DNA from: Yersinia massiliensis CCUG 53443
GTDB taxonomy: Bacteria > Pseudomonadota > Gammaproteobacteria > Enterobacterales > Enterobacteriaceae
Assembly: GCF_000312485.1 (NCBI RefSeq)
Contig: NZ_HE997644.1
Span: 480,492 to 544,491, forward strand
Direction: 5' to 3'
DNA: 64,000 nt
Numbering within the stretch: the stretch's first letter is position 1; the number at the start of each line of letters is the position of its first letter. Below, one piece after another: positions 1 to 64,000 of this stretch. The notes beneath the pieces are model-generated. The model was not told the origin of the DNA. It was given only the letters and a program-made list of their open reading frames with translations, and did no database searches. The position numbers were made by a program, and so were the translations under genes.

Positions 1-8
1 CCTCCAAA

Positions 9-265
9 GATTCCCCTAAGTCATTGCCGTTGCAGGTAGGCAGCAAACGAACGAGTCCCGATGAGCTGACTCAAGTCACGTGATTCGGGCGAGTAAGTCG
101 CCGACTAACCAACCTGCAACGCCAAACCCACCAAGAATTCCCCTAAGTCATTGCCGTTGCAGGTAGGCAGCAAACGAACGAGTCCCGATGAGCTGACTCA
201 AGTCAGTGATTCGGGCGAGTAAGTGCCGCTAACAACCCTGCAACGCCAAGGACAACGGGGAATCG
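9..265. repeat. Tandem pair of ERIC-like repeats (compound element)
   Basis: Two copies (about 9-125 and 135-264) of a roughly 120-bp element. Each has an outer arm TTGCAGGTAGGCAGC, a central ERIC-type palindrome (CCCGATGAGCTGACTCAAGT followed by CAGTGATTCGGG) and a closing arm CCTGCAACGCC. The pair begins GATTCCCCTAAG and ends GGGGAATC, which are inverted. The central palindrome matches the ERIC consensus layout by eye. Copy 1 carries several single-base insertions relative to copy 2. It lies 5 bp beyond the rraB stop codon and could form the 3' end of that mRNA. Confidence 0.85.
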
Positions 266-268
266 GGT

Positions 269-700
269 TTAGTGACGCTTCCCGTCATCATCCTCATCAA
301 CCAACTCTTCATCGTCAAACTCGCCGTCTTCACCCTCTTCGCCGTTAGGGTCTTCGTAGTATGTCCCCCAACCGTCGTAATTTACGCCGCATTTCTCGGC
401 CAGTGCGATGAGCTGCTCAACTTGTGTATCGATAATTTCTGCATTCAGCGCGACTTCGCTAATCACATCACAGCACATCACCACTGAACCATCTTCCACT
501 TCCAGTTCTTCGGCATCTGTCACTTCATAACCCAGCTTAAAGGCTTCAACGGCGGCCTTTTCCAGCACTTCGAATTTTTCAGCAGAAAGATGGTGCTCAA
601 TCGTGTACAGCGCATCAGGATCGCTGCCATCGTCTAGCAGTTCTTCGATGATCAGGCGAGTCTCATCACGTTGTTCGTCCAGCATTTCGCGGTTTGCCAT
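269..700 (-). CDS. rraB: Ribonuclease E inhibitor RraB
   Basis: A 143-residue cytoplasmic acidic protein that in E. coli binds RNase E and modulates mRNA decay. The start at 700 ([16 protein letters not shown]) is chosen because GGATAAAGGC precedes it and because the family begins there; an upstream in-frame ATG at 838 would run through the argI promoter. The Asp/Glu-rich C-terminal tail (about the last 25 residues, ending DDDGKRH) is typical. It is divergent from argI, as in E. coli, where it was called yjgD. Its stop lies 5 bp from the repeat block at 9-265. Identity is confident from sequence and synteny. Confidence 0.93.
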
Positions 701-800
701 GCCTTTATCCTCAGTCAATGGGCTTAGTATTGCGCTATTTTCCCACACCCACGCAGTTGCCTCCACTATAAACGATAAAGATTTATTCATTGGGGTTGTA

Positions 801-839
801 ATTGAATATTTATACGTATAAATTGAATTTAAATTCAAC
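801..839 (+). promoter_or_regulatory. Tandem ARG boxes (ArgR operator) of argI
   Basis: The box at 822-839 (ATTGAATTTAAATTCAAC) is a near-perfect fit to the 18-bp ArgR consensus (TGAAT, four A/T, ATTCA). A weaker box at 801-818 (ATTGAATATTTATACGTA) lies 3 bp before it, the usual spacing for a hexameric ArgR operator. The pair sits just upstream of the argI start, so arginine repression of argI is expected. Effects on divergent rraB are unknown. Confidence 0.88.
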
Positions 840-861
840 TAGACTATTCAGGATGCAAACC

Positions 862-1878
862 ATGAGCACTATGAGTCAGTTCTACAAACGTCACTTTTTA
901 AGGTTACTGGATTTTACCCCCACCGAAATTACCGCGCTGTTAGATTTGGCCGCTGAGCTAAAGCAAGCCAAGAAATCCGGCAATGAACAGCAAAAACTGG
1001 TGGGTAAGAATATCGCGCTCATCTTCGAAAAAGACTCGACCCGTACTCGATGCTCTTTCGAAGTTGCCGCATATGATCAAGGTGCGCGTGTGACTTACCT
1101 CGGCCCAGGCGGGAGTCAGATTGGGCATAAAGAATCAATTAAGGATACCGCCCGTGTGTTAGGCCGTATGTATGACGGTATTCAGTATCGTGGTCATGGC
1201 CAACAAGTGGTTGAAACATTGGCCGAATATGCGGGTGTCCCGGTGTGGAATGGCCTGACGAATGAATTCCACCCGACACAGCTTCTGGCTGATTTATTGA
1301 CCATGCAAGAGCATCTGCCAGGTAAGCCGTTGAGTGAGATGAAATTTGCCTATCTTGGCGATGCCCGTAACAACATGGGGAACACCATGCTGGAAGCTGC
1401 TGCACTGGTCGGGATGGATTTACGTCTGGTCGCGCCAAAAGCATGCTGGCCGGAGGCACAACTGGTGGCGGCATGTCAGGCACAGGCGCAAAAAACCGGC
1501 GGAAAAATCACGCTGACAGAAGATATTGCCGAAGGTGTGAAAGGCGCTGACTTCTTATATACCGATGTGTGGGTTTCGATGGGTGAACCAAAAGAAGTGT
1601 GGCATGAACGGGTTGCACTACTGAAACCCTATCAGATCAATATGAACGTGGTGAAACTCACCGGTAACCCGCAGGTTAAGTTCCTGCACTGCCTGCCCGC
1701 TTTCCATGACGATCAAACAACGGTTGGCAAGCAAATGGCTGAGCTTTATGACTTACCGGAAGGGATGGAAGTGACCGATGAAGTCTTTGAATCCACGCAC
1801 AGCATCGTGTTTGATCAGGCCGAAAACCGCCTACACACCATTAAAGCCGTGATGGTTGCCACCCTCAGCCAAGCATAA
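862..1878 (+). CDS. argI: Ornithine carbamoyltransferase
   Basis: Catalyses carbamoyl phosphate plus ornithine to citrulline in arginine biosynthesis; cytoplasmic trimer. Visible motifs: the carbamoyl-phosphate loop [12 protein letters not shown] (about residues 54-65), HPTQ in the middle and the ornithine/catalytic motif [11 protein letters not shown] near residue 275. Length 338 aa from 862 ([10 protein letters not shown]) or 335 aa from 871 (MSQFYKR). The 862 ATG has AGGA eight bases upstream and is preferred; 871 aligns better with the E. coli start. Controlled by ARG boxes at 801-839 and ended by a hairpin at 1899-1938. Could equally be named argF; the rraB/tabA neighbours favour argI. 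Confidence 0.96.
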
Positions 1879-1898
1879 AGATATTCAACTGCTTACAT

Positions 1899-1938
1899 AA
1901 AAAGGGCCGATTCAGTTAACTGAGCGGCCCTTTTTTAT
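1899..1938 (+). terminator. Rho-independent terminator of argI
   Basis: AAAGGGCCG and CGGCCCTTTTTT enclose a short loop; a GC-rich stem followed by T6, 20 bases after the argI stop. Confidence 0.85.
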
Positions 1939-1992
1939 AAACCCATGACTAATTTTATAAACCCATCACCCATTTTATAAACTCATTGATCA
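1933..1992. repeat. Three 20-bp tandem repeats after argI
   Basis: The unit TTTTATAAACCCAT recurs at 1933, 1953 and 1973 with an exact 20-bp period; the third copy reads TTTTATAAACTCAT. The block starts inside the T-run of the argI terminator. No gene is visible between argI and tabA. Confidence 0.8.
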
Positions 1993-2057
1993 CTTTTAGG
2001 CTGAGTCATCGGCGGTGGCAAGCGCTGCCCGAAACGCAGGCAGTTAAGCAAGAAAGT

Positions 2058-2854
<797 letters not shown>

Positions 2855-4423
2855 ATGAAAACTAAAATTCTGTCATTATTGATTTTGACAGCACTATCAA
2901 GCAGTGTATTGGCTGCAACACCACCAGATACATTGGTGGTCGTACAATCCCTGGATGATATCGTCAGCCTGGATCCGGCAGAAAGTAATGAACTGTCGAG
3001 TATTCAGACCGTACCTAGCCTCTATCAGCGTTTGATCCAAGCCGATCGTGATAATCCGGCAGAAATTAAGCCCGTACTGGCTGAAAGCTGGGAAGGTGAC
3101 GCCGCAGCCAAAACCCTGACCGTCAAATTGCGCCCAGATGCGGTATTTGCATCAGGCAATCCGGTGCAAGCCGATGATGTGATTTACTCCTTCACTCGCG
3201 CAATCAAGATGAACCGCTCTCCCGCTTTTATTCTTAACGTGCTGGGTTGGGATGCGACCAACATCGAACAACACCTGAAAAAGATCGATAACAACACCGT
3301 GCGACTGAGTTGGAGTGCAGATGTCAGCCCAGCGGTTGCCTTGAATATTTTATCAACGCCGATCGCCTCAATTGTTGATAAAAAAGCTGTCACTGCCAAT
3401 GTGAAAGATAATGACTACGGCAATGCTTGGTTAAAAATGCATTCAGCCGGCAGTGGCCCGTTCAAAATGCGTGTTTATCAACCGCATCAAGCCATTGTAT
3501 TAGATGCCAACGCGACATCGCCGGGTGATAAGCCACTGATTAAAAATATTATTATTAAAAACGTGCCCGACCCAAGTGCTCGTCGCTTACTGATTCAGCA
3601 AGGGGATGCCGATATCGCCCGCGAATTAGGGCCAGACCAGACTGCCGCCTTGAAAACAGAAGCAGGCGTCAAAGTGGTCGAGATCCCATCAGCGGAACAA
3701 AACTATTTGGTCTTTAACACGGCCAACCCAGCCAACCCGCTGTTGAGTAAACCTGAGTTGTGGCAGGCTGCACGTTATCTGGTTGATTATCAGGGCATTA
3801 CCAAAGACTTACTGAAAGACCAATATTTCGTGCACCAAAGCTTCCTGCCGGTTGGTTTACCGGGCGCGCTGGAAAGCAATCCGTTCACCTTTGATCCGGC
3901 TAAAGCCAAAGAAATACTGGCAAAAGCGGGCATTAAAGACCCAACGTTGACGCTGGATGTTGAGAACAAACCACCGTTTATCACCATCGCCCAATCGTTA
4001 CAGGCCAGCTTTGCCCAAGGTGGCGTGAAATTGGTGTTACTGCCAGCAGCAGGCAGCCAAGTCTATGGTCGAGTTCGGGCGAAGCAACATCAGTCTGCGA
4101 TTCGTTTGTGGATACCGGATTACTTCGATGCTCACTCCAACGCTAGCGCCTTCGCCTATAACGACGGTAAAAGTAGCACTGTTGCCGGTTTAAACGGTTG
4201 GGTGATCCCTGAGCTGAATAAGCAAACACTGGCCGCCGTGGCAGAAGCTGATCCGGCTAAGCGCACCGCGCTGTATACCCAGTTGCAACAAGAGTTGCAG
4301 CAGAACTCGCCTTACATCTTTATCGACCAAGCCAAAGCGCAAGTTGTGCTGCGAGATAATGTGAAGGGCTACCAACAGGGCCTGAATGCCGATATGGTCT
4401 ATTATGACCGTGTCAGCAAGTAA
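2855..4423 (+). CDS. ABC importer periplasmic binding protein, peptide/nickel family (SBP family 5)
   Basis: 522-residue exported protein. The start at 2855 follows CAGGGAGTCGCA. The signal peptide is MKTKILSLLILTALSSSVLA, cleaved before ATPPDTL. The mature chain has the family-5 pattern: SLDPAESNEL near the N-terminus, LAESWEG, VKLRPDAVFASGNPVQADDV, SFTRA, and GSGPFKM mid-chain. Family members bind oligopeptides, nickel complexes, glutathione or opines; the sequence alone does not say which. First gene of a five-gene operon (binding protein, two permeases, two ATPases). It is separated from the permease by a hairpin at 4440-4479, which may let it be made in excess. Confidence 0.85.
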   Translation: MKTKILSLLILTALSSSVLAATPPDTLVVVQSLDDIVSLDPAESNELSSIQTVPSLYQRLIQADRDNPAEIKPVLAESWEGDAAAKTLTVKLRPDAVFASGNPVQADDVIYSFTRAIKMNRSPAFILNVLGWDATNIEQHLKKIDNNTVRLSWSADVSPAVALNILSTPIASIVDKKAVTANVKDNDYGNAWLKMHSAGSGPFKMRVYQPHQAIVLDANATSPGDKPLIKNIIIKNVPDPSARRLLIQQGDADIARELGPDQTAALKTEAGVKVVEIPSAEQNYLVFNTANPANPLLSKPELWQAARYLVDYQGITKDLLKDQYFVHQSFLPVGLPGALESNPFTFDPAKAKEILAKAGIKDPTLTLDVENKPPFITIAQSLQASFAQGGVKLVLLPAAGSQVYGRVRAKQHQSAIRLWIPDYFDAHSNASAFAYNDGKSSTVAGLNGWVIPELNKQTLAAVAEADPAKRTALYTQLQQELQQNSPYIFIDQAKAQVVLRDNVKGYQQGLNADMVYYDRVSK

Positions 4424-4438
4424 CTTATTTTTGTCTAA

Positions 4439-4482
4439 TTTGGTATTGCAGGGGGCTTCCTGCCTACCTGCAATACCAATGA
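4439..4482 (-). repeat. Core-deleted ERIC-like repeat forming an intercistronic hairpin
   Basis: Perfect inverted arms TTGGTATTGCAGG (4440-4452) and CCTGCAATACCAA (4467-4479). On the minus strand it reads GTCATTGGTATTGCAGGTAG then GCAG, matching the outer arm of the repeats at 1-265 (GTCATTGCCGTTGCAGGTAG). The central ERIC palindrome is absent, so this looks like an internal-deletion derivative. It lies between binding-protein and permease genes. Confidence 0.7.
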
Positions 4483-4542
4483 CGCCAGAAATAGCCCTGC
4501 TGATTGACCCCGTTTTATGAAATATAAGTAGGTTAATAGCCG

Positions 4543-5592
4543 ATGTCTGTGGCACTAAATCAAACGCCGGGAACCTTATCCCGGCGTCGTCTTTGGGGGT
4601 TTTTACAGGGATTACTCACCCTGGCCCTGACGTTATTCGGTCTACTGGTGATCACTTTTTTCCTCTCGGCAATGTCGCCAGTAGATCGGGTGTTACAAAT
4701 TGTGGGCGACCACGCCAGTGAGGCGACTTACCAGCAGGTTAAGCACCAACTCGGGCTGGATCAGCCATTAGCCGTACAGTTCTGGCACTATTTGGTGCGC
4801 TTGGCCCACGGTGATTTGGGTCTTGCCAGCGCCAGTGGTCAGCCGGTATTACAAGATTTGCTCACCGTTTTCCCTGCCACATTAGAACTGGCTACCTTGT
4901 CACTGATCATTGGTGCCACGCTCGGGGTTATCCTCGGTTTACTCTGCGCCCGTTGGGCCGGTAGTAAGCTGGATGCGACAATTCGCTTTATCACTTTGCT
5001 CGGTAACTCAGTGCCCATCTTCTGGTTGGGTTTGCTGATGCTATTGCTGTTTTATGCACGCCTGCAATGGAGCCCCGGTCCCGGCCGTCTCGATGATATT
5101 TATCAATATACCGTGGAAGCAAAAACCGGTTTTGCCCTGATTGATACTTGGCGCTCTGGTGATGCTGGTGCCTTTGGCAATGCCATCGCCCACTTAATCT
5201 TGCCTGTCGCCCTGCTCTCTTATTACGCACTGGCCAGTATCACCCGCCTGACTCGCTCAGCTTGCCTGAGTGAATTGAATAAAGAGTACATCACGCTAGC
5301 CAGAGCCAAAGGGGCCGGTGAAATGCGTATCCTGCTGATGCATGTGTTGCCAAATATTCGTGGCACATTGCTCACCGTGATCGCACTGGCCTATACCAGC
5401 ATGTTGGAAGGCGCGGTGTTAACCGAAACCGTTTTTGCCTGGCCGGGGATTGGCCGCTATCTGACCAGTGCCCTGTTTGCGGGGGATACCACCGCCATTA
5501 TGGGGGGAACGCTGCTACTCGGTATGTGCTTTATTTTGATTAATAACGTGACGGATCTGCTGGTCCGGTTGCTGGATCCGAGAACGCGCTGA
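4543..5592 (+). CDS. ABC importer permease, DppB/OppB type
   Basis: 349-residue inner-membrane protein. One N-terminal membrane segment follows the RRR cluster (about residues 20-45), then a periplasmic stretch with the DppB-type hallmark LGLDQPLAVQFWHYL, then about five more segments. The coupling motif EYITLARAKGAGEMRILLMHVLPN lies near residues 247-270. The C-terminus NNVTDLLVRLLDPRTR is typical of the family. The 120-bp gap from the binding-protein gene contains the hairpin at 4440-4479. The start at 4543 has no strong SD (TTAATAGCCG), so it could be weakly translated. Partner of the permease at 5611. Confidence 0.86.
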   Translation: MSVALNQTPGTLSRRRLWGFLQGLLTLALTLFGLLVITFFLSAMSPVDRVLQIVGDHASEATYQQVKHQLGLDQPLAVQFWHYLVRLAHGDLGLASASGQPVLQDLLTVFPATLELATLSLIIGATLGVILGLLCARWAGSKLDATIRFITLLGNSVPIFWLGLLMLLLFYARLQWSPGPGRLDDIYQYTVEAKTGFALIDTWRSGDAGAFGNAIAHLILPVALLSYYALASITRLTRSACLSELNKEYITLARAKGAGEMRILLMHVLPNIRGTLLTVIALAYTSMLEGAVLTETVFAWPGIGRYLTSALFAGDTTAIMGGTLLLGMCFILINNVTDLLVRLLDPRTR

Positions 5593-5610
5593 TATGTTGA
5601 TGATACTGAA

Positions 5611-6447
5611 ATGCAAATAGCAAAAGTCTGCCACACGCTAAAGCGTTCCCCTGCCACCAGCATTGGGCTATTGATTATCTCCTTGCTGGTTTTCATTGCG
5701 ATTTTCGCGCCGTGGATCGCACCGCAAGATCCTAACTGGCAAAACGCCGCGGATCGGCTGCTACCACCGGGCTCTGCTGGGCATTGGCTGGGCACTGATA
5801 GCTATGGCCGCGATATGCTGTCGCGCTTAATTTATGGCACTCGCCCAACATTGGGTTTGGTGCTTTTAGTCACTGTGATCACTCTGCCACTGGGGCTATT
5901 GGTCGGCGTGCTGTCCGGTTATTACGGCGGCTGGCTTGAACGTGTGCTGATGCGCGTGACGGATGTGGTGATGTCGATGCCACGGTTGATATTGGCTTTT
6001 GCCTTTGTGGCAATGCTCGGTCCCGGTTTGATTAATGGCGCATTGGCGTTAGCACTGACCACATGGCCCGCTTATGCCCGTCAGGCACGCGCCGAAATTC
6101 AATTATTACGTAAGAGCGACTATCTGGCAGCAGCCGAAATGATGGGCATCAAAGGATTACGCCTGCTGTGGGGCCATATTTTACCGATGTGTCTCCCCTC
6201 GGCGGTGGTGCGTTTAGCGCTGGATCTGGCGGGTATCATCCTAGCGGCAGCGGGGTTAGGTTTCCTCGGATTAGGCGCACGTCCCCCGATGTCCGAATGG
6301 GGTTCTATGGTCGCGGATGGTATGCAGGTTATTTTCGACCAATGGTGGATCGCCGCCATCCCGGGCTGCGCGATTTTGCTCAGCAGCATGGCATTTAATC
6401 TGTTAGGCGATGGCCTGCGCGATATTTTGGACCCTCACCATGACTGA
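5611..6447 (+). CDS. ABC importer permease, DppC/OppC type
   Basis: 278-residue inner-membrane permease. It has the DppC-type N-terminal domain (segment near residues 18-37, then FAPWIAPQDPNWQN and HWLGTDSYGRDMLSRLIYG), followed by five membrane segments and the EAA-type loop DYLAAAEMMGIKGLRLLWGH near residues 170-189. The C-terminus LLGDGLRDILDPHHD is canonical. Starts 18 bases after the previous stop with a weak SD and overlaps the next gene by 8 bases. Forms the membrane channel with the 4543 gene product. Confidence 0.87.
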   Translation: MQIAKVCHTLKRSPATSIGLLIISLLVFIAIFAPWIAPQDPNWQNAADRLLPPGSAGHWLGTDSYGRDMLSRLIYGTRPTLGLVLLVTVITLPLGLLVGVLSGYYGGWLERVLMRVTDVVMSMPRLILAFAFVAMLGPGLINGALALALTTWPAYARQARAEIQLLRKSDYLAAAEMMGIKGLRLLWGHILPMCLPSAVVRLALDLAGIILAAAGLGFLGLGARPPMSEWGSMVADGMQVIFDQWWIAAIPGCAILLSSMAFNLLGDGLRDILDPHHD

Positions 6448-7318
6448 TAAAATTTTCGCTGTAGAGAATCTGTGTGTCGATTTTCAGCAACAACGGGTGG
6501 TCGATAATATTTCGTTCCACCTCGGCCAAGAACGCGTCGCTTTGGTGGGTGAATCAGGTTCTGGCAAATCGATTACAGCCAGAGCGTTGATGGGGTTAGT
6601 CCGCTCGCCGGGCAAAGTCAGTGCCAAAAAACTGAGTTATTACGCCGATAATCCCCATCAGCAGGGGGAACCCGCCCTTGCTATCGAACATGATTTGACG
6701 GCGCTCAAACCCAAGCAATGGGGTGCGCTGCGCGGTAAAGAAATAGCCATGGTGCTGCAAGACCCTCGCTATGCATTGAATCCAGTGCGAACCGTAGGGA
6801 AACAAATTGAAGAGTCTTTGCTGTTGCACAATGCGCTTTCCCGTGCTGACACACATGAGCGAGTCTTAAATGCATTGGCTTCGGTGGGATTAAATGAGAG
6901 TGCTTACCACCAATATCCCGGCCAGTTGTCGGGTGGGATGGGGCAACGAGCGATGTTAGCCATCGCATTAGTCAATAACCCGCGCGTCTTAATTGCTGAT
7001 GAACCTACCTCAGCTTTAGATGCCAAATTACGTAATCAAATCCTTGAGTTGATCGTCGAACAAACCGAGCAGCGCAAGATGAGTTTACTGCTGATTAGCC
7101 ATGATCTGCCATTAGTGTCGGAGCATTGCCACCGCGTATTGGTGATGTATCAAGGCAAATTGGTGGATCAAGGGCTGGCCGCTGAATTGCCGCACTCAAC
7201 CCATCCTTATACCCATACCTTGTGGGCTTGCCGCCCCAATGCCACCACTTACGGCACTGACTTACCGGTATTGGATCGCAGCGTAGATTTTTCTGGAGGT
7301 ACCCGTGGCACTGATTGA
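6440..7318 (+). CDS. ABC importer ATPase, DppD/OppD type
   Basis: 292-residue ATPase. Starts MTDKIFAVENL at 6440, overlapping the permease by 8 bases, which suggests translational coupling. Walker A GESGSGKS (about residues 38-45), Q-loop VLQDPRYALNP, signature LSGGMGQRAMLA, Walker B VLIADEPTSALD and the H-loop in SHDLPLV. The C-terminal extension HPYTHTLWACRP is the short peptide-importer tail; family members often carry an iron-sulfur Cys cluster there, and only one Cys is visible here. Works with the shorter ATPase at 7305. Confidence 0.87.
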   Translation: MTDKIFAVENLCVDFQQQRVVDNISFHLGQERVALVGESGSGKSITARALMGLVRSPGKVSAKKLSYYADNPHQQGEPALAIEHDLTALKPKQWGALRGKEIAMVLQDPRYALNPVRTVGKQIEESLLLHNALSRADTHERVLNALASVGLNESAYHQYPGQLSGGMGQRAMLAIALVNNPRVLIADEPTSALDAKLRNQILELIVEQTEQRKMSLLLISHDLPLVSEHCHRVLVMYQGKLVDQGLAAELPHSTHPYTHTLWACRPNATTYGTDLPVLDRSVDFSGGTRGTD

Positions 7319-8021
7319 AGTCAATAATCTGCGGGTCAGTTTCGCCCTGAAGAATCAAGTCAAAACGGCGGTTGAGTCGGTCAGCTTTGCAGTTGAAGAA
7401 GGCGAAACGTTCAGCCTGATCGGCGCATCCGGCTGTGGTAAATCCACCGTATTACGGACACTGGCTGGTTTGCAGCGGGAGTGGCAAGGTGAAATTAGCT
7501 TGCTGGGCAAGCCGTTGCAAGCAGGGCAACGTTTCACCGGTCAACTGCGCAAAGATGTGCAGATGGTGTTTCAAGACCCCTATGCCTCGTTACATCCACA
7601 GCATAATATTCAGCGCACACTGGGTGAGCCGTTAAAGATTCACGGTGAGCGCAATATCCAGCAGCGAATTGATCAGGCTCTCGCGCAAGTGGGTCTCCCT
7701 GCTTCTGCGGCGCAGCGCTATCCCCATCAATTCTCCGGTGGTCAACGTCAACGCATTGCCATCGCCCGCGCCTTACTTTTACGGCCCAAACTGCTGTTAC
7801 TCGATGAACCCACTTCGGCATTGGATATGTCTGTTCAGGCAGAGATCCTTAATTTGCTCAATCATTTAAAACGCGAACACGGCATGACCTATTTGCTGGT
7901 CAGCCATGACAGTGATGTTGTGGCCCATATGTCTGAACGCGCCGCAATGATGGAAAGTGGCAAGATAGTGAGGGAGTTTACACGGCAAGATTTGGAGCAA
8001 GCGGCACACTTTATGGGGTAA
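7305..8021 (+). CDS. ABC importer ATPase, DppF/OppF type
   Basis: 238-residue ATPase starting at GTG 7305 (MALIEVNNLRVSF) behind a strong GGAGG, overlapping the previous gene by 14 bases. Walker A GASGCGKST, Q-loop VFQDPYASLHP, signature FSGGQRQRIAIARALL, Walker B LLLLDEPTSALD, H-loop SHDSDVV. Shorter than OppF/DppF (about 330 aa) because it stops right after the ATPase core and lacks the usual oligopeptide C-terminal domain. Nickel-type and some other family-5 systems are similarly short. Last gene of the operon, followed by a hairpin at 8035-8058. Confidence 0.86.
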   Translation: MALIEVNNLRVSFALKNQVKTAVESVSFAVEEGETFSLIGASGCGKSTVLRTLAGLQREWQGEISLLGKPLQAGQRFTGQLRKDVQMVFQDPYASLHPQHNIQRTLGEPLKIHGERNIQQRIDQALAQVGLPASAAQRYPHQFSGGQRQRIAIARALLLRPKLLLLDEPTSALDMSVQAEILNLLNHLKREHGMTYLLVSHDSDVVAHMSERAAMMESGKIVREFTRQDLEQAAHFMG

Positions 8022-8034
8022 CCCATCTAAGCAG

Positions 8035-8058
8035 AAAGGACACTTAAAAGTGTCTTTT
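8035..8058 (+). terminator. Putative terminator of the ABC importer operon
   Basis: Inverted arms GACACTT and AAGTGTC around AA, preceded by AAAG and followed by TTTT, 14 bases after the last operon stop. The short stem makes it modest as a terminator; it could also be an operator for the AbiE pair. Confidence 0.55.
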
Positions 8059-8081
8059 CCGTTTAGATAAATGTGATACAT

Positions 8082-8121
8082 TAGATCATATCTACAGTAA
8101 AGACACAAAAAAGAGATCTTT
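8082..8121 (+). promoter_or_regulatory. Possible autoregulatory operator of the AbiE pair
   Basis: Two small inverted repeats lie just upstream of the antitoxin gene: TAGAT-CAT-ATCTA (8082-8094) and AAAGA-GA-TCTTT (8110-8121). AbiEi antitoxins are known to repress their own operon by binding inverted repeats, so these are candidates only. Confidence 0.3.
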
Positions 8122-8138
8122 CTGTTAAGGTGATTGTA

Positions 8139-8672
8139 ATGAATAAGCTAACCGCTATTACCAAGTTTGATGAATTTAGCCGCCATGGGCGCTACGTTTT
8201 CCATCTGCGCGATTTCGATAAAATCTTTCCTGATGAGTCACCTCGTGCAATGAAAGCTTCCCTCAAGCGTTTGGTTGAAAGTCATATCCTGACGCGTGCA
8301 GCACAGGGGGTTTACGTTTATGTGCGTGGAACGAAAGACAGCTACATACTTGAGCATATCGTTAAGACTATGCGCAGGGGAGAATATAGTTATGTCAGCC
8401 TCGAGTCGGCATTATCACAATATGGGGTGATATCGCAAATTCCAATCGACCGATTAACAGTCATGACCACAGGCCGCTCCGGGGAATATAAGACGCCGTG
8501 GGGAGTCATTGAACTGACGCACACTGAACGTTCCGTTAGCGATATTTTAGCGGGCACGATTGTGACAAAATCCCCCATTAGGTTCGCAAAAAAAGAGACA
8601 GCAGTAAGAGATTTGCGCCGAGTAGGGCGAAACACACACCTGATTGATAATACGGAGTTGGTGAATGCCTAA
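8139..8672 (+). CDS. AbiEi-type antitoxin / transcriptional regulator
   Basis: 177-residue protein starting MNKLTAITKF at 8139, chosen over an upstream GTG at 8130 because AAGGTG lies 7 bases before. Residues 1-70 look like a winged helix (RHGRYVFHLRDFDKIFP, then AMKASLKRLVESHILTRAAQ and a beta-hairpin GVYVYV). The rest has the AbiEi-like core SYVSLESALSQYGVISQ and TVMTTGRSGEYKTPWGVIEL. In AbiE systems this protein represses the operon and counteracts the nucleotidyltransferase without binding it (type IV). It overlaps the toxin gene by 8 bases. It could also be annotated as a DUF6088 protein. Confidence 0.78.
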   Translation: MNKLTAITKFDEFSRHGRYVFHLRDFDKIFPDESPRAMKASLKRLVESHILTRAAQGVYVYVRGTKDSYILEHIVKTMRRGEYSYVSLESALSQYGVISQIPIDRLTVMTTGRSGEYKTPWGVIELTHTERSVSDILAGTIVTKSPIRFAKKETAVRDLRRVGRNTHLIDNTELVNA

Positions 8673-9585
8673 GCGTATTGATTTTGATAATTTAGTCGCG
8701 GCGGTGATTCAACAAGAAGGGCTGTCCGCTTTGCGCCCTGTTGTTGAAAAGGAGTTGCTGCATTATGACATTCTATTTTGTTTGTCAGAGGCGGGTTTAT
8801 TAAAGGAATTAACATTTCAGGGGGGGACCTCACTCAGGCTATGTTACGGCTCGAATCGCTTTAGTGAGGATCTAGATTTTGCAGGTGGACTGGGATTTTG
8901 CTCTGCTAATCTGTCAGAAATGAAAAGCTGTATTGAAGCCTATCTAGGGGGCAGATATGGGCTGGAAGTGACGGTCAAAGAGCCCAAAGAACTATGTATG
9001 GAACCTGAATACTCTGAAATTAAAGTCGATAAATGGCAAATATCAGTCACTACTGCGCCTGAGCAGCGAGATATACCAAGGCAACGTATTAAAATTGAAG
9101 TCGCTAACATTCCTGCTTATACACGCTCAGTCAGACAATTAGCCCGAAATTATGCGGTGCTACCCGATGGTTATAGCGATACCCTGATCAGTGTTGAAAC
9201 ACTGGAAGAAGTAATGGCTGATAAATTAGTCTCCCTGCCCGCATCGACAAAATATGTTCGATACCGCGATATATGGGACTTAGTATGGCTTAAGCAGCAA
9301 TCAGCAAATGTGAATTCCGTACTGGTCAATAAAAAGTTAACCGATTATAAAACCGATAATTTTGAAGAAAAACTTCAGGCTCGAATTGATTCATTGGCAG
9401 AAATTATTTCTGGTGGGAAATTCCATGAAGAAATGAAACGTTTTATTCCTTCCCATATTTATGACACCACATTGGCAAAAAAGGAATTTTCACCGTTTTT
9501 ACTCGGCACACTGACAGAGTTGCTACTCCAGCTTAAAGAAGAACTTTATGGGGTAAATAATCAATCGACTCTTTTTAAAATGTAA
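8665..9585 (+). CDS. AbiEii-type nucleotidyltransferase toxin
   Basis: 306-residue protein with the minimal nucleotidyltransferase signature FQGGTSLRLCYGSNRFSEDL followed by DF (about residues 51-72), that is GG(S/T)..R and an S-x-D-x-D-like acidic pair. Mid-chain it has VETLEEVMADKLVSLPAST and RYRDIWDLVWL, where a Lys and Asp are conserved in the DUF1814/AbiEii family. Members transfer nucleotides to RNA, such as tRNA 3' ends, blocking growth during phage infection or after loss of antitoxin. The start codon overlaps the antitoxin gene. The region is more AT-rich than the flanking operons, consistent with acquisition. Confidence 0.82.
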   Translation: MPKRIDFDNLVAAVIQQEGLSALRPVVEKELLHYDILFCLSEAGLLKELTFQGGTSLRLCYGSNRFSEDLDFAGGLGFCSANLSEMKSCIEAYLGGRYGLEVTVKEPKELCMEPEYSEIKVDKWQISVTTAPEQRDIPRQRIKIEVANIPAYTRSVRQLARNYAVLPDGYSDTLISVETLEEVMADKLVSLPASTKYVRYRDIWDLVWLKQQSANVNSVLVNKKLTDYKTDNFEEKLQARIDSLAEIISGGKFHEEMKRFIPSHIYDTTLAKKEFSPFLLGTLTELLLQLKEELYGVNNQSTLFKM

Positions 9586-9786
9586 AGTCAGCGGGAGGGC
9601 TCCTGCCTTCCTGCCAGAAAAACTCGACTAAGCCAACGAATCGACTATCAACAAAGACCACATTACCGGCCTTAGCTCCCTGAAGTTAGGCTAAACACCG
9701 CCCCCATAAAAACGTAAATTCCCTTCGACTGCGCAGCAAACACCCTTAACACCGAATTCTTTGCTCTACGTCAACTTTGTTTGCTC

Positions 9787-9833
9787 ACACCTATATATAG
9801 TGCTTGTAGGAACAAAGACACCTATATGTAGTA
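9787..9833 (+). promoter_or_regulatory. Two NrdR boxes of the nrdDG operon
   Basis: ACACCTATATATAGTG (9787-9802) and ACACCTATATGTAGTA (9818-9833) match the NrdR-box pattern (ACA-C-TATAT-A-TGT-like). Their starts are exactly 31 bp apart, three helical turns, which is the usual arrangement for NrdR repression of ribonucleotide reductase genes in enterobacteria. Confidence 0.85.
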
Positions 9834-9899
9834 GTTATCCACAAAATCATCCACACCCCCCCGCAGCCCTGATGTGCTGCGGATCGTCTTGTGGATAAC
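9834..9899 (+). promoter_or_regulatory. Inverted DnaA boxes flanking a hairpin in the nrdD leader
   Basis: TTATCCACA at 9835-9843 and its reverse complement TGTGGATAA at 9890-9898 are both perfect DnaA boxes; with flanks the arms GTTATCCACAA and TTGTGGATAAC pair over 11 bp. A near-match TCATCCACA is at 9848-9856. Between them CCGCAG and CTGCGG (9861-9882) form a short stem. Placement between the NrdR boxes and the start suggests DnaA influence on nrdD. Confidence 0.6.
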
Positions 9900-9928
9900 C
9901 CTACGCGGCAGGATACAGGAGCGACATT

Positions 9929-12067
9929 GTGAAAACAGTAGTGATTAAACGGGACGGTTGTCAGGTACCTTTTGATGAGGTGCGGATCAAGGAAGCCGTC
10001 GAACGCGCAGCTTTAGCTGTTAGCGTTGTCGATGCAGATTATTGTGCAACGGTTGCCCGTGTGGTCGCTCAGACGATGGAGAACCAGCCGAAGGTTGATA
10101 TCCGCGATATCCAAAATGCGGTCGAAAACCAACTAATGGCCGGTCAATACAAACAGTTAGCCCGAGCTTATATCGAGTATCGCCATGACAGGGATATTTC
10201 GCGGGAACTGCGCGGTCGCCTGAACCAAGAAATTCGGGGTTTGGTAGAGCAAAGCAACAAAGCGCTGCTGAACGAAAATGCCAACAAAGACAGTAAAGTC
10301 ATCCCCACCCAGCGCGACCTGCTAGCCGGTATCGTCGCCAAACACTATGCCAAACAGCATATCTTGCCACGCGATGTGGTACTGGCCCACGAACGGGGTG
10401 AAATCCATTATCACGACCTCGATTACGCGCCCTTCTTCCCAATGTTCAACTGCATGTTGATTCACCTTAATGGCATGCTGACCCAAGGCTTCAAAATGGG
10501 TAATGCGGAGATAGAACCGCCAAAATCCATCTCAACGGCAACCGCTGTTACAGCGCAAATCATTGCGCAGGTCGCGAGCCATATTTATGGTGGGACAACC
10601 ATCAATCGCATTGATGAAATTCTCGCGCCTTTCGTCACTGAAAGTTTTAATAAGCATAAAGCGATCGCTCAAGAATGGCAGATTCCTGATGCCGCCGGTT
10701 ATGCCATGTCGCGCACCGAGAAAGAGTGTTACGACGCATTCCAATCGCTGGAATATGAAGTGAATACGTTGCATACCGCGAATGGACAGACTCCGTTTGT
10801 CACCTTCGGTTTCGGGTTAGGCACCACGTGGCAATCGCGCATGATCCAGCAAGCCATTTTGCGTAACCGCATCGCGGGCTTAGGTAAAAACCGTAAAACC
10901 GCAGTCTTCCCAAAACTGGTATTTGCAATTCGCGATGGCTTGAATCACAAGTTCAGCGACCCTAATTACGATATCAAACAACTCGCTCTCGAGTGCGCCA
11001 CCAAGCGCATGTACCCCGATATCCTTAATTATGACCAAGTGGTCAAGGTGACCGGCTCCTTTAAAACGCCGATGGGTTGCCGCAGTTTCTTGGGTGTATA
11101 TGAAGAAGCAGGCGAACAGATCCATGACGGCCGTAATAATCTTGGGGTTATCAGCCTTAACCTGCCGCGTATCGCGCTAGAAGCCAAGGGTAATGAAGCT
11201 AAATTCTGGCAATTGCTGGATGAGCGTTTGCTGTTAGCCAAGAAAGCCCTGATGACCCGAATCGCCCGTTTAGATGGCGTCAAAGCACGGGTCGCGCCTA
11301 TTTTGTATATGGAAGGTGCTTGCGGTGTCCGCTTACAGGCGGACGATAACGTCTCTGAAATCTTTAAAAATGGCCGTGCCTCCATCTCACTGGGCTTTAT
11401 CGGTATACATGAAACCGTGAACGCGTTGTTTGGCGATAAAACTCATGTTTTTGATGATGAAACCTTACGCCAAAAAGCCGTCGCCATTGTTGAGCGCATG
11501 CGGCAAGCCACCGATGCGTGGAAAGAAGAAACTGGCTATGCCTTCAGCCTGTACAGCACACCAAGTGAAAACCTGTGTGACCGTTTCTGCCGCCTTGATA
11601 CCGCCGAATTTGGTGTGGTAGAAGGCGTGACAGACAAAGGATATTACACCAACAGTTTCCATCTGGATGTCGAAAAGAAAGTTAACCCTTACGACAAGTT
11701 GGACTTCGAAGCGCCTTATCCCCCTTTGGCGAACGGGGGCTTTATCTGTTACGGCGAATATCCTAACTTGCAGCATAACCTGCGGGCATTGGAGGATGTT
11801 TGGGACTACAGCTATAACCGCGTCCCTTATTACGGCACCAACACGCCGATTGATGAGTGCTACGAATGTGGTTATACCGGTGAATTCTCTTGTACCAGCA
11901 AAGGCTTTACCTGCCCGAAATGCGGTAATCATGAACCGTCGAAAGTGTCAGTCACCCGCCGAGTGTGTGGTTATCTGGGGAGCCCTGATGCACGCCCATT
12001 CAATGCCGGTAAGCAGGAAGAAGTGAAGCGCCGGGTGAAACATTTGGCAAACGGGCAACTGGGCTAA
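9929..12067 (+). CDS. nrdD: Anaerobic ribonucleoside-triphosphate reductase (class III)
   Basis: 712-residue glycyl-radical enzyme that makes dNTPs from NTPs without oxygen, using formate as reductant. Starts at GTG 9929 behind CAGGAG. The N-terminal ATP-cone begins VVIKRDGCQVPFDEVRIKEAV. The C-terminal zinc site is CYECGYTGEFSC then TCPKCG. The glycyl-radical motif RRVCGYLGSP places the radical Gly at residue 681, the E. coli position. It is activated by NrdG, encoded downstream. Regulation is probably by NrdR (boxes at 9787-9833) and possibly DnaA. Confidence 0.97.
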   Translation: MKTVVIKRDGCQVPFDEVRIKEAVERAALAVSVVDADYCATVARVVAQTMENQPKVDIRDIQNAVENQLMAGQYKQLARAYIEYRHDRDISRELRGRLNQEIRGLVEQSNKALLNENANKDSKVIPTQRDLLAGIVAKHYAKQHILPRDVVLAHERGEIHYHDLDYAPFFPMFNCMLIHLNGMLTQGFKMGNAEIEPPKSISTATAVTAQIIAQVASHIYGGTTINRIDEILAPFVTESFNKHKAIAQEWQIPDAAGYAMSRTEKECYDAFQSLEYEVNTLHTANGQTPFVTFGFGLGTTWQSRMIQQAILRNRIAGLGKNRKTAVFPKLVFAIRDGLNHKFSDPNYDIKQLALECATKRMYPDILNYDQVVKVTGSFKTPMGCRSFLGVYEEAGEQIHDGRNNLGVISLNLPRIALEAKGNEAKFWQLLDERLLLAKKALMTRIARLDGVKARVAPILYMEGACGVRLQADDNVSEIFKNGRASISLGFIGIHETVNALFGDKTHVFDDETLRQKAVAIVERMRQATDAWKEETGYAFSLYSTPSENLCDRFCRLDTAEFGVVEGVTDKGYYTNSFHLDVEKKVNPYDKLDFEAPYPPLANGGFICYGEYPNLQHNLRALEDVWDYSYNRVPYYGTNTPIDECYECGYTGEFSCTSKGFTCPKCGNHEPSKVSVTRRVCGYLGSPDARPFNAGKQEEVKRRVKHLANGQLG

Positions 12068-12101
12068 GCCCCAGCACAGTAAACAGTTCACTCTATGACC
12101 C

Positions 12102-12148
12102 AAAGTCATTGGCGTTGCAGGCAGTTAGCTCACCGGCAACGCCAAGTA
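12102..12148 (+). repeat. Core-deleted ERIC-like repeat between nrdD and nrdG
   Basis: AAGTCATTGGCGTTGCAGGC joined within a few bases to CGGCAACGCCAAGTAC. These are the two outer arms of the repeats at 9-265 and 24033-24285 without the central palindrome, and they pair as GGCGTTGC/GCAACGCC. It ends 18 bases before the probable nrdG start. Confidence 0.7.
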
Positions 12149-12165
12149 CGAGGGGGGCACTCACT

Positions 12166-12630
12166 ATCAACTTTCATCAATACTATCCGGTCGACGTCAT
12201 CAACGGTCCTGGCACTCGCTGCACACTGTTTGTCTCAGGTTGCGTGCACGAATGCGTGGGCTGCTATAACAAAAGTACTTGGCGGCTCAACTCGGGCAAA
12301 CCCTTTACCCGAGAAATGGAAGATCAGATCATCGCGGACCTGAACGATATCCGTATCTCACGGCAGGGGCTGTCTCTTTCGGGTGGCGATCCGCTGCATC
12401 CACAAAATTTGTCCGCTATTTTGCAACTGGTCAAACGGGTGCGACACGAGTGCGATAACAAAGATATCTGGGTCTGGACCGGCTATACCCTCGCTGAACT
12501 GACGGATGAGCAACAACAAGTGGTGGATTTAATTAATGTGCTAGTGGATGGCAAATTTGTGCAAGACCTGAAAGATCCCTCCCTTATCTGGCGCGGCAGC
12601 GGCAATCAAGTGATTCATCACCTGCGTTAG
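12166..12630 (+). CDS. nrdG: Anaerobic ribonucleotide reductase activating protein
   Basis: Radical-SAM activase that installs the glycyl radical on NrdD. Family N-terminus MNYHQYYPVD corresponds here to ATC-AAC-TTT-CAT-CAA at 12166, giving 154 aa, the normal length. AGGGGG lies 8 bases upstream of that ATC, a well placed SD. No ATG, GTG or TTG occurs in this frame except TTG codons at 12109 and 12115, which lie inside the repeat remnant and lack an SD. The Fe-S/SAM motif is CVHECVGC (C-x3-C-x2-C; E. coli has Pro where Val is). Then SLSGGDPLHPQN and WVWTGYTL, and a C-terminus WRGSGNQVIHHLR. Start codon is non-canonical or a substitution; function otherwise looks intact. Confidence 0.85.
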   Translation: MNFHQYYPVDVINGPGTRCTLFVSGCVHECVGCYNKSTWRLNSGKPFTREMEDQIIADLNDIRISRQGLSLSGGDPLHPQNLSAILQLVKRVRHECDNKDIWVWTGYTLAELTDEQQQVVDLINVLVDGKFVQDLKDPSLIWRGSGNQVIHHLR

Positions 12631-12640
12631 GCCATCTTGA

Positions 12641-14359
12641 TCAGTTTGCGAAGTTATAGGTTAACGTCGCATTAAACCGCCAATCCCGACGACTACTATC
12701 ACTGGGCAGGTCACCAATCGGCCTTGCCCCTTCCAGTGAAAGTGAATAATGTTTGTTGTCACCAAAGGTGACCCCAACCGCATACGAAGCCAACTTCTTG
12801 GCAGGGAAAATCGACGAGTTATACCAAGTATGTGCCGTATCCAATACCACATAAGGCTGGATTGATTTTAGCCAAACACCATTTTTCCGATTATGCATAT
12901 AACGCATTTCGATTTGACCACCGTAGCCATAATCCCCCGTGGCTTCACTGTCTGGATAACCGCGACCAAACCGTAACCCGCCGAAGGTCACATGCTCCGC
13001 CTCGGGTAAGTCATTGTCAGACCAATCACCTTCCGCCGCCGCACTTAACCGCCATTTCTCGGCCATTAAATAGGCCCCGTCGCCCGTGATTTTCCACCGT
13101 GTGAAGCCCAGATCGCCCCAAGGCACCGAACTGGAGGCAAGCGCCCCGTTAATGCCTTTGCGGACACTCGCACGGGTACTCCAATAGGCTTGGGTATATT
13201 CACGATAGCCCGCCAGAGCAAATTCTGCTGCCGGATAACGCATACGCTGATTTTGCTCTTCCAGATCGACCAATCGATTATTTTGGCTATTAAATCGCGC
13301 ACGCTGTTTGAGGCTATAACTTTTCTCCAGATAATCGAGTCCACCGCTAAGGGTCCATTGGCGCTGACGGGTTAATTCCAGTGGGTAGCTTAATACGACA
13401 CCGCCAGTATATTGTGTCTGCTCGGTGCGAGCCGCTAACGTAATATCTTGCGGATAGTAAGTGATGAGATCCGTATAATCTTTCGGGTTCTGTTTATAAT
13501 AACTGCCACGGGTTTGCAGCAGCAGCCCATTGCTACCTATATATTGCTGGTAGTTTAAGCCCAAATATTGGTCTCGGTTTTTATTATTGAGCGGTAATAA
13601 TGTCGCGATACCCAATTGTTCCGCGTAGGGCGTAAAACCACTTAATGTCGCATTCAGCACCCCACTGTAAACCCCTTTGCGGCTATCTAGCGCGGTAGTG
13701 ACATTCCAATTCCGGGGATGGTCAGCTTTTACATCCAATAATGTTGCACCATATATATTGTCCGGATTTTTCGCAGTGGCGATCACTTTCGTATCAGGTG
13801 TACGGCTCATCAAAATATTGTAGCGCTCGAAAGTATCCTTCGTCAGCGGCTTCTCGGCCATGATGTGCTGAGCCAGTTTGGTGAGCCAGCGGCCAATCAT
13901 CGCATTGTCACTTTGGATACGGGTATTGGCGATATAGCCTTCGACTAAACCTATTTTTAATGTGCCATCGGCGAAGTTATCGGAGGGTAAATAAGCATAA
14001 GAAAGCACATAGCCGTCTTGCTGATAGCGCTGAGTAATAGATTGAGTCGCCACCAGCAAACTTTTTAACGGGACTTTTTTGCCTATATAGCCGTTAAATG
14101 GCTCGCTCAGCAGCTTAATGTCATAACGAGTGCCGCCAATAAATTGAATATGCCGCACATCAATTAACGTATCGAGGGTTAATTTAGGGCCTGGCGTTGG
14201 CGTTGAAAGTACAGGCGGCGCGGTTCTCGTCGGTTGCGGTTTAATAATATCTCGTGAAATTCTGGATGGGTTATTTTGATCAATGAGCGCGGGTACGGTA
14301 TTTGCCCATGCACTGTATTGCCATCCCAAAAACAATAATAGCCACGCTCTATTATTCAT
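12641..14359 (-). CDS. TpsB-type outer-membrane transporter (ShlB/FhaC/HecB family)
   Basis: 572-residue two-partner-secretion translocator of the Omp85 superfamily. Signal peptide MNNRAWLLLFLGWQYSAWA, then a Pro-rich linker (about 25-60), POTRA-like domains (about 68-215: VRHIQFIGGTRYDIKLL, SYAYLPSDNFADGTLKIGLV) and a C-terminal barrel of about 350 residues ending TLTYNFAN with terminal aromatic and Asn. The conserved loop-6 motif appears as FGRGYPDSEATGD near residue 465. The usual partner, a large filamentous exoprotein with a TPS domain, is absent; a glycine-rich lipoprotein gene lies just upstream on the same strand. Inferred role: export or surface display of that protein. Confidence 0.88.
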   Translation of the reverse strand: MNNRAWLLLFLGWQYSAWANTVPALIDQNNPSRISRDIIKPQPTRTAPPVLSTPTPGPKLTLDTLIDVRHIQFIGGTRYDIKLLSEPFNGYIGKKVPLKSLLVATQSITQRYQQDGYVLSYAYLPSDNFADGTLKIGLVEGYIANTRIQSDNAMIGRWLTKLAQHIMAEKPLTKDTFERYNILMSRTPDTKVIATAKNPDNIYGATLLDVKADHPRNWNVTTALDSRKGVYSGVLNATLSGFTPYAEQLGIATLLPLNNKNRDQYLGLNYQQYIGSNGLLLQTRGSYYKQNPKDYTDLITYYPQDITLAARTEQTQYTGGVVLSYPLELTRQRQWTLSGGLDYLEKSYSLKQRARFNSQNNRLVDLEEQNQRMRYPAAEFALAGYREYTQAYWSTRASVRKGINGALASSSVPWGDLGFTRWKITGDGAYLMAEKWRLSAAAEGDWSDNDLPEAEHVTFGGLRFGRGYPDSEATGDYGYGGQIEMRYMHNRKNGVWLKSIQPYVVLDTAHTWYNSSIFPAKKLASYAVGVTFGDNKHYSLSLEGARPIGDLPSDSSRRDWRFNATLTYNFAN

Positions 14360-14411
14360 AGAATGTTTCCTTCTGCGCTCACATAATTATTTTTATAAAA
14401 ATCTGTTTTTA

Positions 14412-14556
14412 TCAGACTGCTGACAAACACCGATGTCTCGACCAAGAACGGTGAGGACAGGCAGAAGAGTAAAGCGTCCGCGCCATCAGGGATGATTTTA
14501 CGGCGTCTTTACGATCTGCTTGTCTTCTGTGCAATCGGCACTTTGTCAGCTATCTC
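14412..14556. repeat. Dispersed repeat family 2, copy A
   Basis: About 145 bp from TCAGACTGCTGACAAACACC to TTTGTCAGCTATCTCT. It is closely similar to 25049-25214 over its length but lacks a 20-bp internal hairpin segment present there. It is unrelated by eye to the ERIC-like family. Located between the lipoprotein gene and the TpsB gene. Confidence 0.8.
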
Positions 14557-14573
14557 TTATTATCTTTACGTCA

Positions 14574-14605
14574 GATATTCCCCCGATAAAAAACGGGGGA
14601 ATATC
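14574..14605 (-). terminator. Strong hairpin after the lipoprotein gene
   Basis: Perfect 12-bp stem GATATTCCCCCG / CGGGGGAATATC with an 8-base loop (T-rich on the minus strand), 13 bases past the lipoprotein stop. No T-run follows the stem, so it may be an attenuator or an mRNA-stabilising element between the two genes. Confidence 0.6.
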
Positions 14606-14617
14606 TCTGGCGATGAG

Positions 14618-15751
14618 TCAGTGGGATTGGGGTTTTAATATTCCCCCTAAACCGCCCACTAAACCTCCGCCGGAACTGGCATTCGCATTGGCGTTAGCAG
14701 ATACGCCTGCCGTCACACCACCGGTTACACCACCCGTGACACCACCGACGGTATTAGTGACCCCAGCCAATAAGCCATTAGAGCCACCCGTGCTGGTCGG
14801 TGCCGCTACCAAGCCACCCGTGCTCGCCACTGCCTGCCCTGTGCCTTGCAGCACTTGGCCCACACCCGCTAATGCCGGTGCACTTGTCCCCAATTGCGTT
14901 CCTGTGGTGGCAACCGTGCCCCCCACCGCAGTCACTAAATTATTCACTGGCGTTCCAATACCGGTCGTTGCACCCACGGATTGAGTGATGTCTTGTACTT
15001 GGCCTACCACCGGTGTCACGACCCCGGTCGCCGCGGTCGTTAACTTACTGGTGGTACCGGTTTGCAGGTCTTGCGCTAACCCATTGCCAATGGCGCTAAC
15101 GGCCCCGCCGGTCTTATCGACTAATCCACCTGCCGTACCAGTGACCCCTGCCAACGGCGTATTGGTCCCAATACCTGAAACCGTGCCACCTAAACCTGAA
15201 ACACCTGTACCAACATCTGCGACGGCTTTTGGTACACTGGCCGCAGTAGTGCCTAAAGCATTAGGATTATTTCCCAATTGGCCCACGCCAGTCTGTAATC
15301 CGGTCCCCACTTCACTGACCGCATTACCCGTGCTATCGACCACAGTGACCAGACCTGTACCCACCACTGGCAAGCTACCAATAGGAGTTTGACTGACCAC
15401 ATCGCTGACCGTATTACCGACACCATTCACTGCGGTGCCTACGCCGGTGACTACATTCCCAACCGCCGAATTATTGGCTGTCGTTCCACCACCTGTGCCA
15501 CCGCCAGTGCCACCGCCAGTACCGCCACCTGTGCCGCCGCCAGTACCGCCGCCTGTGCCACCACCGGAACCGCCGTCCGTACCCGAACCACCGGAACCGC
15601 CGTCCGTACCCGAACCGCCGGTTGTTTGACCTGGATTACTCTTTGCTGCATTGATGGATCCACCGCCGCTACCACTACAGGCAGTAAGAGAAAACGCGAG
15701 CAAAATAGCCAAAGTCACTTTGCTCAGTTGGCTGAAATTATTAGGGCGCAT
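14618..15751 (-). CDS. Glycine-rich repetitive lipoprotein, putative TPS-linked surface protein
   Basis: 377 residues from the ATG at 15751 (MRPNNFSQLSKVTLA), preferred because GGGGG lies 8 bases upstream; 386 aa from GTG 15778 is possible. Lipoprotein signal ends in the lipobox LTAC with Cys about residue 24; the next residues SGSGGG carry no Asp at +2, consistent with outer-membrane sorting. Residues about 35-95 are a Ser/Asp/Gly stretch with tandem GGGT repeats. The rest is a Gly/Val/Thr/Ala-rich chain with recurring patterns such as VGTGL, VTGTAGGL, VGGTVATTG and VGGVTGGVTGGV. It lacks Lys/Arg almost entirely, ends KPQSH and has no TPS domain. It precedes the TpsB gene on the same strand. 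Automated pipelines may call this type collagen-like. Function not known. Confidence 0.75.
   Translation of the reverse strand: MRPNNFSQLSKVTLAILLAFSLTACSGSGGGSINAAKSNPGQTTGGSGTDGGSGGSGTDGGSGGGTGGGTGGGTGGGTGGGTGGGTGGGTTANNSAVGNVVTGVGTAVNGVGNTVSDVVSQTPIGSLPVVGTGLVTVVDSTGNAVSEVGTGLQTGVGQLGNNPNALGTTAASVPKAVADVGTGVSGLGGTVSGIGTNTPLAGVTGTAGGLVDKTGGAVSAIGNGLAQDLQTGTTSKLTTAATGVVTPVVGQVQDITQSVGATTGIGTPVNNLVTAVGGTVATTGTQLGTSAPALAGVGQVLQGTGQAVASTGGLVAAPTSTGGSNGLLAGVTNTVGGVTGGVTGGVTAGVSANANANASSGGGLVGGLGGILKPQSH
15489..15630 (-). repeat. Coding tandem repeats (GGGT)n and GSGTDGG
   Basis: Within the lipoprotein gene about seven consecutive 12-bp units encode GGGT (15489-15570). Next to them two near-identical units of about 36 bp encode a GSGTDGGSG-type segment (15571-15630). 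The units are in-frame multiples of 3, so copy-number change would alter length, not frame. Confidence 0.75.
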
Positions 15752-16136
15752 AGTAGAAACCCCCATCGTGACCGCCACAGTGGCGTAAATTAACTATAAG
15801 AGACACTTATGTTTCCCTCAAGTTGCCACAATGTTTATTTTTTGTTATGAATGATAATTTATTGAATGAAGATGTATCAGATTGATAACGTGATAAAACT
15901 TTTTCGTCTAAACAGCGTACTTTTTCGCATTAAAAACCCTCTGACATAGACAAAAGTTCACCTTACCGCCATCTCCGCTTAACCCTACTGTCATGATTAC
16001 CCGCCAGCATAGCGATGAGATCACTTACCGGTAATCGCCATGACCATCACACTTCTGACTGCCCGTTTTGCACTGACCATCACTTCGATATGTCCGGCAG
16101 TCAGGGAGAATGATACTGAGAGAGGGAATATCTGCC
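15752..16136. other. Divergent intergenic region, lipoprotein / phnF
   Basis: 385 bp. Near the lipoprotein start lies CGCCAC-A-GTGGCG (15773-15785), an inverted repeat in its leader. The rest is AT-rich towards the lipoprotein gene and less so towards phnF. CTGTCAT at 15988-15994 matches one half of a Pho box, but the second half does not, so PhoB control of phn is only suggested. No credible ORF. Confidence 0.4.
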
Positions 16137-16862
16137 ATGCACCTATCTAGACCACCGACCAGTTATCCCACCCGCTATCAACAAATTGCGGCGCAATTAG
16201 AACAAGAGCTGCGCGGTCAATATCGCTGTGGCGATTACCTGCCGCCGGAGCAACAACTGGCTGACCGTTATCAGGTTAACCGCCATACCTTGCGCCGCGC
16301 CGTTGACGAGTTAGTTGAACGTGGCTGGCTACAACGCCGCCAAGGGATCGGCACTCTGGTGTTGATGCGCCCCTATGACTACCCACTTCATGCCAACGCC
16401 CGTTTTAGCCAAAACTTACTGGACCAAGGCAGTGACCCCACCAGTGAGCGCTTACTAGCTGTCTTACGCCCCTGCATAGAGCATGTCGCCAAAGCACTCT
16501 CACTGGAGGAAGGCACTCAAGTCATTCATTTACGGACCTTGCGGCGAGTCAATGGCGTGCCGGTCTGTGTTATCGATCACTACCTGCCAGACCTGAGTTG
16601 GTGGCCTGCCTTGCAACAATTCAATACCGGTTCACTGCATCAATTCATCACCCAGCATCTACAACAGCCGTTGAGCCGCAGCCAAACCCGTATCAGCGCG
16701 CGTCGTGCACAAGCCAAAGAGAGCCGCTTGCTGGAAATTGCTACCCATGCACCGCTGCTGTGTGTACGGACGTTAAATATCTGCGTGAGCAGTCAGCAGG
16801 TCGCGGAATACTCCGTCAGCCTGACCCGCGCGGACATGATTGAACTGACGATGGAGCACTGA
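16137..16862 (+). CDS. phnF: Phosphonate operon transcriptional regulator PhnF
   Basis: 241-residue GntR/HutC-family regulator. The start at 16137 (MHLSRPPTSYPTRYQQIAAQ) aligns with E. coli PhnF; an upstream ATG at 16110 would add nine residues. The N-terminal winged helix covers about residues 12-80 (GDYLPPEQQLADRYQVNRHT, LRRAVDELVERGWLQRRQG). The C-terminal UTRA ligand domain includes VIHLRTLRRVNGVPVCVIDH and ends EYSVSLTRADMIELTMEH. First gene of the operon; its TGA abuts the phnG ATG directly. Probably represses phn genes; the ligand is unknown. Confidence 0.94.
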   Translation: MHLSRPPTSYPTRYQQIAAQLEQELRGQYRCGDYLPPEQQLADRYQVNRHTLRRAVDELVERGWLQRRQGIGTLVLMRPYDYPLHANARFSQNLLDQGSDPTSERLLAVLRPCIEHVAKALSLEEGTQVIHLRTLRRVNGVPVCVIDHYLPDLSWWPALQQFNTGSLHQFITQHLQQPLSRSQTRISARRAQAKESRLLEIATHAPLLCVRTLNICVSSQQVAEYSVSLTRADMIELTMEH

Positions 16863-17357
16863 ATGGACAGCACCACCACTCGGCAAGGCTGGATGTCAGT
16901 ATTAGCACACAGCCAACCCGCGGAACTTCTCGCCCACTGGCAGCCCTTAAATCTGTCACCCGCGTATCAAGTCATACGCGCCCCAGAGATTGGCTTGAAC
17001 CAACTGCAAGCCCGAATGGGAGCCACTGGCCGCCGGTTTATCCTCGGGGATATGACCATCACCCGCGCGGTTATCAAGCTCAATGACAGTGCTGATATTT
17101 ATGGTTACAGCTACATTGCGGGGCGCAACAAGGCGCATGCTGAACTTTGCGCACTGCTGGATGCTTTGCTGCAACTGTCGACCCTCAACAGGCATCCGGC
17201 CACCGCCCAAGGCAAACCGGCCGGATTAAACGAATTGCTGCTAAGCACGGTGATTCACCCACTGGCTGCGGCGCAACAAGAACGGCGACAACAACGCGCC
17301 CGCGCCATCGCGACCAGCAAAGTGGATTTTTTCACCTTAGTGCGGGGAGAAGACTAA
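16863..17357 (+). CDS. phnG: C-P lyase subunit PhnG
   Basis: 164 residues; part of the PhnGHIJ core that moves the phosphonate onto the ribose of ATP and then cleaves the C-P bond. Motifs: QGWMSVLAHSQPAEL at the N-terminus, GDMTITRAVIKL near residue 62, SYIAGRNKAHAELCALLDAL near 80 and KVDFFTLVRGED at the C-terminus. It begins at the base after the phnF stop and its TAA shares one base with the phnH ATG. Confidence 0.95.
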   Translation: MDSTTTRQGWMSVLAHSQPAELLAHWQPLNLSPAYQVIRAPEIGLNQLQARMGATGRRFILGDMTITRAVIKLNDSADIYGYSYIAGRNKAHAELCALLDALLQLSTLNRHPATAQGKPAGLNELLLSTVIHPLAAAQQERRQQRARAIATSKVDFFTLVRGED

Positions 17358-17980
17358 TGCGCTTATTGACCCATTTTGACCAGCCAGTGGACGATGCTCA
17401 GCACACGTTTCGCCGTATTCTGAAGGCATTGAGTGAGCCTGGCGTGCTGGTTTCTCTGCCTGTGGTCACCGGCTGGCAGCCACTGAATCCCGCCACCACC
17501 AGCATCCTGTTGACGCTGGCGGATCAGGATACGCCGCTTTATCTGGACGCCTCAATCTACCTAGCGTCACCGAGCGATGTCGAGATATCGCCCCATAGTG
17601 ACAGTGATACCGTGCAACAGAATCTGCGTTTTCATACTGGCGCACCACTGGTCACCAGCAGCGCCACCGCCAATTTTGCGCTGTTTGGGGAGACGGTCAC
17701 AGTGGAACAGTTGGCGACCTGCCCAACTGGGGATGAACTTTCGCCAGAGCACTCCGCGACGGTAATGATTCAAACCGATAGCCTGCACCACGGCGTGCCG
17801 CTACGTTTACGCGGGCCTGGGATAGAACACAGCCGCACCATCGCACCGCAACTGCCCGCCGCCGTGCTCGATTATCTGCTTAACCGCCCGGTGGCCTTTC
17901 CGGCAGGCCTTGATTTCCTGTTGACCTGTGGTGAAAACCTGATGGCAATCCCACGAACCACCCATGTGGAGGTGTGCTGA
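17357..17980 (+). CDS. phnH: C-P lyase subunit PhnH
   Basis: 207 residues from 17357 (MRLLTHFDQPVDDAQHTFR). PhnH is a structural subunit with a fold like PLP-dependent transferases but no cofactor. Visible family segments: ILKALSEPG near residue 26, TLADQDTPLYLD near 58, FHTGAPL mid-chain, LRGPGIEHSR near 158 and FPAGLDFLLTCG near the end. Start and stop each share one base with the neighbours (TAATG, TGATG), so the operon is tightly coupled. Confidence 0.95.
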   Translation: MRLLTHFDQPVDDAQHTFRRILKALSEPGVLVSLPVVTGWQPLNPATTSILLTLADQDTPLYLDASIYLASPSDVEISPHSDSDTVQQNLRFHTGAPLVTSSATANFALFGETVTVEQLATCPTGDELSPEHSATVMIQTDSLHHGVPLRLRGPGIEHSRTIAPQLPAAVLDYLLNRPVAFPAGLDFLLTCGENLMAIPRTTHVEVC

Positions 17981-19101
17981 TGTACGTTGCAGTCAAAGGG
18001 GGCGAAAAAGCCATTGCGGCCGCCCATCAATTGCTGGAACACCAGCGCCGCGGCGACACGCAGATCCCCGCGATCGATTGTGAGCAAATCGAACAGCAGC
18101 TAGGGTTAGCCGTTGATCGGGTGATGACCGAAGGGGGCATTTACGATCGCGAATTGGCTGCACTGGCGATTAAGCAGGCCAGCGGTGATTTGGTGGAAGC
18201 CATTTTCTTGCTACGGGCCTATCGCACCACCTTGCCCCGTCTGGCGGTGAGCCAGCCACTGGCGACTGAGAACATGCGACTCGAACGGCGAATCTCAGCC
18301 ATTTACAAAGATTTGCCGGGTGGACAAGTCCTCGGCCCTACCTATGATTACACCCATCGGCTACTGGATTTTACGCTCTTGGCCTCGGGTGATGCCCCCG
18401 CAGCACCTCATAGCCGTGCGGCATTATCCGATGATGTAACCCACAGTCATTGCGCTCATGTGTTTGATTTACTGGCTCAAGAACAGTTAGCACGCACTGA
18501 ACAAGATGATGACACTGCGCCAGAAGATATTACCCGCCATCCACCGGTTTACCCCTGCAACCGTTCGGCGCGGCTGCAACAACTGGTGCGTGGTGACGAA
18601 GGTTTTCTACTGGCGCTGGGCTATTCCACTCAACGTGGTTATGGCCGCACCCACCCTTTTGCCGCTGAAATTCGCACCGGCGACCTGACTATCTCCATCG
18701 TGCCAGAAGAGCTGGGATTTGCGATCGACATCGGCGAAATCCTGCTGACCGAGTGCGAAATGGTGAATGGTTTTGTCGATCCCGCGGAAGAACCGCCGCA
18801 CTTTACGCGTGGCTACGGGTTGGTCTTTGGCCGTGGCGAGCGCAAAGCGATGTCGATGGCGCTGATGGATCGCGCTCTACAAAGTCGTGAATACGACGAG
18901 AACGTCACCAGCCCTGCACAAGATGAAGAGTTCGTGCTCGCACATGCGGATAACGTTGAAGCCGCCGGTTTTGTCTCTCATCTCAAACTGCCCCATTACG
19001 TCGATTTTCAAGCTGAATTGGCGTTATTAAAGCGCCTGCGCCAGGAATATTTGTCTGCCTCATCGTCACCATCACCAACACAGGAGCCGCACCATGACTG
19101 A
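17980..19101 (+). CDS. phnI: C-P lyase subunit PhnI
   Basis: 373 residues starting MYVAVKGGEKAIAAAHQLLE. With PhnG, H and L it acts as the nucleosidase/transferase that attaches the phosphonate to the C1 of ATP ribose, releasing adenine. Family segments: VMTEGGIYDRELAALAIKQA (about 49-68), ERRISAIYKDLPGGQ near 107, GYSTQRGYGRTHPFAAEIR near 212 and a C-terminal FVSHLKLPHYVDFQAELALL. The tail after residue 360 (SASSSPSPTQEPHHD) is low-complexity. It overlaps phnJ by 8 bases. Confidence 0.95.
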   Translation: MYVAVKGGEKAIAAAHQLLEHQRRGDTQIPAIDCEQIEQQLGLAVDRVMTEGGIYDRELAALAIKQASGDLVEAIFLLRAYRTTLPRLAVSQPLATENMRLERRISAIYKDLPGGQVLGPTYDYTHRLLDFTLLASGDAPAAPHSRAALSDDVTHSHCAHVFDLLAQEQLARTEQDDDTAPEDITRHPPVYPCNRSARLQQLVRGDEGFLLALGYSTQRGYGRTHPFAAEIRTGDLTISIVPEELGFAIDIGEILLTECEMVNGFVDPAEEPPHFTRGYGLVFGRGERKAMSMALMDRALQSREYDENVTSPAQDEEFVLAHADNVEAAGFVSHLKLPHYVDFQAELALLKRLRQEYLSASSSPSPTQEPHHD

Positions 19102-19975
19102 GGTTCTCACCGGTTACAATCTGGGTTATCTGGATGAGCAAACCAAGCGCACTTTACGCCGTGCGTTGCTCAAAGCCGTGGCGATCCCCGGTTATCAGGT
19201 GCCCTTCGGCGGACGAGAAATGCCGATGCCTTATGGTTGGGGCACTGGCGGTATTCAGCTCACCGCCTGTTTGATTGGCCGCTTCGACGTGCTGAAAGTG
19301 ATTGATCAAGGGGCCGATGACACCACCAATGCCGTCTCGATCCGGCGCTTCTTTCAGCGGGTGAGCGGTGTGGCGACCACAGAGAAAACCATCGACGCGA
19401 CGCTGATCCAGACCCGTCATCGCATCCCAGAAACACCATTGACGGAAGATCAGATCCTTATCTACCAAGTGCCGATCCCTGAGCCTTTACGCTTTATCGA
19501 GCCACGGGAAACCGAGACGCGCAAAATGCATGCATTGGAAGAGTACGGCGTGATGCAGGTGAAATTGTACGAAGATATCGCCCGTTACGGCCATATCGCC
19601 ACCACCTATGCTTATCCGGTGAAGGTGAATGATCGCTACGTGATGGACCCCTCGCCCATCCCGAAATTTGATAATCCCAAAATGCATATGATGCCCGCCC
19701 TGCAACTGTTTGGCGCTGGCCGCGAGAAGCGCTTATATGCCTTGCCGCCCTTTACCAAAGTAGAAAGTCTGGATTTCGACGATCATCCGTTTACGGTGCA
19801 GCAGTGGGATCACCCCTGCGAGCTGTGCGGATCGCGTCACAGTTATCTCGATGAAGTCGTGATAGACGATCAGGGCAGCCGGATGTTTGTTTGCTCGGAT
19901 ACCGATTTTTGCCAGCAACAGTTGGCGCAGATAGCCGCACAAGATGGCCTGAAGCACGAGGAAAACATCCGATGA
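19094..19975 (+). CDS. phnJ: C-P lyase catalytic subunit PhnJ (radical SAM)
   Basis: 293 residues (E. coli 281). Uses SAM and a 4Fe-4S cluster to cleave the C-P bond of ribosyl-triphosphate phosphonate, giving alkane and cyclic phosphate. The four expected cysteines are present with the PhnJ spacing C-x2-C-x21-C-x5-C (CELC ... FVCSDTDFC, about residues 247-278). Other family parts: FGGREMPMPYGWGTGGIQLT near residue 36 and DQILIYQVPIPEPLR. It starts inside phnI and its TGA overlaps the phnK ATG. Catalytically complete by motif. Confidence 0.96.
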   Translation: MTEVLTGYNLGYLDEQTKRTLRRALLKAVAIPGYQVPFGGREMPMPYGWGTGGIQLTACLIGRFDVLKVIDQGADDTTNAVSIRRFFQRVSGVATTEKTIDATLIQTRHRIPETPLTEDQILIYQVPIPEPLRFIEPRETETRKMHALEEYGVMQVKLYEDIARYGHIATTYAYPVKVNDRYVMDPSPIPKFDNPKMHMMPALQLFGAGREKRLYALPPFTKVESLDFDDHPFTVQQWDHPCELCGSRHSYLDEVVIDDQGSRMFVCSDTDFCQQQLAQIAAQDGLKHEENIR

Positions 19976-20775
19976 TTTCTGCACATTTACTTTCATCACC
20001 CGCTGTCCATCCACTGTTATCCGTGGAGAATCTCACCCATTTATACGCCCCCAACAAAGGGTTCAGCGACGTTTCTTTCCAGCTGTATCCGGGTGAAGTG
20101 TTAGGGATTGTCGGTGAATCCGGCTCGGGGAAAACCACGTTGTTGAAATCCATCTCAGCACGGTTGGCTCCACAGCAAGGGCAGATCATTTATCGCCCCG
20201 ATGCGCATCAAGCGGTTGATTTATATCAGATGGCAGAGAGTCAGCGCCGCCGTTTATTGCGGACCGAATGGGGCGTCGTGCATCAGCACCCGATGGACGG
20301 TTTGCGACCGCAAGTGTCGGCGGGTGGCAACATCGGCGAACGATTAATGGCGGTGGGTCAGCGCCATTATGGCGAAATACGTCAACAAGCCGGTCGCTGG
20401 CTAGAGGATGTCGAAATCCCGCTGTCCCGTTTGGATGACCTCCCCACGACTTTCTCCGGCGGCATGCAGCAGAGGCTACAAATCGCCCGTAATCTCGTGA
20501 CCCATCCGAAGCTCGTCTTTATGGACGAACCCACTGGTGGACTAGACGTTTCCGTTCAAGCGCGGTTACTGGATTTGCTCCGTAATCTGGTGGTGGAAAT
20601 GCAGCTCGCCGTGGTGATTGTCACCCACGACCTCGGCGTCGCTCGCTTATTGGCACACCGTCTATTGGTGATGAAAGAAGGCCAAGTCATCGAAAGCGGC
20701 CTCACTGACCGAGTACTGGACGACCCTCACCACCCCTATACCCAGTTACTCGTTTCATCGGTACTGCAAAACTGA
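19972..20775 (+). CDS. phnK: C-P lyase associated ATPase PhnK
   Basis: 267-residue ABC-type ATPase that docks on the PhnGHIJ core rather than on a permease. The start at 19972 overlaps phnJ by 4 bases (ATGA). Walker [10 protein letters not shown] (about residues 44-52), Q-loop-like [12 protein letters not shown], signature [13 protein letters not shown], Walker [14 protein letters not shown]-loop THDLGVA. The C-terminus [18 protein letters not shown] resembles peptide-importer ATPases. An upstream in-frame ATG at 19891 lies inside phnJ and is rejected. Confidence 0.94.
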
Positions 20776-20794
20776 CCCAACACGAGAAATCACC

Positions 20795-21514
20795 ATGAAC
20801 GCCCTAAAACTCAACGTTGAAAATCTCAGTAAAACCTTCGTGTTACACCACCAACACGGAATACGCTTGCCGGTGCTACATCAAACCTCTCTTCAGGTCA
20901 GTGACGGTGAATGCGTGGTATTACACGGTCATTCCGGCAGCGGCAAATCCACTCTGCTACGCTCTCTCTATGCCAATTATTTGCCTGACAGTGGCCATAT
21001 CTGGGTCAAACATCAAGGCGAATGGCTGGATATGGTGACTGCGCCCGCGCGACAAATCATGGCGGTGCGTCGCCACACCGTCGGTTGGGTCAGTCAATTT
21101 TTGCGCGTGATCCCACGGATCAGTGCCTTGAATGTGGTCATGCAACCCCTGCTTGAGTTAGGGGTGGAACGCGAGGTATGCCAACAACGGGCGCAAGATC
21201 TGCTGACGCGCCTCAACGTCCCACCGCGGTTGTGGGATCTGGCACCTTCAACTTTTTCCGGCGGTGAGCAGCAGCGGGTCAATATCGCCCGTGGTTTTAT
21301 CGTCGATTACCCTATTTTGCTGCTGGATGAGCCAACAGCCTCACTCGATAGCACCAACAGCGCGGCGGTAGTGAGCCTGATTGATGAAGCCAAGCAACGT
21401 GGTGCGGCCATCGTCGGGATCTTTCACGATGAAAATGTACGCAACCATGTTAGCGATCGCATACTGGTGATGACACCGGCCCCCACCACTGCCAGCACGG
21501 AGACCTCAGCATGA
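20795..21514 (+). CDS. phnL: C-P lyase associated ATPase PhnL
   Basis: 239-residue ABC-type ATPase needed for phosphonate activation with PhnGHI. Begins [20 protein letters not shown]. Walker [11 protein letters not shown] (about residues 44-53), Q-loop [12 protein letters not shown], signature [15 protein letters not shown], Walker [14 protein letters not shown]-loop FHDENV. Starts 19 bases after phnK with a weak SD and overlaps phnM by 4 bases. Confidence 0.94.
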
Positions 21515-22659
21515 TCCTCAGCAACATCAATCTTATTCTTGAAGATCAGGTGGTCAAAGGATCACTGGAAATCAAAAATGGTGTGATCCAAAGCTACAGT
21601 GATCGCCCGACTCAACTTTCGGCGGCAATAGATGGGCAAAATGGTTGGTTGCTACCGGGGTTGATCGAGCTGCATACCGACAATCTGGACAAATTTTTTA
21701 CGCCACGACCCAATGTCGATTGGCCCGCGCATTCCGCGATGAGCAGCCATGATGCACTGATGATTGCTTGCGGGATCACCACCGTACTGGATGCCGTCGC
21801 CGTGGGTGACGTGCGTGATGGCGGCCATCGGCTGGATAACCTACAAAAAATGATCAATGCCGTGGTGGATAGCCAACGGGCAGGGTTAAACCGCGCTGAA
21901 CATCGGCTTCATTTACGTTGTGAGTTGCCTCACGACAGCACGCTACCTTTGTTTGAAAAATTGATGTTGCAGCCTGAGTTGTCGTTAGTGTCAGTGATGG
22001 ATCACTCACCGGGCCAACGCCAATTCGCCTCTCGAGAAAAGTACCGCGAATATTATCAGGGCAAATATCACCTTAACGATCAACAAATGGCCGCTTTCGA
22101 GGAAGAGCAAATCACGCTATCGGCAAAATGGTCCACACCAAACCGCAACGCTATCGCGGCACAATGTCGCCAGTTGGGTATTCCACTTGCCAGCCATGAT
22201 GATGCTACCGCCGAGCATGTCGCTGAGTCCCAAGCGCTGGGTAGCGTCATCGCCGAATTCCCCACCACTGAGGTCGCTGCCAGTGCCTCCCACCAGCAGG
22301 GTTTGCAGGTTTTAATGGGTGCACCCAATATCGTTCGTGGCGGTTCTCATTCCGGTAATGTCGCCGCACACCACTTAGCCTCACTGGGCGTCTTGGATAT
22401 TTTGTCCTCTGATTATTATCCAGCCAGCCTACTCGATGCTGCATTTCGCATCGCACAGGATGAAAGCAACGACTTTAGTTTGTCGCAAGCCATTAATCTG
22501 GTGACCCGCAATCCCGCTAACGCTTTGGGACTGGCGGATCGAGGCGTCATTGCTGAGGGCAAACGTGCCGACTTGGTTCTGGCTCGCACCCATGAGGGGC
22601 CGAAGAATCAACACATCTACGTGCAAAACGTTTGGCGTCAGGGAATACAGGTGTTCTGA
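21511..22659 (+). CDS. phnM: Ribose-triphosphonate diphosphatase PhnM
   Basis: 382-residue amidohydrolase-superfamily enzyme that removes pyrophosphate from alpha-D-ribose 1-methylphosphonate 5-triphosphate. Metal-site elements: [15 protein letters not shown] (about residues 47-61, an H-x-D variant), MDHSPGQ near 167, [12 protein letters not shown] near 228 and VRGGSHSGN near 273. The C-terminal amidohydrolase pattern [20 protein letters not shown] then DLVLAR is clear. The start overlaps phnL by 4 bases (ATGA) and its TGA shares one base with the phnN ATG. Confidence 0.95.
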
Positions 22660-23240
22660 TGGCATGCTTAATTTATCTGATGGGCGCATCCGGTGCGGGG
22701 AAAGATTGCCTGCTGTCAGCACTGCGGGCGGAAAAACCGGCGCATATTATCGTCGCTCATCGCTACATCACCCGCGAGGCCCATGCCGGTGCAGAAAATC
22801 ATATCGCACTGAGTGAGCCAGAGTTTCTGCAACGAGCAGCACAAGGCTTATTCGCTCTGCACTGGCAAGCCCATCAGCAGTACTACGGGGTGGGCATTGA
22901 GGTTGACCTTTGGCTGCAACAGGGTTTGGATGTGATAGTCAATGGCTCCAGAGCTTACTTGCCTAAGGCAGAACTACGCTATCACGGCCAATTACTGCCC
23001 GTGTGCCTGACGGTTTCACCGGCTATTTTGGCCCAACGATTACAACAGCGTGGCCGAGAAAATAGTGAACAAATCAGTGAGCGCTTACATCGGGCACAGC
23101 ACTATCAGCAGCAGTTGCCGGTTGACTGTTTACAACTGTGCAACGATGGCGCACTGCATCACACACTGGCGCAATTACAGCGAATATTGGCTATGAATTC
23201 CGCGAAAGGTCACGATATTGAGGGGCAAAAATGGAATTAA
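22659..23240 (+). CDS. phnN: Ribose 1,5-bisphosphate phosphokinase PhnN
   Basis: 193-residue guanylate-kinase-like enzyme that phosphorylates ribose 1,5-bisphosphate to PRPP, the last step feeding C-P lyase product into nucleotide metabolism. The start at 22659 gives [20 protein letters not shown] with a P-loop GASGAGKD (about residues 9-16). Then HRYITREAH near residue 40, the substrate region YYGVGIEVDLWL near 74 and VNGSRAYLPKAE. It overlaps phnP by 10 bases. phnO, which lies between phnN and phnP in E. coli, is missing. Confidence 0.94.
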   Translation: MACLIYLMGASGAGKDCLLSALRAEKPAHIIVAHRYITREAHAGAENHIALSEPEFLQRAAQGLFALHWQAHQQYYGVGIEVDLWLQQGLDVIVNGSRAYLPKAELRYHGQLLPVCLTVSPAILAQRLQQRGRENSEQISERLHRAQHYQQQLPVDCLQLCNDGALHHTLAQLQRILAMNSAKGHDIEGQKWN

Positions 23241-23983
23241 CTTTGTTAGGGACTGGCAGTGCCCAGCAGGTACCGGTATTTGGTTGTGATTGCGTTGTTT
23301 GTCGCCATGCCAGAGCGCAACCCGCATTGAGGCGTCAATCATGCAGTGCCATATTGCGATATCAAGGGGAAACGACATTCATTGATGCGGGCTTGCCGAC
23401 GTTGGATCAGCTATTTGCTGCGGGGGAAATTCAGCGTTTTTTGCTTACACACTACCACATGGATCATGTTCAGGGGCTATTTCCTTTACGTTGGGGATGT
23501 GGAAATTCGATCCCAGTCTATGGGCCACCGGATCCGGACGGTTGCGACGATCTGTTTAAGCACCCAGGAATACTGGCCTTTCAACCGCCATTACGGGCGT
23601 TTCATCCGATTAAGTTCGGCAATCTGCACGTGACCCCCGTGCCATTGAATCACTCAAAAATCACCTTCGGTTATTTGCTGCAAAGCCACAATCGGGCCAT
23701 CGCTTACCTCACCGATACTGTCGGTTTACCTGCAGACAGCGCCCTATTTCTCGCCAGCAAAAATATCGATTTAGTGGTGATAGATTGTAGCCATCCACCG
23801 CAGACACCTCCGCCACGCAATCATAATGACGTGACCATGGCGCTGGCTATCGGCGATTTATTAAAACCAGAAGCGATGCTGTTAACGCATATCAGCCACC
23901 AGCTCGATTGCTGGCTACTGGACAACAACCTCCCCACTGGCATCACCGCCGCCCATGACAACCAAACCATTACACTCCAATAG
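23231..23983 (+). CDS. phnP: Phosphoribosyl 1,2-cyclic phosphate phosphodiesterase PhnP
   Basis: 250-residue metallo-beta-lactamase-fold hydrolase that opens the cyclic phosphate formed by PhnJ. LLGTGSAQQVPVFGCDCVVC (residues about 3-22) holds the PhnP zinc-binding Cys cluster; the metal motif THYHMDH lies near residue 74, NHS near 138, TDTVGLP near 157 and VIDCSHPP near 178. Last gene of the operon; the ERIC-like block follows within 10 bases and could act as its 3' end. Confidence 0.94.
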   Translation: MELTLLGTGSAQQVPVFGCDCVVCRHARAQPALRRQSCSAILRYQGETTFIDAGLPTLDQLFAAGEIQRFLLTHYHMDHVQGLFPLRWGCGNSIPVYGPPDPDGCDDLFKHPGILAFQPPLRAFHPIKFGNLHVTPVPLNHSKITFGYLLQSHNRAIAYLTDTVGLPADSALFLASKNIDLVVIDCSHPPQTPPPRNHNDVTMALAIGDLLKPEAMLLTHISHQLDCWLLDNNLPTGITAAHDNQTITLQ

Positions 23984-23988
23984 CTCAC

Positions 23989-24020
23989 CCCAAGAGATTG
24001 ACGTTGCAGGTAGTCAGCCC
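23989..24020 (+). repeat. Partial ERIC-like arm
   Basis: GAGATTGACGTTGCAGGTAG followed by TCAGC resembles the left arm of the neighbouring full copies (GGCATTGGCGTTGCAGGTAG then GCAGC), then breaks off. A truncated copy immediately after phnP. Confidence 0.6.
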
Positions 24021-24032
24021 CTCGAATACCTA

Positions 24033-24285
24033 GATTCCCCTAAGGCATTGGCGTTGCAGGTAGGCAGCAAACGAACGAATCCCGATGAGCTGACTCAAGT
24101 CAGTGATTCGGGTGAGTAAGTGCAGCTAACAACCCTGCGGCGTCAAACACACCAAAGATTCCCCTAAGACATTGGCGTCGCAGGTAGGCAGCAAACGAAC
24201 GAATCCCGATGAGCTGACTCAAGTCAGTGATTCGGGTGAGTGAGTGCAGCTAACACCCCTGCAGCGTCAAGGACGACGGGGAATC
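24033..24285. repeat. Tandem pair of ERIC-like repeats (second compound element)
   Basis: Copies at about 24033-24147 and 24157-24269, with the same layout as 9-265: begins GATTCCCCTAAG, both copies carry the ERIC-type core (CCCGATGAGCTGACTCAAGT), and ends GACGGGGAATC. The two compound blocks in this window are closely similar over about 250 bp. The right end codes for the last residues and stop of the minus-strand gene at 24267-24905. Confidence 0.85.
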
Positions 24286-24905
24286 TGCATAGCTGCGGAC
24301 GACAACACAACCACCCCCTCCCCCAACGGCGCAAACGCCTGATCCAACATGGCTTGCGCCACATCTTTGCCTTTAATCAACCGCCACTTATCTGGCAACA
24401 GGGCAAACAAAGGTGCGCTGAGACTCTCCATCAACCTTGGTGTAGTGCGTTGACCGGCTAACATTGAGGGACGGGCAAAGGTCAATTGCGGCCAGCCTTG
24501 CGCCTGTAAATCTCGCTCGGCTTCGCCTTTAGTACGATTGTAGAACAGCCATGAGCGAGGGTTTGCTCCCATCGCGCTGACCAGTAGAAAATGCCGTGCG
24601 CCTAAACGCAGACCGGTTTCACCCGTTGCCAGCACCAGCCGATAATCCACCTGACGAAATGCCGCCTGACTGCCAGCTTGCTTGCGGGTCGTGCCGAGAC
24701 AACAGAAAACTAAATCGACCGGTTCATTCAGCGTTTTCAGTAATTCGCCGATATTCTCACCCTGCGGATTTATCAGTTTATTCATGCTGGGCAAGGGCTG
24801 ACGGGTCGGTGCAATGATGGATGTTACCCTCGCATCCAAACGTAGCAGGCGCAGTAATTCACCGCCCACCAGGCCACTTGCACCCAGTAATAATACCTTC
24901 GCCAT
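24267..24905 (-). CDS. NAD(P)H-binding Rossmann-fold protein (atypical SDR)
   Basis: 212 residues from 24905 (MAKVLLLGASGLVGGELLRL), chosen because GGGAGG precedes it and the family begins at this glycine-rich loop GASGLVG. VFCCLGTTRKQAGS near residue 65 resembles the TIP30/HTATIP2-like and YbjT-like group; the S...YNRTKGEAE stretch (about 118-135) holds a Y-x3-K pair. Substrate unknown. The last few codons and the TGA lie in the ERIC-like repeat, so the native C-terminus may have been replaced. Single-gene unit between repeats. Confidence 0.75.
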   Translation of the reverse strand: MAKVLLLGASGLVGGELLRLLRLDARVTSIIAPTRQPLPSMNKLINPQGENIGELLKTLNEPVDLVFCCLGTTRKQAGSQAAFRQVDYRLVLATGETGLRLGARHFLLVSAMGANPRSWLFYNRTKGEAERDLQAQGWPQLTFARPSMLAGQRTTPRLMESLSAPLFALLPDKWRLIKGKDVAQAMLDQAFAPLGEGVVVLSSAAMQIPRRP

Positions 24906-25203
24906 CTGACCTCCCAATAAAAGCGCTTAATGCCTCCCCACGCTGGAAGCAATCATGTAATCGATTGTTATGAATAATACATATCAGAAACACTATACAT
25001 TAACTCATCCGAGTGAAAGGTCGAGATTAAAGAGCACACCAATGGTGTTCAGACTGCTGATAAACACCGATGACTCAAGCTAGAACAGTGAGGACAGGCA
25101 GAAGAGTACAGCGTCCGCGCCAAGGATGGCGCGGCTCGAGCCATCAGGGATGATTTTACGGCGTCTTTACGATTTGTTTGTCCTCTCGGTAAAGGGCACT
25201 TTG
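24906..25203. other. Intergenic region between the SDR gene and yhbP
   Basis: About 300 bp, mostly occupied by dispersed repeat 2 copy B (25049-25214). The first 120 bp are AT-rich and probably hold the promoter of the 24267-24905 gene. No gene seen. Confidence 0.5.
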
Positions 25204-25214
25204 TCAGCTATCTC
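25049..25214. repeat. Dispersed repeat family 2, copy B
   Basis: About 165 bp from TCAGACTGCTGATAAACACC to TTTGTCAGCTATCTCT. It matches 14412-14556 and contains an extra hairpin segment GCGCCAAGGATGGCGC. The element is flanked by the direct repeat ACACCAATGGTGTT at 25036-25049 and 25216-25229, a possible target duplication. Its end covers the yhbP stop codon. Confidence 0.8.
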
Positions 25215-25650
25215 TACACCAATGGTGTTTTTTGCCAAAACCGAGGGTGTTATTGGTCATTTTGATTTCGAGGAGATTGAGTTGCCAAATTGGGACTGCA
25301 CTCACTTTCGCAATTGGAAAGCGGCGGCAGTAACGTTGACGGGCTGCTTGTTCGGCATCGCCGCTGAGCAGGACAATGTCACCTCGATATTGGATGCCTT
25401 TGATAAGGGCTACCATGCGCGGCTGATTGGCAATCGTCCCGACGATTTGCGGGTTTATTTGCATCAACTCAGCATGGCGCGTGTGCTTTTCGGTCATCAG
25501 GTAAAGCGCCATCTGCTTGTCATCAAACACGTAAAAGCAGTTGGCGCACCACATATCGATACCGCTGCCAGCACACAGTGTTAGCACATGCTGCTGGCGT
25601 AAGAAGCGAATAATCATCGACAGGTCATCAGGAGAGTTCACGGCACTCAT
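25204..25650 (-). CDS. yhbP: YhbP family protein (UPF0306)
   Basis: 148 residues similar along the whole chain to E. coli YhbP, a split-barrel flavin-binding-like protein of unknown role. Conserved stretches: [13 protein letters not shown] (about 32-44), [13 protein letters not shown] near 50, GTIANQP near 71, and the C-terminal NNTLGFGKK-x-x-W-x-RDS. E. coli continues a few residues beyond RDS; here the stop follows RDS inside repeat 2, so the extreme C-terminus may be trimmed. In E. coli it lies next to yhbQ; here about 14 kb of accessory DNA separates them. Confidence 0.88.
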
Positions 25651-25737
25651 GGTTCACGACACCTTCAGCTTGAAAATTGCCTTGAGTGTACATGAATTTT
25701 GCTTGCATTCACTTTGCCACGATTAACTTTGCCACTG

Positions 25738-26904
25738 TTAGCTTTGCCACAACAGACGATCTCGTGATGTCAAGGTGTCTGTTGGGAAAGTCGCGAGCAC
25801 TGCCTGATAGCGCTTGGCATCGTCTGGGTAACCCCGAGCCGCTTGTAATAACAATCGCAGTGCGCTGTCATAGTCGATACCGCGTAAATCACGGTAAGGC
25901 CACAGTTCGGGTTCGGCAATGAATGGCAGCAAATAATCAATGCCTTGCTGCACATTGCGCCCATCTTGTACCCGTTCCCAGCGATCAATTTCGACATGTT
26001 CGCCGTAACGGCACAGCAGCAAGTGCGCCTCCAGATTGAAGAGTGAATAGTGGAATGGCACTGTGCGCTCTAGCTCCATCCACTGCTTGCCGTCTTGTGC
26101 AATCTGCGCCGCTAACCGCTGGGTAATGCCTTGCTGAATAATGGTCGAAACCAACCCGCGATCGCCGTAAAACATGGCGTTAACCGCACGCTGAACGTCA
26201 TACCAAGTGCCGTGGTTGTTATGCCAAACATATTCGGAATGGCCCACTTCGCTGTGGAACATCCAGTGGTTGAAGTCGCGGAACCATTGTTGTAATACCG
26301 CCGTGTCTTCGGTATCGAGCAGCTTGGCCGGTAGGATCAACCCGATCGTATCAATCACCATCCACATCAGCCGTGTATCGATTAACCCCGTCCCACGCCC
26401 CGACACAATACCGGGAATGGCCTGGCCATAATTTAGGTGCGGATTCATGCGCGTTTTGGCATCTAAAAACCAGCAGCGAATCTGTTCCGCTGCCACCTGA
26501 GCATAGCGGCTATTACCGGTAAAATAGTAGGCTAGCCCAAGTGTCAGGCAACGATCGCACATCCGCACAATTCGCTGGGTGTCAGTATCGTCATTTTGGC
26601 TTTGTGGATTGGTATGCCCATCGCGGCGCACATAGGGTAATCCGTTAGGCTTACGCGGATTTGGCCACCAATAGGTACCAAAACTGTAGTAATCGTGAAT
26701 GTCACCACTGACAGGCAGCAATGTTTTGTGAGTCACACTCTCTGGTGGCTGATCGCGCAGGGCATCAGCCTCGCTTAATAACCGGCGCAATGCCGGTTGT
26801 AGGGGTGAGAATGGCTGCTGTAAGACCGCTTTCGCCTTGATCAAGCAATCAACATCGAGCGTGTACAGTTTCATGGGTGTCGCGGACGTTTTTATTGGCG
26901 TCAT
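25738..26904 (-). CDS. Alginate-lyase-family protein, cytoplasmic
   Basis: 388 residues from 26904 (MTPIKTSATPMKLYTLDVD); ATGs at 26910 and 26874 are alternatives. No signal peptide is visible from these starts. It carries the alginate_lyase (PF05426-type) hallmarks: DYYSFGTYWWPNPRKPNGLP then YVRRDGHTNP (about 70-100), MNPHLNYGQAIPGI near 167, the catalytic region VWHNNHGTWYDVQ near 247 and ELERTVPFHYSLFNLEAHLL near 300. It parallels the exported protein at 31653-32887. Likely cleaves imported polyuronide oligosaccharides; the substrate may be alginate, glucuronan or another uronate polymer. Last gene of a minus-strand operon with the ABC importer, starting 14 bases after its ATPase. Confidence 0.8.
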   Translation of the reverse strand: MTPIKTSATPMKLYTLDVDCLIKAKAVLQQPFSPLQPALRRLLSEADALRDQPPESVTHKTLLPVSGDIHDYYSFGTYWWPNPRKPNGLPYVRRDGHTNPQSQNDDTDTQRIVRMCDRCLTLGLAYYFTGNSRYAQVAAEQIRCWFLDAKTRMNPHLNYGQAIPGIVSGRGTGLIDTRLMWMVIDTIGLILPAKLLDTEDTAVLQQWFRDFNHWMFHSEVGHSEYVWHNNHGTWYDVQRAVNAMFYGDRGLVSTIIQQGITQRLAAQIAQDGKQWMELERTVPFHYSLFNLEAHLLLCRYGEHVEIDRWERVQDGRNVQQGIDYLLPFIAEPELWPYRDLRGIDYDSALRLLLQAARGYPDDAKRYQAVLATFPTDTLTSRDRLLWQS

Positions 26905-26917
26905 GGGCATGGCTTCC

Positions 26918-28012
26918 TTATGCGGCTTGGCTGGCCACCCGCACGCCAGTGGCGGCATCAAAAATATGGATACCGGCAAGTTTAGGTTGCAGATAGACCG
27001 TTTCGCCTTCATTCACTGCCAAGCGCTGTTTAAATACCGACGTAAAACGGCCACCACCCGTACTGCAAAATAGCTGCATATCCGAGCCGGTATTTTCAAT
27101 CGCCGTAATAGTCGCTTTCAATGCGCTGGCACTGTGGGTGGCATCCACGACATTCACCTGTTCAGGACGAATGGCATACACCACATTTTGCCCATCAGTG
27201 ACTTGCAACCCCGCCGGCAGGGTCAGCAAAGAACCGTCTTCCAGTTGCAGCAGGAACTCTTCGCCTTGTTGCTTTACTGTGCCTTTCAATTGATTGATTT
27301 CCGGCGAGCCGATAAAGCCCGCCACAAACAGATTCGCTGGGCGATCGTAGAGATCGAGTGGCGACCCGACTTGCTCAATGCGCCCTTCGCGTAGCACGAC
27401 GATCATTTGCCCCATGGTCATGGCTTCAATCTGATCATGGGTGACATACACTGACGTGGTTTTTAGCCGCTGATGTAATTCGCGGATCTCACCTCGTACT
27501 TGCGTGCGCAATTTGGCATCCAGATTTGATAATGGCTCATCGAACAAGAACACCTGTGGGCTGCGCACAATTGCGCGCCCCATCGCCACGCGCTGGCGCT
27601 GACCACCAGATAAATCTTTCGGTAAGCGTTCCAGTAGTGCCTGTAAGCCTAATAACTCGGCGGTGGATTCGACTTTTTTATTAATGTCGGCTTTGGACAT
27701 TTTGGCCATTTTCAACGCAAAGCCCATGTTCTCACGTACTGTCATCTGCGGATAAAGGGCATAACTTTGGAACACCATGGCAATGTCACGCATCTTGGGT
27801 TCAACATCCGTCACATCTTTATTATTGATGCCGACGGTGCCGCCAGAGATCTCCTCCAGCCCCGCAATCATACGCAGTAAGGTAGATTTCCCGCAGCCAC
27901 TGGGGCCAACCAACACGCAGAACTCACCGTCAGGGATTTCCAGCGAGACATCGCGGATCACATGGGTGTCACCGTAAGATTTACAGACGTTTTTAAGTAC
28001 AACCGATCCCAT
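26918..28012 (-). CDS. Carbohydrate ABC importer ATPase (MalK/UgpC/MsmX type)
   Basis: 364 residues. Walker A GPSGCGKST (about 36-44), Q-loop VFQSYALYP, signature LSGGQRQRVAMGRAI, Walker B VFLFDEPLSNLD, H-loop VTHDQIEAM. The C-terminal TOBE-like regulatory domain (about 240-360) includes GFIGSPEINQL and YAIRPEQVNV. This ATPase type energises sugar, sugar-alcohol and glycerol-phosphate importers. Genes for two permeases and a binding protein lie upstream in the same operon. Confidence 0.9.
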   Translation of the reverse strand: MGSVVLKNVCKSYGDTHVIRDVSLEIPDGEFCVLVGPSGCGKSTLLRMIAGLEEISGGTVGINNKDVTDVEPKMRDIAMVFQSYALYPQMTVRENMGFALKMAKMSKADINKKVESTAELLGLQALLERLPKDLSGGQRQRVAMGRAIVRSPQVFLFDEPLSNLDAKLRTQVRGEIRELHQRLKTTSVYVTHDQIEAMTMGQMIVVLREGRIEQVGSPLDLYDRPANLFVAGFIGSPEINQLKGTVKQQGEEFLLQLEDGSLLTLPAGLQVTDGQNVVYAIRPEQVNVVDATHSASALKATITAIENTGSDMQLFCSTGGGRFTSVFKQRLAVNEGETVYLQPKLAGIHIFDAATGVRVASQAA

Positions 28013-28023
28013 TTTATTTCTCC

Positions 28024-28863
28024 CTAGCCTTTAACCGCGCCAGACATGATCCCGCGATTGAAATGTTTTTGCAGACCCAGATACACGATGATGCTCGGCA
28101 ACATCGCCAGCAGAGTGATGGCAATAAAGATGTTTGGTGTGATGCTCTCATCGGTACGCAATGTGCCGAGGATCACCGGAATGGTATTCAAACTGTCCTG
28201 ATTCACCACGATCAGCGGCAATAGGTATTGATCCCAAATCATGATGAAGCCGAAGGTGACCACCGTACCCAGTGCCGGTTTGACGAGCGGCAGAATGACG
28301 TGGAAGAAGATTTGCCATTCGCTGGCACCATCAATCCGCGCCGCTTCCTCCAGCTCTTTAGGGATAGCGGCCATAAATTCGGTCAGGACAAAGATCGAGA
28401 AGGCCCAGCCCACCACCGGCAAGATCATGCCCAGATAGCTGTTGTACAGCGAGGCGTCGATCACCGGCAGTTGCCAGTTGATGATCATATACAGCGGGAT
28501 GGCGATTACTTCTTCCGGCAGCATCATGGTCGAGAGAATGACCAAGCTGGTCAGCGAGACGCCAACAAACTTTTTGCGCGCCAGTGCATAAGCCGCTAAT
28601 GCGCTGACCGAGACTTGTAAAACGGTGCCAAAGAACACCACGATGATGGAGTTCAGCAGGTATTGCCAAACACCGATATCCATCCACGCAAAGATGAAGT
28701 TCTCCCATGAGAATTGATTTGGCCAAGCCAACAATTCCCCAGGTTTGACTGGTGCGCCACTGAATGCGGTGGCAATAATGCCCCAGTACGGGCCGACAAA
28801 AACGACGAGTAACAGGCCATAAATGATCCAGCGGCCGATACTGTTCCAACTTTTACTTTTCAT
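28024..28863 (-). CDS. Carbohydrate ABC importer permease (UgpE/MalG type)
   Basis: 279 residues with six predicted membrane segments, the first at about 13-33. The EAA loop ELEEAARIDGASEWQIFFHV then ILPLVKP (about 170-196) is the ATPase coupling site. The C-terminus FNRGIMSGAVKG matches the MalG/UgpE group. Co-transcribed with the permease at 28883-29767 (19-base gap) and the ATPase (11-base gap). Brings the polyuronide oligomer into the cytoplasm if the locus role is right. Confidence 0.9.
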   Translation of the reverse strand: MKSKSWNSIGRWIIYGLLLVVFVGPYWGIIATAFSGAPVKPGELLAWPNQFSWENFIFAWMDIGVWQYLLNSIIVVFFGTVLQVSVSALAAYALARKKFVGVSLTSLVILSTMMLPEEVIAIPLYMIINWQLPVIDASLYNSYLGMILPVVGWAFSIFVLTEFMAAIPKELEEAARIDGASEWQIFFHVILPLVKPALGTVVTFGFIMIWDQYLLPLIVVNQDSLNTIPVILGTLRTDESITPNIFIAITLLAMLPSIIVYLGLQKHFNRGIMSGAVKG

Positions 28864-28882
28864 TGCCAGTCTCCGGATCGGG

Positions 28883-29767
28883 TTAGTATCGGGCGATGCG
28901 TTTCTTCAAGGTGAGATGACAAATCGTCAGCACCACCGTGAAGGTGAATAGCAGGAAGGACACTGCTGATGCATAGCCATAGTCAAACTGCTCAAAGCCC
29001 AGTTTGTAGATATGAGTCATGATCATTTCTGTCGCATTCGATGGGCCGCCGCCCGTGGTGGCATAGACCTCCGCGAAGACGCGGAAACCACGGATAAACG
29101 ACAGCATCAGCACCACTGACAGCGCGGGGATCATTCCCGGCAAGGTGACGTAACGCAGGCGATTCCACCAGTTAGCCCCATCCACGTTAGAGGCGTCATA
29201 TAAGTCGCGACTAATCCCAACCAGCCCCGCAATAAAGATCACCATGTTGTAAGGCACGGCTTTCCAAATATGCAGCAGCATCACCGTCCACAGCGCTTGG
29301 TCGGTATCCGCCAGAAAACCCTGCGCTTCAATACTGAACCACGACAAAATGTGGTTCACCACGCCGTTACTGGTTGGGTTAAATAGAATCCGCCACATTT
29401 CGGCGACGATCGCGGCACTGGTGACGGCGGGCAAGAAGATGGCCGTTCGGATAAAACGCAAATGACGCGCTGGGCCTTCTAATAGCATGGCTAAAAAGAA
29501 GGCGATAAAAGCGGCCACCACCATGGTGACCACCACATAGAGCAGGGTGTTGAAAACCGCAGAATGCAGTGCTTCATCACCCATGGCACGGGAGAAGTTA
29601 TCAAACCCGACCCACTCATTTGGCTGGTTAAAGTTAACCTTGTAAAAACTCATCACCAAGCCTTGCAGCATCGGGATGAATTTAAACCAGGTGAAGATGA
29701 CCAGTGCCGGGGCCAGAAACAGCCACGGAACCAGATTACGTTTTAGTCGGGGGGTTAGCGTTATCAT
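28883..29767 (-). CDS. Carbohydrate ABC importer permease (UgpA/MalF type)
   Basis: 294 residues with six membrane segments, the first LVPWLFLAPALVIFTWFKFI near 11-30. The EAA-type loop is ISRDLYDASNVDGANWWNRL followed by RYVTLPGM (about 184-211). RGFRVFAEVYATTGGGPSNA near 227 is typical of UgpA-like permeases. It starts 7 bases after the binding-protein stop, so the two are one transcript. Confidence 0.9.
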   Translation of the reverse strand: MITLTPRLKRNLVPWLFLAPALVIFTWFKFIPMLQGLVMSFYKVNFNQPNEWVGFDNFSRAMGDEALHSAVFNTLLYVVVTMVVAAFIAFFLAMLLEGPARHLRFIRTAIFLPAVTSAAIVAEMWRILFNPTSNGVVNHILSWFSIEAQGFLADTDQALWTVMLLHIWKAVPYNMVIFIAGLVGISRDLYDASNVDGANWWNRLRYVTLPGMIPALSVVLMLSFIRGFRVFAEVYATTGGGPSNATEMIMTHIYKLGFEQFDYGYASAVSFLLFTFTVVLTICHLTLKKRIARY

Positions 29768-29774
29768 GATTTAC

Positions 29775-31088
29775 TCACTGCCCTAAGACATTCTGTTTGG
29801 CCAACTCATCATTTACTTTCTGATTCACCACTTTTAATTCAGCAGGAATATCACTGTCACAGTTGGCTAAAATACGGTTAAAACCTTCAGCAGTGACCTG
29901 ACGAATTGGCGTCCAGTTAGGTACTTGAGGAATATAGCGGCCATACTCGGCGTATAAATCAGCAAACATTGCCCAGCGAGGGTCGTTATAGACCGCTTTG
30001 GTATCGACCTGTTTGTTAATCGATAAACGCACGACGGGCATATTGTTACTGCCCATGCCCATGCCGATCTGTTGCCCTTCTGGTGAAATCATGAATTCGA
30101 TGAATTGCTGTGCAGCGGCTTTTTTCTGGCTGCTTTTCATCATAAACACGGTGGTGCCTTCAGCCAGTGTTGCCTGCCCTTTTGGCCCCGCCGGTGGTGG
30201 GATCACTTCAAATGCCTCTTTGCCGGGATCTTTATCAAACAAGGCAATGTGATAAGGGCCAGAGAAGAACATACCGCTTTGACCGGAACGGAATGATGGG
30301 ATGGCATCTGCCGTGGTGGCATTAATCGCCCCCGGTTGAACTGTTTTATCGCACACCATGCCACGCATAAAGCTCAGTGTTTCAGTGGCGGCGGGTTCTT
30401 CCAATGATGCTTTGAATTTGCCTTCACCCGCGGGGCGAATAAAGTCACCACCGGCTTGCCAGAGATAGGAGCTGATAAACCAGCTGGCATAACCACGGGT
30501 GGTCGAAGCGGGCAAAATAAAGCCATAAGTGTCATTTTTGCCATTGCCATCAGGGTCATTAAAGGTCATCGCTTTCGCCAAGGTGCTGATGTCTTCCCAG
30601 CTTTTCGGTTGTGCTAAACCGAGCTTTTCACGCCAATCTTTACGGATAAACAAAGCAAAGGTTTGGGCTGATGTGGGCACGCCATAATATTTGCCATCCA
30701 TGTATTGAGCACTTTTCCAAGCGGTATCGAAGATATCTTCTCCACCAATGATATTTTTTGGCTCAATCGGCTCAACAATGCCAAGCTGGACAAACTGCCC
30801 AATGGCGACGGCATCGTTAAAAATCAGGTCGGGTAACGCGTTACCTGCTGCGGCTCGCGCTAGACGTTGTTCAAAGTCGGTTGTGGCATTGAAATATTCA
30901 ATTTTAATGCCTGTTTTCTTCTCAAAAGTTTCCGCTTCGGTCTTATAAATATTTTTTGAATCATTACTGGCGCGGATCCATACCTGCAAAGTTTCTGCTG
31001 CGTGGAGGGAAGGGATCCCCATGGCTAAATAAGTTAACAACAGCAAAGATTTTATTTTTACTTTTGACATTATCATTTTTTTCTTCAT
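29775..31088 (-). CDS. Carbohydrate ABC importer substrate-binding protein (SBP family 1)
   Basis: 437 residues from 31088, supported by GAGGA 8 bases upstream. Signal peptide with positively charged n-region (MKKKMIMSKVKIKS) and hydrophobic LLLLTYLAMGIPSLHA, cleaved before AETLQVW. Family-1 features: WIRASNDSKNIYKTEAETFE, DLIFNDAVAIGQFVQLG, GKYYGVPTSAQTFALFIRKD, and GMFFSGPYHIALF. Binds a sugar or oligosaccharide in the periplasm. First gene of the minus-strand operon, divergent from the exported lyase gene; the shared 564-bp region probably holds common regulation. Confidence 0.9.
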   Translation of the reverse strand: MKKKMIMSKVKIKSLLLLTYLAMGIPSLHAAETLQVWIRASNDSKNIYKTEAETFEKKTGIKIEYFNATTDFEQRLARAAAGNALPDLIFNDAVAIGQFVQLGIVEPIEPKNIIGGEDIFDTAWKSAQYMDGKYYGVPTSAQTFALFIRKDWREKLGLAQPKSWEDISTLAKAMTFNDPDGNGKNDTYGFILPASTTRGYASWFISSYLWQAGGDFIRPAGEGKFKASLEEPAATETLSFMRGMVCDKTVQPGAINATTADAIPSFRSGQSGMFFSGPYHIALFDKDPGKEAFEVIPPPAGPKGQATLAEGTTVFMMKSSQKKAAAQQFIEFMISPEGQQIGMGMGSNNMPVVRLSINKQVDTKAVYNDPRWAMFADLYAEYGRYIPQVPNWTPIRQVTAEGFNRILANCDSDIPAELKVVNQKVNDELAKQNVLGQ

Positions 31089-31390
31089 CTCAGCGTCCTC
31101 GTTGAAATCTAATTTTTTATGAATTTACCCAGATGGTTAAATAACAGAATAAAATCACCAAACACTCGATAACATTAGAACTCAGAGGAAAACAAAAAAC
31201 TACACCACAAAAAATAAAACTTAATTCCATTTTGAATTTTCTGCTTGAGATCACACTTGAAAAATCACCAAAAAAAGACAAAAAGCAATATTATCTATAA
31301 TAATCAAAAAGATAAAATCTTCATTTTAAGAAGTAAAAAATAGATGCAATTATTTAATTCGCCTAAAAAACGTCTAAAACAGAGATTTAA

Positions 31391-31406
31391 TTTGATACCA
31401 GTCACA
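31391..31406 (+). promoter_or_regulatory. Candidate CRP site
   Basis: TTTGA-TACCAG-TCACA fits the CRP core TGTGA-N6-TCACA at 9 of 10 positions. Carbon-catabolite control of a polysaccharide locus is plausible. Confidence 0.5.
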
Positions 31407-31495
31407 GAATAAATCATTTATTCAAAGAGAATTTATAAAGAAGATCCAGATCACAAAAGTGTATAAACTTTGCCCTAGAATTCAAATCCATTCTA

Positions 31496-31514
31496 AATGA
31501 AACGCTGTTCTTTT
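31496..31514 (+). promoter_or_regulatory. Candidate KdgR operator
   Basis: AATGAAACGCTGTTCTTTT agrees with the enterobacterial KdgR box pattern (AATGAAAC-N2-TGTTTCATT) at about 16 of 19 positions; the right half is the weaker. KdgR responds to 2-keto-3-deoxygluconate, an expected product of polyuronide breakdown. Confidence 0.45.
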
Positions 31515-31652
31515 TATTGAAATGACAATATTTCATTACGTAATCTTATTTTTAAAATAATGATTTCATTATTTTCACAGAGATAAGAAAGTTAAATAAA
31601 ACCGAGAATGCTTTATTTTTATTCATGTAAACAATAAAAATTAAGGAAATTA

Positions 31653-32887
31653 ATGATGAAGAATTTGGGTAAAAAAACCTATTACTGGCTATTCTACTGG
31701 GGTCATCTCCCTTTATTTACGCGGCGGAAAGCCATCCATTAATATTAAAAGTTGATGATATAAACTATAGCATTGACCAAGTTAAGCAAAACAACCCGCT
31801 ATACGAAAAATCCTATAAAAATCTGATCACTAAGGCTGATAAAGCCCTGCAAAAACCACTCTATTCCGTCATGGATAAAAGTTTGTTGGCTGCCAGTGGC
31901 GACAAACATGATTATTACAGCTTCCCGCCCTATTGGTGGCCAGACCCTAGCAAGAAAGATGGTATGCCTTATTTGCGCAAAGACGGTGAAACTAATCCTG
32001 ATGCCAATAGTGATGCGACAGATAAAAAACGCATGAACAGTTTCAGTGACGATGTCTATTATCTGGCGCTCGCCTATCGCTTTACGGGTAAGCCTGAATA
32101 CGCGGAAAAAGCACGGGATCAATTGGTCAATTGGTTCGTTAACCCGAATACCCGCATGAACCCGAATCTACAATATGCTCAAGCCATTCCAGGTATCAAT
32201 GAAGGGCGAGGTATCGGTTTAATCGACAGCAGAGCACTGGTAGACGTGATTGATGCCGTCGAACTGATAAGACCGGCCAATGTCCTTAACGAAGCCGATT
32301 ATCAAGCCATCAAACTTTGGTACAAAGATTTCTACCAGTGGATGACCACCAGCCAGAACGGTTTTGAGGAAGATAATTGGCACAATAACCACGGCACCTA
32401 TTTTGATATGCAGGCCGCCGCTTTTGCCTTGTTCAGTGACCAGAAAGCCGCCGCTCAAAAACGTTTGGAAATCACACAGCTGCGCCGTATTCCCTCCCAC
32501 TTTGATATGCAAGGTCGGCAAAATGCGGAACTGGAGCGCACTCGTCCATGGCACTACAGCAATTTCCATTTAGAAGCCTACAACAAGCTGGGCCGCCTAG
32601 GGGAAGTCGCCGACAAAGATATCTGGAACTTTAGCCTCGACGAGCACAGCCTGAAAAAAGGCTATCAATACGTGGCGGGCTTTATCAATACCGACCAAGC
32701 ATGGCCGTATAAAGACTTGGATGGTCTGCAAGATAAAAAAGCACTGACCAATATGATCACTGCCGCCCGAGCCTACCCGTCTGACCCTAATTTCCAACAA
32801 AAGGCGCAATACCTGATAGCCAAGTATCCGGATGCCGTTGAAATCCTGCTCTATCCGATAACACAGCCCGTGATCGTCAAAAAATAA
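31653..32887 (+). pseudogene. Exported alginate-lyase-family protein, frameshifted in the signal peptide
   Basis: Translation from ATG 31653 or 31656 (SD AAGGAA) reads MKNLGKKTYYW and stops at 31740. Shifting by -1 at the seven-A run 31671-31677 gives MKNLGKK then NLLLAILLGSSPFIYA then AESHPLILKV, a perfect signal peptide and mature start, open to 32887. One extra A restores the frame. The mature domain (about 390 residues) has alginate_lyase hallmarks DYYSFPPYWWPDP, MPYLRKDGETNP, MNPNLQYAQAIPGI, NWHNNHGTYFDMQ, and ELERTRPWHYSNFHLEAYN. Internal ATG 31871 has no SD and would remove the export signal and about 50 residues. Inferred role: periplasmic cleavage of polyuronide before import. Either inactivated, phase-variable or a sequencing error. 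Confidence 0.78.
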
Positions 32888-32910
32888 GCACTGTCGAGGA
32901 CACACCAGAT

Positions 32911-34977
32911 ATGAAGCAGTTTACGGATCAGCAGATGGCAGAAATCCGCCAGCGGGTTGTTCAGCGAGCGGAAAATACCGTTCAACGGCAAGGCGACATC
33001 ACACAGCAATACGGAAATACAGTACAGCCGTCAGGGATTATTGCCACGCTGATTGCGGAGAATCAGGTGGTGTTGGACTCAGAAACACGGGTCCCCACCA
33101 CCGGCATCGCCACTTGGAACCATTACTATTATTGCCCTGACCACGGGGTGAAGTTAGTTTGGGATCGCCATTCGCCGACTCAGCATCGTTGCCCCATTGA
33201 CGATCAGCTGTTTAGCGGAGAACCCTATGATGGTGCTTGGTGGCGGGCGCTTAACGGCTTAAATGCCAAAGCCTGTAATCAACTTGGTTTGCTGTGGCAG
33301 CTCACGGGGGAAATACGTTACTTCAATAAAGTGCGGGATATTCTGATCAACTATGCCCGCTACTATCCTGACTATGAAGTCCACGGCGGAATTCCCTACA
33401 ACGGGCCAGGTAAGGCCAACGCGCAAACGCTGTGCGAGGCGAATTGTCTGCTCGATTTTGCTTTGGGCTATGACTTCATTGCGGAGTCGCTGAGCCAAGA
33501 ACAACGTGATTGTATCGCTGGCCGGTTATTGCGCGAGGGTGCTGATTTCCTGATGCAACACCGTACCCGCCAACTGCATAACCATGAAGTTAAAATCAGC
33601 AGCGCTATCGCGGTGATCGGGCTGATCCTTGAGGAAGAGCACTATGTCGAGTTTGCGGTTAATGCTGAGTATGGTCTGCGTTATCAGCTAGAGCATGGGC
33701 TGTTCAGCGAGGGATTATGGTTTGAAGGGTCAGTGCATTATCACTTTTATGCCCTGCAAGGCTTCTGGTCATTTGAAAAGCTCGCTGCGGGTAGCCGTTA
33801 TAGCTTGTTAGCGCTGCCTTATTATCGCGATATGCTCAGTTTCCCGCTAAAACTACTGATGCCCGATGGCACTTTCCCACGCATTAACGATTGTACTGCC
33901 GGACAAGAGCAACTGACTCACGCCCACTTGTATGAGTTTGCATTTAAAATCTATGGCAATGATGAGTATGCTGACGCCTTGCATCATATTTATCGCCAAC
34001 AACCTCGCTTCAACCTAGATGCCCTGCTCTATGGTGTTGAAGAATTGCCCTCCCCGCGGGTTGATATCATCCCAACGGATACGTTGCATGCACCCGATTG
34101 CGGCTTGACCATTTTACGCCAACCGCAATCAGGCCGTGCTTTGTTGATAAAACACAGCCCCTATGGGGGAGAGCATGATCATTATGATCGGCTGAATTTA
34201 ATTCTGTTTGAGCAAGGGCAAGAGATCTTGCCAGATTTAGGCACGACCGGTTATGGCGCGCAGCTACATTATGGTTACTACAAAAACAGCGCAACTCATA
34301 ATACGCTCAGTGTTAACCAAGCCAATCAGCCCCCCGCCGTACCGGTTATCCATAACTGGTATCAATCAGCAAAATTCAGTTGGTTAGATACGGAGGTAGA
34401 TTGGGGAAAAAAAGCCCCTGAGTTAGACAGCCATACTCGTGTCCAATGGGATTGCGATGCTTATCGCGATATAAAATTCCGCCGCCGAATATTGTGGCTA
34501 GAAGATGCGATCATCGATATCAGTAGCATCGTCAATCCACACCAACAAGCGTGCGACTGGACACTACATATCGACGGGATGACGATGGATGCAGCAGGTG
34601 AAAGCATCTCTTTTAGCGAAAGTGGGCCAATGCAGTATTTGCATCAAGTCACCACTAAACCACTTAATGGTGTGCTCCAATGCCATTATCAAACAGCGGC
34701 AAATCCGCTGTCACTCTGGCTCGCCGCAGATGCCACGCTATTCCAAGGGTTAGCACCCGCGAACCCATCGGTGCGAGATATCAGTTATCTGATCTTACGT
34801 TCTCATCAATCCGAATCAGTAATTACCAATGTGTTTGATATGAACAACCCTCAACCGCTAACGAACGTGCAAGTGGACAATGATGGCGAGTTATTGACGA
34901 TCATACTGACCCGTCAACAACAGGTTATGCAGGTCACTATCTCCTTGGTTGATAGCGGTATCCCGTTATTCATTTGA
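32911..34977 (+). CDS. Heparinase II/III-family polysaccharide lyase (PL15-like oligo-uronate lyase)
   Basis: 688 residues, no signal peptide, so cytoplasmic. The start MKQFTDQQMAEIRQ has GAGGA about 11 bases upstream. N-terminal alpha/alpha-toroid (about 60-370: TWNHYYYCPDHGVKLVW, NHEVKISSAIAVIGL, GLWFEGSVHYHFYALQG), then a beta-sandwich heparinase II/III domain with GGEHDHYDRLNLILFEQG and LGTTGYG near 410-450, and SATHNTLSVN. This layout fits PL15 exolytic oligo-alginate or heparin lyases, which release monomeric unsaturated uronate. It follows the exported lyase gene by 23 bases in one operon. Substrate not proven. Confidence 0.83.
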   Translation: MKQFTDQQMAEIRQRVVQRAENTVQRQGDITQQYGNTVQPSGIIATLIAENQVVLDSETRVPTTGIATWNHYYYCPDHGVKLVWDRHSPTQHRCPIDDQLFSGEPYDGAWWRALNGLNAKACNQLGLLWQLTGEIRYFNKVRDILINYARYYPDYEVHGGIPYNGPGKANAQTLCEANCLLDFALGYDFIAESLSQEQRDCIAGRLLREGADFLMQHRTRQLHNHEVKISSAIAVIGLILEEEHYVEFAVNAEYGLRYQLEHGLFSEGLWFEGSVHYHFYALQGFWSFEKLAAGSRYSLLALPYYRDMLSFPLKLLMPDGTFPRINDCTAGQEQLTHAHLYEFAFKIYGNDEYADALHHIYRQQPRFNLDALLYGVEELPSPRVDIIPTDTLHAPDCGLTILRQPQSGRALLIKHSPYGGEHDHYDRLNLILFEQGQEILPDLGTTGYGAQLHYGYYKNSATHNTLSVNQANQPPAVPVIHNWYQSAKFSWLDTEVDWGKKAPELDSHTRVQWDCDAYRDIKFRRRILWLEDAIIDISSIVNPHQQACDWTLHIDGMTMDAAGESISFSESGPMQYLHQVTTKPLNGVLQCHYQTAANPLSLWLAADATLFQGLAPANPSVRDISYLILRSHQSESVITNVFDMNNPQPLTNVQVDNDGELLTIILTRQQQVMQVTISLVDSGIPLFI

Positions 34978-35545
34978 CGTTATGCAGCTCGGGGCAGCCT
35001 TTGCCCCGTTTTTTCCGCACTTATCGCTAATGCGGGCTACATTGCTAGCATATCCTCCCCATTAATAGGGTCTATGGCGAGAAAGTCCCTGATAACGTGA
35101 TTTAGCTAACATTTACCACATAAGATTTTTATGAATACATATGCATCTATTACGTATAAGTGGAGATGTAACAAATGATTGTGCGTTAACAAATAAAATA
35201 CAAAACATATTAAGAACTCGCTCTCATTGCCTCTATTGGATAATAATAAGTCGCCTGATGTATCTTCCTTGTTAAATATAACCCTACTGTTTTGCATAAT
35301 ACCCAGTACAGATTTGAATAAAAACCGTTTTAAGTGAATAAAAACGCTTAAATATTCAGTATCTAGTCAAAGTGCATTTTAAAATCGGCTAAAAACATGA
35401 CATGAGTCACAGAATGAATGAGTGTTATGACTAGAATAGCCGCCATCAGCTTATTTTATTCATCTTTACTTAGAATGAGCGTTTGTTTAAAACGGCAACT
35501 TGTTTAAAACCAAAATTTGTTTAAAAAAACAGAGACCTTACGCAA
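34978..35545. other. Intergenic region before speFL
   Basis: 568 bp. Terminator of the lyase operon at 34990-35014, then AT-rich DNA with two copies of TGAATAAAAAC (about 35317 and 35336) and three TTGTTTAAAA direct repeats (about 35483-35528) just ahead of the speFL start. It must contain the speF promoter, which was not pinpointed. No credible ORF. Confidence 0.5.
34990..35014 (+). terminator. Terminator of the lyase operon
   Basis: CGGGGCA-GCCTT-TGCCCCG followed by T6, 12 bases after the stop of the heparinase-family gene. Confidence 0.88.
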
Positions 35546-35650
35546 ATGGAAAATAACAACAAGAAAATGGCGCATATAAGGCGGACAACGCATCTCATGA
35601 TGCCGGCACACCGTAGCTATTTTAGTTTTTCTTATTTCCACTTTAGATAA
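35546..35650 (+). CDS. speFL: Ornithine-sensing leader peptide SpeFL
   Basis: A 34-residue ORF beginning MENNNKKMAHIRRTTHLMMP and ending FHFR. It is the same length as E. coli SpeFL and shares MENN, HIRRTTH, AHR-x-x-F and FHF in register. In E. coli, translation of this peptide stalls when ornithine is bound in the ribosome tunnel, which prevents Rho-dependent termination and switches on speF-potE. Located 424 bases upstream of speF, as expected for such a leader. Confidence comes from the residue-by-residue match. Confidence 0.92.
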   Translation: MENNNKKMAHIRRTTHLMMPAHRSYFSFSYFHFR

Positions 35651-36074
35651 TACCCCCTCTGCAATGACATCCATTTTTATTGGGTAGTCATTGTCTATGC
35701 ACAATTTTTAACAAAAACGAAAATTGCTTTTCAGCATTGGCGTGATGTTAACTATTGTCTGCGTTCTCCGAAGATACTCATACTTGGTTTTATTATCACT
35801 ATCGGTGCGTGTCATATTATTGCTCAGCCGATATAAGCCTTGTGTTAATTATCTTCCAGCAGAAACATAGCTATCCTGTAAAAATCGAATGTCACCTTTG
35901 TCATTAATGCTAAATGACATGAGGATCACTGCGCCTAAAATTCAGATGCGGTGATGTGCAGACAAGCAAATTATTTATTAATGAATTTTAATTCATTGAT
36001 AAGGACGGCCATACACAGAATTTAGTGTCAGTGTTTTTTGATAGTCCAATAAATAATATAAAAGAGAATCCATA
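35651..36074 (+). other. speF leader RNA region
   Basis: 424 bp between speFL and speF, AT-rich and without another ORF. By analogy with E. coli it should include the Rho-entry and termination segment and anti-termination hairpins controlled by SpeFL stalling. The speF SD AAAGAGAA is at 36061-36068. Confidence 0.55.
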
Positions 36075-38237
36075 ATGAAAAAGTTAAATATTGCGGCAAG
36101 CCAGTCAGCTATACCCTGTTTTGAATCACAGCGTGAAGTAGTCGATGTTTTACACACGGATTTTACGGACATTGCTGCCGTCGTCCTTTCCGTTCAAGAT
36201 ATTAATAATGGTGTCATTAATAGTATTCATGAATTAGGTTTAGAGATTCCAATCTTTGCTGCCGTTTGCTGTGAAGAAGAACTCAATACCGACGTATTAC
36301 CATCACTCAATGGGGTCTTTGAACTCTGTGGTGATAATACTGATTTTTATGGTAAACAATTGGAATCGGCTGCTGAAAAATATGAAAAAGAATTGCTGCC
36401 TCCATTCTTTAATACTTTAAAAAAATATGTCGAAATGGGGAATTCAACTTTTGCTTGCCCTGGGCATCAAGGTGGACAATTCTTCCGTAAACATCCTGCG
36501 GGCCGTCAATTCTTTGACTTCTACGGCGAAACTATTTTCCGTTCAGATATGTGTAATGCTGACGTCAAATTAGGTGATTTACTGATTCACGAAGGTGCAC
36601 CTTGTGATGCACAAAAACATGCAGCAAAAGTATTTAATGCCGATAAAACTTACTTCGTTCTGAACGGAACATCAGCCTCAAATAAAGTGGCTACTAATGC
36701 CCTGTTGGCCCGTGGTGATCTAGTATTATTTGACCGTAATAACCACAAATCTAACCATCATGGTGCGTTGATTCAGGCAGGTGCAACCCCTGTTTATCTG
36801 GAGACAGCCCGCAACCCGTTTGGCTTTATCGGTGGGATTGATGCTCACTGTTTCGAAGAAAAGTACCTGCGTGAACAGATCCGCAGCGTTGCACCAGACC
36901 GTGCTAACGAAGCGCGCCCATTCCGCTTGGCGATTATCCAATTAGGCACCTACGACGGTACGATTTATAACGCCCGCCAAGTCGTCGATAAGATTGGTCA
37001 TCTTTGCGACTATATTTTGTTTGACTCCGCTTGGGTAGGCTACGAACAATTTATTCCAATGATGAAGGATTGTTCACCATTATTACTTGAATTGAATGAA
37101 AACGATCCTGGTATTATCGTGACGCAATCAGTCCATAAACAACAAGCGGGCTTCTCACAAACGTCGCAGATTCATAAAAAAGATAAACATATTAAAGGTC
37201 AAGATCGCTATTGCAACCATAAGCGCTTTAATAACGCCTTTATGTTGCACGCATCCACCAGCCCATTCTATCCATTATTTGCCGCATTAGACGTTAACGC
37301 AAAAATGCATGAAGGCAAAAGCGGCCAACGTATGTGGCTTGACTGTGTTAAGACAGGTATTGAAGCACGTAAAATGATTTTAAATACCTGTAATATGATT
37401 AAGCCTTTTGTTCCGGTAGAAGTTGACGGAAAACCGTGGCAGGAATATGACACGAATGCCATGGCACAAGATTTACGCTTCTTTAATTTCATTCCAGGCG
37501 AAAAATGGCATGCCTTTGAAGGCTATGAAGCCTCTCAATATTTTGTCGACCCTTGTAAGTTACTATTAACCACCCCAGGGATTGATACCAATACTGGCGA
37601 ATATACTGCCTCTGGTATTCCAGCGACTATTCTGGCTAATTTCTTGCGTGAAAATGGTATCGTGCCAGAAAAATGCGATTTGAATTCTATTTTGTTCTTA
37701 TTAACGCCAGCAGAAGACTTGGCGAAAATGCAACATTTGGTCGCGCAAATTGCTCGATTCGAACGTTTCATTGAAGAAGATGCTTTGTTAGTTGATGTAT
37801 TACCAACGGTATATCGTAATAATGAAGCGCGCTACCAAGGTTATACCATCGGTAAATTATGCCAAGAAATGCATGATCTTTATGTTAGCTATGATGTTAA
37901 GCAGCTACAAAAAGAGATGTTCCGTAAACAGTATTTCCCTAAAGTGGTGATGAATCCACAGGATGCCAATATTGAATTCGTCCGTGGGCATGCTGAATTA
38001 GTCCCATTATGTAAAGCTGAAGGTCGAATTGCCGCTGAAGGTGCACTTCCTTACCCACCGGGAGTATTGTGTGTTGTCCCTGGTGAAGTTTGGGGCGGCG
38101 CAGCTCAACGTTATTTCTTGGCATTAGAAGAAAGTATCAATCTATTACCTGGCTTCGCACCTGAATTACAAGGTGTTTATTTGCAAGTTGATGAAGACGG
38201 ATGGAACCGTGCGTACGGCTATATGATGAAACAATAA
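36075..38237 (+). CDS. speF: Inducible ornithine decarboxylase
   Basis: 720-residue PLP enzyme that converts ornithine to putrescine and CO2, consuming a proton in acid. N-terminal wing/CheY-like domain (about 1-107), then PLP-binding core: CPGHQGGQFFRKHPAG near 133-148, NGTSASNK near 200, HKSNHHGAL near 223, and the Schiff-base lysine in SVHKQQAGFSQTSQIHKKDK near residue 355. C-terminal domain ends GYMMKQ. Full length against the E. coli enzyme (732 aa). The speFL-speF-potE arrangement marks it as inducible SpeF, not constitutive SpeC. Confidence 0.95.
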   Translation: MKKLNIAASQSAIPCFESQREVVDVLHTDFTDIAAVVLSVQDINNGVINSIHELGLEIPIFAAVCCEEELNTDVLPSLNGVFELCGDNTDFYGKQLESAAEKYEKELLPPFFNTLKKYVEMGNSTFACPGHQGGQFFRKHPAGRQFFDFYGETIFRSDMCNADVKLGDLLIHEGAPCDAQKHAAKVFNADKTYFVLNGTSASNKVATNALLARGDLVLFDRNNHKSNHHGALIQAGATPVYLETARNPFGFIGGIDAHCFEEKYLREQIRSVAPDRANEARPFRLAIIQLGTYDGTIYNARQVVDKIGHLCDYILFDSAWVGYEQFIPMMKDCSPLLLELNENDPGIIVTQSVHKQQAGFSQTSQIHKKDKHIKGQDRYCNHKRFNNAFMLHASTSPFYPLFAALDVNAKMHEGKSGQRMWLDCVKTGIEARKMILNTCNMIKPFVPVEVDGKPWQEYDTNAMAQDLRFFNFIPGEKWHAFEGYEASQYFVDPCKLLLTTPGIDTNTGEYTASGIPATILANFLRENGIVPEKCDLNSILFLLTPAEDLAKMQHLVAQIARFERFIEEDALLVDVLPTVYRNNEARYQGYTIGKLCQEMHDLYVSYDVKQLQKEMFRKQYFPKVVMNPQDANIEFVRGHAELVPLCKAEGRIAAEGALPYPPGVLCVVPGEVWGGAAQRYFLALEESINLLPGFAPELQGVYLQVDEDGWNRAYGYMMKQ

Positions 38238-38284
38238 TAGCTATTTTTTAATTTTTACAACACCAACATCACTATTCGCTCAAT

Positions 38285-38309
38285 CTGCGGGGATAACTTA
38301 TTCCCGCAG
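38285..38309 (+). other. speF-potE intercistronic hairpin
   Basis: Arms CTGCGGG (38285-38291) and CCCGCAG (38303-38309) with further pairs inside; no T-run follows. Probably an mRNA-processing or stability element between the two genes, not a full terminator. Confidence 0.5.
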
Positions 38310-38338
38310 TCTCTGAAATTAAAAAAGAGATAATAAAA

Positions 38339-39655
38339 ATGAGTAAAACAAATAATAAGATGGGAGTCGTACAGCTAACTATTCTGACCGCCGTCAATAT
38401 GATGGGTTCAGGCATAATTATGCTGCCAACCAAACTCGCCGAAGTTGGAACGATTTCGATCGTTTCATGGTTAGTCACAGCAGTCGGTTCAATGGCGTTG
38501 GCCTATGCTTTCGCCCAGTGTGGGATGTTTAGTCGTAAGTCTGGCGGGATGGGCGGTTATGCCGAGTACGCGTTTGGTAAATCTGGCAACTTTATGGCGA
38601 ACTATACCTATGGTGCATCATTGCTGATTGCTAATATCGCGATCGCGATTTCAGCCGTAGGGTATGGCACCGAATTATTGGGTGCCACACTCACGCCATT
38701 AGGCATTTGTATCGCCACCATCGGTGTACTGTGGCTGGCGACAGTCGCTAACTTTGGCGGCGCACGCATTACTGGGCAGATCAGTAGCGTCACCATCTGG
38801 GGGGTGATTATCCCCGTCGTCGGTATCTCGTTGATTGGTTGGTTCTGGTTTAGTGGCACAGCCTATGTCGCCGCGTGGAATCCACATAACGTGCCCGTCT
38901 TTGAAGCGATAGGTTCTTCTATCTCAATGACACTGTGGGCTTTCCTGGGTTTGGAATCTGCCTGTGCCAATACCGACACGGTAGAAAACCCTGAACGTAA
39001 CGTTCCGATCGCCGTGTTGGGTGGGACTTTAGGTGCAGCGGTTATCTATATTATTTCAACCAACGTGATTGCTGGTATTGTGCCAAACATGGATTTGGCT
39101 AACTCTACCGCGCCATTTGGTTTGGCCTTTGCTTATATGTTCACCCCAGCCGTCGGTAAAATCATCATGGCATTGATGATCATGTCCTGCGTAGGGTCAT
39201 TACTGGGCTGGCAGTTCACCATCGCTCAGGTGTTTAAATCTTCTGCTGATGAAGGCTTCTTCCCGAAAATCTTCTCTAAAGTCAGTAAAGCCGATGCCCC
39301 TATCAAAGGAATGTTGACCATCGTTATCATCCAGAGCGTGTTGTCTCTGATGACCATTAGCCCGTCACTGAACAAGCAATTTAACGTGCTGGTGAATTTG
39401 GCGGTAGTGACCAATATCATCCCTTATATTCTGTCGATGGCGGCGTTGGTGATTATCCAGAAAACCGCGAATGTCGATCCTGCTAAGGCCCGCAAAGCCA
39501 ACATCATTGCCTTTATCGGTGCGATGTACAGCTTCTATGCGCTTTACAGCTCAGGTCAGGAAGCGATGACTTGGGGGGCGATTGTGACCTTCCTCGGGTG
39601 GACACTGTACGGTTTGGTTTCACCACGTTTCGAATTTGCAGCAAAAACAAAGTAA
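38339..39655 (+). CDS. potE: Putrescine:ornithine antiporter PotE
   Basis: 438-residue APC-family transporter with about 12 membrane segments. N-terminus MSKTNNKMGVVQLTILTAVN then MMGSGIIMLP carries the helix-1 break motif GSGI. Other family stretches: GGMGGYAEYAFGKSGNF near residue 64 and WAFLGLESACANTDTVENP near 200. Exchanges external ornithine for putrescine made by SpeF, giving acid resistance. It lies 101 bases downstream of speF, with the hairpin at 38285-38309 between. SD AAAAAAGAGA precedes the start. Confidence 0.95.
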   Translation: MSKTNNKMGVVQLTILTAVNMMGSGIIMLPTKLAEVGTISIVSWLVTAVGSMALAYAFAQCGMFSRKSGGMGGYAEYAFGKSGNFMANYTYGASLLIANIAIAISAVGYGTELLGATLTPLGICIATIGVLWLATVANFGGARITGQISSVTIWGVIIPVVGISLIGWFWFSGTAYVAAWNPHNVPVFEAIGSSISMTLWAFLGLESACANTDTVENPERNVPIAVLGGTLGAAVIYIISTNVIAGIVPNMDLANSTAPFGLAFAYMFTPAVGKIIMALMIMSCVGSLLGWQFTIAQVFKSSADEGFFPKIFSKVSKADAPIKGMLTIVIIQSVLSLMTISPSLNKQFNVLVNLAVVTNIIPYILSMAALVIIQKTANVDPAKARKANIIAFIGAMYSFYALYSSGQEAMTWGAIVTFLGWTLYGLVSPRFEFAAKTK

Positions 39656-39768
39656 TCAATCAGGTTGATTGAGTAAGATCAGGTGCCAGCAGATAAAAAA
39701 GTCAGGATACGGCCCGTAATTCCGGTAATAATAGCTCCAAACCGCTACCCCCGGACTGGAAGAAGATT

Positions 39769-40092
39769 ATGACGGATAGCCCTTGGTATCTCTATCTGCT
39801 GCGCACCGCCTCTGGCATGTTGTACACCGGTATTACCACCGATGTTGCACGGCGAATGGTGCAGCATCAAAGTGGAAAAGGCGCAAAAGCACTGCGTGGC
39901 AAAGGAACGTTAACTTTGGTCTTCCATTGTGACGCAGGGGATCGCTCAATGGCATTGAAACTGGAATATCGGGTGAAGCAACTCACTAAGCAGCAAAAAG
40001 AAAAGCTGGTGATTAACCAGCCTTCTTCACTGACCTCGATACTTATCGAGCAAAAAATAGTCGCTAAAGCACCCGCCGTTAAAATCGGTTGA
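39769..40092 (+). CDS. yhbQ: GIY-YIG nuclease-domain protein YhbQ
   Basis: 107 residues. The GIY-YIG core is [20 protein letters not shown] (about 5-24), here in the form LYLL and YTGIT, followed by [20 protein letters not shown] and the acidic residue in [12 protein letters not shown]. coli YhbQ has nuclease activity on DNA in vitro; its biological role is unclear. The final 14 bases overlap the end of convergent yhbS. Confidence 0.9.
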
Positions 40093-40582
40093 ATGGGGCT
40101 GAAAAGACCACCTCACCCTCCACGTCAGCCAGTGCCTCTTCCGCCAAAGCATAAACCTGAAAAGCATTTTCGGTATCTGGCCAGCGGCACGTTAATTGAT
40201 GTTGAGCTGCCGGTACAAAACCAAAACGTTGATAATAGGCAGGCTCACCCAATACCACGACCGCGGCATAACCGAACTCATTGAGCGAATCGAGCCCCTC
40301 GTAGACCAGTTTTTCGGCCAAACCTTGGCGACGCAGGCTCTCTTCCACGGCTAATGGTGCCAATGCTACCCATTGACGATCCTCACCACCAATTTCAACC
40401 GGACTAAATGCGGCATAACCGACAACACCACCCTCGTCATCCGTTGCCACAATGCCCAGCGTCAATAAACCATCTTCGCGCAGTTGCTGCACCAGTTCAG
40501 CTTCATCATCTCGCTTAAATGCCTGACGTAATAAAGCGTCGATCCCCGGTGCATCGACCGGAATTTCTACTCGAATTAACAC
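40079..40582 (-). CDS. yhbS: GNAT acetyltransferase-family protein YhbS
   Basis: 167 residues beginning at GTG 40582 ([20 protein letters not shown]). The acetyl-CoA-binding loop is [20 protein letters not shown] (about 74-93, Q/R-x-x-G-x-G/A form). Other family blocks: [16 protein letters not shown] and [19 protein letters not shown] then YYQRFGF. Matches E. coli YhbS along its length; substrate unknown. The start codon lies inside the last codons of ubiT, so the two are translationally coupled. Confidence 0.9.
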
Positions 40583-41130
40583 GATGCTAATGTACGGGAA
40601 GTACTCACCGCACCCTCTTGTTGACCGGCTTCAATAAATTCGGCCAGTTGCAGTAGACCGACTCGCAGGAGTGTCGGCATGGCTTCCAATTCAATGGCAT
40701 CCATCAGGTTTTTCACATAAAGGCCCAATTCGGTATCTCCTTCAATGCGTAACCGGCGTTGGAAAAACAGCGTATCCGGATCTTCTTTACGGGCAGCGAT
40801 CAGAATCAGATCGTTGGCATTACCGCTAAAGCTGACATCGGCTTTAGCTTGTTGGCTCACTATTAGCCTATCGTTTTCTACCGTCATAAACCATTGTAGC
40901 CCGAGATCACGGACTTCAATTTTTAACCAACGGGATTCTAGAAATGCCAAATCACCGTCCAGCAGTGCCTGACGAAATTGCCAGCCAAGCATTTGCTCTA
41001 ATACTTGGCGCTGTAAAGCGAAAGGAGTCAATTTTAGCGGCCCCCGCAGCAGCGCTGGCCCTTGACGTACAAGTTGTGTTCGTAGTTTTCCAAGCACTGG
41101 CTCTATCTCCTTTTGACTCTGATCAACCAT
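40576..41130 (-). CDS. ubiT: Ubiquinone accessory lipid-carrier protein UbiT
   Basis: 184 residues from 41130 (MVDQSQKEIEPVLGKLRTQL); an ATG at 41172 would read into the repeat. SCP2-domain protein needed for O2-independent ubiquinone synthesis with UbiU and UbiV; formerly yhbT. Conserved blocks: GPLKLTPFALQRQVLEQMLG then WQFRQAL, RWLKIEVRDLGLQWF, ADVSFSGNANDLILIAARKE and DPDTLFFQRRLRIEGDTELG. Divergent from ubiUV, sharing the region 41131-41499 with FNR-like sequences and an ERIC-like repeat. Confidence 0.93.
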   Translation of the reverse strand: MVDQSQKEIEPVLGKLRTQLVRQGPALLRGPLKLTPFALQRQVLEQMLGWQFRQALLDGDLAFLESRWLKIEVRDLGLQWFMTVENDRLIVSQQAKADVSFSGNANDLILIAARKEDPDTLFFQRRLRIEGDTELGLYVKNLMDAIELEAMPTLLRVGLLQLAEFIEAGQQEGAVSTSRTLASC

Positions 41131-41138
41131 AAACCTAT

Positions 41139-41260
<122 letters not shown>

Positions 41261-41358
41261 TTTTGCCACAGGAGAAAAATAGCAAAGCATCCTAAATCAA
41301 TAAAACTGACATCAATTTTTGGCTAATCCTCAGAAGAATGCCACCAATGCAAAAGAAA

Positions 41359-41372
41359 CTGCCTTAAATCAA
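41359..41372 (-). promoter_or_regulatory. Candidate FNR site for ubiUV
   Basis: On the minus strand TTGATTTAAGGCAG: a perfect left half TTGAT with a degenerate right half. FNR control of ubiUVT is known in E. coli, so a site here is expected. A weaker TTGATGTCAGTTTT lies at 41302-41315. Confidence 0.5.
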
Positions 41373-41499
41373 GGTCAGTGCAAAGCAGGTTAACTAAAAT
41401 CGCCTCTCGATAAAATACGAATATCATCTTCGGATGGGGAATAATCATTGCCAGCCATGCTGCCAACAACGGGGCTGCTGACTCATTCAGGAAAATTCT

Positions 41500-42495
41500 A
41501 TGGAGTTGCTTTGTCCTGCCGGCAATTTACCCGCATTAAAAGCCGCCATCGATAATGGGGCTGACGCGGTATATATCGGTTTGAAAGATGATACCAACGC
41601 CCGCCATTTTGCCGGCCTTAATTTCACCGATAAAAAGCTGCAAGAAGCCGTTAATTACGTTCATAACCGTAAGCGTAAATTACATATTGCCATTAATACC
41701 TTCGCTCACCCCGATGGTTATGCTCGTTGGCAACGAGCCGTAGATATGGCCGCGCAGCTTGGGGCCGATGCCCTTATTTTAGCCGATCTCGCTATGCTGG
41801 AATATGCCGCCGAGCGTTATCCAGATGTGGAGCGCCATGTCTCAGTACAAGCGTCGGCGACGAATGATGAAGCCATTCGCTTCTATCAGCGCCATTTTGA
41901 TGTGGCGCGAGTGGTGTTACCCCGCGTGTTGTCGATGCATCAGGTGAAACAGTTATCACGCACCAGCCCAGTACCGTTGGAAGTTTTTGCCTTTGGCAGT
42001 TTATGCATCATGGCGGAAGGCCGCTGTTACCTATCCTCCTATTTGACAGGCGAATCACCGAATACCGTGGGAGCCTGCTCACCCGCACGTTTTGTACGTT
42101 GGCAGCAAACCCCGCAAGGGATGGAATCTCGCCTCAATGAGGTGTTGATCGACCGTTATGAGGATAACGAAAACGCCGGTTATCCGACATTGTGCAAAGG
42201 CCGCTACCTAGTCGATGGTCAGCGCTATCACGCGCTCGAAGAACCGACCAGTTTGAACACGCTGGAGCTATTACCTGAATTATTTGCCGCGAATATTGCC
42301 TCGGTAAAAATTGAGGGCCGCCAACGTAGCCCCGCTTATGTGAGTCAGGTGGCCAAAGTTTGGCGGCAAGCAATTGACCGCTATCAAGCCAATCCGTCGC
42401 AATTTGCAGCGAAAGCAGAATGGATGGAACAACTGGGCGCAATGTCCGAAGGGACCCAGACCACACTGGGCGCTTATCATCGCAAGTGGCAGTAG
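41500..42495 (+). CDS. ubiU: Anaerobic ubiquinone hydroxylation protein UbiU (U32 family)
   Basis: 331 residues beginning MELLCPAGNLPALKAAIDNG, the U32 N-terminal signature. With UbiV it performs O2-independent ring hydroxylation in ubiquinone synthesis using an Fe-S cluster. Candidate cluster cysteines lie in GSLCIMAEGRCYLSSY (about 165-182), GACSPARF near 191 and TLCKGRYL near 230, matching the four-Cys pattern. Formerly yhbU. Overlaps no neighbour; 11 bases separate it from ubiV. Confidence 0.94.
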   Translation: MELLCPAGNLPALKAAIDNGADAVYIGLKDDTNARHFAGLNFTDKKLQEAVNYVHNRKRKLHIAINTFAHPDGYARWQRAVDMAAQLGADALILADLAMLEYAAERYPDVERHVSVQASATNDEAIRFYQRHFDVARVVLPRVLSMHQVKQLSRTSPVPLEVFAFGSLCIMAEGRCYLSSYLTGESPNTVGACSPARFVRWQQTPQGMESRLNEVLIDRYEDNENAGYPTLCKGRYLVDGQRYHALEEPTSLNTLELLPELFAANIASVKIEGRQRSPAYVSQVAKVWRQAIDRYQANPSQFAAKAEWMEQLGAMSEGTQTTLGAYHRKWQ

Positions 42496-42506
42496 CCGGA
42501 GGAAAT

Positions 42507-43385
42507 ATGAAGTATGCCTTAGGCGCAGTACTCTATTACTGGCCAAAATCGGATATTGAGACTTTCTATCACGCGGCAACCAATAGCAGCGCCGATGTTA
42601 TTTATTTGGGCGAGAATGTTTGCACCAAACGCCGCGAGATGAAGGTTAGCGATTGGTTGGGCTTAGCAAAAGAAGTCGCAGCGAGTGGTAAACAGGTGGT
42701 GATTTCTACCTTAGCGCTACTGCAAGCCCCGTCCGAATTGAATGAATTGAAGCGCTATGTTGAGAACGGCGAATTTTTACTGGAAGCCAATGATTTAGGT
42801 GCAGTGAATATGGCGGCTGAACGTGGCTTGCCTTTCGTCGCCGGTCACGCATTGAACTGCTACAACGCATATACCCTGCGGATCTTGCACCGTCAGGGCA
42901 TGATGCGTTGGTGCATGCCAGTCGAGCTTTCCCGTGATTGGCTGAGCAACGTCCTAGAGCAGTGCGACGAACTGGGTTTTCGCGATCAATTTGAGGTTGA
43001 AGTCCTCAGTTATGGCCACCTGCCGCTGGCTTATTCTGCCCGCTGCTTTACTGCCCGCTCTGAGGATCGCGCCAAAGATGAATGTGAAACGTGCTGCATT
43101 AAGTATCCGCAAGGGCGCAAGGTATTATCGCAGGAAGACCAGCAAGTTTTTGTCCTCAATGGCATCCAGACACAAAGCGGCTACTGCTATAACCTCGGTA
43201 ATGATCTGATCTCAATGCAAGGGTTGGTGGATATTGTCCGTCTTTCGCCAAAAGGCATCGAGACACTGGAGGTTATCGAGCAATTCCGCGCTAATGAGCA
43301 AGGTCTAGCACCGTTGATGCTGGCAGATAAAGCCGATTGTAATGGCTATTGGCGGCGTCTTGCCGGACTGGAACTGGTGTCATAG
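42507..43385 (+). CDS. ubiV: Anaerobic ubiquinone hydroxylation protein UbiV (U32 family)
   Basis: 292 residues from 42507 (MKYALGAVLYYWPKSDIETF) behind a strong GGAGGA; an upstream in-frame ATG at 42420 lies in ubiU and is rejected. Partner of UbiU with its own Fe-S cluster. Cysteines: NVCTKRREM near residue 39, and the cluster SARCFTARSEDRAKDECETC followed by C (about 177-198). Formerly yhbV. Followed by a hairpin terminator at 43396-43421. Confidence 0.94.
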   Translation: MKYALGAVLYYWPKSDIETFYHAATNSSADVIYLGENVCTKRREMKVSDWLGLAKEVAASGKQVVISTLALLQAPSELNELKRYVENGEFLLEANDLGAVNMAAERGLPFVAGHALNCYNAYTLRILHRQGMMRWCMPVELSRDWLSNVLEQCDELGFRDQFEVEVLSYGHLPLAYSARCFTARSEDRAKDECETCCIKYPQGRKVLSQEDQQVFVLNGIQTQSGYCYNLGNDLISMQGLVDIVRLSPKGIETLEVIEQFRANEQGLAPLMLADKADCNGYWRRLAGLELVS

Positions 43386-43395
43386 CATCAAAAAT

Positions 43396-43421
43396 CAGGG
43401 GGAGCATATTTGCTCCCCCTG
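43396..43421. terminator. Bidirectional terminator between ubiV and cyuA
   Basis: Perfect 11-bp stem CAGGGGGAGCA / TGCTCCCCCTG with loop TATT between convergent genes. A T-run (ACTATTTTTTT) occurs about 12 bases further, so termination of ubiV is likely. Confidence 0.65.
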
Positions 43422-43456
43422 CTATCTACACTATTTTTTTAATCGATGAGTGGTGG

Positions 43457-44773
43457 TCAATCACAGCGGCATTTTTGGGCCATGATCTCAATGATCTGAC
43501 GGTCAGTTTGCCGCATCGCACCGCAAGCCAGCGCGCACAGATTGGCAATCGACTGATCAACATCATGAGCCACGATCCCCTCATTACCGGTCACACCGCT
43601 GCTGTCTAATGCCATGAGTACCGCTTTGTAGGCCGCACTGACGCTGGTAGAGACTTTCATGGCGCAACTGTTGGCAGCACCATCACAAATAATCCCGCTG
43701 ATATCGCCGATCATACTACCGATCGCCAGTGCGACTGGCTCATAACGAGGTTCAAATAGCCAAGCCATTCCAGCCGCCGCGCCCATTGCGGCTGTGGTCG
43801 CAGCACATAAAGCAGAAAGTGCCGGTAACTGGCTATGAATATAAATCGCCATCAAATGAGACAAGATCAGCGCTCGCGCTAACGCTTCTTCATCGGCCCC
43901 CAGATATTCGGCAACCACAAGTACAGGCATCGTGGCGGCAATGCCTTGATTCCCTGAACCAGAGTTACTCATCGCGGGCATTAGTGCTCCCCCCATACGC
44001 GCATCCGAGGCTGCCGCTGAGCGAATCATAATATCCGACAGTAAATCCTTAACCAGCAAACCTCGCCCACGTTGGCGCATCAGTGAAGCACCAATATGTA
44101 AGCCATAGTTACCGGTAAGCCCCTCTTGGGACAGCGCCCCATTCAGTTCAGCCGCCTGTAAAATGAAGCTAATCTGCTCGAAAGGGACTTCGGTAGCAAA
44201 CTGGTAAACCTGCCGAGCGCTAACTTGCTTCAGGCAATCGTGAGGATCATAAACTGCCTGCGCCTGTGGGCTATGCTGCGCAACCTCGAACAAGACATTG
44301 CCATTGATAACAATCTTCACCACTTGGGTATGACCCCCAGCAATGGTAACACTCGCCCATCGCGCCCCCTGATAGACCCGAGCTTCAGCGAATAAAACAT
44401 CATCGCCAACGTGCATATCTACCCGAACATCCCCACGTTCCAACATCGACTTGGCATCTGTAACCTGCTGTTGAGACAGGTTTTTCAACACCGCTAATCC
44501 CCCCTCAGGATCGCCACCCAGTGCACCCACCGCAGCAGCAATAGGCAACCCCACCATACCGGTGCCAGGGACAGTTACCCCCATCCCATTTTTCATTAAG
44601 TTTGGTGAAACCCGCGCTTCAATACGCTCAACTTTGCCGGGTAAATAAGTCGCTGCCATTGCCGACGCCAATGCGAGTGCGATGGGTTCAGTACAACCGA
44701 CGGCTGGTTGCACATCGCGTTTAATGACGCGGATAAGCGCATCCCATAAAGCAGAATTATTTGTGTTATTCAT
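43457..44773 (-). CDS. cyuA: L-cysteine desulfidase CyuA (UPF0597/YhaM family)
   Basis: 438 residues from 44773 ([16 protein letters not shown]), chosen because GAAGGT precedes it. Serine-dehydratase-alpha-like Fe-S enzyme that breaks cysteine down to pyruvate, sulfide and ammonia. Conserved blocks: [18 protein letters not shown] (about 21-38), [20 protein letters not shown] near 62, [20 protein letters not shown] near 275 and [20 protein letters not shown] near 358, with the putative cluster cysteines. It lies 48 bases downstream of cyuP in the same operon. In E. coli the pair supports anaerobic cysteine use. Confidence 0.9.
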
Positions 44774-44821
44774 AATAATACCTTCAAACATATACAGCAG
44801 GTTATGTCAGATGCCGTTATT

Positions 44822-46147
44822 TCAAGAGAATGCCAAGAATGGAGAGATACACAATAAAACACCGGTAATAATAATCACTGTCAGTGAGAGACCTTTATAT
44901 TTATGCAATGCAGGTACTTTGTAGACCAAATATGCCGGAATTAAGCAACCTACCATGCCAAATATTGGGCTACAAATAGAGGTAAAACTTAATACCGGTG
45001 CATTTAAAATAATCGCTCCCCAAGCCAGTAATACAGCAAAAACCATAATACCGTTTTGTACCCAACGTTCATTTATGTTCTCTGCTGGCATGATACGGCG
45101 CAGTATATTTAGCACAATACCCTGTGTCGCTTCACGAAAACCTAAATACACGCCAAAGAATGCGGTCATGACGGCAAAGATATTTAAAATAACACTGACA
45201 ACGGTCGCCCATCCGCCAGGGAAGAATTTAGCCGCAATGGCTAGCGCAGAAATATTCTGCTCATAAGCTTTAACTGCTTCATCGTGGCCCATTGCCAGCG
45301 TAAAGGAAACGGCATAGAAAAATACCGTACAAAATAGAATACCAAAAGCAATGTTCATCGCCCGTAAGGCTTTATGGCGAGCAACTTCCAGTGATTTTTC
45401 TTTCGCTCGGTATGAAATCACCATAGGGCTAAGCGTTTGAATAAAAAGAATAGATGTTAAGGTAAATGGTAGTGTAATGATGGCATTCTTTATCAGCAAA
45501 CCCATGGGTGGCAGCATGCCGACGTTGTACAAGTGCCACATTCCGACCATCGACACCCCCAATGCAGCGACTACCAAAAGCTTGGTTATCACCATAAAAC
45601 TCGACAGTTTGAATAACAGTTTTTCACCGCGAGAAGAGATAGCCACTAACACACAAATCAAGACTAAACCGTAGAACGGGTTATCCGATAATAAGCCTTC
45701 CGTTACCCCAAAAGTCTGCAAGTAAGAGGCGCTATCATTAGTGATGGCGGTGGAATAAACAAACATCCAGATAACCAACATAATAAAATAGAGCGCCCCT
45801 AAAACAATACCCCAGTTTTTCCCTAAATAACCACTGATGACACTCGGATAATCTTTGCACTCTGGTGATTCTGCCAATGTATTAATAAATAAACGTTGGA
45901 ATAAGTACATGGCGGGATAACCGATAATAGATGAGAGTAAGAACACCCATAATCCCATTAGGCCGACCTGTACAGGTAAAAAAACAATACCGGCACCGAT
46001 CGCCATACCAATACTCATTATTACCCAGCCAAAATCTGTACTGTCGAATTTAATCGCTTCGCGCCATTCTCTTTCAGTCATATTGGCATTTTTTGCCGCC
46101 GGAGAGTCGATTAAAATGACACTCTCATTTGTTCTTGCCGTTTCCAT
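44822..46147 (-). CDS. cyuP: Cysteine/serine transporter CyuP (HAAAP family)
   Basis: 441-residue inner-membrane transporter of the hydroxy/aromatic amino acid permease family, about 11 segments. After a 40-residue cytosolic N-terminus (TEREWREAIKFDSTDFGWVI) come GMAIGAGIVFLPVQVGLMGL, SPECKDYPSVISGYLGKNWG and SILFIQTLSPMVISYRAKEK, all near-identical to E. coli YhaO/CyuP. Ends VLLCISPFLAFS. Heads the cyuPA operon. In E. coli this pair sits elsewhere (yhaOM), so its place between ubiV and yhbW is a rearrangement. Confidence 0.92.
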   Translation of the reverse strand: METARTNESVILIDSPAAKNANMTEREWREAIKFDSTDFGWVIMSIGMAIGAGIVFLPVQVGLMGLWVFLLSSIIGYPAMYLFQRLFINTLAESPECKDYPSVISGYLGKNWGIVLGALYFIMLVIWMFVYSTAITNDSASYLQTFGVTEGLLSDNPFYGLVLICVLVAISSRGEKLLFKLSSFMVITKLLVVAALGVSMVGMWHLYNVGMLPPMGLLIKNAIITLPFTLTSILFIQTLSPMVISYRAKEKSLEVARHKALRAMNIAFGILFCTVFFYAVSFTLAMGHDEAVKAYEQNISALAIAAKFFPGGWATVVSVILNIFAVMTAFFGVYLGFREATQGIVLNILRRIMPAENINERWVQNGIMVFAVLLAWGAIILNAPVLSFTSICSPIFGMVGCLIPAYLVYKVPALHKYKGLSLTVIIITGVLLCISPFLAFS

Positions 46148-46951
46148 AATAGGTCTCGCTTTAATCTATGATAAGTAGGTTTTATTGTTATAAAAATGTA
46201 CAGAGCGAGTTATCTGTTATTTATTTCATTGCCAATGCATAACAGAGGGCAGGTGTTATTATTTTTTGGCTATATTACGCTTGGTAATAGAGAATGTTTT
46301 TTTCACTTCGCTGCTTTAGCGGCCTTCGGTTGGAAATTTATTCCACAAAAAGAGTCTTATCCTGAATTTTAATCTACCATCATGATCATTTTGCAGTATA
46401 TTATTTCAACCAATCACCAATAAAACCCTAACATATTGATAGATAATAAATATATCAAAGATCCTCCTATTTAAGCGCACCTATCCCAACTATTTCCCAC
46501 AGAAAATGCGTGACACACGTCAACATCCAAAAACCATATTATAAGTAAGGTTACTGATGGATTTGCCAAGGCAATCACACATTCCGTATCGATATCAGCT
46601 TGTAACAGCATAAAATATTTTATAATCGATTAATAATCATTATATTCAGAGTAATTAACTAGCATCGATTGACTGAAATTGCCCATTTAGGAAAACGAAT
46701 GAAAAAGGAGAGTTGTATCTCAATTATCGCCCGCGACATACCCTCTACGCTCTAAGATGTTAGCAATGATGAGGCCGCACTTATTCCCCTCCTTAAAGAC
46801 GCCATTTCGTTTATGCTCTTAATGTGTATGAATGGCGTTCCAGCACCTTGTCAGGTGTGATGAATGCCTCTCTTCACTTTTTTTGTTTTTAAAACCAACG
46901 CGTTTCCACCGAAATGCACTCGCCCTTCAAGCGACTTAATACAAGGTTAAG
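46148..46951. other. Long intergenic region between cyuP and yhbW
   Basis: 804 bp, strongly AT-rich in the first 500 bp, divergent promoters. Inverted arms ACGCCATT (46799-46806) and AATGGCGT (46831-46838) form a stem with a 24-base loop. No ORF with homology or good SD was seen and no transposon remnant was recognised. E. coli carries mtr in the neighbourhood; it is absent here. Confidence 0.45.
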
Positions 46952-47995
46952 ATGGACGATTCTATGACTGATAATACTGATAAAAATACGATCCCCCTGT
47001 CGGTGCTTGATTTATCACCTATTGTGCAGGGCAAGACTCCGCGGGATGCCTTCCATGCCTCGTTAGATTTAGCGCAACATGCCGAAAAATGGGGATATCA
47101 TCGTTACTGGCTCGCTGAACACCACAATATGACGGGGATTGCCAGTGCAGCGACCTCGGTACTGATTGGCTATATTGCGGGCGGCACGAATACCATTCGA
47201 GTGGGGTCGGGGGGAGTGATGCTCCCAAACCATTCGCCATTAGTGATTGCCGAACAATTTGGCACCCTCGCCTCCCTTTACCCTGACCGTATCGACCTTG
47301 GTCTTGGCCGTGCACCGGGCAGTGATCAACGCACCATGATGGCACTACGCCGTCATTTGTCCGGCGAAATTGATAATTTCCCCGCTGATGTGCGTGAACT
47401 GCAAAATTATTTTGGGCAAGTACAGCCAGGGCAAGCAGTACAAGCTGTACCGGGGCAAGGCTTACATGTTCCGTTGTGGCTACTGGGTTCAAGCCTCTAC
47501 AGTGCGCAGCTCGCCGCGGCTATGGGCCTGCCATTTGGCTTCGCCTCGCATTTTGCGCCAGATATGCTGTTCCAAGCACTCTCTCTGTATCGGAAAAACT
47601 ATAAGCCATCGGCACAATGGCCAAAACCTTATGCCATCGTCTGCGTGAACGTGGTTGCCGCCGAGAGTGAACGCGATGCACGATTCCTGTTTACCTCGAT
47701 GCAGCAACAGTTTGTTAGCCTGCGCCGTGGCACACCAGGCCAGCTTCCACCGCCAGTGGAAGATATGGAGAAGATTTGCTCGCCAGCGGAGCTATTTGGT
47801 GTCGATCAAGCGCTACGTTTATCGATTATTGGCGACAAAAGCAAAGTTCGTCATGGGCTTCAATCGCTGCTACGAGAAACTCAAGCAGATGAATTGATGA
47901 TTAGTGGGCAGATTTTTGATCATCAAGCCCGTTTGAATTCCTTCGAGATCGTGGCCAGTTTGCAGCAAGATCTCCAAGCCGTTGAGCGCCTGTAA
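46952..47995 (+). CDS. yhbW: Luciferase-like monooxygenase family protein YhbW
   Basis: 347 residues from ATG 46952, preceded by AAGG 6 bases upstream; ATG 46964 is an alternative. Bacterial-luciferase-like TIM barrel (LLM class): [20 protein letters not shown] at the start, [10 protein letters not shown] near 51-60, [20 protein letters not shown] then [19 protein letters not shown], and [11 protein letters not shown] near 115. Such proteins use FMNH2 and O2; the substrate is unknown. In E. coli it follows yhbUV and precedes mtr-deaD, so synteny is kept apart from the cyu insertion. Ends at the shared terminator 48041-48070. Confidence 0.9.
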
Positions 47996-48040
47996 AGGGC
48001 ATCGAGTGACTAATCGCATCTAGCGATAAATAGCAGACAT

Positions 48041-48070
48041 AAAAAAACCAGCCCGTAGGCTGGTTTTTTA
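48041..48070. terminator. Bidirectional terminator, yhbW / deaD
   Basis: AAAAAAACCAGCC-CGTA-GGCTGGTTTTTT: an 8-bp GC-rich stem with A-run and T-run on both sides, between the convergent yhbW and deaD genes. Confidence 0.92.
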
Positions 48071-48097
48071 CGTTTAATCATCACTGATGATTAAGAC

Positions 48098-50035
48098 TTA
48101 TGCATCACCGAAGCGACGACGAGTTGGTGCTGCTGCGGGTGCTGCGGCATCATCACGACGTGGAGCAGATGAACGTTGGCCATCACGGTTACCACGGCGC
48201 TCGCCACCATTACCGGCTGGAGCACGATCGCTACCGAATGAACGACGAGGAGGAGCACCTGCACCATCACGACGTTCTGAACGACCACCACCACGACGCT
48301 CACCACCATTACCGCCAGCTGGACGCTCACGACGTTCGTGTGGTTGTGCATCACCCAACAACTGCATGTTCAGCGGCTTGTTCAAGATACGAGTGCGGGT
48401 GAAGTGAGATAACATTTCGCCCGGCATGCCTTTTGGCAATTCGATCGTTGAGTGAGAAGCAAACAACTTGATGTTACCGATATAACGGCTGCTGATATCA
48501 CCTTCGTTAGCGATAGCGCCAACGATATGACGAACTTCGACACCATCATCACGGCCCACTTCGATGCGATACAGTTCCATCTCACCAACATCACGACGTT
48601 CACGACGCGCTGGACGATCACCACCATCACGGCGGCTATCACCACGATCACGGCCACGATCATTACCGCGATCATCACGGCTGAACTCACGCTGCGGACG
48701 ACGTGGTGCTTCTGGTGGCAGAATCAGAGGACGTTCGCCTTGTGCCATTTTCAGCAATGCGGCAGCCAATGTTTCGAGATCAAACTCTTCTTCTGGTTGC
48801 AGTTTAGCCAACAATGCACGGTACAAGTCCAAATCACTGCTTTCCAACTGTTGACCAACTTTAGCCGCGAACTGCGCCAAGCGGCGCTCGCCCAGCAATT
48901 CTGCATTTGGTAACTGAACTTCAGGAATGGTCAGTTTCATGGTGCGTTCAATGTTCTGCAACAGGCGACGTTCACGGTTCTCGACGAACAGTAATGCACG
49001 ACCTGCACGGCCAGCACGACCCGTACGGCCGATACGGTGAACGTAAGACTCTGAATCCATAGGGATATCATAGTTTACAACCAAGCTGATACGTTCAACG
49101 TCCAAACCACGAGCAGCAACGTCGGTCGCGATCAGAATATCCAAACGGCCATCTTTCAGGCGGTCAAGTGTCTGCTCACGTAAAGACTGATTCATGTCGC
49201 CGTTCAATGCAGCGCTGCTATAGCCACTACGTTCCAAGGCTTCAGCCACTTCCAGTGTCGCGTTTTTAGTACGCACGAAGATGATGGCAGCGTCGAAATC
49301 TTCAGATTCCAAGAAACGTACCAACGCTTCTTTCTTGTTATAGCCGCCACCCACTCTCCAGAAACTCTGGCTGATATCAGGGCGGGTCGTCACGCTAGAC
49401 TGAATGCGTACTTCCTGTGGATCTTTCATGAAACGACGAGTAATACGACGAATCGCTTCTGGCATGGTTGCAGAGAACAGCGCGGTCTGATGTTCAGCCG
49501 GGATCTGCGCCATGATAGTTTCAACGTCTTCGATAAAGCCCATACGCAGCATTTCATCTGCTTCATCCAACACTAAACCGCTCAGGTTGGACAGATTCAG
49601 GGTGCCACGTTTCAGGTGGTCTAACAGACGACCAGGGGTACCCACAACAATTTGTGGACCTTGGCGCAAAGCGCGTAATTGAACGTCATAACGTTGGCCG
49701 CCGTACAGGGCCACAACGTTGACGCCATTCATATCTTTAGAGAAGCTAGACAGCGCTTCAGCGACCTGAATAGCCAACTCACGGGTTGGTGCTAATACCA
49801 GAACCTGTGGTGCTTTCAGCTCAGCTTTAATATTGTGTAACAGCGGCAGACCAAACGCGGCTGTTTTGCCACTACCTGTCTGTGCCATGCCCAAAACATC
49901 ACGGCCGTTTAACAGGTGTGGGATACATTCCAACTGGATAGGAGATGGTTTTTCATAACCCAGGCCAGCCAGAGCGGAAAGAATAGGAGCGGACAGCCCC
50001 AGATCAGCAAAAGAGGTTTCAAACTCAGTAGTCAT
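48098..50035 (-). CDS. deaD: DEAD-box RNA helicase DeaD (CsdA)
   Basis: 645 residues from 50035 ([14 protein letters not shown]). Cold-shock RNA helicase for ribosome assembly and mRNA decay. Motifs in order: Q motif with [18 protein letters not shown], Ia APTRELA, Ib [56 protein letters not shown]. After about residue 430 come the dimerisation region and an RNA-binding RRM-like domain (VGDVG-like, [20 protein letters not shown]). The tail is Arg/Gly-rich ([21 protein letters not shown]). The start lies inside the small gene yrbN. Confidence 0.96.
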
Positions 50036-50105
50036 GTACACGTGCCTCATTAATAATGGCAGCCAGTCTACATAACTCGTCGAGAAAATTTTCAGTCATT
50101 TTCAT
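50025..50105 (-). CDS. yrbN: Small protein YrbN
   Basis: A 26-residue ORF reading [20 protein letters not shown] then ARVHDY. This matches the E. coli small protein YrbN, in the same position upstream of deaD. Its last 11 bases overlap the deaD start in another frame, so translation of deaD is probably coupled to it. Role otherwise unknown. Confidence 0.9.
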
Positions 50106-50220
50106 TGAAAAGTGTGAACCGGCTCAAATTAGATTATAAAACGAACAAAAAAGCCATCACCGGTTAAGGTGATAACATTGGTAAAAACCAAGTTAAATCA
50201 GGCTGATAAGTGTCCGTCAG

Positions 50221-51105
50221 CTATTGCTGGTCCGATTCCGATAGGTCGTCTTGTTCTTGGCCCAAAAGTGCCAATTCCAACAATGCATAGCGGTGCTCAA
50301 CAAAGTTATGAACGTTGTTAGCTACCGTCAGCTTGAACAGCGCCGAAGCGGTGTTCTTGTCCCCCAGACTTAGGTAATGTTTACCTAAATAGAAGTCAGT
50401 TTCACTGAGATGCTCAGCGAGCGAAGTGTTATCCGTTGCATCTGCCTTGAGCCTTTCCATCAGCGTTTTTTCGCTGATCGTGCCCAGGTAGAATTCGACA
50501 ATATTCCATCCCCATTGCCCTCTGTCCGATTTCTCATAGCGTTGTTGTAACGCTACTGCCGCTGCCTTGGGATCGATTTCTCTTTCCACCAGATACAGCC
50601 ACAACGAACGGAAGGGATCATTTGGATCGTCTTGATAAAACGCCTGCAGATCATCCTGCGCCAACGGGAGTCGACCGCCATAATACAGAGCGATACCCCG
50701 GTTTAAACGCGCGTAATTGTAAGTTGGATCAAGCTCTAGTACAGAATCAAACGCTTCATAGGCAGCATCAAAATTGCCTGCCTGCGTTAAATAAATACCC
50801 AGATAGTTAAAAACTTCTGGCATATCAGGACGAATAGCTAACGCTTGCGAAAAATCATTTCGCGCTAGTGCTCGCAGCCCGAGGCTATCATACAGCACTC
50901 CGCGCTCATATAAAAGCTGTGCGCGCTCATCATCCGTAAGTGCCCGACTTGCAAGGATTTGTTCCATGCGCGCCAGAATCACTTCCTGCTGCAATGTTGG
51001 TTGCAACGGGATAGCCAACACCTCGTCTTTACGCCAATCATGGTTGCTGCATCCAGCCAGCATGAGTGCTGCCGCAACGTAACACCAGCGCAAGAAAGGC
51101 TTCAT
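50221..51105 (-). CDS. nlpI: Lipoprotein NlpI
   Basis: 294-residue outer-membrane lipoprotein. Signal [19 protein letters not shown] with lipobox LAGC (Cys 19), then SNHDWRK. Several TPR repeats between about residues 60 and 200 ([60 protein letters not shown]). NlpI is an adaptor for the protease Prc that controls peptidoglycan hydrolases such as MepS. Located between pnp and yrbN-deaD, as in E. coli. Confidence 0.95.
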
Positions 51106-51186
51106 TTCCTACTCCCGAAGACAAACATTGGACAAACATCCTTTCATCCATTTGTTTAACACGAGGGCATCCTGTCCTCGAGATAA

Positions 51187-51220
51187 CATAGCCCCTTACT
51201 ACTATCAGTCAGGGGCTATG
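51187..51220 (-). other. Hairpin in the pnp-nlpI spacer
   Basis: Perfect 10-bp stem CATAGCCCCT / AGGGGCTATG with a 14-base loop, about 10 bases beyond the pnp stop. No T-run follows on the minus strand, so it is likely a 3'-end stabiliser or partial terminator between pnp and nlpI. Confidence 0.5.
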
Positions 51221-51230
51221 GAATACTGTA

Positions 51231-53351
51231 TTACTCTGCTGCTTCTGGTGCCGGAGCTTCTGCGTCAGGAGTAGTGGCTTCTTTGATGCTCAGGCGAATA
51301 CGGCCCTGGCGATCAACTTCCATTACTTTAACTGGCACTTCTTGGCCCATTTGCAGGTAGTCTGTCACTTTCTCTACACGCTTGTCAGCGATTTGAGAAA
51401 TATGAACCAGACCTTCTTTACCGCCACCGATGGCCACAAATGCACCGAAATCAACGATACGAGTCACTTTACCCGCATAGATACGGCCCACTTCGATTTC
51501 AGCTGTAATCTCTTCGATGCGACGAATAGCGTGTTTTGCTTTATCGCCGTCGGTTGCTGCAATCTTGATGGTACCATCATCTTCGATTTCGATTGTCGTG
51601 CCTGTTTCATCAGTCAGCGCACGAATCACAGAACCACCTTTACCGATCACATCCTTAATTTTCTCAGGATTGATTTTCATGGTGTAGATACGTGGAGCGA
51701 ACTCAGAGATATCACCACGAGGTGTGCTGATAGCCTGTTCCATAACACCCAGAATGTGCAGACGCGCACCCTTAGCTTGGTTCAGAGCCACCTGCATGAT
51801 TTCGCGGGTGATACCTTCAATTTTAATGTCCATTTGCAATGCGCTGATACCGTCACGGCTACCCGCTACTTTAAAGTCCATGTCGCCCAAGTGATCTTCG
51901 TCACCCAGAATGTCAGACAGAACTACAAAGTTTTCGTCTTCTTTAACCAGACCCATCGCGATACCAGCAACAGCGGCTTTAATTGGCACGCCTGCATCCA
52001 TCAGGGCCAAAGAAGCACCACAAACAGAAGCCATTGAGGAAGAACCGTTAGACTCGGTGATTTCAGAAACCACACGTACAGTATAAGGGAACTCACTCGG
52101 GCTTGGCATCACTGCCAACACACCGCGTTTCGCCAGACGGCCATGGCCAATCTCACGACGCTTCGGTGAACCAACCATACCCGTTTCACCAACACAATAT
52201 GGAGGGAAATTATAGTGTAGCAGGAATGAGTCAGTACGCTCACCCATCAGCTCATCAATATTTTGCGCATCACGGGCAGTACCCAGAGTTGCAGTGACCA
52301 GTGCCTGAGTTTCACCACGGGTGAACAACGCAGAACCATGAGTACGTGGCAATACGCCAGTACGCACATCCAAGCCACGGATCATGTCTTTTTCACGGCC
52401 ATCAATACGCGGTTCGCCACGTAATACACGGCTACGAACAACGTTCTTCTCAACGTCACCCAAGATGTCCTGAATCTCAGCAGGATTCAAGGTTTCGTCT
52501 TGCGCCAGCAACGCTTCAGTCACGTCAGCTTTAATGGCATCAACCTGAGTGTAACGCTCTTGTTTCTCAGTGATACGGTATGCATCGCCCAAACGAGCTT
52601 CAGCGAGTTCAGCCACACGCGCATGCAGTGCTTCGTTCACTGGCTCTGGATGCCAATCCCACTTCGGTTTACCCGCTTCAGTAACCAAGGCATTAATATT
52701 TTCAATCACAACTTGCTGTTGTTCGTGGCCAAAGACAACCGCGCCCAACATTTGATCTTCAGACAAGATGTCGGCTTCAGATTCAACCATCAATACTGCA
52801 CCAGCAGTACCAGCAACAACCAAGTCCAGACGGCTTTCTTTCAGCTCGTCAGTGGTCGGGTTCAGCACATACTGGTCGTTGATGAAACCAACACGCGCAG
52901 CACCGATTGGGCCGTTGAATGGAATACCTGACAGGCTCAATGCCGCTGAAGCACCAATCATTGCCACGATGTCTGGGTTAATTTGCGGATTAACAGAAAC
53001 AACGGTCGCAATAACCTGAACTTCATTCAGGAAGCTGTCTGGGAACAGTGGGCGAATTGGGCGGTCAATCAGACGTGAAGTCAGTGTTTCGCCTTCACTT
53101 GGGCGGCCTTCACGACGGAAGAAACTACCTGGGATACGGCCAGCAGCGTAGGTACGCTCTTGATAGTTAACAGTCAGTGGGAAGAAGCTCTGACCTGGTT
53201 TGGCTTTCTTTTGGCCAACAACAGTGACGAATACAGCAGTGTCGTCCATGCTTACCATTACAGCAGCGGTTGCTTGGCGAGCCATCATGCCTGTTTCGAT
53301 GGTCACGGTATGTTGACCGTACTGGAATTTACGAATAATCGGAGTCAGCAA
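51231..53351 (-). CDS. pnp: Polynucleotide phosphorylase
   Basis: 706 residues; 3'-5' exoribonuclease and polymerase, core degradosome enzyme, trimeric. Starts at TTG 53351 ([20 protein letters not shown]) behind AAGGAT, as E. coli pnp also uses a TTG. Two RNase PH-like cores; the second includes [20 protein letters not shown] (about 483-502). KH domain with [20 protein letters not shown] near 560-580, then an S1 domain [20 protein letters not shown] near 628. The tail ends in [12 protein letters not shown]. The leader holds the autoregulatory hairpin. Confidence 0.97.
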
Positions 53352-53432
53352 AATAGTATCCTTATACTATGCGGTGCCAGATCGTATTGACGATCTCATC
53401 CACCTGTCACTATTACCTTCACACTGCATCCT

Positions 53433-53487
53433 CGCGACTAATGACAATCCTTAACTCCTATTGAATTAAAGTCTCTCATTAGCCGCG
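53433..53487 (-). promoter_or_regulatory. pnp leader stem-loop (RNase III / PNPase autoregulation)
   Basis: Arms CGCGACTAATGA and TCATTAGCCGCG pair over 12 bp with one G-U, separated by a 30-base segment. The position upstream of pnp matches the E. coli leader stem that RNase III cuts and PNPase then destabilises to repress itself. Confidence 0.7.
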
Positions 53488-53690
53488 CGAACCTCTGCAC
53501 CGGAAGATCCTGTTTTTAAAATTTACTCGCCTTACTTGAAACGGCGACAACGTTAGCGGCCCGTGTTCACCCGAGTCACTGGCCTCTGTCAGTTACGCGG
53601 GAACTTTCGTTTGCTACCGTCCTGCAACTTCAATAACTTTACGTAATGAACAACAACAATATACTAGCGTATTTTATCATTGCTTCTTAG

Positions 53691-53717
53691 AAAAAAGGGG
53701 CCAATTGGCCCCTTTTT
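53691..53717 (-). terminator. rpsO terminator
   Basis: AAAAAAGGGGCC-AATT-GGCCCCTTTTT: a fully palindromic GC stem with a T-run, 17 bases after the rpsO stop. Confidence 0.9.
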
Positions 53718-53733
53718 CCCGAAACTCGCAGAC

Positions 53734-54003
53734 TTAGCGACGCAGACCCAGACGCTCGATCAGGGAAGCATAACGTGCTACATCTTCACGCTTCAGGTAG
53801 TCCAGCAGCTTACGACGCGTGGATACCATACGCAGCAGACCACGACGGCTGTGGTGATCTTTTTTGTGCTCTGAGAAGTGACCTTGCAAATGGTTAATTT
53901 GAGCAGTCAACAGGGCAACTTGAACTTCGCTTGAACCGGTGTCATTTTCACCGCGACCGAAGTCAGCAACAATTTTAGCTTTCGCTTCAACACTTAGAGA
54001 CAT
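53734..54003 (-). CDS. rpsO: 30S ribosomal protein S15
   Basis: 89 residues, [20 protein letters not shown]. Binds 16S rRNA early in 30S assembly. The S15 signature is [20 protein letters not shown] (about 23-42) followed by [20 protein letters not shown]. Length is standard. Lies between truB and pnp; in E. coli S15 represses its own translation through a leader pseudoknot, and the 120-bp spacer to truB could hold one. Confidence 0.97.
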
Positions 54004-54124
54004 GATACAACTCCAAATATATAGATAAATTAAGACAGGCGCCGATCTCTAATTCAGCAACCCAATATGTAAGCCGCACTATTCTACTCTTTGAGCTGCG
54101 GGATCGCAAGGTAGGCCGCTAGAC

Positions 54125-55069
54125 CTACTCAGCGTATTCTACAACCAAGCGTTTCGGTGCGACTCGACCATCTTCTGCGATGGTACCAATTCCGATGAAA
54201 TTACGCTCTTCACCTTCGGTGATTCGGACCATCCCTTCATTCGGCGCACCGGCAACATGTACAGGTTGACCTTGTTTAACATAGGCCGCCACTGCCGGTA
54301 ACAGATTGACTTCAGGGAAATTGACTACCGCACTGTCCATTGGAAGCAACAACAGATCCAGTTCAGGATTTGGCGAACGTTCTTCTGCCTGTGCCGCTTC
54401 AACCATGGCTGACAGTTGTTCCAACGTCACCATGCGCTCACTAGGATAAGTCGCCACTTGCAGCCGACGCAAATAACTCACATGCGCACCGCAACCTAAC
54501 AACTCACCCAAATCATCGATAATGGTGCGAATGTAGGTGCCTTTGGAACAGTGGATTTCTAACTCAAGATCGTTGCCTTCCCAGCGAATAAAAAGCAACT
54601 CATACACGGTAATGCTACGTGCCTCACGCTCGACTTCAATCCCCTGACGGGCATATTCATACAGCGGTTTGCCCTGATGCTTCAATGCAGAATACATTGA
54701 CGGTATTTGCTGGCTATCGCCACGAAAACGCTCCAGTGCAGCATCCATTTGAGCCTGAGTCACGTTGACTTCTCGCTCACTGATTAATGCGCCTTCAGCG
54801 TCAGAAGTATCAGTACGTTGCCCTAAACGGGCCACCACACGGTAGCGTTTATCTGAATCCAGCAGGAATTGGGAGAACTTGGTAGCTTCACCTAAGCAGA
54901 TGGGTAACATACCAGTCGCCAGTGGATCAAGCGCACCAGTATGCCCAGCTCGGTTAGCACTAAAGAGACGTTTTACTTTCTGTAAAACGTCATTAGAGGA
55001 GAGGCCCAGCGGCTTATCCAATAGCAGAACGCCGTTAATGTCACGGCCGCGACGACGTGGACGACCCAT
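54125..55069 (-). CDS. truB: tRNA pseudouridine(55) synthase TruB
   Basis: 314 residues. Modifies U55 in the T-loop of tRNAs. Motif I begins [15 protein letters not shown]; the catalytic aspartate is in [15 protein letters not shown] (Asp about 48). Other blocks: [20 protein letters not shown] and [20 protein letters not shown]. The C-terminal PUA-like domain includes [10 protein letters not shown]. Its ATG shares one base with the rbfA stop. Confidence 0.96.
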
Positions 55070-55479
55070 TACTTCTCCTCGTCACTACCTGGATTGACCT
55101 GGCGCTCCACATCATTTTTGATGACGTTCGTCACGAGGTTAGACATCCGCATCCCTTCAATCAGAGAATTATCATAAGCGAAGGTCAACTCTGGCACGAT
55201 ACGCAAACGCATCGCTTTACCCAGCAACGTACGGATGTACCCAGAAGCATCTTGCAGAGCTTTAATGCCATTTTTTACCGTATCCGGATCGGCATCATCC
55301 GTTAATACGTTCAAGAAGGTGACGAAAACTTTCGCGTAAGCCAAATCACGGGACAGTTCGATACCGGATACTGTTGCCATACCTACACGGGGATCTTTGA
55401 TTTCGCGTTGTAAGATGAGTGCGATCTCTTTTTGCATTTCCTGCGAAACACGCTGAGAACGGCTGAATTCTTTTGCCAT
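55069..55479 (-). CDS. rbfA: 30S ribosome-binding factor RbfA
   Basis: 136 residues from 55479 ([20 protein letters not shown]); an upstream ATG at 55533 lies only 12 bases from the infB stop and lacks family similarity. KH-like domain with [20 protein letters not shown] (about 22-41) and AKVFVTFL. Cold-shock maturation factor for the 16S 5' end. The tail [16 protein letters not shown] is acidic. Part of the infB-rbfA-truB operon. Confidence 0.96.
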
Positions 55480-55545
55480 TTGGATTCTCCAGACAGTTTG
55501 GGGGGCCAAGGCCCCCCAAATGGATATAAGCAAATCTAGAAGTGC

Positions 55546-58224
55546 TTAAGCAATGGTACGTTTGATCTCGATAATTTCAAAGACTTCGATCACATCACCT
55601 GCACGGACGTCATTGTAGTTCTTAACGCCGATACCACATTCCATGCCGTTACGAACTTCGTTAACGTCATCTTTGAAGCGGCGCAAGGACTCCAGCTCGC
55701 CTTCATAGATAACCACGTTGTCACGTAGAACGCGGATTGGGTTGTTACGCTTAATCACACCTTCAGTCACCATACAACCAGCGATAGCGCCGAACTTCGG
55801 TGATTTAAACACGTCACGAACTTCAGCCAGACCGATGATTTGCTGTTTGTACTCAGGTGCCAACATACCACTCATCGCCTGCTTAACTTCATCGATCAAG
55901 CTATAGATGACTGAGTAGTAACGCAGATCCAGACCTTCAGTTTCAACGACACGGCGTGCAGAAGCATCAGCACGGACGTTAAAGCCAAGGATGATTGCGC
56001 CAGAAGCTGCCGCCAATGTTGCGTCAGTTTCGGTGATACCACCAACGCCTGAACCAACAATGCGCACTTTCACTTCATCGGTAGACAGTTTTTCCAGTGA
56101 ATCACAGATGGCTTCACAAGAACCCTGAACGTCAGACTTGATAACAATGTTCAGTTCAGAAACTTCGCCTTCGGTCATGTTAGCAAACATGTTTTCCAGC
56201 TTAGATTTCTGCTGACGAGCCAGCTTAACTTCACGGAATTTGCCCTGACGATACAGTGCAACTTCACGGGCTTTTTTCTCGTCACGAACAACAGTGACTT
56301 CATCACCGGCAGCCGGAACACTGGACAGCCCCAAAATCTCAACAGGGATTGACGGGCCAGCAGACGTGATATCACGGCCTAACTCATCACGCATCGCACG
56401 CACACGGCCATACTCAAAGCCACACAGTACGATATCGCCTTTGTTCAACGTACCTTGTTGAACCAGCACTGTTGCTACAGGGCCACGGCCTTTATCCAAG
56501 AAGGATTCGATAACAACGCCACTTGCCATGCCAGTACGAACCGCTTTCAGTTCCAATACTTCAGCTTGCAGCAAGATTGCATTCAACAATTCATCAATAC
56601 CGATACCGGCTTTCGCAGATACGTTGATGAACTGAGATTCACCGCCCCACTCTTCTGGTTGAATACCGTACTGAGACAGTTCGGTTTTAACACGGTCTGG
56701 ATCAGCTTCTGGCTTATCGATTTTGTTTACTGCAACGACAACCGGCACATTTGCCGCTTTAGCATGCTGAATAGCTTCGATTGTCTGAGGCATCACGCCA
56801 TCATCAGCAGCAACAACCAGTACCACGATGTCTGTCGCCTGAGCACCACGAGCACGCATTGATGTAAATGCGGCGTGTCCTGGGGTATCCAGGAAGGTGA
56901 TCATGCCATTTTCAGTTTCAACGTGATAAGCACCGATGTGCTGTGTAATACCACCTGCTTCACCTGACGCCACTTTTGTGGAGCGGATGTAGTCCAGCAG
57001 GGAGGTTTTACCGTGGTCAACGTGACCCATGATGGTCACAACGGGTGCACGGTGTTCAGCAGTAGCTTCAGTGCCAGTATCACGGTCACTCATCAGCGCT
57101 TCTTCCAGCTCGTTTTCACGACGCAGGATAACTTTGTGGCCCATTTCTTCAGCCACTAACTGTGCTGTTTCTTGGTCGATAACTTGGTTAATGGTTGCCA
57201 TTGCGCCCAGTTTCATCATCGCTTTGATGACCTGAGAGCCTTTAACAGCCATTTTATTTGCCAATTCAGCGACAGTGACAGTCTCGCCAATCACTACATC
57301 ACGGTTAACCGCAACAACAGGCTTGTTGAAGCTCTGTTGCAATGTGCTTGGCTTACGTTTGCCTTTACGGCCAACAGCACGCGCTTCTTCGCGATCAGCT
57401 TTAGACTCAGAAAGCTTATTACCTTTCTTCTGCTTGGTTGCTTTTCCACCACGAGTGCGGCTACGGCGATCACCTTCAACTTTGGCGTCGTTTTCATCTT
57501 CCGCGGCACGCGCATGTTGTGAGGTTGTGACATGGTAGTCAGCAGATTCGGTTTGTTCGGTCACAGGTTCTGGCCATTTACCTTCGTTTTCGGCTGCCAT
57601 TTTACGGGCTTCCTCAGCAACGCGCTTCGCGTCTTCCTCGACCTTACGGCGTGTCTCTTCTTCTACTGAGCGTTTCAGCTCGGCAGCTTCCGCTTCACGG
57701 CGTGCTTTATCAGTCTGAGCTGGCTTGGTTTTTTCGTCGGTTTGTTGATTCGTCACTTTTTCTTTTTCCGCTGCTTGGCGTTTAGCTTTTTCAGCGGCCT
57801 CACGTTTGGCTTGTTCTTCGGCCGCACGTTTAGCTTTTTCTTCAGCGATTTTCTGCGCTGCTGCTTCCGCTTCACGTTGTGCCTGCTCTTCCGCTTCACG
57901 CTGTGCCTGCTCTTCCGCTTTCGCTTGTTCAGCTTCCGGCGTATTTACATAAGTGCGTTTCTTGCGGACCTCGATTTGCACCGATTTACTTTTTCCGCCG
58001 GTGCTCGGAATATTCAAGGTGCTACGCGTTTTGCGTTGCAGCGTGAGTTTATTAGGCGCACTACCGTGTTCACGATTTAAATGCGCCAGTAATGTTTCTT
58101 TTTCTTGCTGGGTAACTGAGTCTACTTCAGATTTGTTGATCCCTGCATCAGCAAATTGCTGTACCAGGCGATCAACTGGTGTCTGAATCTCAGCGGCCAG
58201 TGATTTTACGGTTACATCTGTCAT
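55546..58224 (-). CDS. infB: Translation initiation factor IF-2
   Basis: 892 residues. The N-terminal IF2N domain (about 1-50) is followed by a long charged region rich in A/E/K/R (about 95-220) with repeated EEQAQREAE and AAEKAKR units, the usual enterobacterial IF2 linker. G domain from about 390: G1 [13 protein letters not shown]3 DTPGH, G4 NKID. Domains II-IV follow to the C-terminus. E. coli has internal starts for IF2-beta and gamma; similar internal GTG/ATG starts are possible but were not resolved. It lies 24 bases after nusA. Confidence 0.97.
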
Positions 58225-58248
58225 GCTGTTCCTTCCTGCTACAGTTTA

Positions 58249-59736
58249 TTACGCGTTATCGCCAAACCAACAGATATTACGTGCGGCCATAATCAGCTCA
58301 CCGGCTTGCTCATCGCTAAGCCCTTCAATATCTGCCAGATCATCGATACCCTGCTCGGCAAGATCTTCCAGCGTACACACACCGCGCGCAGCTAATTTGA
58401 ATGCCATGCTACGTTCCAGACCCGCTAGATTCAGCAGATCGTCAGCGGGTTTTTGGTCGCCAAGACTTTCTTCTTGTGCCAGGGCCAGCGTGGTCAATGC
58501 AGCTTTGGCGCGATCACGCAGCGCTTCAACCGTATCTTCGTCGAGACCATCGATTTCCAGAAGTTCTTTCATTGGCACATAAGCCAATTCTTCCAGAGAA
58601 GAGAAACCTTCCTCTACCAATACAGTGGCAAAGTCCTCATCGATATCAAGATATTTGGTGAAGGTATCAATAGCGGCATGAGCTTCGGCCTGATGCTTCG
58701 CCTGAAGATCGTCCGCCGTCATTACGTTCAGTTCCCAGCCACTTAGTTGCGCTGCTAAACGTACGTTCTGACCATTACGGCCAATTGCCTGTGCCAAATT
58801 ACTGGCTTCAACGGCAACATCCATTGTGTGTTTGTCTTCATCAACGACAATAGACGCAACATCAGCTGGCGCCATAGCGTTAATAACAAACTGAGCAGGA
58901 TTATCATCCCACAATATAATATCAATGCGCTCGCCACCCAGCTCGCTGGATACAGCCTGAACACGGGCACCACGCATCCCAACACAAGCACCGACCGGGT
59001 CGATACGTTTGTCGTTGGTTTTAACCGCAATCTTAGCACGAGAACCCGGATCACGGGCAGCCGCCTTAATTTCGATTAATTCTTCGCCAATTTCTGGCAC
59101 TTCAATACGGAACAATTCAACCAACATCTCAGGGCGTGAACGGCTGACGAACAGCTGAGCACCACGCGCTTCTGGACGCACATCGTACAGAACACCACGA
59201 ATACGGTCGCCTGGACGGAAGTTTTCACGTGGCAACATGTCTTCACGGCCAATGACAGCTTCAGCATTGTTGCCAAGATCCAGCGCAATACTGTCACGGT
59301 TAACCTTTTTCACGATACCCGTGACAATCTCACCCAAGTATTGACGGAACTGCTCAACAACCATAGCGCGTTCAGCTTCACGTACTTTTTGTACGATGAC
59401 TTGCTTGGCTGTTTGCGTCGTAATACGGTCAAAAGTGACAGACTCAATCTGATCTTCAACATAATCGCCCAAATCGAGGGCAGGATCTTCGTACTGAGCT
59501 GCTTCTAACGTAATTTCGCGTGTTGGCATTGTGACTTCGTTAACGATAGCCCAACGACGGAAAGTGTCGAAGTCACCAGTTTTACGGTCAATGCTGACGC
59601 GAACTTCAATTTCTTGTTCGTATTTTTTCTTGGTCGCTGTCGCTAGAGCGGTTTCCAACGCTTCAAAAATCTTCTCGCGCGGAAGGGATTTCTCATTGGA
59701 AACTGCTTCTACAACAGCCAGAATCTCTTTGTTCAT
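58249..59736 (-). CDS. nusA: Transcription termination/antitermination factor NusA
   Basis: 495 residues from 59736 ([20 protein letters not shown]); six residues further upstream are possible. N-terminal RNAP-binding domain (1-130), S1 domain (about 135-200, [20 protein letters not shown]), two KH domains (about 230-345, with [20 protein letters not shown] and [12 protein letters not shown]) and two acidic C-terminal repeats (about 365-490, [19 protein letters not shown] and [17 protein letters not shown]). Binds RNA polymerase; affects pausing and its own operon attenuation. Confidence 0.97.
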
Positions 59737-59757
59737 CCTAGTTGCCTCATCCAAACT

Positions 59758-60210
59758 TTAAAAGTGGGGTACCAGATTCGCTTTCTGGATGTTGCTCAGC
59801 GCGAACACTTCATCTTTTCCATCCACAGTAACCGTGATCATTTCACCATCAACGGCTTTGATAATGCCCTGCCATTTACGGCGGTTCTGCATCGCCATAC
59901 GCAAAACCAGAGTGACTTCTTCACCGAGGTAACGAGTATAGTGTTCAGCGGTGAACATTGGGCGATCAAGGCCAGGAGAGGAAACTTCTAAGTTGTAAGC
60001 TACTGTAATGGGATCTTCTACGTCCAATACAGCACTGACCTGGTGGCTGACATCAGCACAAGCATCAACAGTGATTCCGTCGTCACTATCAATATAGATT
60101 CGTAGCGTCGATTGGCGCCCCCGGATGAATTCGATGCCGACTAATTCGTAGCCTAAGGCTTCTACCGGTGCTGAAATTATCTCTGTTAACTTTTGTTCTA
60201 ATGTGGACAA
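59758..60210 (-). CDS. rimP: Ribosome maturation factor RimP
   Basis: 150 residues if TTG 60210 is the start ([20 protein letters not shown]), matching the family; GTG 60216 or TTG 60222 would add 2-4 residues. GGGGGTG just upstream serves as SD. Involved in 30S assembly. Blocks: [53 protein letters not shown] and a C-terminal SH3-like domain ending [11 protein letters not shown]. First protein gene of the operon, right after two terminators. Confidence 0.94.
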
Positions 60211-60227
60211 GCCCACCCCCAAGACAT

Positions 60228-60248
60228 AAAAAAAGGGCCTAATAGCCC
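60228..60248 (-). terminator. Attenuator next to the rimP start
   Basis: Minus strand GGGCTATTAGGCCC followed by T7, ending about 8 bases before the rimP SD. It would stop transcripts unless RNA polymerase reads through. Confidence 0.65.
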
Positions 60249-60270
60249 AGTGATTCTGCTGTCAAATAAC

Positions 60271-60295
60271 AAAAAACCCCGAAATTCGGGGCTTT
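60271..60295 (-). terminator. Terminator downstream of metY
   Basis: Minus strand GCCCCGAATTTCGGGG followed by TTTTTT: a strong intrinsic terminator between the initiator tRNA and rimP, in tandem with the hairpin at 60228-60248. Confidence 0.9.
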
Positions 60296-60425
60296 AAGCA
60301 ACTGGACCCTGTTTGCCGCAAAGCGGCTTCGGTACAACTTTCTGACAAGTATTTTTTTCAAATTGGAATCGAAAGTATTTGAGGTCTACCGAATACAACA
60401 TTTGAAAAAAAACACTTCAGGAAAG

Positions 60426-60502
<77 letters not shown>

Positions 60503-60562
60503 TCCGAAAACGTGGCAAATATTACGTTGGTCATGACAAAAAAGCAAGTTATCTGACTTATT

Positions 60563-60649
60563 TGGTACCGAGGACGGGACTTGAACCCGTAAGCCCAATC
60601 GGGCACTACCACCTCAAGGTAGCGTGTCTACCAATTCCACCACCCCGGC
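60563..60649 (-). tRNA. leuU: tRNA-Leu (GAG)
   Basis: 87 nt on the minus strand, with a long variable arm (TGCCCGATTGGGCT), T-loop GGTTCAAGTCC and encoded CCA. Anticodon stem-loop CTACC-TTGAGGT-GGTAG gives GAG. The acceptor stem GCCGGGG / CCTCGGT includes two G-U pairs; E. coli leuU has A at the fifth position. Lies between secG and metY, as leuU does in E. coli. Confidence 0.97.
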
Positions 60650-60740
60650 ACTGATTCAAATGGTTGCATTTACTGCTTAAATCATCACAACCATTTTAAA
60701 ACTTTCTTTTTGTCTTTTACTGCTAACTACTTTTAAAACT

Positions 60741-61076
60741 TTATTTCGGGATATCGCTGCTCGGCGTAATTGGTGCTACCGGCGCTGTAGTCTGCTCAGT
60801 TTTTGCTGGCTGACCCAGGTTTTCCCACTCGCTGCCTTGATGGCCCTGGTTGGTGCTCATATTGCCCAAAATCAAGCTGATGACGAAGAATAACGCCGCC
60901 AATACAGCCGTCATGCGAGTCATAAAGTTACCGGAACCATTCGAACCGAACAGAGTTGCAGATGCACCTGCACCGAATGAGGCTCCCATATCCGCGCCTT
61001 TACCTTGCTGCAACATGATCAGAGCTACCAGCCCAATCGAAATCAGCAAGAATAATACCAGAAGAGCTTCGTACAT
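60741..61076 (-). CDS. secG: Protein-export membrane protein SecG
   Basis: 111 residues from 61076 (MYEALLVLFLLISIGLVALI); an upstream ATG at 61130 gives an unrelated extension. Two membrane segments (about 2-22 and 52-72) with the conserved LQQGKGADMGASFGAGASAT loop between. The C-terminal tail is Thr/Pro-rich. SecG is the non-essential subunit of the SecYEG channel. Between glmM and leuU as in E. coli. Confidence 0.95.
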   Translation of the reverse strand: MYEALLVLFLLISIGLVALIMLQQGKGADMGASFGAGASATLFGSNGSGNFMTRMTAVLAALFFVISLILGNMSTNQGHQGSEWENLGQPAKTEQTTAPVAPITPSSDIPK

Positions 61077-61263
61077 AAGTTGTACCTGTATCCTTGCGGG
61101 TTCACCGCATGCTAAATGCTTCTCACCCATCAGCGGGGGACTTATTCACCCACTTAAGCGGGTGTGAATACTAACCAAAGCGTCTAATACACGCAAGGGC
61201 AATTTCATTACACCGTTCTATTTGCAGAAAAAAGCGTCAATCTTTCTATCTTGACGTCATTTA

Positions 61264-61290
61264 TCGAGGGGAAGCAATCCTCCCCCTCGA
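61264..61290 (-). terminator. Putative glmM terminator
   Basis: Inverted arms TCGAGGGG and CCCCTCGA, 8 bases beyond the glmM stop. The stem is GC-rich but no clear T-run follows on the minus strand. Confidence 0.5.
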
Positions 61291-61297
61291 AAATTGG

Positions 61298-62638
61298 CTA
61301 GCCTGCTGCTTTCACCGCATCTGCAATTCGGTTCGCCATTTCTGCAATCAGTGATTCTTCAGCATCACCTTCAACCATGACTCGAATGAGTGGCTCAGTA
61401 CCCGATTTGCGTAAAAGAACCCGCCCTCTATCACCCAGCTCTTTTTCAACTTGGCGAGTCACCTCTTCGACACTGTCTGATTTTAGCGGGTTGTGGTCAC
61501 CAGAGAAGCGAACATTCACTAAAATTTGCGGCAATAGCTTCATGCCACTGCACAGATCATGCAAGCTCATGTGATTTCGGACCATCGCAGTTAGCACCTG
61601 CAAACCAGCCACAATGCCGTCACCGGTCGTGGTTTTATCCAGTAAAATCACATGCCCTGAGTTTTCAGCCCCAATACGCCAGCCTTTTTCTTGCATCGCT
61701 TCCAGCACATAGCGGTCACCCACTTTGGCTCGAACAAAAGGAATGCCCAGTTCTTTCAATGCCAACTGCAAGCCCATGTTGCTCATCAGGGTACCAACAG
61801 CCCCGCCTTTGAGTTGGCCTTGACGTAGCCCTTCACGCGCGATGATATAAAGGATTTGGTCACCATCGACTTTATTACCCAAGTGATCGACCATCATCAA
61901 CCGGTCACCGTCACCGTCAAATGCCAGACCAACATCTGCACCTTCAGCAAGCACTCGCTCTTGCAACAAGCGAACATCTGTAGCACCACATTCTTCATTG
62001 ATGTTCATACCATCTGGTTCACAGCCGATGGTAATCACTGTTGCGCCAAGTTCACGTAATACACTTGGTGCAATATGGTAAGTTGCGCCATTCGCACAAT
62101 CGACCACTATTTTCAGTTCATTCAAGCTAAGTTCGCTTGGGAAAGTCCCCTTGCAAAACTCAATATAGCGACCCGCAGCATCGACGATACGGTTTGCTTT
62201 ACCCAGTTCAGCGGATTCTACGCAGGTGAGTGGTTTCTCCATTTCTGCTTCAATGGCTTCTTCGACATCATCAGGCAGTTTAGTGCCATCGATTGAAAAG
62301 AACTTGATGCCATTGTCATAGAAAGGATTATGGGATGCGGAAATGACGATCCCTGCCTCTGCACGGAAAGTACGCGTCAGATAGGCAACGGCTGGCGTCG
62401 GCATTGGGCCGGTGAAAGATGCGGAAAGCCCTGCGGCGGCCAGGCCAGCTTCGAGTGCAGACTCCAACATATAGCCTGAAATACGGGTATCTTTGCCGAT
62501 AATAATCTTACGAGAACCATGTCGAGCCAGAACCTTACCAGCGGCCCAACCTAGCTTTAATACAAAATCAGGCGTAATCGGGCTCTCACCCACTTTGCCG
62601 CGAATGCCATCTGTACCAAAGTATTTACGGTCGCTCAT
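61298..62638 (-). CDS. glmM: Phosphoglucosamine mutase
   Basis: 446 residues. Interconverts glucosamine 6- and 1-phosphate for UDP-GlcNAc, peptidoglycan and LPS. N-terminal FGTDGIRG; active-site phosphoserine in [17 protein letters not shown] (Ser 102); metal loop [13 protein letters not shown] near 240; sugar-binding loop GAENSGHVI near 325; phosphate loop [16 protein letters not shown] near 407. Full length. In E. coli it lies between folP and secG, as here. Confidence 0.97.
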
Positions 62639-62647
62639 AATTTATCT

Positions 62648-63481
62648 CTATTCCTTCGCTGAAAGTGTTGCCTCGACGATTCGCATCGCCTCGACGGTTT
62701 CTTTGACATCATGCACTCTGATAATCTGCGCACCTTGCATAGCTGCAATGACGGCGCAGGCGACGCTCCCGATGACACGCTGTTGCGGCGGAACATTCAA
62801 TAGCTGCCCCACCATCGATTTCCGTGACATCCCGACCAACAGTGGCAACTCAAAATGATGAAGTTCGGCCAAACGAGCCAAGAGCTGGTAATTATGCGCC
62901 AGATTTTTACCGAAACCGAAGCCTGGGTCGAGTAACAATTTGTTTTTTGCGATACCAGCCGCAACACAACGTTCGATGTGATGCTCGAAGAACTGGTTAA
63001 CATCGGCCAGTAAGTCATCGTAATGCGGTGCTTGTTGCATGCTTTGTGGTTGCCCTTGCATATGCATAAGGCACACCGGTAACCCTGTCTTTGCCGCAGC
63101 ATCAAGTGCACCGGGTTCTTGTAACGAGCGAATATCATTGATCAAATGAGCGCCGACGCGAGCAGACTCCGCTATGACGCTAGCTTTAGAAGTATCAACA
63201 GAAAGCCAAATATCAAAGCGGTTTGCCAATGCTTCAACAACAGGGACAACTCGGTCAAGTTCTTCTTGCTCACTGACTTCCGCTGCACCGGGGCGAGTAG
63301 ACTCACCGCCTATATCAATCAGCGTAGCACCTGCTGATAACATCAGTTGCGCATGTTGCAATGCTTTATCGAGATTATTGTGGTGTCCACCATCGGAAAA
63401 CGAGTCCGGTGTGACATTCAAGATACCCATCACTTGTGGGTGAGAGAGATCCAAAACTCGATCTCTGGCAGTTAAACGCAT
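62648..63481 (-). CDS. folP: Dihydropteroate synthase
   Basis: 277 residues from 63481 (MRLTARDRVLDLSHPQVMGI), preceded by AAGG. Joins p-aminobenzoate to dihydropterin pyrophosphate; sulfonamide target. Motifs: MGILNVTPDSFSDGG (about 19-33), DIGGESTRPGAAEV near 57, DTSKASV near 95, HLINDIR near 112, LLDPGFGFGKN near 185, VGMSRKSMVGQLLNV near 215, and IIRVHDVKETVEAM near the end. TIM barrel complete. Lies 9 bases upstream of glmM. Confidence 0.97.
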   Translation of the reverse strand: MRLTARDRVLDLSHPQVMGILNVTPDSFSDGGHHNNLDKALQHAQLMLSAGATLIDIGGESTRPGAAEVSEQEELDRVVPVVEALANRFDIWLSVDTSKASVIAESARVGAHLINDIRSLQEPGALDAAAKTGLPVCLMHMQGQPQSMQQAPHYDDLLADVNQFFEHHIERCVAAGIAKNKLLLDPGFGFGKNLAHNYQLLARLAELHHFELPLLVGMSRKSMVGQLLNVPPQQRVIGSVACAVIAAMQGAQIIRVHDVKETVEAMRIVEATLSAKE

Positions 63482-63569
63482 GCAATCACGCCTTAAAAGT
63501 GGCAATTCACTTTGATGCTGTATCGATATTTTGATGCTATATCGAAAGGAAAGAAGTCGCTCGGATTGT

Positions 63570-63605
63570 TAGAAAAAGAAAAACCCCGAGCAAGCCCAGG
63601 GTTTA
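63570..63605 (-). terminator. Terminator between ftsH and folP
   Basis: Minus strand AACCCTGGG-CTTG-CTCGGGGTT (imperfect stem) followed by TTTTCTTTTT, about 37 bases after the ftsH stop. Confidence 0.65.
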
Positions 63606-63641
63606 TATTAATCACAACGCTTTTAGATGCCAACTGTTGAC

Positions 63642-64000
63642 TTACTTATCACTCAACTGCTCTGGCATGCTATTGGTGTTGCCCGACGTCGTATTACCCG
63701 ATGTTGGCGTATGCGGTTCATCAGTCGCAGTCGGTGCTTTCGGCGTATTGTCACTATCAGATGATTTCGCTTTAGTCGCATTGTCCCAACCGGCTGGCGG
63801 TCGAACATCTTTGCGATTCATCAAGTCATCAATCTGTGGTGCATCAATCGTCTCATACTTCATCAACGCATCTTTCATAGAATGCAGAACATCCATATTT
63901 TCTAACAGCAGCTTACGTGCACGCTGATAGTTACGCTCGATGAGTAACTTAACTTCTTGATCAATAATACGCGCTGTTTCATCGGACATATGCTTGGCTT
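63642..64000 (-). CDS. ftsH: ATP-dependent zinc metalloprotease FtsH, C-terminal part
   Basis: The last 119 or so residues of FtsH; the gene continues beyond the window edge. [20 protein letters not shown] then [20 protein letters not shown] and [17 protein letters not shown] belong to the protease domain. [10 protein letters not shown]-like (here [10 protein letters not shown]) and a Ser/Thr/Pro-rich tail end in MPEQLSDK, as in E. coli (MSEQLGDK). FtsH is a hexameric membrane AAA protease that degrades LpxC, sigma-32 and unassembled membrane proteins. AAA and zinc-site motifs lie outside the window. Confidence 0.95.

What the first reader, a model, noticed from the sequence alone, without database searches (positions are those of the whole stretch)
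31653..31740. Exported lyase is out of frame at an A7 run inside its signal peptide
Starting at 31653 or 31656 the frame closes at 31740. One extra A in the seven-A run (31671-31677) joins MKNLGKK to NLLLAILLGSSPFIYA and the intact lyase domain. Everything downstream is open and conserved, so the lesion is recent, a phase-variable switch, a site of programmed or transcriptional slippage, or a sequencing error.
Basis: seen in the sequence. Interest (0 to 1): 0.7.

Follow-up and report, generated by a model that had tools for sequence, protein, structure and literature searches.

The report
Probable assembly-error frameshift in lyase gene
A sugar-cutting enzyme gene in a Yersinia draft genome is cut short by a small frame break that its relatives lack, and because the same draft also breaks genes that bacteria normally need, the break is most likely a sequencing or assembly error and otherwise an ordinary recent mutation.

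Summary
A ribosome-binding site and a double ATG (31653, 31656) open a 29-codon frame that stops at 31740. The lyase frame (31673-32884) has no ATG, GTG or TTG before 31871 and parts from the first at the A run 31671-31677. In 18 of 18 orthologs from other genomes of the genus the lyase frame is open back to the same start, so among them the break is private. Recoding and phase switching lack support. A comparison of part of the genome with G014, the nearest held genome, points to the assembly: 6 of 717 genes compared are interrupted here by 1-2 nt changes, 0 of 713 the other way (Fisher p = 0.03; without the lyase 5 to 0, p = 0.06). The six include ftsH and miaA, found in this genome only in pieces. 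A/T runs of 6 or more are oftener shorter than longer here (24 to 11), G/C runs the reverse. Best reading: assembly error (about 0.60); next, a real recent loss-of-function indel (about 0.31). Reads were not available, so this is inference. Interest is low.

The parts
31643..31647 (+). Shine-Dalgarno-like AAGGA, 5 nt before ATG 31653 and 8 nt before ATG 31656
   Evidence: read; GGAAA at this place in 17 of 18 relatives and GGAGA in the other (L016), alignment
31653..31742 (+). short open frame, 29 codons plus stop: start of the lyase gene, closed early
   Evidence: start codon at the place of ATG 31656 in 18 of 18 relatives
31671..31677 (+). run of seven A where the start frame and the lyase frame part
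   Evidence: alignment of 19 genomes
31673..32887 (+). lyase frame, open from just after an in-frame stop at 31670-31672; encodes a hydrophobic leader stretch and the lyase domain, stop 32885-32887
31871..32887 (+). longest conventional ORF of the lyase frame (338 aa, PF05426), without the leader
32911..34977 (+). next gene, oligo-alginate-lyase-like protein with a heparinase II/III C-terminal domain, 23 nt after the lyase stop
29775..31088 (-). divergent sugar ABC transporter solute-binding protein
26918..29767 (-). two ABC permeases (28883-29767, 28024-28863) and an ATPase (26918-28012) of the same cluster
25738..27012 (-). second PF05426 lyase of the cluster, open throughout (mechanical ORF; real start probably inside it)

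Best explanation
The frame break is most likely a base-calling or assembly error at a homopolymer in a draft genome. The living strain would then carry an ordinary intact gene for an exported polysaccharide lyase of the PF05426 family, part of a uronate-polymer uptake and degradation cluster. Shown: the break, its absence from 18 relatives, and an excess of small frame breaks in the compared part of this assembly, including in ftsH and miaA. Inferred: that these breaks share one cause, that the lyase break belongs with them, and the role of the cluster.
For: In 18 of 18 orthologs the frame is open from the same start, including the closest genome, G014. In the two-way comparison with G014, 6 of 717 genes are interrupted by a 1-2 nt change in G000 and 0 of 713 in G014 (Fisher p = 0.03). 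The six include ftsH (NCBIfam NF008004; reading closes after 277 of 654 codons) and miaA (TIGR00174; after 181 of 313). A search of the whole own genome shows each only as two pieces; the only other FtsH matches are two weak ones at 34-35% identity. Loss of FtsH is lethal in E. coli (recalled), so at least that break is hard to believe. Three of the six lie in homopolymers of 7-8. A/T runs of 6 or more are shorter in G000 in 24 and longer in 11 of 718 compared (binomial p = 0.04). The lyase codons show the same purifying pattern on both branches: 7 synonymous to 1 nonsynonymous on G000 and 7 to 1 on G014, 2 synonymous unplaced, over 386 codons.
Against: No reads or other strain of the species were seen. 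The lyase itself is one of the six; without it the count is 5 of 716 against 0 of 713 (p = 0.06) and the A/T runs 23 to 11 (p = 0.06). C1:1-400000 shows no 1-2 nt break in G000 among 213 genes compared, so the excess lies in one contig. Three of the six breaks, ftsH and miaA among them, are not in long homopolymers. G/C runs of 6 or more differ the other way (G000 longer in 6, shorter in 1) and A/T runs of 5 show no bias (6 shorter, 9 longer). Only one reference genome and about 1.2 Mb of 5.05 Mb were compared. The lyase is not in every genome of the genus, so a real loss is plausible.
Confidence: 0.6

Rival explanations
1. A real, recent loss-of-function indel by replication slippage at the A run. 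Translation starts at 31653 or 31656 and ends at 31740. No signal peptide and no lyase are made, and the oligo-lyase gene 23 nt downstream may suffer polarity. The cluster's other lyase (25738-27012) stays open.
For: Indels in A runs are common mutations (general knowledge). The gene is not universal in the genus: the orthologous stretch was matched in 19 of 25 genomes, own included. A second lyase is present in the cluster. No further decay is seen, as a recent event would give (7 synonymous, 1 nonsynonymous on the G000 branch).
Against: It does not explain the broken ftsH and miaA or the 6 to 0 asymmetry.
Confidence: 0.31
2. Phase-variable switch: the A run changes length in the population and turns the secreted lyase on and off.
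For: A homopolymer lies early in the gene of a probably exported protein. PMC3711429 (passages) counted A/T runs of 7 or more near frame breaks when looking for phase variation.
Against: The run is shortened or interrupted by substitutions in 8 of 18 relatives, and all 18 are in frame (counted by eye on the alignment), so no tract is kept for switching. The window holds 14 other runs of seven or eight A or T, so the run is not unusual.
Confidence: 0.04
3. Transcriptional or ribosomal slippage at the A run yields some full-length enzyme from the broken gene.
For: Slippage at A runs is known in enterics: PMC4256274 (passages) reports about 20% at 11 A in Citrobacter rodentium tssM1 and an active site with 9 A in Yersinia pseudotuberculosis tssM3. 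A small amount of product is possible.
Against: Seven A is shorter than those sites. The classical heptamer A-AAA-AAC (recalled) is present only as letters, in the register of the lyase frame and not of the incoming frame; the incoming register reads U-AAA-AAA. The downstream RNA is not unusually structured (z -1.14 and -1.37). 18 of 18 relatives need no frameshift.
Confidence: 0.05

Closest known systems
Singleton frameshifted genes in bacterial genome surveys (GeneTack, PMC3711429)
   Same: A frame break in one genome while homologs are intact; [quoted passage not shown]
   Different: No difference was found in what was tested here
Transcriptional slippage at poly-A in Citrobacter rodentium tssM1 and Yersinia pseudotuberculosis tssM3 (PMC4256274)
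   Same: A run inside a gene, with a downstream frame open
   Different: Those runs are 11 and 9 A (passages); here 7, and 18 of 18 relatives are in frame
Alginate lyase family PF05426; solved relatives 3nfv and 8bdq
   Same: Downstream ORF matches over nearly the whole domain
   Different: Substrate not tested; the start is out of frame with the domain in this assembly

Membership tests
PF05426 alginate lyase family | profile match above the gathering score | tested here: met
   260.3 bits against 22.2, profile 5-275 of 275
PF05426 alginate lyase family | lyase activity on alginate or another uronate polymer | not testable with these tools
   sequence only
Programmed -1 ribosomal frameshift site | slippery heptamer X-XXY-YYZ in the incoming frame | tested here: not met
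   incoming register reads U-AAA-AAA then ACC; the rule itself is recalled
Programmed -1 ribosomal frameshift site | downstream stimulatory RNA structure | tested here: inconclusive
   z -1.14 and -1.37; 25 and 16 of 200 shuffles fold as well; pseudoknots not tested
Programmed recoding or transcriptional slippage | the frame break is conserved among orthologs | tested here: not met
   18 of 18 orthologs from other genomes of the genus are in frame
Phase-variable contingency gene | repeat tract kept among orthologs | tested here: not met
   tract shortened or interrupted in 8 of 18 relatives
Phase-variable contingency gene | tract length varies within a strain | not testable with these tools
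   one assembly per species held, no reads
Assembly or sequencing error | excess of small frame breaks in the assembly, including genes thought indispensable | tested here: met
   6 of 717 against 0 of 713 (5 of 716 without the lyase, p = 0.06); ftsH and miaA found only in pieces
Assembly or sequencing error | raw reads disagree with the assembly | not testable with these tools
   no reads held

The most novel reading that the evidence does not exclude
The lesion is real, and low-level slippage of RNA polymerase at the seven-A run keeps a small supply of exported lyase, so the gene works as a low-output or bet-hedging secretion switch in one Yersinia lineage.
Probability: 0.04. Interest if true: 0.45.

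Novelty: not a real feature. Interest (0 to 1): 0.1.

Why it matters
As biology it matters little. As a caution it is useful: this draft carries several small frame breaks, two of them in housekeeping genes, so apparent pseudogenes in this genome, especially in this contig, should not be read as gene loss or as recoding without reads. If the lesion were real and leaky it would be a small example of slippage-controlled secretion.

Tried and rejected
Alternative downstream start: no ATG, GTG or TTG in the lyase frame between 31673 and 31870. ATG 31871 would drop the leader, and by eye I saw no Shine-Dalgarno-like sequence before it. In 18 of 18 relatives the frame reaches the upstream start, so a start at 31871 is unlikely to be the native one.

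Canonical -1 frameshift: register wrong and structure unremarkable. Promoter scan of 31089-31870 found 4 promoter-like sites, no more than shuffles give (mean 4.0), and one terminator-like site at 31090-31105 (shuffle mean 0.4).

Gap lists of the first script and the looser criterion (15 flagged in G000, 17 in G014) were mixed with 5' ends of mechanical ORFs. The stricter criterion replaced them. Its flagged rows were as follows. G000, C2: 7. I dropped one, a 163-aa ORF at 90% identity with several indels. G000, C1:1-400000: 3 (one 4-nt deletion, two without a frame-changing indel), not counted as 1-2 nt breaks. G014 against C2: 3, not counted (an ORF antisense to a gene already listed, one 14-nt difference, one without a frame-changing indel). 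G014 against C1: 0. Counting every flagged row instead would give 10 of 717 against 3 of 713.

The alignment mixed orientations and is not used. The longest-A-run list at the end counts neighbouring A runs and misplaces one truncated locus; I used the alignment itself. Paper searches: 5 listings; Yersinia with alginate lyase: 85 papers, 15 listings seen, none read; PL38 terms: 61 papers, 8 listings seen, none read; 25 papers, 8 listings seen; 12 papers, 8 listings seen; no statement on FtsH in Yersinia taken from it. Of PMC3711429, PMC4256274 and PMC5009743 I saw passages only.

Full report
What is there. The region between a divergent sugar-binding protein gene (29775-31088, minus strand) and the lyase gene holds a Shine-Dalgarno-like AAGGA (31643-31647) and two ATG codons (31653, 31656). 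The frame from the first runs 29 codons and stops at 31740-31742. The frame that encodes the lyase is in another register. It has a stop at 31670-31672, is open from 31673 to 32884, and has no ATG, GTG or TTG until 31871. The two registers part at the seven-A run 31671-31677.

What the gene is. The ORF from 31871 is a PF05426 alginate-lyase-family domain (E 2.9e-77), with solved relatives 3nfv and 8bdq. The open frame before it carries a hydrophobic stretch like that of a signal peptide (my reading of the residues, no signal-peptide program was run). The next gene, 32911-34977, resembles oligo-alginate lyases but lies far below the NCBIfam cut-off (89.7 against 1400 bits; solved relatives). 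Divergent from them lie a binding protein, two permeases and an ATPase of a sugar ABC transporter, and a second PF05426 lyase. Degradation and uptake of a uronate polymer is the likely role of the cluster; this is inference from families.

Relatives. Of 25 genomes of the genus searched, own included, 21 had a match; 19 of these, own included, hold the orthologous stretch (loci L002-L020), and two hold only weak matches. In 18 of the 18 other genomes the lyase frame is open upstream and has a start codon at the position of the second ATG (alignment). The scan of named genomes gave 52 loci, ten of them from Yersinia species (these overlap with the unnamed set), all ten with the leader in frame. 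So among the genomes seen the break is private to the window's genome. An uninterrupted A run spans the site in 10 of the 18; in 8 it is shortened or interrupted by substitutions, always in frame (counted by eye). Selection is therefore not keeping the tract.

Is the assembly sound? The window's genome is a draft of 22 contigs with N gaps (five in contig C2, one of them ending just before the window). I compared contig C2 (792,866 nt) and the first 400 kb of C1, about 1.2 of 5.05 Mb, with the matching parts of G014, the nearest held genome at this locus, gene by gene in both directions. Counting genes of 150 aa or more that have a full-length partner but whose partner is broken by a 1-2 nt change, G000 has 6 of 717 (6 of 504 in C2, 0 of 213 in C1) and G014 has 0 of 713 (Fisher p = 0.03). 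Because the lyase drew me there, it should be left out of an unbiased count: 5 of 716 against 0 of 713, p = 0.06. The rows flagged but not counted are given under Tried and rejected. The six are the lyase, ftsH, miaA, a C39-peptidase ABC exporter, a glycyl-radical-enzyme activase and a 361-aa ORF without a family match. FtsH and MiaA each occur in the whole own genome only as two pieces, apart from two weak FtsH matches at 34-35% identity. FtsH is indispensable in E. coli (recalled, not established here for Yersinia). A genome that seems to lack it most likely contains errors.

Homopolymers. Of 718 A/T runs of 6 or more (the longer of the two genomes), G000 is shorter in 24 and longer in 11 (binomial p = 0.04; without the lyase run 23 to 11, p = 0.06). 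At 8 or more it is shorter in 7 and longer in 1 of 37 (p = 0.07; without the lyase run 6 to 1, p = 0.13). A/T runs of 5 show no bias (6 shorter, 9 longer), and G/C runs of 6 or more go the other way (longer in 6, shorter in 1), so the picture is not pure undercalling. Three of the six gene breaks are in runs of 7-8, three are not.

Other readings. The lyase codons of G000 and G014 differ by 7 synonymous and 1 nonsynonymous changes on each branch, placed by which codon is commoner in 17 other genomes, plus 2 synonymous that could not be placed, over 386 codons. Any real lesion is therefore too recent to have left visible decay. Recoding fails on register and conservation, and RNA structure gives it no support (z -1.14, -1.37). 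The published poly-A slippage sites that I saw are longer, 9 and 11 A (PMC4256274, passages). PMC3711429 (passages) says singleton frame breaks are likely indel mutations or sequencing errors.

Verdict. A lyase gene intact in 18 of 18 relatives, shown broken in one draft assembly. Assembly error about 0.60, real recent indel about 0.31, slippage about 0.05, phase variation about 0.04. These are judgements, not computed values.

Noticed in passing
own genome C2:544136-546096 (0.4 kb before to 1.6 kb past the window's end): ftsH is split into two pieces by a one-base frame change and no second full copy was found in the genome: probable assembly error.
   Followed up: yes
own genome C2:596664-597601: miaA is split in the same way, with no second copy found.
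   Followed up: yes
own genome C2:114705-116860, 131456-132540, 294306-295269: Three more genes interrupted by 1-2 nt relative to G014: C39-peptidase ABC exporter, 361-aa ORF without family match, glycyl-radical activase.
   Followed up: partly
L077 around 5770-5860 (Vibrio maritimus draft): The homologous lyase leader is also out of frame in a single draft genome, at a G run, while two relatives are in frame.
   Followed up: partly
L074 around 6001-6130 (Kluyvera genomosp. 3): Frame break inside the body of the homologous lyase, absent from two relatives.
   Followed up: partly
G014 C1:4210989-4214490: The counterpart of a 1171-aa helicase-like gene of G000 (C2:461993-465508) is interrupted in G014 by a 14-nt difference.
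   Followed up: no
25738-27012: Second PF05426 lyase; its mechanical ORF overlaps the end of the ATPase gene, so the true start is probably an inner ATG and the protein probably cytoplasmic (inference).
   Followed up: no
window position 1: The window begins directly after a 369-nt N gap of the scaffold.
   Followed up: no
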